From: a virus
Length of the DNA: 21,055 nt
Virus record (IMG/VR): IMGVR_UViG_3300022413_000050
Span: 1 to 21,055 of that record
Strand: one strand, 5' to 3'
Shown here: positions 1 to 21,055 of the stretch, one piece after another
Position numbering within the stretch: position 1 is the first letter of the stretch
Layout: every line of letters starts with the position of its first letter
The notes under the pieces: generated by a model
Told to the model about the DNA's origin: nothing
The model's input: the letters and a program-made list of their open reading frames with translations, nothing else
Databases searched by the model: none
Made by a program: the position numbers and the translations under genes

Positions 1-480
1 ATTCCATCGCTTGCCGCTTCGCTTTCGTTAAAACCTACACCAACGCCAACGCCAGCGCCACTTCCAATACCATCGCTTGACGCTTCGCTTTCGTTAAAGC
101 CTGCGCCAACACCAGCGCCACTTCCAATGCCATCGCTTGACGCTTCTGCCTGGGAAAAATTACTACTAACTCCTATTGCATTCCCTACGCCATCGCTGGA
201 ACCGTCAGCAAAGAGAAGGTGCACCCCAACGCCAGCGCCACTCCCAATGCCATCGCTTGACGCTTCGCTTTCGTTAAAGCCTACACCAACGCCAGCGCCA
301 CTCCCAATGCCATCGCTTGACGCTTCGCTTTCGTTAAAACCTACACCAACGCCAGCGCCACTCCCAATGCCATCGCTTGACGCTTCTGCCTGGGAAAAAT
401 TACTACTAACTCCTGTTGCATTCCCTACGCCATCGCTGGAACCGTCAGCAAGGAGAAGGTGCACCCCAACGCCAGACGCA
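1..480 (-). repeat. 60-bp tandem repeats in a 240-bp higher-order unit
   Basis: Eight consecutive blocks of 60 bases (one is 66) fill this stretch. Reading along the gene from 480 leftwards the unit types run C-B-A-A, C-B-A-A, so the true period is 240 bases (80 residues). Type A encodes GVGVGFNESEASSDG, type B GVSSNFSQAEASSDG, type C GVGVHLLFADGSSDG. Between the two supercopies the C, B and first A units differ at only about 3, 2 and 6 positions. The leftmost unit carries 6 extra bases (a duplicated CCAACG-type hexamer, +2 residues). Unit lengths all keep the frame. Confidence 0.95.
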
Positions 481-1544
481 GATCCTACGCCTGCGCTACT
501 TCCATCCGCCTCTTCAATTGACGCCCCGCCCTCTAATGTGTTGCCGCCGTATAAATATAAAAGATTCGCCCGATCATCCGCGTCAACCGTTCCGTCTGGC
601 TCAAACACAAGCGGAGAGGGTATTCGTCCAAAATTTAGAAGCGCGAATCGTTTTGCAGCACTATCAATATTATTATTAGCATCCTCGCCAACAACCGAAG
701 ATGTTGCGGCCCCTGTGGCTCCGGCATTCGCTTCATTAAACCCAACGCCAACGCCAGCCGTTGCGGCCACGCCATCACTCGACGCCACGCCAGTATCAAC
801 GACGACCCCGGACATTGACGACGATGCACTTCCAGATGAACTGGCATCCCCTTCAAGGACGGTGGCCCCTATGCCTGCCGCTGTCGCCAACCCAATCGCT
901 GACGCAAGCGTCAACGCAAATCCAACCCCTACAACCGCACTTGCCGCTTGGGCAATAGCACTACTCGCCGCTGTAAAAAGATTAACCCCATCAATATCGC
1001 TGGACGCTACACCCGCAGCATCCGCATCTGCTTCTTCAACGGTTGCGGCGGTGAATGGCGTCTGGACTTCAGAAAGCGCCGTCCCAGTATCCCAGGTTGG
1101 ACCCTTCGCGCTACCATGCGGTGCATTATTCGTAATAGTGTAACGAACAGCGAGACGGTCAGTGGTTGACCATGTGCCTAACGAGGGGTTCGTGACATTA
1201 AAGGAGAGTGAGCCGGCAGATGCCGAACTTTGTGCGCCTTCTGTTGAATTAATGGGACCGTTCTGAATCGTCCCACTGCTATTCACACGATACCAATCGA
1301 CGGTAATCGTGGTGCTAGCCGTCGCCGTACTAACTTCGACTTCACACGTAAATGTCCCAGTGCTGGTTCGTGTAACAACAGTATCTTCATTCTCTTCGTA
1401 AAAGCAATCATTCGTTCCGCCTCCATAAACCGCCGTTACTGTATCCGTCGAATCGGCGGGGTCAGATGCCGCAATCTGGTGCGTGAACGCCGTACCTAAT
1501 GAATGCGTGCCGTTAGCGTTATGTATATAATACGTCTTCGCCAT
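1..1544 (-). CDS. Partial repetitive phage fibre/appendage-like protein (C terminus outside window)
   Basis: The reading frame opens with ATG at 1544 (MAKTYYIHNANG), overlaps the upstream gene by 26 bases, and stays open to base 1, giving 514 complete codons. Residues 1-165 look like a beta-rich virion domain (TITVDWYRV, LAVRYTITNNA). Residues about 166-290 are low-complexity Ala/Ser/Gly/Val. Residues 293-335 hold a compact module (SAAKRFALLNFG, FEPDGTVDADDR, LYLYGGN) also found in two upstream genes. From about residue 350 to the edge the protein is 20-residue repeats with an SSDG core. Such an organisation fits an elongated tail fibre or virion surface protein; this is inference from composition and context. 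A TGGTGGA sequence just before the ATG may serve as ribosome binding site. The opposite strand is also open for 338 codons, a by-product of the repeats. Coding is well supported; the function is only a class-level guess. Confidence 0.8.
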   Translation of the reverse strand, partial: MAKTYYIHNANGTHSLGTAFTHQIAASDPADSTDTVTAVYGGGTNDCFYEENEDTVVTRTSTGTFTCEVEVSTATASTTITVDWYRVNSSGTIQNGPINSTEGAQSSASAGSLSFNVTNPSLGTWSTTDRLAVRYTITNNAPHGSAKGPTWDTGTALSEVQTPFTAATVEEADADAAGVASSDIDGVNLFTAASSAIAQAASAVVGVGFALTLASAIGLATAAGIGATVLEGDASSSGSASSSMSGVVVDTGVASSDGVAATAGVGVGFNEANAGATGAATSSVVGEDANNNIDSAAKRFALLNFGRIPSPLVFEPDGTVDADDRANLLYLYGGNTLEGGASIEEADGSSAGVGSASGVGVHLLLADGSSDGVGNATGVSSNFSQAEASSDGIGSGAGVGVGFNESEASSDGIGSGAGVGVGFNESEASSDGIGSGAGVGVHLLFADGSSDGVGNAIGVSSNFSQAEASSDGIGSGAGVGAGFNESEASSDGIGSGAGVGVGVGFNESEAASDG

Positions 1545-1854
1545 TCCACCATCCAAGTTTTACGGTTGCATGTTGAAGATCTGGGAGATAAGGACAACGC
1601 CGCTCAATTTGCGTCCCATCTGGTAACGTCACAATTTCCACAATAGGGTTTGGGTCATACTTTACGCCGGTTTGCCCAGCAACCCACGTTTCGCCTTCTG
1701 GGTAGAGCCAATATAATGACGCGCCAGCGAATTCCGTTTTATAACGACCATTCACTAGCGTGACACTCTGCACACCATCACTTCGCATAGTCGTCCAATC
1801 TTGTGCGCCTCCTACATCCACTGTACTATCTTCATATTCAATAACGACTTCCAT
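1519..1854 (-). CDS. Small phage protein of unknown function (111 aa), virion gene run
   Basis: A 111-residue soluble protein starting MEVVIEYEDSTVDVGG and ending GWWNGEDVLYT. Its ATG overlaps the stop of the upstream gene by one base (TAATG), and its own end overlaps the following repetitive gene by 26 bases, so it is translated inside the structural operon. It is rich in short beta-like stretches (SVTLVNGRYKTEF, SLYWLYPEGETW) and contains a single Cys. No signal peptide, membrane segment or catalytic motif is visible. I do not recognise the family; position between two fibre-like genes suggests a virion or appendage component, but that is inference. Confidence 0.75.
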   Translation of the reverse strand: MEVVIEYEDSTVDVGGAQDWTTMRSDGVQSVTLVNGRYKTEFAGASLYWLYPEGETWVAGQTGVKYDPNPIVEIVTLPDGTQIERRCPYLPDLQHATVKLGWWNGEDVLYT

Positions 1855-2288
1855 TAATCCTCAGTAATCGTACTTGTGGTTTTCAATCGCGGGATTACAC
1901 CGGTCGCCATTGTAATGTTCGGCGTGACCGTTCCCGCATATAAAATCTTCGTCGCGCCACCGCCTGTCGGACCCACACTAAAATGCGTAATGGCCCCACC
2001 AGGCGAAGCCGTACATTCTCCAAAATCAATATTGGCGACTGGGCTTACGCTATTGCCCGTAACAGTCCACCCGCCACTAGTACGCGCCACACTAATCCTG
2101 GCATATCCAGTGTAAGCCGTTTCGCTTGATGTTTGCGTCCCAGCGTCCGTAGGATCAGCGGTATGTAATGCGACTGACAGATTCGTTTCGGGGCTAGACG
2201 CCGCGTTGTCCGCAAGATTTGCAATCGCTGTAGCATTAAAAATTAACTTCAAGAAATCATTTTCAAATGTATCGCCTTTTCCTGCCAT
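1854..2288 (-). CDS. Phage tail/virion-associated protein, 144 aa
   Basis: The protein begins MAGKGDTFENDFLKLIFNAT and contains ALHTADPTDAGTQ, SETAYTGYARI and a Gly-rich C-terminal half (FSVGPTGGGATKILYAG). This pattern (KGDxFENxxLxLxFN, LHTADPxDAGxQ, YTGYARxxV) is one I recall from many uncultured tailed-phage genomes, where it sits beside fibre and structural genes and is annotated as structural or hypothetical. The start is backed by an AAGGGGGG sequence 5-6 bases upstream of the ATG. It ends in a one-base overlap with the next gene. A beta-rich head or tail surface role is the best guess; no enzymatic motif is present. Confidence 0.8.
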   Translation of the reverse strand: MAGKGDTFENDFLKLIFNATAIANLADNAASSPETNLSVALHTADPTDAGTQTSSETAYTGYARISVARTSGGWTVTGNSVSPVANIDFGECTASPGGAITHFSVGPTGGGATKILYAGTVTPNITMATGVIPRLKTTSTITED

Positions 2289-2312
2289 AACGCCCCCCTT
2301 AATTTTTATTGT

Positions 2313-2624
2313 TTACCGCCTACGCACTCTTTTCCGTCTATGCAATGGTTTATTTGGTCGCAACATCGCATGACTTTGTAAAATAGCGGCCATCCCTTTC
2401 GAGACGCGGAAGCCGCCAACCATCTCCGTATCAAACCCCCATGGCGCCGTAACACGAAAGCCTGCTCCAGCGTATCCAATAACGCCTTCAAGCACGCCAG
2501 CAAAATAAGTGTTCCCAACGGAAACTCGCCAACCCAAGGATTTAGTGGCGTCTGGTGCTGGTCCTCGCTTCCATGGACGACCGACCCCTGGGATTGATTG
2601 TCGTTTTGCTTGAGTATCAATCAA
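2313..2624 (-). CDS. Small virion-type protein with degenerate KR module, TTG start (103 aa)
   Basis: I choose the TTG at 2624, which shares bases with the stop of the upstream gene (CC TTGA), over a competing frame at 2306-2620. The product starts MIDTQAKRQSIPGVGRPWKR and continues PAPDATKSLGWRVSVGNTYFAG; this follows the IDxxAKR...G...R...PD...Y spacing of the module in the 3295-3636 gene, so it looks like a divergent member. The middle is Gly-rich and beta-like (GYAGAGFRVTAPWGFDTEMVGGFRV) and the C terminus is strongly basic (RRKRVRRR). The 24-base gap before the next gene contains that gene's ribosome site. No function is known to me; a small virion protein is likely. Confidence 0.72.
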   Translation of the reverse strand: MIDTQAKRQSIPGVGRPWKRGPAPDATKSLGWRVSVGNTYFAGVLEGVIGYAGAGFRVTAPWGFDTEMVGGFRVSKGMAAILQSHAMLRPNKPLHRRKRVRRR

Positions 2625-3298
2625 GGCCCTGTCTCCATTTTTGCTTCAGAATAATCACCGCCCACATCAGTTAATTGTTTCTTGGCGACCACGGTCCCGG
2701 CGTTATTATAGATTGCCATCACATCAGGGCTTCCAGATGTTGAGACATTTAATTGATTACGTAAAGCCATATATAGCAACATCAATCCTGTACGAAGCGT
2801 TGGCGTTGCTGTTGGTTGCGCTTGCGATAATTCACTAATCGCTGTATCAATCGATGTATTAATTTCAGCTAACACCTCTGCCTTCATCCCTGTACTCATG
2901 CCGCCAAGATTGGTCAGGCTTGCTCCAGCGTCCCCTAAATCAATTAATAGCGGAGGGACGACAGCATCCTTGCCTGACGATACTTTTAATTGAATGATTG
3001 CATGATCGACGCCTGACGCAAATGCCGCATCAGGAACATCGCAACGGTACAGCCCTGGCATATTCGTGTCATCAATAAGAATGAACCCTCCATCGGTATG
3101 TGCAGCATCCGCCGATGCCAATGTGACAAGCGTAAAATCTGTTCGTGCCATGCCTGTACGCAAATATGATGCACTCCCACCTGTCTCAATATCCGAAAAG
3201 AGTAGCCCCGTCACAGGTTCCCCTGGAGCGCCACTTCCTGCATCTTGCATAATATAAAAATACACCGATACATTTGTGGAGCCTGCGAGAACATTCAT
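2621..3298 (-). CDS. Phage appendage protein, Ig-like N domain plus shared C domain (225 aa)
   Basis: Starts MNVLAGSTNVSVYFYIMQDA and carries an N-terminal beta domain (VSVYFYI, GSASYLRTGMARTDFTLVTL, AHTDGGFI, PGLYRCDVPDAAF). A short linker follows (AEVLAEINTSIDTAIS), then a C-terminal domain (LYMALRNQLN, VMAIYNNAGTVVAKKQL, EAKMETGP). The layout matches two neighbouring genes, 3636-4418 and 4431-5066, and I recall it as common in environmental phages; baseplate- or fibre-associated roles are typical guesses. ATG at 3298 overlaps the previous stop by four bases (ATGA) and an AAGGTGGG sequence lies just upstream inside the previous gene. It ends in a TTGA overlap with the following gene. No catalytic motif is seen. 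Confidence 0.82.
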   Translation of the reverse strand: MNVLAGSTNVSVYFYIMQDAGSGAPGEPVTGLLFSDIETGGSASYLRTGMARTDFTLVTLASADAAHTDGGFILIDDTNMPGLYRCDVPDAAFASGVDHAIIQLKVSSGKDAVVPPLLIDLGDAGASLTNLGGMSTGMKAEVLAEINTSIDTAISELSQAQPTATPTLRTGLMLLYMALRNQLNVSTSGSPDVMAIYNNAGTVVAKKQLTDVGGDYSEAKMETGP

Positions 3299-3636
3299 TG
3301 CAACCCACCTTGTAAATTACGTTGGAGTAATATAATTAATTGGCCAGGCGTAGATGGTGCAGCCAATTCATTCCCGCTATAAAGGTGCAACATCATTGCG
3401 CGATTGCTTGCGTTCACAACACCATCATTGGGTTCAAAAACCAACGGTGAAGGGATACGTCCAAATGCCAGCATTGAATATAAATGCGTTGGCGGAGTCG
3501 CAAACGCAAGATAAAGCGACAAAAGAAACCGACGATCATCATCATCAACCGCCCCATCAGGCTCAAAGACCACCCTTGGGGATGATTGCCCGAAGTTCAT
3601 AAATGCATAACGCTTCGCTGCACTATCAATCGCCAT
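3295..3636 (-). CDS. Small protein made of two copies of a KR...FEPDG...DR module (113 aa)
   Basis: The protein is essentially a tandem duplication. Copy 1 (residues 3-43) reads IDSAAKRYAFMNFG, VVFEPDGAVDDDDRRFLL, SLYLAF. Copy 2 (51-89) reads HLYSMLAFGRIPSPLVFEP, DGVVNASNRAMML, HLYSGN. The stretch FGRIPSPLVFEP of copy 2 (58-69) occurs unchanged in the module at residues 305-316 of the partial repetitive protein at the left edge, while the codons differ at synonymous positions. A short Gln/Leu tail (LIILLQRNLQGGLQ) ends it. The start overlaps the upstream stop by one base (TAATG) and the end overlaps the next start by four. I recall similar short modules in many phage structural regions but no established function; a small surface or assembly domain is plausible. 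Confidence 0.82.
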   Translation of the reverse strand: MAIDSAAKRYAFMNFGQSSPRVVFEPDGAVDDDDRRFLLSLYLAFATPPTHLYSMLAFGRIPSPLVFEPNDGVVNASNRAMMLHLYSGNELAAPSTPGQLIILLQRNLQGGLQ

Positions 3637-4418
3637 TATGGGCCATCCGTCATTTCTCCACGTGTTGCGGTTGCCGTATCATCCGACACGGCGGCATCAT
3701 GATCGACCGTTGAAGCATCATCATTAAATAATGAATATGTTGTCGCCGTCTGTGTCGCTTTATTCCTCCAGGCTTTATAAAGGAATCCAATCTTGTCTTT
3801 TAAAGAAACCGTTGCCCCTGGGGCACCTTTTGATGGCTCCGCATACGTCGTCACTGTTAACGCATTATCGACTTCCGCATTGACACTCGTCTTCATCGTC
3901 GCGGTAAGATCGCCACTGGTTGGCGCATTCGTGAGATTTGTCACCGTCGTTATAGTACCGGCCGTAATATTTGCTGTACTTGCTAACGTCGCATTAGGGA
4001 ACGTTACTGTCCCAGACGCGCTCGTTGCCTGTCCACCTACCTGTACCGCATCACACTCAATATGTCCGGTTCCTGCTGCCGCAAATAACGCATCATACGC
4101 ACTCGCTTCAAGGACCATAAAATCCTGCCAAATAGGAATATTCACCGTATCCCCATTGAACATGATTCGTAAGACTCCCAACGTATTTGTATCTGTCGTA
4201 CTCAACTCAACATTGTAATACCCAACTTCATCATGTGTCGGTGCCGTTGCAGAATTTCTATCTGCCATATTACCGCCATTTTTAGATACTCGAATCCCAG
4301 TCGTCGCATTATCCATTGCAGTCGCAAGCCCTGTTTCTGGCGTTACACCATCTGTTTTATCAAGTCCTGGGCCAAACTTAATTGTTACTACGGTTGATTG
4401 CTTAAGCCACATTGCCAT
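3636..4418 (-). CDS. Phage appendage/structural protein, Ig-like N domain plus shared C domain (260 aa)
   Basis: Begins MAMWLKQSTVVTIKFGPGLD and continues TDGVTPETGLATAM, RVSKNGGNMADRN, THDEVGYYNVELSTTDTNTLG, IWQDFMVLEASAYDALF. This N-terminal pattern (WLKQSTxVTxKxGP, SKNGG, HDExGYY, TTDTNTLG, FMVLxAxxYDAL) is one I recall strongly from many environmental phage structural clusters. The middle (about 120-195) is Thr/Ala-rich and repetitive (TLASTANITAGTITTVTNLT), typical of a fibrous linker. The C terminus (GFLYKAWRNKATQTATTYSLF, RGEMTDGP) matches the corresponding part of 2621-3298. An AGAAGGAG ribosome site stands just upstream. It is probably a tail fibre, baseplate or neck-appendage component; precise location on the virion cannot be read from sequence. 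Confidence 0.85.
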   Translation of the reverse strand: MAMWLKQSTVVTIKFGPGLDKTDGVTPETGLATAMDNATTGIRVSKNGGNMADRNSATAPTHDEVGYYNVELSTTDTNTLGVLRIMFNGDTVNIPIWQDFMVLEASAYDALFAAAGTGHIECDAVQVGGQATSASGTVTFPNATLASTANITAGTITTVTNLTNAPTSGDLTATMKTSVNAEVDNALTVTTYAEPSKGAPGATVSLKDKIGFLYKAWRNKATQTATTYSLFNDDASTVDHDAAVSDDTATATRGEMTDGP

Positions 4419-4430
4419 ATCTTTCTCCTT

Positions 4431-5066
4431 CTAAGGGATAACTGTAAATTGCTTGCGCTCACCAATAACCGAAGCATCAGTGGGCAACGCGGTTAACAAA
4501 GCCTGCCGCAATGCTGTTCCTGATTCGTCGTATAATGTCTGTTTCCCAGCGACTGACACTCCATCAATTCGCTGGACAAGAGAAAGTAATGAAATATATT
4601 GACATTGCTCAGGGATCGTCTGCGTCCCGCGTGTCGTTAAGTCCACCAATTGTTCAGCCCAAAATACTTCGCGTGGATCAATAACAGGAAACGACTTATG
4701 GAATTGGTATTCTGAGGTGCCAGTAATATCTAAATGGATAAGAATCTCTGTTGGTAAAAAATCGCTATCACCGGCTTTCCCTCTCGCTAAAATGCTGTCA
4801 GGAATACCCAAAACGCCGACACCTTGCCCATCATCCCAGAAGCCTAAATCTTGATGTGGGCTTGCATTCGCATCTGTATACGCCAATAAATCGCCAGCAT
4901 TAATTGTCGTATCATTTGATGGGTCGCCAATCCGGCGTATAGAACCTGAAATATTCGCTCTCGTAATTGTTGGAAGTCCTTGCGTTGGCGTTGTCGCATC
5001 ACGGAATAAAATATAAACATTTAAATTTGTCGATTCTCCAATGATAGCGCCACCATAAAATCCCAT
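4431..5066 (-). CDS. Phage appendage/structural protein, third member of the Ig-like series (211 aa)
   Basis: Starts MGFYGGAIIGESTNLNVYIL; I choose the ATG at 5066 rather than the in-frame GTG at 5075 because a GGGGGTG sequence lies about six bases before the ATG. Residues 10-130 are beta-rich (NVYILFRDATT, SGSIRRIGDP, TEILIHLDITGTSEYQFHKSFPVI). The C-terminal part contains LLSLVQRIDG, KQTLYDESGTALRQALL, GERKQFTVIP, which aligns in character with the NDDGT-type end of its downstream neighbours. Three such genes in a row suggest duplication and divergence of one appendage building block. The 39-base space to the upstream kelch gene carries only the ribosome site; I see no terminator there. Confidence 0.8.
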   Translation of the reverse strand: MGFYGGAIIGESTNLNVYILFRDATTPTQGLPTITRANISGSIRRIGDPSNDTTINAGDLLAYTDANASPHQDLGFWDDGQGVGVLGIPDSILARGKAGDSDFLPTEILIHLDITGTSEYQFHKSFPVIDPREVFWAEQLVDLTTRGTQTIPEQCQYISLLSLVQRIDGVSVAGKQTLYDESGTALRQALLTALPTDASVIGERKQFTVIP

Positions 5067-5105
5067 TTTATACACCCCCGACCTACAACATTAATAAGAA
5101 TATCT

Positions 5106-7688
5106 TCAAAAAGGTCTCAACGGATCTAATGGATTAGGATTTAACACTTCAGGTGGGACCCCGCTTTCTTCTGCCGGAATACTTTGACCAAATCGATACC
5201 ACCACACATTGGGATTCGCCCCATCTGGCTCTGGAAACGCCCCGCCAAATACAATAAGAATATTTTGGGCGGGGTCAAACGCCATAATATTCCCACGGAC
5301 AATGCTTTCTGGATCTGGGCTTGTCCCGGTCGTTGCCGTCCCATCTTTGACGATAGCTTTATCAACCTCCCATGAATCCAACACCGGGTCATAGACGTGC
5401 AATTTGGATTCAGCAAATGTTCGCGTCATACTTTCAACAAAAATATATTTATCATTTCCGACATCATAATGAAAAAACGCATCCGCGTTATAACTTGCGC
5501 CATTCGTATCGTTTTCCTGGGGCAATGGCGGTGTCGCTAACGCATTCCAACAGCCAGTGCATACCAATGGGGTTCCTCCAGCCTCAGCATCAATCGTGTC
5601 GATATCAATATATTTCATCTGGGCAACATCAGGCGTCCCAGATTGAAGGTCTAACCAAACCACACGTCGACGCGAATCATCCATAATTGGAGAAATAGGC
5701 TGAGGGCGAAATGGCGGACTCAATGAGTTATCTTTGAATTTCTCCCATGTATCTGTTGATGCATCATACCGACATGCCGAATTATCACCGCACCCCATCC
5801 AAAAGGTATCAGTCGCCAAATCATACCCAGCGTGTAATACTGATCCCCACGTCTGAACATTTGGCGGAGTCGCCCATGGGCCTGTTCTCGTGAGATTTTG
5901 GTCTTCATAAAGTCCGGTTAACGGATTAAACGCTCCCAACCCTGCATTCCAAATAAATGGAGAAATAGATGAATAGTTTGAACCCCAATCAATCAAAGGC
6001 GTAACTACCGTTGGCACTACAGGGTTTTGCCATAAATAGGGATCTGGCTGTATAGAACAAATCCCAGAATTATTTTCTAAAGGTTCAATGCATGTTCCGT
6101 CAGGGCAATCATTTACCTCCCACCCAGGATGATTTGGATGAGTCCACTGGAACCCAGGGAAAAACCAAAACTTCCCATCAGCATTTCTAAATGCCACAGG
6201 ATATTGATCCATCCCTGGCAATCGTACTTGGTTTGTTTCTGTCGGACATACATCGTGGATTAACGCCCATGTATCTGTTTTGACATCATAGGTATACGCA
6301 GCACTAACGCCACTCCCACCAGCAATCGTAAACGTTGCAGTTAAATGATCACCGCCAAATAAATAAAACTTTCCATCATTAGGCCAACGAAGCATGCGAA
6401 GATGTTTCATCGTGTACGATGGCTGTGTGGTCCCAGTTCCAACGGGGGCAATCGATGGTTGATTAATTGGAAGATCATTCCGATGCCAGGTATTGTCTGG
6501 AATATAAACTTGCGTCGTATCTGGGTTTGTGTATAGATACACGTTCTGGTCTTTATCAGGAGATGTCACAAATTTATCAAGATGAGGAATATACGCAAAT
6601 CGACCAAATACGCCTGCTAGTTGTGAATGAAAGGCTGGCCCTCCAGTATCATCGATCTTCTTGCAATGTAACGTCAAAAGATCAAACGTCCAGACTTCAT
6701 CGGTGGTATCTGTATCGATAGTCGGAACCGCGCCTTTATATATCACCACCTTATCTGTCGTTATATCGTAGGCCACACCTGGAGCTTTGGCGCGAAACGC
6801 CTCAGTGCATGATGATTCTGTTGCAATAGTTTGAGGCTGTGTTGTTGGATTATTTACATCAACAATGACGGCCTTAGGGTTACTATTGGTATCGTTAGTT
6901 TCTCCACCACCAACAAGTAACATTTGGCCAGGATATCGTTTTGCGGTTGTCGGTAAAAATGTTGCAGAGTATCGCCAAGAGTTTGCCGTCCCGAATAATG
7001 TCGCTTTCGTAGTCGATGGCCATGCTGAAACAGACACCCACGCATTCGTGGATAAATCAAACTTATGAAGTCTCAACGAACCATTGTCATTCGTAAAGGA
7101 CCACACCGCATTATTCGTCGTATCGTATGTGAGCGTAGCGCCCCAGGGACCAGGATCAAAGGCATGTGTCTCAAAGAGCTTGCTCCATGTATTCGTGGTT
7201 AAGTTAAATATCCAAGTGTCTTGCCCAAACCCGCCAGACGCACAAGCAATTGATCCGCCATATAAAAGCATTTGGGGGTCAGAACGCCCATTCTCTGGGG
7301 GGATATATACAAGATTTTGGAAGGTGTGACGTGAAGTAGGATGCCCGATAGGGTCTTCAATAATCGTGCAACTATTAGTCGCCCAACCGACAGGCCCGCT
7401 TGTCCATGGCTTGAGATTCGCCCATGTCAGTGTATCAACGTTAAAGGCATAAACTGAATTATCATTTCCGTCCGCATGCCCACCACCCAAAACGATGAGA
7501 TTATGATTTACATCGTCGTACACTCCACCCGAAAACGCCAACCAATTCGCGGCAAAAGCGGACGGACTGATTCCTGATGGTTTTATCCCCGCGTCATTAG
7601 GGACCGTTGTCGGTTGCTCCTCCCATCCAGCGAATACCAATGAGCCTGAAAGGAGAGCATAAATAAGGAATGCAAAAAAGTAAGTCAT
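5106..7688 (-). CDS. Large kelch-repeat beta-propeller protein with signal-like N terminus (860 aa)
   Basis: Residues 1-21 (MTYFFAFLIYALLSGSLVFA then G) form a hydrophobic segment like a signal peptide, though without the usual Lys/Arg at the start. The rest contains recurrent kelch-type strands: LIVLGGGHADGN with VYAFNVDTLTW (about 63-90), MLLYGGSIACASGG with DTWIFNLTTNTW (140-168), LHKFDLSTNAW (208-217), MLLVGGGETND, DEVWTFDLLTLHC, KFYLFGGDHLT with YTYDVKTDTW, CRYDASTDTW, LHVYDPVLDSW and ILIVFGGAFPEPDG near the end. That is enough for one large or two propellers. Several Cys pairs (CPDGTC, CTGC) hint at disulphides. Kelch propellers bind proteins or glycans, and some (galactose oxidase type) are enzymes; I see no diagnostic active site. 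Its ATG overlaps the upstream 50-aa gene by four bases, so it belongs to the virion operon. Confidence 0.87.
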   Translation of the reverse strand: MTYFFAFLIYALLSGSLVFAGWEEQPTTVPNDAGIKPSGISPSAFAANWLAFSGGVYDDVNHNLIVLGGGHADGNDNSVYAFNVDTLTWANLKPWTSGPVGWATNSCTIIEDPIGHPTSRHTFQNLVYIPPENGRSDPQMLLYGGSIACASGGFGQDTWIFNLTTNTWSKLFETHAFDPGPWGATLTYDTTNNAVWSFTNDNGSLRLHKFDLSTNAWVSVSAWPSTTKATLFGTANSWRYSATFLPTTAKRYPGQMLLVGGGETNDTNSNPKAVIVDVNNPTTQPQTIATESSCTEAFRAKAPGVAYDITTDKVVIYKGAVPTIDTDTTDEVWTFDLLTLHCKKIDDTGGPAFHSQLAGVFGRFAYIPHLDKFVTSPDKDQNVYLYTNPDTTQVYIPDNTWHRNDLPINQPSIAPVGTGTTQPSYTMKHLRMLRWPNDGKFYLFGGDHLTATFTIAGGSGVSAAYTYDVKTDTWALIHDVCPTETNQVRLPGMDQYPVAFRNADGKFWFFPGFQWTHPNHPGWEVNDCPDGTCIEPLENNSGICSIQPDPYLWQNPVVPTVVTPLIDWGSNYSSISPFIWNAGLGAFNPLTGLYEDQNLTRTGPWATPPNVQTWGSVLHAGYDLATDTFWMGCGDNSACRYDASTDTWEKFKDNSLSPPFRPQPISPIMDDSRRRVVWLDLQSGTPDVAQMKYIDIDTIDAEAGGTPLVCTGCWNALATPPLPQENDTNGASYNADAFFHYDVGNDKYIFVESMTRTFAESKLHVYDPVLDSWEVDKAIVKDGTATTGTSPDPESIVRGNIMAFDPAQNILIVFGGAFPEPDGANPNVWWYRFGQSIPAEESGVPPEVLNPNPLDPLRPF

Positions 7689-7837
7689 TCCCGACGCATT
7701 CTTAAATTCGAGTTTATTATTGCAATAATAGCCCCACCAGCCGAAGATGATTCAAACACTTCTCCGTCAATAAAATACTCATCCCCATCAGCAGGATCTT
7801 CTAGCAACTCGCCATTTAAATAAAATGTATCAGCCAT
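7685..7837 (-). CDS. Small phage protein, 50 aa
   Basis: ATG at 7837, TGA ending at 7685: MADTFYLNGELLEDPADGDE followed by FIDGEVFESSSAGGAIIAII and a short basic end (RMRRE). The start overlaps the end of the beta-helix gene by eight bases and the stop overlaps the kelch start (ATGA), so it fills the only space between these two large genes. The paired NGEL/DGEV beta-hairpin pattern recurs in tiny phage proteins next to structural genes, as far as I recall. No strong ribosome site precedes it; translational coupling is likely. Function unknown. Confidence 0.7.
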   Translation of the reverse strand: MADTFYLNGELLEDPADGDEYFIDGEVFESSSAGGAIIAIINSNLRMRRE

Positions 7838-9170
7838 CAGTCACAACCAATTTTGGTGAAATATAAAAATGTCTAGTCCCCGCAATACTCGCTAATCCAA
7901 TAAGGACTCTTCCGCGCATAATCCCTTTCGTACCAACAGTCAAACCTTGGATTTCTAGTTTTTGATGATAAGTATAACTTGTGCTCCAGGTGGAGCCTGT
8001 GTCATCGGTTTGAGATGAGGGTGTTCCAGTAATTGTTGGCTCACGATCTGAAGCCAATGTATAAAACTGACTTGTCGCGTCATCTTGGTATTGGACCTCA
8101 AGCCAGACTTGGAGTTCATTAAAGTCAGAATTCGTATTTTGGATATAGACCGCAACATCATAAGTGCCCGCTGTAGCAATATTGGTATTAATCCACGGCG
8201 TAATCAATGGACTAGATGCAGAGCAAGCCGCCGTCGTAACGATTCCTGTCGTTGCGGTTTCCCCGCCCCAAGAAAATGCAATGCCTTGCACCTCTGGGCC
8301 ACCTGTACGTGTCACGGTTGAATCACGTAAATGTCCTTCCTTGGAGGCGTACAGAAATTGGGTAGGATTATCCCCGGCGCTACAATTTACCATCGTCACG
8401 CTTCCTGTCTTAATAACCGTATTATAGTCATACAGCACATGCGTTGCCGCCATTTTACAATTCTCAAAAAGAATCTGGCTTCTTACGCCAGTCGAATATC
8501 CAAATAATTCTGGCGTTGTCGCGTTAGTTAAACTGGTACAATCCAATCCGCTAATACGCGCCGTTCCTCCGGTCGTAAAATCAGCAAAAATATTTCCTGT
8601 TCGATTTGATCCATTAGCGATAGACCCACCCTCAATGACGATGTTCCCATATCCTAAAGAAAACGCTTTATTGGCTGACGCTCCAGAATCATTCGTAAAA
8701 TCGAACGCACAATCCTTAAAGTTGTATTTGCCTGAATCAAGGAAGGTGATTGAAGAACCAGACCCAACTTTTAACGTACAATCTTCAAAATATTGGCTGG
8801 TATCAGTATTCCCATCAAAATAAATAATCCCTTTACTACTCATCTGGACGCCATAAAAAGCCCAATTTTCTGAAAACAAAATGTAATTCGATCCCGCGTC
8901 TTGATACGTATTGATTTGATTCGCGGTCGCTTTAGCATAATTTGTAGTTGCATCGGTCACAGAAATTACAACAACAGGCGTAGAAACCCCGCCAACGGCT
9001 GAAATAAGTTCATTGGCACTATAATCATGAGCATCCTCATGATTTGACGCAATGTACACGGTGTCAGCCGCCGTTAATGGATGGGCAATATTGCCAAGCC
9101 ATGTTGCCGCTTTAGCCCATGTATCAAAGGGCGATGTATCTGTTCCGCTTCCAACGTAATAATCGGCCAT
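7830..9170 (-). CDS. Right-handed beta-helix virion protein (446 aa)
   Basis: N terminus MADYYVGSGTDTSPFDTWAKA resembles the opening of many phage parallel beta-helix (pectate-lyase-like) proteins. Residues about 110-290 contain rungs of short strands with stacked polar/Cys positions: QYFEDCTLKVGSG, YNFKDCAFDF, IVIEGGSIANGS, ARISGLDCTSL, ILFENCKMAA, VTMVNCSAGD. The C-terminal third (about 300-446) is a separate beta domain (TYDVAVYIQN, FNELQVWLEVQYQDD, HFYISPKLVVTDG), probably a sandwich. In phages this fold makes tailspikes, capsid-surface or fibre proteins, some with polysaccharide-degrading activity; no catalytic residues can be assigned here. AAGGGATAAG precedes the ATG as ribosome site, and an intergenic gap of 17 bases separates it from the upstream gene. 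Confidence 0.85.
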   Translation of the reverse strand: MADYYVGSGTDTSPFDTWAKAATWLGNIAHPLTAADTVYIASNHEDAHDYSANELISAVGGVSTPVVVISVTDATTNYAKATANQINTYQDAGSNYILFSENWAFYGVQMSSKGIIYFDGNTDTSQYFEDCTLKVGSGSSITFLDSGKYNFKDCAFDFTNDSGASANKAFSLGYGNIVIEGGSIANGSNRTGNIFADFTTGGTARISGLDCTSLTNATTPELFGYSTGVRSQILFENCKMAATHVLYDYNTVIKTGSVTMVNCSAGDNPTQFLYASKEGHLRDSTVTRTGGPEVQGIAFSWGGETATTGIVTTAACSASSPLITPWINTNIATAGTYDVAVYIQNTNSDFNELQVWLEVQYQDDATSQFYTLASDREPTITGTPSSQTDDTGSTWSTSYTYHQKLEIQGLTVGTKGIMRGRVLIGLASIAGTRHFYISPKLVVTDG

Positions 9171-9187
9171 AACTTATCCCTTATTTG

Positions 9188-9721
9188 TTAATTCGATTTT
9201 ACCGTTGGCCCTTTTAAGTCGTCTGGCCAATTTTCTTTCGCTTGCATCGACATCGCATGGTGTCCGGCAATTTGCGCCGTCGTGTCATACCCGAATGGAC
9301 GCTCAGGGCGGAACCGTTCGTAATTAGTCAAATCGGGATCGTCTGAATCTGACTCCAAGCGTTTAATAATTTCTCGCCATTCTAAAATCTTCGCTTTATT
9401 CGCCTTCTCCCACTTCATATGTTTGTAGACAGTTCCATCTCCACCACGATTGCGACGCATCTCTTCTTTTGATGGAATTCCTTGCGTAAATTCTTCACGC
9501 AATTGACGCTCACGCTTCACCGCCGCATTTTTTTCGGTCGATGTTTCGTAAGGCTGTGGCGATTGCGTATCCAACGTATCTTTCATTTGCTTTACTTGCC
9601 GCCGTAATGCACTCTTGTCTGTGATGTACGACGACATATTCGGGTTCGTTAATAACTCCTCCGATGCCACAAGATCCTGTTCAATCGCCGTTCGCTGTGA
9701 TGGCTTCAATGTCCGCGTCAT
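9188..9721 (-). CDS. Charged, helical phage protein of unknown function (177 aa)
   Basis: The product MTRTLKPSQRTAIEQDLVAS... is highly charged and predicted by eye to be mostly helical: LRRQVKQMKDTLD, AAVKRERQLREEF, KANKAKILEWREIIKRLES. It ends with YERFRPERPFGYDTTAQIAG and a short tail. No hydrophobic segment, Cys motif or enzyme signature is visible. An AAAGGGATATAG sequence at the end of the preceding small gene provides the ribosome site, with three bases between the genes. It sits three genes after the major capsid gene and before the beta-helix gene, a position where head-completion or minor virion proteins are often found, but I cannot support a specific role. Confidence 0.8.
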   Translation of the reverse strand: MTRTLKPSQRTAIEQDLVASEELLTNPNMSSYITDKSALRRQVKQMKDTLDTQSPQPYETSTEKNAAVKRERQLREEFTQGIPSKEEMRRNRGGDGTVYKHMKWEKANKAKILEWREIIKRLESDSDDPDLTNYERFRPERPFGYDTTAQIAGHHAMSMQAKENWPDDLKGPTVKSN

Positions 9722-9724
9722 GTG

Positions 9725-9865
9725 CTATATCCCTTTCTTTGGCTCCTCCGTCACAGGCGTAAATGAAGGTGCAGGATCTTTTACGCCTTTAGTTCCAGGA
9801 GGAGGGGTTGGCAATGTTGCCTTTACAGGCACTTCTTTTAATTCGGAGTAATAGCGATTCGCCAT
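9725..9865 (-). CDS. Proline-rich small phage protein, 46 aa
   Basis: ATG at 9865 with a strong GAAGGAG ribosome site seven bases upstream; TAG ends at 9725. The product MANRYYSELKEVPVKATLPT then continues PPPGTKGVKDPAPSFTPVTE and ends EPKKGI. It is Pro/Lys-rich and likely extended or disordered. The next gene starts three bases after the stop. The strong ribosome site and perfect tiling argue for a real gene despite its size. Function unknown; it lies between two virion-type genes. Confidence 0.72.
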   Translation of the reverse strand: MANRYYSELKEVPVKATLPTPPPGTKGVKDPAPSFTPVTEEPKKGI

Positions 9866-9879
9866 AGTTCACTCCTTCA

Positions 9880-10221
9880 TTACGAGGTAGAAATTACAAG
9901 TACGCTCACGGTGGTAGAGGCGAGGTCAATGGCGCCACCTGTGTTGTTCAATAACTGATATGTCACTGTGTCAGCGGCGGTGACATGCGCATCAGCGGCG
10001 AGATCCGCGATATCAAGACTTAGACTTACCAGACAATAATCGCCTAACGCCGCGCCCGTAATCGTCAACTCTCCAACTTCTTCATTTCCATCAGCGATTG
10101 ATCCGGCGTCATACGTTTCTGATCCTTCGTATACGCCCGTAATAAATGTCGTACTCGACGCCGATGTCCCTATCTTAAACCCACCTTCTGCCACTACTGT
10201 TCCAAAATGCGATTCAGCCAT
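9880..10221 (-). CDS. Small beta-rich virion protein, candidate head decoration or stabilisation protein (113 aa)
   Basis: The sequence MAESHFGTVVAEGGFKIGTS leads into a beta-rich body: GELTITGAALGDYCLVSLSL, then VTAADTVTYQLLNNTGGAIDL and TTVSVLVIS. I recall this pattern (AESHF, GAxLGD, VTAADTVxxxLxNxTGGxxDL) from small proteins encoded next to capsid genes in many phages, where a role on the virion surface is usual. It begins 60 bases after the capsid stop, with a GAAGGAG ribosome site upstream and an overlap with the 31-aa candidate gene. Decoration function is inferred from size, fold impression and position only. Confidence 0.8.
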   Translation of the reverse strand: MAESHFGTVVAEGGFKIGTSASSTTFITGVYEGSETYDAGSIADGNEEVGELTITGAALGDYCLVSLSLDIADLAADAHVTAADTVTYQLLNNTGGAIDLASTTVSVLVISTS

Positions 10222-10289
10222 GGTATCGCTCCTTCACGCAGACGCCCTTCCAGGCGCCTGCGTCGTTTAGGTTTGTGTCGTTTAGACAT
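10194..10289 (-). CDS. Possible 31-aa Arg/Lys-rich microprotein
   Basis: ATG at 10289 overlaps the last codons of the capsid gene; the stop at 10194 lies inside the next gene. The product MSKRHKPKRRRRLEGRLREG followed by AIPWLNRILEQ is extremely basic at its N terminus. It fills the 60-base space between two well-supported genes and follows a GGGA sequence four bases before the ATG, but the ribosome site is weak and the length is marginal, so it may be only the translated leader of the downstream gene. If real, a nucleic-acid-binding head protein is conceivable. Confidence 0.38.
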   Translation of the reverse strand: MSKRHKPKRRRRLEGRLREGAIPWLNRILEQ

Positions 10290-11196
10290 CGTTCCCGAGA
10301 ATCCACCGCCAGTCAATCCACGCATACGAAAAGCGCGTATAGACACGCCACTTCCGCACGAACGAATCGAAGTCAGAAGTATTGGCAAACTCAACAGGGA
10401 TTCGATTGAACCACATCAAATTATCTTGCCGCGCTTCACCGTCCATCATGAACCAGTCGGTGGCGCTCGTCATGTAGTTCCATTCGTAAATGGTGTACTG
10501 TCCGTAATGAACATTCGCGTTATTGTCGGCTGTGTTCACTTTCCCCAGTGAACTGACGATCTCATATGAGGTTTCGTACAGATTCGGTGGAATCCAAATC
10601 TCAGTCGGCTCCACATTAATCCGCTCGCCACGATCACCACTAAAGTTCCGCATCTGAATACGGTTTGCGGCAACCGATGTGGCGCTCAAAGCGGCGGTCG
10701 ATAAGTTGTCAAATCCCGTCGCTGTTGATGCCCCACTGGTTGTAGTATGCGAATTACTACACAACGGCACACCCTCAGAATGACTATAGAATAAATTATC
10801 TACCGAGAACGCCATCGTTAAGGCTCTGGCGCCATGCGTTTCCAATGTCCGCTGCGCGGAACGTGCTAATTTCGCTGGCTGACGATCCATCTGATTAAAC
10901 AGGTCGTCATCGATCAATGTACGTCCAATCTGCATCCCCAAGGCATACTCTTTATGTGTCGCCGTAACATCATAACCTTGAGAAATGGAATCGTAACTCA
11001 CATTCCCAGCAAATGGTTGCAAGTCGCCTAATTCGCCAAGTTGACTAAATCGTTCGTCGGCGCCCTTCCTTGCGGTTTGCACGTTAAAAAGCAAACTCCT
11101 CATGTCTGGCAAACGTTTATAGGTTGAATCGAAAATCTCTGAAAACCGTCGATCAAGAAGATCAGTATAATCCGATGATATTTGTGGTACTGCCAT
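10282..11196 (-). CDS. Major capsid protein, HK97-fold type (304 aa)
   Basis: The protein MAVPQISSDYTDLLDRRFSE lies where tailed phages place the capsid gene: after portal and scaffold-like genes. Visible features are an N-terminal helical arm (residues 1-40), QPFAGNVSYDSISQGYDVTA and HKEYALGMQIGRTLIDDDLF in the region of the E-loop and first P-domain strands, LETHGARALTMAFSV, SGDRGERINVEPTEIWIPPN (A-domain), and an ending typical of this family with aromatic residues, YTRFSYAWIDWRWILGNDV. The character resembles Mu gpT-like capsid proteins. No long N-terminal delta domain is present, consistent with the separate scaffold-like gene upstream. AAAGGAG ten bases before the ATG is among the strongest ribosome sites in the window, fitting high expression. 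Assignment rests on position and motifs. Confidence 0.88.
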   Translation of the reverse strand: MAVPQISSDYTDLLDRRFSEIFDSTYKRLPDMRSLLFNVQTARKGADERFSQLGELGDLQPFAGNVSYDSISQGYDVTATHKEYALGMQIGRTLIDDDLFNQMDRQPAKLARSAQRTLETHGARALTMAFSVDNLFYSHSEGVPLCSNSHTTTSGASTATGFDNLSTAALSATSVAANRIQMRNFSGDRGERINVEPTEIWIPPNLYETSYEIVSSLGKVNTADNNANVHYGQYTIYEWNYMTSATDWFMMDGEARQDNLMWFNRIPVEFANTSDFDSFVRKWRVYTRFSYAWIDWRWILGNDV

Positions 11197-11210
11197 AATT
11201 CACTACTCCT

Positions 11211-11951
11211 TTATGCTAAGGCTGATCCAGCAAAAGCATGATCGGCACAAATTAAATTAACATAACTATTCAGCAAACCATTATTACCGAGGTCATTCAA
11301 CACCAATTCCACAGCCCTCCAGGTCGGTGTCGTATTTAACGCCGTCGCTACAAGTGCATCGTACTCATCCAGCGTTGTCGTAAGCGTGGCGTATTGAATA
11401 GCCCCTTCCGTGATTGGACAAACAAAGAACAAATCATCAGCCGCAATCGCAAACGGGAAGGCTTGAGTAAGATTAACATCGGTTGCATCGGCTGGCTCCA
11501 TGCGCCGATAAACACCTGCGTTCGCACCGGAATAGCAAAAGATCACAGTATCATCAACAGCAGACATATCAACGGTCGATCCACCGCTGGTTGCTGATGG
11601 CGTTACCAAAATGCCGGTTGCGGAAGCCGCCGTATTAAAATACGGAATCAACGCAGACCCAGATGTGGCAGCACCCGACAACCGGCATTGCCACACCGCA
11701 TCAGCATTCGTCACCACCGACACGGTTTGCGAAGGATCGCTATTGTCGGATTGTTGTGCAGTGTTATAGGTGGCGGTGTCAATGGCCATACCCACGGCAT
11801 CAGCCGATGTCGTCGTGGTCCCCAACAACACGCCTTCATTATTCGCTGTGGCTCCAATTACTGGAACACCTGGCGTCGTAACAGAAATCCCAACTCGCAT
11901 CTTTTGTACGCGAGTTTTTGCCCCACTATGAATATACGCTAATTGTGACAT
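11211..11951 (-). CDS. Candidate capsid decoration or minor head protein (246 aa)
   Basis: I take the ATG at 11951 (MSQLAYIHSGAKTRVQKMRV) because AGAAGGAG stands just upstream; a longer frame to 12188 would run deep into the previous gene. The product is rich in Ala/Thr/Ser and beta-like: VGISVTTPGVPVIGATANNE, VSVVTNADAVWQCRLSGAAT, STVDMSAVDDTVIFCYSG, AIAADDLFFVCPITEGAIQY. It ends with a helix-like piece (WRAVELVLNDLGNNGLL). It is encoded immediately before the capsid gene, a common place for decoration proteins, with 14 bases between them. No enzyme motif is seen. The role is inferred from position and composition. Confidence 0.82.
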   Translation of the reverse strand: MSQLAYIHSGAKTRVQKMRVGISVTTPGVPVIGATANNEGVLLGTTTTSADAVGMAIDTATYNTAQQSDNSDPSQTVSVVTNADAVWQCRLSGAATSGSALIPYFNTAASATGILVTPSATSGGSTVDMSAVDDTVIFCYSGANAGVYRRMEPADATDVNLTQAFPFAIAADDLFFVCPITEGAIQYATLTTTLDEYDALVATALNTTPTWRAVELVLNDLGNNGLLNSYVNLICADHAFAGSALA

Positions 11952-11952
11952 C

Positions 11953-12342
11953 TTATCTCCTTCTGTACTGGGTTGCTGCAACGTGTCGTTGGGTCGACCG
12001 TCGCTGCTTCTGCTCATCAGGTGTCGCCCAGGCATTAGGACGCACTTCTTCATGCAAAAACAATCGACCATCGTTCCCAGTAATTTGCACACGACAAACA
12101 TCACATGGGCCGAGTACGGGTTGGTGTTCATAACGGTAAACGGAATAATAGCCGCACCGTCGGTAATCAAACTTCCCTTGGCAGTCACCGCACAAGATGA
12201 GGGTCTTTTGTAAGCTCACCATATCTGAGACAAGTGACCCGGCTAAGGTGCCGCGTTTCCTGCCGCCAAATTCCAGCGCCTTGAGTCGATCATGCGAGGA
12301 CCATTGTTGGGGCGTCAGGATAGTCGGAGAGGTACTTTTCAT
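11953..12342 (-). CDS. Zinc-ribbon phage protein (129 aa)
   Basis: The ATG at 12342 overlaps the stop of the scaffold-like gene (ATGA), and a CGGAG sequence lies just upstream; a longer frame starting at 12429 is ignored. The product MKSTSPTILTPQQWSSHDRL carries CGDC at residues 51-54 and CDVC at 80-83, with an extra Cys at 63, arranged as a CxxC...CxxC zinc ribbon. The C terminus is basic (KQRRSTQRH, QYRRR). I recall similar short proteins with LCGxC and GxCDxC in other phages' head regions, without known function. DNA or RNA contact or structural zinc in assembly is possible. It is one of three zinc-ribbon-type elements in this part of the window. Confidence 0.82.
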   Translation of the reverse strand: MKSTSPTILTPQQWSSHDRLKALEFGGRKRGTLAGSLVSDMVSLQKTLILCGDCQGKFDYRRCGYYSVYRYEHQPVLGPCDVCRVQITGNDGRLFLHEEVRPNAWATPDEQKQRRSTQRHVAATQYRRR

Positions 12343-13130
12343 CGTAACAACTCCGAATGTTTCTCTCGAAGCTTCGGGTTCACCGTTTGTGTGGCGGCTC
12401 CCTTCACTTCTTTGCGTACTGCATTCCAATCTTGATAGACCCCCTTCTCGATATACGTTTTATATAATCGCTTCTCGCTAACTGATAACACATCGAGTGG
12501 GTCTTTCTTCCTTTGATTAGAAGACGGGGCACTTCGACCGCCGACTTCTTGCGTGGTATCACGTAATTGTGCGGTGCGCGTCTGTGTCGCTCTTGCATCT
12601 TTAATACGTTGCATCGGACCAAAGGTTTTCTCTAGCGCCAAGAGCTTCGTGGTATTATTGTCTGACAACCCAAGGTTTAATAGTCGTTGGTATTCTGGCG
12701 TTGCACGTTGATTTGCTTGTGTCCCTGTTTGATCCCACCCAGGGTAAACCTGGCGATACTCATTCAATTGATCGACAATGCGTTGCTCTTGCGTCTGCGT
12801 TTGCATCGCACGCACCGCTTCTTGCTTGGCTTGCTCACGGTTCTGTAGTTGCATCTGATCGACCATTTGGTCTTCCGTAATGACGCCTTCATTCACCGCT
12901 TGCCGCAATTGCTGTGTCGTGAAGAACTTCACTTCCGACGTCGGCTTTGCCACGACTGGCGCTGCTTGCATTACTGGCGCCTCAACAAATCGTGGCACCT
13001 CCTCTGCTGGCGGCAACACTTCTTGTGGCGCTTCCTTAACCACTTCCTCAACTTGGGCTTCCTCAATGATAGGCTCAATCTCAGGGTCAGGAAACGTTTC
13101 TTCTTGGCGCTCAACGATGTCGTCAGCCAT
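12339..13130 (-). CDS. Scaffolding-like head assembly protein (263 aa)
   Basis: Starts MADDIVERQEETFPDPEIEP, giving a very acidic N-terminal third (EEAQVEEVVKEAP, PPAEEVPRF). The middle is helical and Gln-rich: FFTTQQLRQAVNEGVITEDQ, NREQAKQEAVRAMQTQTQEQ, then VDQLNEYRQVYPGWDQ. The C terminus is basic (SEKRLYKTYIEKGVYQDWNA, KGAATQTVNPKLREKH). An acidic, helical, low-complexity protein with a basic C-terminal end encoded between portal and capsid genes is the usual profile of a phage scaffolding protein, whose basic tail contacts the capsid protein. No protease domain is visible, so capsid maturation would not rely on this gene. Its start lies 5 bases after the 39-aa gene; TAAG-type weak ribosome site. 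Confidence 0.75.
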   Translation of the reverse strand: MADDIVERQEETFPDPEIEPIIEEAQVEEVVKEAPQEVLPPAEEVPRFVEAPVMQAAPVVAKPTSEVKFFTTQQLRQAVNEGVITEDQMVDQMQLQNREQAKQEAVRAMQTQTQEQRIVDQLNEYRQVYPGWDQTGTQANQRATPEYQRLLNLGLSDNNTTKLLALEKTFGPMQRIKDARATQTRTAQLRDTTQEVGGRSAPSSNQRKKDPLDVLSVSEKRLYKTYIEKGVYQDWNAVRKEVKGAATQTVNPKLREKHSELLR

Positions 13131-13135
13131 AATGC

Positions 13136-13255
13136 TTACCCCTTTTTCTTTTGTAACATCAGGTGGATATTCGGGTTCTTCATCCCGATATGAATTTTGC
13201 CAGACTCACTTTTTTTGTTCCCCGCAACATCTGTTCTTCCTTTCTTTCGTGCCAT
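13136..13255 (-). CDS. Lys-rich microprotein, 39 aa
   Basis: A perfect AAAGGAGG stands five bases upstream of the ATG at 13255. The product MARKKGRTDVAGNKKSESGK then IHIGMKNPNIHLMLQKKKG is short and basic. It begins 16 bases after the previous stop and ends five bases before the scaffold-like gene, so it fills its slot exactly. The strong ribosome site makes translation likely. Function unknown; basic charge suggests binding to DNA or to the acidic scaffold, which is speculation. Confidence 0.68.
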   Translation of the reverse strand: MARKKGRTDVAGNKKSESGKIHIGMKNPNIHLMLQKKKG

Positions 13256-13271
13256 CACTGCCTCCTTTGTG

Positions 13272-13415
13272 TTACGCGCCAATCACTTGTGGCTGCTTTT
13301 TCTTCTTCTTCTTCTCTTTAATCGATCCAGTCGTCGGGTCCTGCTTCATGCCCTTCTTGGAGATCCCTTCAACATGCGATGTCGATTTACTTGGTTCGCC
13401 CTCGAAATTTCCCAT
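13272..13415 (-). CDS. Lys-rich small protein, 47 aa
   Basis: ATG at 13415 with an AGGGGG sequence six bases upstream; TAA ends at 13272. The product MGNFEGEPSKSTSHVEGISK continues KGMKQDPTTGS and then a run of eight basic or acidic residues dominated by Lys (IKEKKKKKKQPQ) before VIGA. It lies nine bases after the upstream 165-aa gene. Lys-rich small proteins of this kind sit between portal and capsid genes in many phages, but I cannot name a function. The poly-Lys codons (AAG/AAA) form a slippery-looking purine run of about 25 bases. Confidence 0.68.
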   Translation of the reverse strand: MGNFEGEPSKSTSHVEGISKKGMKQDPTTGSIKEKKKKKKQPQVIGA

Positions 13416-13424
13416 CCACACCCC

Positions 13425-13922
13425 CTAAATAAACTTATCGTCAATCGTCTTACTCTTTACTTTTTTGGGCTTAAATTTCTTCAAAGCGATAATCGGTCGC
13501 ATAATAGGTTTCGGTTGCGGTGCCGGCATCTTTTTCACTAACTCAAACATCGCGCTCGTAATCTTTTCAAAATTCGTAGGCTGCTCTTTCCGCACCTTCG
13601 TCTCTGTTGTCGTCAGGTGTTCTTTCTCAAGGGCTTGACGCTTCACGGGCGGCCCCTCCTGTTTAACGGAAGGACGCTGTTCTCTCACAGGCTTGAACGT
13701 CACGCTTGCTGGGGATGTGACAATCGGCGGAAGAGTGGAAGGCTTAGGTTTTTTCTTAGGAGAGGGTGAAGCTGGAGGCGGGGCCGCTTCTTGCTGTATG
13801 GGAGGACGGCTTGAAACCGTTCCCGCTAACTTACTGAAATTGCTGGCGATATCTCGAAAGATCCGGCGTGCTTCCGCAGACCCTAGTGGAACATCCTTAG
13901 GTAAGTTGGTCTTCTTTGCCAT
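13425..13922 (-). CDS. Pro/Lys-rich, probably disordered phage protein (165 aa)
   Basis: The product MAKKTNLPKDVPLGSAEARR has a short helical N-terminal part (IFRDIASNFSKLAGTV) and then a long low-complexity basic stretch (PPPASPSPKKKPKPSTLPPI, PVREQRPSVKQEGPPVKRQA). A second short helix (NFEKITSAMFELVKKM) precedes a basic C terminus (LKKFKPKKVKSKTIDDKF). A GGAGG sequence lies five bases before the ATG, inside the end of the previous gene (26-base overlap). No domain is recognisable. Position between portal and scaffold suggests a minor head or assembly factor; the strong positive charge could serve DNA or capsid-interior binding. Confidence 0.75.
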   Translation of the reverse strand: MAKKTNLPKDVPLGSAEARRIFRDIASNFSKLAGTVSSRPPIQQEAAPPPASPSPKKKPKPSTLPPIVTSPASVTFKPVREQRPSVKQEGPPVKRQALEKEHLTTTETKVRKEQPTNFEKITSAMFELVKKMPAPQPKPIMRPIIALKKFKPKKVKSKTIDDKFI

Positions 13923-14232
13923 GCTCGCCTCCGTGTTCGTGATACGCGGCGATTGTTCGCTCCAGACGTTGTATCAGCAATAATTCTGCGGAAATAATAT
14001 CCAGTAGGGACTTTTGTTTAGCTAAATATTCATACGAATAATCACCTGAGTATTTCATGCTATCCAGATGTGCGTCAAGTTTGGCTTGAATCGCCCCCAT
14101 TTCCTGGTGGATAGTGCCACGCAAATCCACCCACGCATCCGACAATGCTATCACTCGCACTTGTGACTCTGGCTGTTCCCTCTGCTCTCGAAGCGCCCAA
14201 GCCGCGCGAACCTCTGCTAAGTCAATTGACAT
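13897..14232 (-). CDS. Helical small phage protein (111 aa)
   Basis: The ATG at 14232 has one of the best ribosome sites in the window, AAAGGAGG six bases upstream. The product MSIDLAEVRAAWALREQREQ appears almost entirely helical (LRGTIHQEMGAIQAKLDAHL, EYLAKQKSLLDIISAELLLI, RLERTIAAYHEHGGEHG), with heptad-like spacing compatible with a coiled coil. It overlaps the next gene by 26 bases. No family is recognised. A small coiled-coil protein immediately after the portal could be a head-assembly accessory, but there is no direct evidence. Confidence 0.78.
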   Translation of the reverse strand: MSIDLAEVRAAWALREQREQPESQVRVIALSDAWVDLRGTIHQEMGAIQAKLDAHLDSMKYSGDYSYEYLAKQKSLLDIISAELLLIQRLERTIAAYHEHGGEHGKEDQLT

Positions 14233-14243
14233 ACACCCTCCTT

Positions 14244-14306
14244 TTAGTCGCGAATCATCACGAGATCAAAATCAATGGAAATTCGCCAGTCATATCCTGT
14301 CGCCAT
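14244..14306 (-). CDS. Possible 20-aa microprotein after the portal gene
   Basis: ATG at 14306 follows GTAGGAG with six bases of spacing, and TAA ends at 14244. The peptide is MATGYDWRISIDFDLVMIRD. It fills the 83-base gap between the portal stop and the next ribosome site. The ribosome site and tiling favour translation; its tiny size and lack of any recognisable motif keep the call tentative. It could instead be a leader that couples translation to the downstream gene. Confidence 0.4.
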   Translation of the reverse strand: MATGYDWRISIDFDLVMIRD

Positions 14307-14315
14307 GAGAAACTC

Positions 14316-16685
14316 CTACGTTAAGGTTTCATCTAATAATTCATTTTGTTGGACTTGCGGATTCCCGCTCACGCCTGAATTCGGCGCTTCGCCTTGCGCT
14401 TGCGGACCCGGCGTTCCACCCCCGCCACCTAATGATTGTTGGAATTGTTGCACCTGTTGTAATAACTGTTGGCGTTGCGCGGCCTCTTGCGCTTGACTTT
14501 GGACGTTCGTGATATAGACTTGCACCAACGCCTGTACAAACTTATCAATCTCTTCCGCTTCCGGTTGCTGCATGAATGCTAAGATCTGTTGGATGTGTTG
14601 CTGTGGGCCTTCAGTAGGAACTGTGCGCTGTGGCATTCGCCCATTCATCAATACGTTAATGGCTTCTTGCGCCGTAATCGCCAGCCGTCCTTCTGGGTCC
14701 TGTGGCGGCGTGAGATAGCGTGACGGTTCGTGCTGCACCAGCTTGATAAAGTCCGTCAAGAGATTATGAATCTGTTGCGGTCCCACTACGCCAATCTGCA
14801 AGGTCATCGGATTAATCAACATCTGCATCAACGTTTGTAAGACTTGTTGGGCGGTGGCTTTATCTGAATTAAAAGACCCCGCCGTAAATTTGAATTGCAT
14901 TCGTCCGCTAATCATGGCGATATCATCCACCGATTCGTACACATTCCGACCTTGCTGGTCTGGCTCCATCAATCGAAACTGTTTTTGTGGGGGTAAGAAT
15001 CGTTGGTTCAGTTCATGCATGATCCGGTAAATATCTTTGAACCCAGAAAAGAATCGGCGTAAAATCCGTTCAGGGCGAGCATCACCTTGCGATAAAATAC
15101 TTTGCATGCCCGACGCGGTTCGTAACGCCGACGCCTTGCCTTTCGGCACACGCCCAAACTGAATATCGCCTTGCATCGATGCCTTCTCTTGGATCTGCGA
15201 CAATAGCGACAACATATTCAACCCATACGAATCACTCTGCGACGTGAACGCCATAATCTTCAGATCACGCTCTGGGTCATTCATGGGCACACCTTCACCT
15301 GGCGCAATGCGTAAGGTTTCAGGATTCACGCCGCTGGTTGGACGATACGCAAACCACGGGACATTCTTAATCGTCGCCGCATCCACCATTTGATCGTAGG
15401 TAATCTTTTGTAAGTCGTGAAGCGACTCCAAGAGTTCCAATAAACTAATGCCATACGCTCGGCCTTCCACGGGAAGAAACGACGCAGACGCCAAGGGACG
15501 TAACGGTGGGTCGGAAGGGTAGGCTTCTGTAAGATAGCGCACACGTAAAATCGTTTGCGTCTCACGAATCATCCACACCACTAGCTGCTCCTCTAGGCCA
15601 TCCCCATTCACATCCCAGCCTAAGAATGCCTGGATACGTGTGAGAGGTTGAGCGCCAGAAACTTCATCGGGTCGGCTTCGCCCTTGTCCGCCGTGGATGC
15701 CTTCAAATTCATCCTTCAAAACTTTCTGCTCGGAGTTCCCTTCGCCTTCCGTGGGATCTTCCCGCGTGGCGCCTTCGACTTTCGCTAAATCTTCATCAGT
15801 CATTAAGTCGTAATAGCCTTGCTTTTGAAGGCGACGAATTTCATCTAAAGTGGGATAATCCAATAACAAGACATGCTCGGCCCCATTGGGGTTCGCGGGA
15901 GATTGTGCTTGCACATTATCCGAGCGCCACGGCACCACCCATTCATCGACACTCTTCGCAATGACCACCGGCCCATCATACGCCCGCACGTCACGTTGTA
16001 GATTTAATTCCAGGCGTCCGCCTTCCTCTTGGATATACGCTTCTACTGTGACTTTACGTTCCACTTCATTATCGAGAATGGTGCCGCGCCATCGAAACCC
16101 TTCCGTATCAATTTGCGTGAGTTCCACGATCTGAAAGATTTGCTCCATCGCACGACGCACCCCATCCGCAATCGTCACTGTGTCAGGGATGGGATTAAAA
16201 ATATGCAGATCATTGACCGCTTCGTCGTACCGTACCCAGGGCACATGCGCTAAGAAGACCCCATCAACCACGAATTGCTGAACTAACGCGGCCACCGTTT
16301 CTTCGCCAGGTTGCTCCACGAAAAACTGATAGTCCAACAGGTTATCGATATGCTTTTGCTTCTCGACATCCACCTTCTTCATCGCCATCGACTCCACCAC
16401 GGGATGCCGTGCCAGCACCGCGTTATGGATGGTGTCTTGCGTGCGTAAACATTCCGTCATCAAGATCGGCAAATGGGCGTTGCTGGCGTTCGTCCACGGA
16501 AACGTTTTCGGTTCACGCCATCCTCGATACTTCGCATATCGCTGTACCCGCATCTTATTCCATTCGTCGCGATCTTCAAGATCGCGGGTCAATGAATCGC
16601 AGATATGTCCCGCGAGCGTCTTCTCGTCAATATTAAGTGAGGCACGTTTTCTCGACCGCATAGGTTGAACTTTTTTACGTGGCAT
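14316..16685 (-). CDS. Portal protein (789 aa)
   Basis: A 789-residue protein next to the large terminase, in the position and size range of large phage portals, which form the dodecameric DNA entry ring and terminase docking site. After a basic N terminus (MPRKKVQPMRSRKRASLNID) come the PFTN-like motif of many portals (WREPKTFPWTNASNAHLPIL, about residues 55-75), VEQPGEETVAALVQQFVVDG, FLAHVPWVRYDE, IFNPIPDTVTIAD, then LEELLVVWMI-type strands and the central YGISLLELLESLHDLQKITY with DQMVDAATIKNVPWFAYRPT. The last 80 residues are Gln/Gly-rich (AQRQQLLQQVQQFQQ, GGGGGTPGPQAQG), probably a flexible tail or barrel extension. GGAAGG precedes the ATG, which overlaps the upstream zinc-ribbon gene by 11 bases. 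Assignment is by context and pattern. Confidence 0.88.
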   Translation of the reverse strand: MPRKKVQPMRSRKRASLNIDEKTLAGHICDSLTRDLEDRDEWNKMRVQRYAKYRGWREPKTFPWTNASNAHLPILMTECLRTQDTIHNAVLARHPVVESMAMKKVDVEKQKHIDNLLDYQFFVEQPGEETVAALVQQFVVDGVFLAHVPWVRYDEAVNDLHIFNPIPDTVTIADGVRRAMEQIFQIVELTQIDTEGFRWRGTILDNEVERKVTVEAYIQEEGGRLELNLQRDVRAYDGPVVIAKSVDEWVVPWRSDNVQAQSPANPNGAEHVLLLDYPTLDEIRRLQKQGYYDLMTDEDLAKVEGATREDPTEGEGNSEQKVLKDEFEGIHGGQGRSRPDEVSGAQPLTRIQAFLGWDVNGDGLEEQLVVWMIRETQTILRVRYLTEAYPSDPPLRPLASASFLPVEGRAYGISLLELLESLHDLQKITYDQMVDAATIKNVPWFAYRPTSGVNPETLRIAPGEGVPMNDPERDLKIMAFTSQSDSYGLNMLSLLSQIQEKASMQGDIQFGRVPKGKASALRTASGMQSILSQGDARPERILRRFFSGFKDIYRIMHELNQRFLPPQKQFRLMEPDQQGRNVYESVDDIAMISGRMQFKFTAGSFNSDKATAQQVLQTLMQMLINPMTLQIGVVGPQQIHNLLTDFIKLVQHEPSRYLTPPQDPEGRLAITAQEAINVLMNGRMPQRTVPTEGPQQHIQQILAFMQQPEAEEIDKFVQALVQVYITNVQSQAQEAAQRQQLLQQVQQFQQSLGGGGGTPGPQAQGEAPNSGVSGNPQVQQNELLDETLT

Positions 16686-16869
16686 GGCGTCCTTCCTGTA
16701 TCATTGATCCTTGGCACTTCGGGCAAACTGACGGTGGCTTCTCAGGCAAATCCTCTTCACACGGTTCCCAGCGCATGTAATGCGAATCACCGTAATACAC
16801 TTTAGGGCATCCAAGATACAATGTTGCCTGACATTTCGTACACACAATGTACGTCTTAATATCCTTCAT
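16675..16869 (-). CDS. Small zinc-ribbon protein between terminase and portal (64 aa)
   Basis: I take the ATG at 16869 ([20 protein letters not shown]), 14 bases inside the terminase gene, because AAGGAG lies just upstream; the longer frame to 16935 would be read through terminase sequence. CTKC at residues 10-13 and CPKC at 49-52 form a zinc ribbon, with additional Cys at 21 and 37 that could build a second site. Between them is an aromatic/acidic stretch (YYGDSHYMRWEPCEED). The end overlaps the portal start by 11 bases. Function unknown; the knuckle pair and position suggest a structural or nucleic-acid-binding accessory of packaging. Confidence 0.82.
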   Translation of the reverse strand: MKDIKTYIVCTKCQATLYLGCPKVYYGDSHYMRWEPCEEDLPEKPPSVCPKCQGSMIQEGRHAT

Positions 16870-18511
16870 GCATGGCTCCTTGCGGCTTGATAATCGTCCC
16901 TTGATTGCGTAGTAATGCAAACGTGGGCATGTCATTCATTAAGTATTTTAAGAGCGCCGGATAATCATCATACTTCGGCTTGGGTGTCTGTTTTTGATCG
17001 CGGGTCTCTTTGTTCTTATAGTCATCCCACACGAAGCGTTTCATTTGATAAATCGCTAACGCACAATGGGCGTCGTGAAATCGTAAGCGTGGGCGCTTCG
17101 TGAGAGCATCTGGCTTGAGATATTCATCCACCCGCATCCGCCCCACTGAACTATCCATGCCTAGATCACACGGCAACCCCGCCGATGCAAACTCATCCTG
17201 CCACGATACGTCGCGTTTCGTGGACGCCGGAGAGGCCCCCATATTGGGGTCGATAATTCGTTTCGCCACATACAGCCCTAGCTCTCGTTCGATCTCTTTA
17301 CATCGCTTGGCGACTTCCAACGGTTCATCCGCGCATTCTCCCGCGTACACCACCGAGTAATCATCGTTCCCATTGACCTGCACATACATAAACATATGCG
17401 GCTTGCGTGGATGGGGATCAAGGAGAAAGACGGTGGGCCATAACGGGTCAATCTTGAAGTCTGCTACATGCGTGTAATAGGCGCCATCATCAGATAAACA
17501 CTTCACGCAATGATCGCCGTCTAGCAAGGTTTCCTCGTTGCATTTAAAACACCACCACGCCTCCACCGACGTAAACAACGCATGCACCAAGTTAGAGAAC
17601 CGAATCGGTTTTCCTTGGATGCGGCACGCTCGTTCCACTTCCGACATCGCCGCTGCTTCTCGCCGCACGCTCACTTGATCGATATTCAGATTTTCCGTCG
17701 TAACCAATTCGATCCATTCCACGTCGGGATGTTTCTTGGGGCCTTCCTGCCCAATGTCGTAAATCTCATCAAAGATCCAATCAACAGGAATACTCGGATC
17801 ATCCGGCCACGTCATGCCTAAATTCATCCGCCCCCCGACACTCATTATTCGCGCACGGTTCTCTCGATAAATGCTATAGCTGGGTGGCTCATCAATCACG
17901 ACAAGATGAAACTCCCCTGACGCAAACTTCGCCGGATCTTGGTCATGGCTCATAAACTGGAAAATGGAATGGCCCAACACCCGGTCTAAATTATCCGGGT
18001 CACGGCACAACACCGTTAATTGACGCTTCGACTCCTTCCAACTTTTCTCCCAACTGCCACTCAGTAAACAATCGCGTGGAATCCACCCCCAATGCCCCGC
18101 TTCACTCCCTTGTACCCCAAAGCCATTCCAACTGGAGTACCGTAATTTCTGGAGAATCACCGGCGCCAACGTGGTCGTATGCGACTCACACACCACGCGC
18201 ACGGAAATCGGCCCACGAATCTTTTCGCGTGGATAACTGGCACGTAATGACTCAGGAATCACGCCCGTCGCTTGGATGGCCGCTTCCGCTAAATTCGTAT
18301 CCGTCTTGCCCGACCGATTCCCGCCACCAATCCCCATCAGATGCGCCGTGGATCGATGCACTTTCCAGGCATTCGCTGACGTAGGCTTGTAATACAATAA
18401 CTGCCATTCCTGGCGGTCTTTTTGAGTGAAAACTAACGCTTCGTTGGTGAGTTCGACGAGTTGATCGTCAGTCAGGAGGGAAAGGTCGCGTGGAAGGGTG
18501 GCTAGGCTCAC
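16856..18511 (-). CDS. terL: Terminase large subunit with zinc-ribbon-like insertion (551 aa)
   Basis: This is the DNA-packaging motor: an ATPase that pumps DNA into the prohead and a nuclease that cuts concatemers. Walker A is GGGNRSGKT (residues 62-70) and Walker B LVVIDEP (203-209, catalytic Glu 208). The RNase-H-like nuclease half shows candidate acidic residues at [11 protein letters not shown] (Asp 365), IIDPNMG (Asp 421) and YDDYPALL (Asp 515/516). Between the two domains sits CFKC...HCVKC (Cys 321, 324, 335, 338), a compact zinc-binding knuckle pair not typical of terminases known to me. Length is within the normal range. The GTG start at 18511 overlaps the previous stop (GTGA), with GGAAG upstream; the end overlaps the next gene by 14 bases. 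Confidence 0.94.
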
Positions 18512-18645
18512 TTGCGTTTCTTCCTTTTTTTGCCTGCCTTCGTCAATGACGCCGCCACCGCCTGCTTCTGTGGGTGTCCCGCCTTAACCATCTCTTTGAT
18601 ATTCTTACTGATCGTCTTGCGACTTTTTCCACACTTGAGAGGCAT
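18508..18645 (-). CDS. Lys-rich small protein resembling the DUF6496 family (45 aa)
   Basis: ATG at 18645, with GAGGAGG seven bases upstream; TGA overlaps the terminase GTG. The product [20 protein letters not shown] then [20 protein letters not shown] and a basic end closely follows the pattern MPLKxGKSxxTISKNIxxxxxAGxPQKQAVAxALxKAG that I recall from many phage and bacterial microproteins labelled DUF6496. No function is established as far as I know; the charge suggests nucleic acid or partner binding. Being immediately upstream of the large terminase is in line with the family's frequent presence in phage packaging regions. Confidence 0.82.
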
Positions 18646-18751
18646 ACAGCTCCTCCTCAACTTTGGTCAATTGCGACATTTTCGCCGACACTTCCAACCG
18701 TTGCACTCGCTGTTCAATCTTCTTGATCTGCTCCCGCTCCGCTCGTGTCAT
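18605..18751 (-). CDS. Small coiled-coil-like protein, 48 aa
   Basis: ATG at 18751 follows CCGGAGG with a seven-base spacer; TAA ends at 18605. The product [20 protein letters not shown] continues [20 protein letters not shown] and ends WKKSQDDQ. Leu/Ile/Val/Met residues recur at heptad-like intervals in residues 9-36, suggesting a short coiled coil. It overlaps the upstream gene by 38 bases and the downstream gene by 41 bases in other frames, an unusually dense arrangement. No function is recognised. Confidence 0.7.
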
Positions 18752-19190
18752 GCTGTACCTCCGGCGTTACATTAATCGTCATGCGCTCCCGCTTTCGCCG
18801 GTCTAACTCCTCCGTGAGCGCCGGTAAGACATCCATAATCTTCTGCCTCCCCTGGAAATTCACGGTGGTCGTGGGTTTATCCAACTCTAATTGACGCATA
18901 TCAAAGCATTGACGGGCCGCATTCATCCGATCCCGCACCGTCATCTTCTTCACCTCCTCACGGGTGATGCCTCGCGCCAATCTCAACCCTAAATTGCCGT
19001 AATACTTTGCCCGTGCGTCACTGTCGGGCATCTCTTTCGCCCAAAGCTCTGAATCCCGCGTCTTATCGGCCAAATCAGCCAGTTCGTCATCCGATAATTT
19101 CGTTGGATCAATCGGTAATTCACTCAACGCCGTCGCTAAGGCTTGCGTGGAACTCGGCGGAATATTGGGTGGCGTCTTAAACCGCTGCAT
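18714..19190 (-). CDS. Putative small terminase subunit or packaging accessory (158 aa)
   Basis: I choose the ATG at 19190 (MQRFKTPPNIPPSSTQALAT) because GGAAGG lies five bases upstream; an open frame to 19277 would overlap the previous gene by 100 bases. The product is helical and charged: SDDELADLADKTRDSELWAK, ARAKYYGNLGLRLARGITRE, TVRDRMNAARQCFDMRQLEL, IMDVLPALTEELDRRKRERM. Small terminase subunits have this size, helical content and place, two tiny genes before the large subunit, and bind the packaging-initiation site. No clear helix-turn-helix can be read, so the call is by context only. The C-terminal acidic tail (GAGADQED) is also common in such proteins. Confidence 0.5.
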   Translation of the reverse strand: MQRFKTPPNIPPSSTQALATALSELPIDPTKLSDDELADLADKTRDSELWAKEMPDSDARAKYYGNLGLRLARGITREEVKKMTVRDRMNAARQCFDMRQLELDKPTTTVNFQGRQKIMDVLPALTEELDRRKRERMTINVTPEVQHDTSGAGADQED

Positions 19191-19401
19191 ACGCCTTCCA
19201 TTCCCCCGCCATTTGCGAGTAATACACACGCTCATATTGCGCTTTCGGTAAATACTCCATAGTCTCCGCCCCCTCACCCGCCAATTTCTTCTTCGTACAC
19301 CACGCTATTCCCCAATCTTCCACCATATACCGAGCCAATGTGCCATGCTCTAACAACTTCTCCCCTCGTTTGCGCCGGAAAAACCATTTCGGATACATCA
19401 T
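19177..19401 (-). CDS. Small unknown protein, 74 aa
   Basis: The ATG at 19401 overlaps the stop of the peptidase gene (ATGA) and follows a GGGGGG sequence suitable as ribosome site. The product MMYPKWFFRRKRGEKLLEHG contains a basic, aromatic N terminus, then TLARYMVEDWGIAWCTKKKL and YLPKAQYERVYYSQMAGEWK. It is soluble by appearance, with one Cys. It stands between the lysis-type genes and the packaging genes. I do not recognise the family and see no catalytic motif. Confidence 0.7.
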   Translation of the reverse strand: MMYPKWFFRRKRGEKLLEHGTLARYMVEDWGIAWCTKKKLAGEGAETMEYLPKAQYERVYYSQMAGEWKAYAAV

Positions 19402-19709
19402 TTCACCCCCCGATTCTTTTGAATGTGGAAATGATCTGCCTCCAACAACACCAAATAGTCACTCCCTAACAACTCTTGCGCCGCCAATTGCACATTCTTC
19501 CGCAACTCAAACGGCACATCACAACTCTGAAAGTCCAAGCTCCTCGCTTCGTAGTGTCCTGACGTGAGACTATGCGTACCATCCATTCCGCTCGTTAATG
19601 TCGGCTCGTATGCCATGGAAATCGTCCGCTGACACGCCTCCTCCCACGCCGCTTTAATCTCTAAACAAGTGGCGTTCCACATCACGCATGTATTCTGCTT
19701 AAACTTCAT
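19398..19709 (-). CDS. M15-type peptidase, likely endolysin (103 aa)
   Basis: Residues 39-59 read TSGMDGTHSLTSGHYEARSLD and residues 87-97 VLLEADHFHIQ. These match the zinc peptidase M15 fold: zinc ligands His 52 and Asp 59 (H-x6-D), and the ExxH pair Glu 90 / His 93, with His 95 following. M15 enzymes hydrolyse peptide cross-links of peptidoglycan (D-Ala-D-Ala or L-Ala-D-Glu type), and many phages use minimal single-domain versions of about 100-150 residues for cell lysis. The short length leaves only the catalytic core, without a cell-wall binding domain. No signal peptide is visible, so export would depend on a holin, which fits the small membrane genes directly upstream. The start overlaps the upstream stop (ATGA). 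Confidence 0.82.
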   Translation of the reverse strand: MKFKQNTCVMWNATCLEIKAAWEEACQRTISMAYEPTLTSGMDGTHSLTSGHYEARSLDFQSCDVPFELRKNVQLAAQELLGSDYLVLLEADHFHIQKNRGVK

Positions 19710-19945
19710 CCTAAATATGTTTCATCAATCACAGGGATGAGACAATACCCTTGCACCGTCCAAGGCTTCGTCGGTAATTGTTGCACCTCCTCATCCGACG
19801 CCTGCTTTAACCCCTCAATCAACGTGCGTGCCGCCGTCTGGCACGCTTCATACGTCCCATACTCCTGGTGGGTGGCTTCCTTCACCCCCTGACAGCCTGT
19901 ACTCATGCCGACATGACACACAATCACCCAGACGAGATACATCAT
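19706..19945 (-). CDS. Small exported or lipoprotein-like protein in the lysis cassette (79 aa)
   Basis: The N terminus MMYLVWVIVCHVGMSTGCQG is hydrophobic and ends in a Gly-Cys, resembling a short signal or lipoprotein leader, though the -3 position is not the usual Leu. Residues 20-79 are soluble (THQEYGTYEACQTAARTLIE, KPWTVQGYCLIPVIDETYLG), and four Cys in total (10, 18, 35, 68) allow a disulphide outside the cytoplasm. It lies one base after the upstream membrane-protein gene and overlaps the peptidase gene by four bases. A spanin-type outer-membrane lipoprotein (Rz1-like) partner is possible from position, but the typical Pro-rich sequence is absent, so this remains open. Confidence 0.68.
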   Translation of the reverse strand: MMYLVWVIVCHVGMSTGCQGVKEATHQEYGTYEACQTAARTLIEGLKQASDEEVQQLPTKPWTVQGYCLIPVIDETYLG

Positions 19946-19946
19946 C

Positions 19947-20357
19947 TCAATGCTTATGCTCTTCCGTTACAGATAAAAACTCCTTTAACCGCTTACATCG
20001 ACTCGTCTCTTTTGTCCCCGCACATTGCTCCAATAACAAATACGCAATAATCTCATCCTTCCGCAGACTTTGCGTGTTATGGGACTCCAGCAACGTCAAG
20101 TGCCTGCCGAATGACTCACTAATTTCCACTAACGCCTTGCCCTGCTGCTTTAGCGCTTCCGTCTGTCCCGCATGCTCAATCCCTCGCTGGCGCATCTCCC
20201 ATAACGACGGCGTAATAATCATGCCTCGCGCCTCCAAATAAAACACCACAATCAAACAAAACGGCGTGCCAATAAACAGCGAGATAATTAATACGCGGGT
20301 CTTCTCCCACTCGCTCAACACGTCAAGCACCGTCTTTAACGGTGACTCAATATTCAA
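19947..20357 (-). CDS. Membrane-anchored small protein of the lysis cassette, TTG start (136 aa)
   Basis: Starts with TTG at 20357, which overlaps the stop of the holin-like gene (TTGA); no better ATG stands nearby in frame. After MNIESPLKTVLDVLSEWEKT comes one hydrophobic segment, residues about 22-42 (VLIISLFIGTPFCLIVVFYL), followed by a long helical, charged tail (QRGIEHAGQTEALKQQGKAL, DEIIAYLLLEQCAGTKETSR). One N-terminal membrane helix plus a coiled-coil-like tail resembles inner-membrane spanins (Rz-like) or pinholin-associated proteins, which would suit a lysis role beside a peptidoglycan peptidase. This is inference from architecture; orientation and partner cannot be read. Confidence 0.68.
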   Translation of the reverse strand: MNIESPLKTVLDVLSEWEKTRVLIISLFIGTPFCLIVVFYLEARGMIITPSLWEMRQRGIEHAGQTEALKQQGKALVEISESFGRHLTLLESHNTQSLRKDEIIAYLLLEQCAGTKETSRCKRLKEFLSVTEEHKH

Positions 20358-20530
20358 ACGCCTGCCACGCCCTTACGTATAGCGCCTAACCCACTCACCG
20401 CAATACCTAACTCCTTAATTACTCCGCCAACCTCTATCCAGCCTAACGCTTCCGCCAGTAGCCCGGCGTACGTCACCACCACACCCACTACCGTCAAATA
20501 TCCCTTGCCTGTCATCATCACCTTATCCAT
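20354..20530 (-). CDS. Holin-like small membrane protein (58 aa)
   Basis: ATG at 20530 follows GGGAGGAAATGT, a strong ribosome site; TGA ends at 20354. The product MDKVMMTGKGYLTVVGVVVT continues YAGLLAEALGWIEVGGVIKE and LGIAVSGLGAIRKGVAGV. Two hydrophobic stretches (about 11-29 and 33-50) are separated by a short polar turn with Glu and Trp, and a basic residue pair (RK) follows. This is the usual shape of small class II-like phage holins or of other tiny phage membrane proteins I recall ending in GLxAIRKG. It is next to membrane and peptidase genes, supporting the holin reading, but small size makes it tentative. Confidence 0.68.
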   Translation of the reverse strand: MDKVMMTGKGYLTVVGVVVTYAGLLAEALGWIEVGGVIKELGIAVSGLGAIRKGVAGV

Positions 20531-20687
20531 ACATTTCCTCCCTCTCTACATATAATCGTAACCGCTCGCCCACGTTCAGTTCCGTAAAGAATTGACGCAC
20601 CTCGCCACTAATGGCGCACTCCTGCTCCATCAACACTTGCACTACGTCAGCGTCTATCCCGAGGATCGTGAGGGTGAGGGGCGCCAT
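20523..20687 (-). CDS. Small protein at the head of the minus-strand gene run (54 aa)
   Basis: ATG at 20687, TAA ending at 20523, overlapping the next gene by eight bases. The product MAPLTLTILGIDADVVQVLM then EQECAISGEVRQFFTELNVG and ERLRLYVEREEMYG is acidic and soluble-looking, with one Cys. An in-frame stop lies 33 bases upstream of the ATG, so it cannot extend far; only a weak AAGG sequence, about 18 bases away, could serve as ribosome site. It is the first gene of the run that I can support; everything to its right is non-coding or undetermined. Function unknown. Confidence 0.6.
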   Translation of the reverse strand: MAPLTLTILGIDADVVQVLMEQECAISGEVRQFFTELNVGERLRLYVEREEMYG

Positions 20688-21055
20688 GCGTGGGAGTGTA
20701 AAGGACCTTACGTAGAATTAACAAGGGTGGATTGGCTAAGGGCGGTGGATGTGGGGGGGGTGGCCATTAGGTGTTACTACTTATATGGAAGCAACGAGAG
20801 ACCGGAGAGCACATTCAAAGATGCTGCACCAGTGCAACAAGGTTGTTGCACCAGCGCACACCCGTACAGTCTTATTTATTATATATTATGGATGCTGGGG
20901 GGTGTGTATTTGGGGAAATGGGTTGCGGGATAATTTGGCGGCGCGGGACTCAACGTTCCCACGAGGGGGGTGGGGGTGTGCCGATTGCCTAATGCCATCC
21001 ACTTAATGGATAAATAAGATAAAAGTAGGGCCAACGTCGCATAACTGTTATTGTG
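20688..21055. other. Non-coding right end with regulatory-looking elements
   Basis: No gene is supported here. The plus strand is G-rich with runs of 6-8 G (around 20752-20760, 20896-20902, 20964-20976), opposite to the C-rich plus strand across the genes. It contains a palindrome at 20832-20851, a 10-base direct repeat around it and an AT-rich tract (20871-20889). A TATAAT-like hexamer on the minus strand lies at 20878-20883, but no matching -35 box is present at 17 bases, so I do not call a promoter. Plus-strand open frames exist but look accidental. The region may hold the control site for the leftward gene run. Confidence 0.5.
20832..20851. promoter_or_regulatory. Palindrome with 9-bp arms, candidate operator
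   Basis: GTGCAACAA and TTGTTGCAC are perfect inverted copies separated by GG. The palindrome is embedded in a direct repeat: GCACCAGTGC at 20826-20835 and GCACCAGCGC at 20848-20857, spaced 22 bases (about two helical turns). The two-base loop argues against a terminator hairpin and no T-run follows on either strand. A dimeric or tetrameric DNA-binding protein is the natural reading; it lies about 145 bases upstream of the first supported minus-strand gene. Confidence 0.5.

Follow-up and report, generated by a model that had tools for sequence, protein, structure and literature searches.

A gene that lies in a run of virion genes is normally read as encoding a part of the virion, because tailed-phage parts are assumed to be folded and put together in the cytoplasm. 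The locus described here raises the question of whether a protein encoded in such a run is instead destined for export. We analyzed a stretch of 21,055 nucleotides of DNA from an uncultured tailed phage (IMG/VR record IMGVR_UViG_3300022413_000050, positions 1 to 21,055; hereafter the window), in which a kelch gene with a signal-like start lies just downstream of the capsid gene. On balance, we judge that the product of this gene is probably a kelch-propeller binding protein that is exported through Sec, produced late along with the virion proteins and active at the envelope or in the surroundings of the infected cell, or in the lysate, and not a virion part assembled in the cytoplasm.

The kelch gene and its position in the virion gene run

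A preliminary description of this DNA had noted an 860-amino-acid kelch open reading frame. We found it at 5106..7688 with an ATG start, on the minus strand (read from 7688 to 5106), as are all the features within it given below. The gene matched two Pfam entries above their curated cut-offs (PF24681, 4.5e-19; PF24981, 3.7e-15). At the level of sequence, the kelch assignment of the N-terminal half is secure. This half contains a propeller at approximately residues 21-395 (6504..7628), which secreted bacterial proteins and the family's other viral members also have and for which AlphaFold gave a fair model (pLDDT mostly 70-90). The C-terminal half (5109..6503) is probably a second kelch propeller. 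Taken alone, it had a weak Pfam kelch score (2.5e-6), and a weak kelch match was also found in the C-terminal half of the homologue from a sister phage, L004; the two C-terminal halves matched each other with phmmer (2.8e-17). Among the relatives found, only L004 had a homologue of this half. Because the AlphaFold models of the C-terminal half were unusable, the assignment of the second propeller is tentative.

Two trivial explanations for an unusual N terminus in this position were ruled out. The first was a misplaced start codon. The ATG lies in a 4-bp ATGA overlap with the stop of the preceding 50-amino-acid open reading frame (7685..7837, minus strand, read from 7837 to 7685), and no ATG, GTG or TTG is found upstream of it within the open frame of the window. 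In L004, the upstream neighbor of the kelch gene is a gene of 174 amino acids, and the junction is again ATGA. The second was host contamination or a chimeric contig, which we rejected because a separately assembled contig (L002), 99.95% identical to the window over 15.5 kb, carries an identical kelch gene, and because the L004 homologue occupies the corresponding place after the capsid gene.

The gene is indeed embedded in a run of virion genes, as the preliminary description had stated. On the same strand, the kelch gene is preceded by those for the terminase, an SU10-type portal and the major capsid protein (10282..11196, minus strand; Pfam Phage_capsid_4, 8.3e-16; phrog_371) and followed by one for a GP4 gp80-type fibre protein, and the run is one-directional. 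The capsid gene forms the upstream anchor of an accessory slot. Between it and the kelch gene lies a gene for a 446-amino-acid protein (7830..9170, minus strand) that has no signal peptide and no family match and is absent from L004; the protein has 1.35% Cys and looks beta-helical from its sequence. At one end of the window (positions 1-1556), a long repeat protein with EASSDGIGSGAGVGVGFNES-type repeats runs off the end.

Comparison with L004 indicates that the kelch gene sits in a fast-changing or exchanged accessory region and has nevertheless retained its fold, its export signal and its coupled start. We place it there because the head genes of the two phages are 84-88% identical in DNA sequence, this similarity ends upstream of the kelch region, and identity between the two kelch proteins is only about 28-32% (phmmer with the N-terminal domain, 2.5e-33). 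The GC content at third codon positions (GC3) of the kelch gene (0.388) is like that of its accessory neighbors (0.355-0.392) and unlike that of the head genes. Thus, the whole region differs and not the kelch gene alone, and there is no sign of a recent capture of this single gene. A search for a promoter of the kelch gene's own was uninformative, because sigma-70-like sites in the region were fewer than in shuffled sequences.

The signal-like N terminus and its conservation

The hydrophobic, signal-like start pointed out in the preliminary description is a real and conserved feature. The protein begins with MTYFFAFLIYALLSGSLVFA, followed by GWEEQ. Its hydropathy, measured as the best 14-residue stretch in the first 24 residues, was 2.13, higher than in any other called gene of the window. 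This value was not reached elsewhere in the kelch protein, and just 289 of 100,000 sequences shuffled from the protein's own composition (0.3%) attained it. AlphaFold placed a helix at residues 2-13. From these features and the comparison with L004, we predict a Sec signal peptide at residues 1-20 (7629..7688), with Val at position -3 and Ala at position -1. The likely cleavage site, between V-F-A and G, is one residue ahead of the first invariant Trp. No other called gene in the window has a clear signal-peptide-like start, which supports export through Sec. An N-terminal export signal is expected of kelch proteins of the secreted GGGHxDY family (see below), and for the window protein it is predicted by a hydropathy rule together with comparison to homologues.

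The n-region of this segment contains no Lys or Arg, which weakens the case for Sec export and which the preliminary description had taken to leave the matter open. The absence itself stands, but it is not decisive, because the L004 homologue, starting in the same kind of ATGA overlap, has a textbook signal peptide (MIWRICLLVILFSVAPAWG) with Arg in its n-region. The two signals are similar in length, and their ends lie at about equal distances from the first conserved Trp. That a syntenic homologue so highly diverged keeps both the signal and the overlap argues for export, as does the presence in L004 of a second signal-bearing gene (MKWFLRCLVIIGLMASSAWAAG; L004 positions 13328-13747), which lies two genes after the kelch gene and encodes a Fn3-like protein of 139 amino acids.

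Cys pairs suggestive of disulphides had also been noted. There are 12 Cys in the protein, including the close pairs CPDGTC, CGDNSAC and CTGC. As only three of the 12 (C149, C481 and C533) are invariant against L004, we regard disulphides, judged from the sequence, as plausible. Among the non-kelch genes of seven contigs, those with hydrophobic starts, a group that includes a few false positives, had a median of 2.08% Cys versus 0.57% for the rest (p = 0.0004), which is consistent with export. The Cys content of the propeller domain alone did not differ between family members with and without a signal (p = 0.23), which weakens the case. We therefore dropped Cys enrichment as proof of export, as it was significant for whole genes but not for the kelch domain.

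A propeller family shared with secreted planctomycete proteins

The kelch propeller of the N-terminal half belongs to the GGGHxDYxGN...SRHTY family, members of which are made by Planctomycetota (the phylum of L010) as secreted proteins or lipoproteins. Homology extends along the length of the propeller (phmmer and alignment), and the invariant GGGH, D, N and RH motifs are present. A match to the family at 1e-10 was found in 6 of 199 Planctomycetota genomes, and the L004 kelch protein matched planctomycete proteins with E-values down to 5.2e-36. Several of the planctomycete proteins have signal peptides or lipoprotein-type signals, and this relationship to a secreted bacterial family supports the export of the phage protein. 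There are also differences. The cellular members found have a single propeller, in some cases after Ig-like repeats, whereas the phage protein has a second, probable one. In addition, the phage protein reads DGNDNS in place of the DYxGNE motif, whose Tyr, Gly and Glu it has lost.

About 20 virus contigs encode kelch proteins of this family (from a search alignment that included planctomycete homologues). Eight of the viral members have a signal peptide (those of the window, L004, L022, L025, L026, L029, L032 and L037), with N-terminal hydropathies of 1.8-2.5 compared to 1.06 or less in the remaining viral members. Some have typical MKK- or MRR-type signal peptides, and in L037 a strong ribosome-binding site precedes the start of the signal-bearing gene. 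The recurrence of signal-bearing kelch proteins in six contigs besides the window and L004 speaks for export; the approximately ten viral members without a signal peptide speak against it, and these may be virion proteins. In two of them (L039, positions 5457-8963; L027, positions 6729-10004), the kelch part follows a long N-terminal region of an unfamiliar type. In a phylogenetic tree, the window and L004 proteins were joined (support 92/90), those of L022, L025, L026 and L029, all with signals, were grouped (80/89), and five members without a signal formed one starred clade. Acquisition from a bacterium, which had been raised for this gene, is plausible but was not settled by the tree, in which the deeper order was not resolved. 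A tblastn search of isolated phages and plasmids recovered no relatives of the kelch protein.

The conserved residues of the family point to a binding function. In 17 aligned viral and cellular members, G68-G70, H71, D73 and N77 of the GGGHADGNDN motif (7458..7487) and H121 of the SRHT motif (7323..7334) are invariant. By strand order, the GGGHxDxxxN loop is the BC loop of blade 1, and the R-H motif is in the DA loop before blade 2. The BC and DA loops of kelch propellers are on the same side, which is the usual ligand face, as in Keap1. The loops carrying H71, D73, N77 and H121 are therefore expected to face the same side. The position of these invariant residues in inter-strand loops supports the interpretation of the protein as a binding protein.

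We considered known activities of kelch proteins. Foldseek searches with the N-terminal propeller recovered kelch propellers with E-values down to 2.8e-11, among them the kelch binding domains of KLHDC3, LZTR1, KLHL2 and epithiospecifier protein; GlxA ranked lower (34-36). The phage protein has the kelch propeller fold in common with galactose oxidase and GlxA. A galactose-oxidase-like active site, for which a search had been proposed, was not supported. The copper site of galactose oxidase (AA5) consists of two Tyr, two His and a cross-linked Tyr-Cys. Among the aligned members no Cys is near-invariant and no Tyr-His pair is conserved, the window protein contains no YH dipeptide, and galactose oxidase was absent from the 60 best PDB sequence matches. 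We therefore ruled out a galactose-oxidase enzyme, as the copper-ligand and Tyr-Cys cofactor pattern was not found. The N-acetylneuraminate mutarotase NanM (YjhT) is itself an exported kelch propeller, and was ruled out by scores far under the cut-offs (TIGR03547, 9.3 bits vs 256.35; TIGR03548, 15.5 bits vs 243.2). A role as an anti-phage defence protein was ruled out, as there was no PADLOC match.

Proposed export and alternative explanations

If the protein is exported, the order of events could be as follows. From its accessory slot, which directly follows the capsid gene, the kelch gene would be expressed late, together with the virion proteins. The protein would be directed to the Sec translocon by its first 20 residues, which would then be cleaved off. 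The mature protein would fold in the periplasm or outside the cell, probably with disulphide bonds, and would bind a ligand through one face of its N-terminal propeller, where the conserved His/Asp/Asn/Arg-His patch lies. Export, folding outside the cytoplasm and ligand binding would together place its action at the envelope of the infected cell, in the surroundings or in the lysate.

There is a precedent for an exported protein among late virion genes. Lom of phage lambda, a product of the late operon that is made during lytic growth, is an exported protein (PMC9836094). The window gene resembles it in lying on the same strand as, and within, a virion gene run and in having a signal-like start. 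The two proteins are unrelated in sequence, and they differ in that Lom is a small outer-membrane protein (PF06316), whereas the kelch protein is large, soluble and propeller-shaped. Lom was the sole precedent that we found in the literature on exported proteins in virion-gene slots, and we found nothing closer.

Signal-bearing genes recur in comparable slots of other phages. In L037, the order of portal, capsid and signal-bearing kelch genes is the same as in the window, and in L022 a signal-bearing kelch gene lies between the capsid and neck genes. L069, a relative of the window phage found through its capsid protein, has two long signal-bearing genes (661 and 399 amino acids; positions 8326-11514) between the major capsid and neck genes, neither of them kelch and neither with a solid family match. 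The arrangements in L037 and L069 both support the export interpretation. The signal is not a general property of the neighborhood downstream of the capsid gene, since none of the other capsid-relative loci scanned had a long gene there with a start-proximal signal; the signals flagged in L048, L051 and L063 were at internal alternative starts.

Two contigs have longer series of genes with signal-like starts. In L029 (positions 2358-15528), whose genes follow a myovirus-like order, there are six in succession at the tail-fibre end, encoding proteins of 1061 (collagen, fibre-like), 401, 345 (metallophosphatase-like), 979 (kelch), 528 and 1084 amino acids. In L026 (positions 4463-9501), there are five upstream of the neck and tape-measure genes, one of them for a 711-amino-acid Cys-rich collagen-repeat protein with fibre-like shaft repeats. 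The collagen-repeat proteins of L029 and L026 matched tail-fibre PHROGs (phrog_366, 7e-11 and 1.4e-8), the collagen part of these matches being of low complexity, and the C-terminal domain of the L029 protein matched phrog_10330, annotated as a virion structural protein (6e-7).

These fibre-like neighbors strengthen a possible but unlikely alternative, in which the exported kelch protein undergoes oxidative folding in the periplasm and does not attach to capsids or tails until lysis brings the virions together with the periplasmic contents. The gene is placed where head decoration or fibre genes often lie, and family members without a signal peptide occupy similar gene contexts. To our knowledge, however, no tailed phage assembles by such a route, exported fibre-like proteins could equally be secreted decoys or adhesins, and the collagen matches carry the limitation given above. 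In favor of this alternative, kelch proteins can be virion parts: according to the accessible part of the report on vB_PcaM_CBB, a giant phage (jumbo myovirus), this tailed phage has the kelch proteins CBB_550, 552 and 554, of which CBB_552 was found as a virion component by mass spectrometry (PMC5259590). That part of the report does not describe export of these kelch-type propellers, and they were not recovered as sequence relatives in our search of a phage collection.

It is improbable that the protein is an ordinary, non-exported virion protein whose hydrophobic N terminus is retained as a membrane or capsid-interaction segment. The location among virion genes, the lack of a basic residue in the n-region and the existence of signal-less relatives fit this explanation. 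However, in both diverged homologues a signal-peptidase-like site closes the segment immediately ahead of the propeller, other viral members have signal peptides of the typical types, and the segment is short and interrupted by Ser-Gly-Ser, unlike a typical anchor. A membrane-anchored virion protein, which the preliminary description had offered as an alternative, is thus less likely than export. A captured host gene for a secreted protein, kept as a neutral passenger, would account for the secreted cellular relatives, but is very improbable given that the window and L004 homologues are both intact in spite of their divergence, that signal peptides recur across viral members, and that GC3 gives no indication of recent capture.

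As a single case, an exported accessory protein encoded among virion genes would be of an already known kind, and the recurrence of such genes in these slots is of more interest. In several phages, large proteins with export signals, many of them Cys-rich, are encoded in capsid-to-neck and fibre slots. One speculative generalization, which we consider doubtful, is that certain surface or fibre-like proteins of some tailed phages (kelch propellers and Cys-rich collagen fibres) are made by way of Sec, fold with disulphides in the periplasm and, at lysis, either become part of virions or coat cells and debris; the window kelch protein and the products of the signal-bearing genes of L025, L026, L029 and L069 would then belong to a wider class of exported proteins from fibre loci. 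If export of these proteins is true, they would represent either a neglected class of phage-secreted proteins that act on the envelope of the host, or a second, periplasmic route to the decoration of virions.
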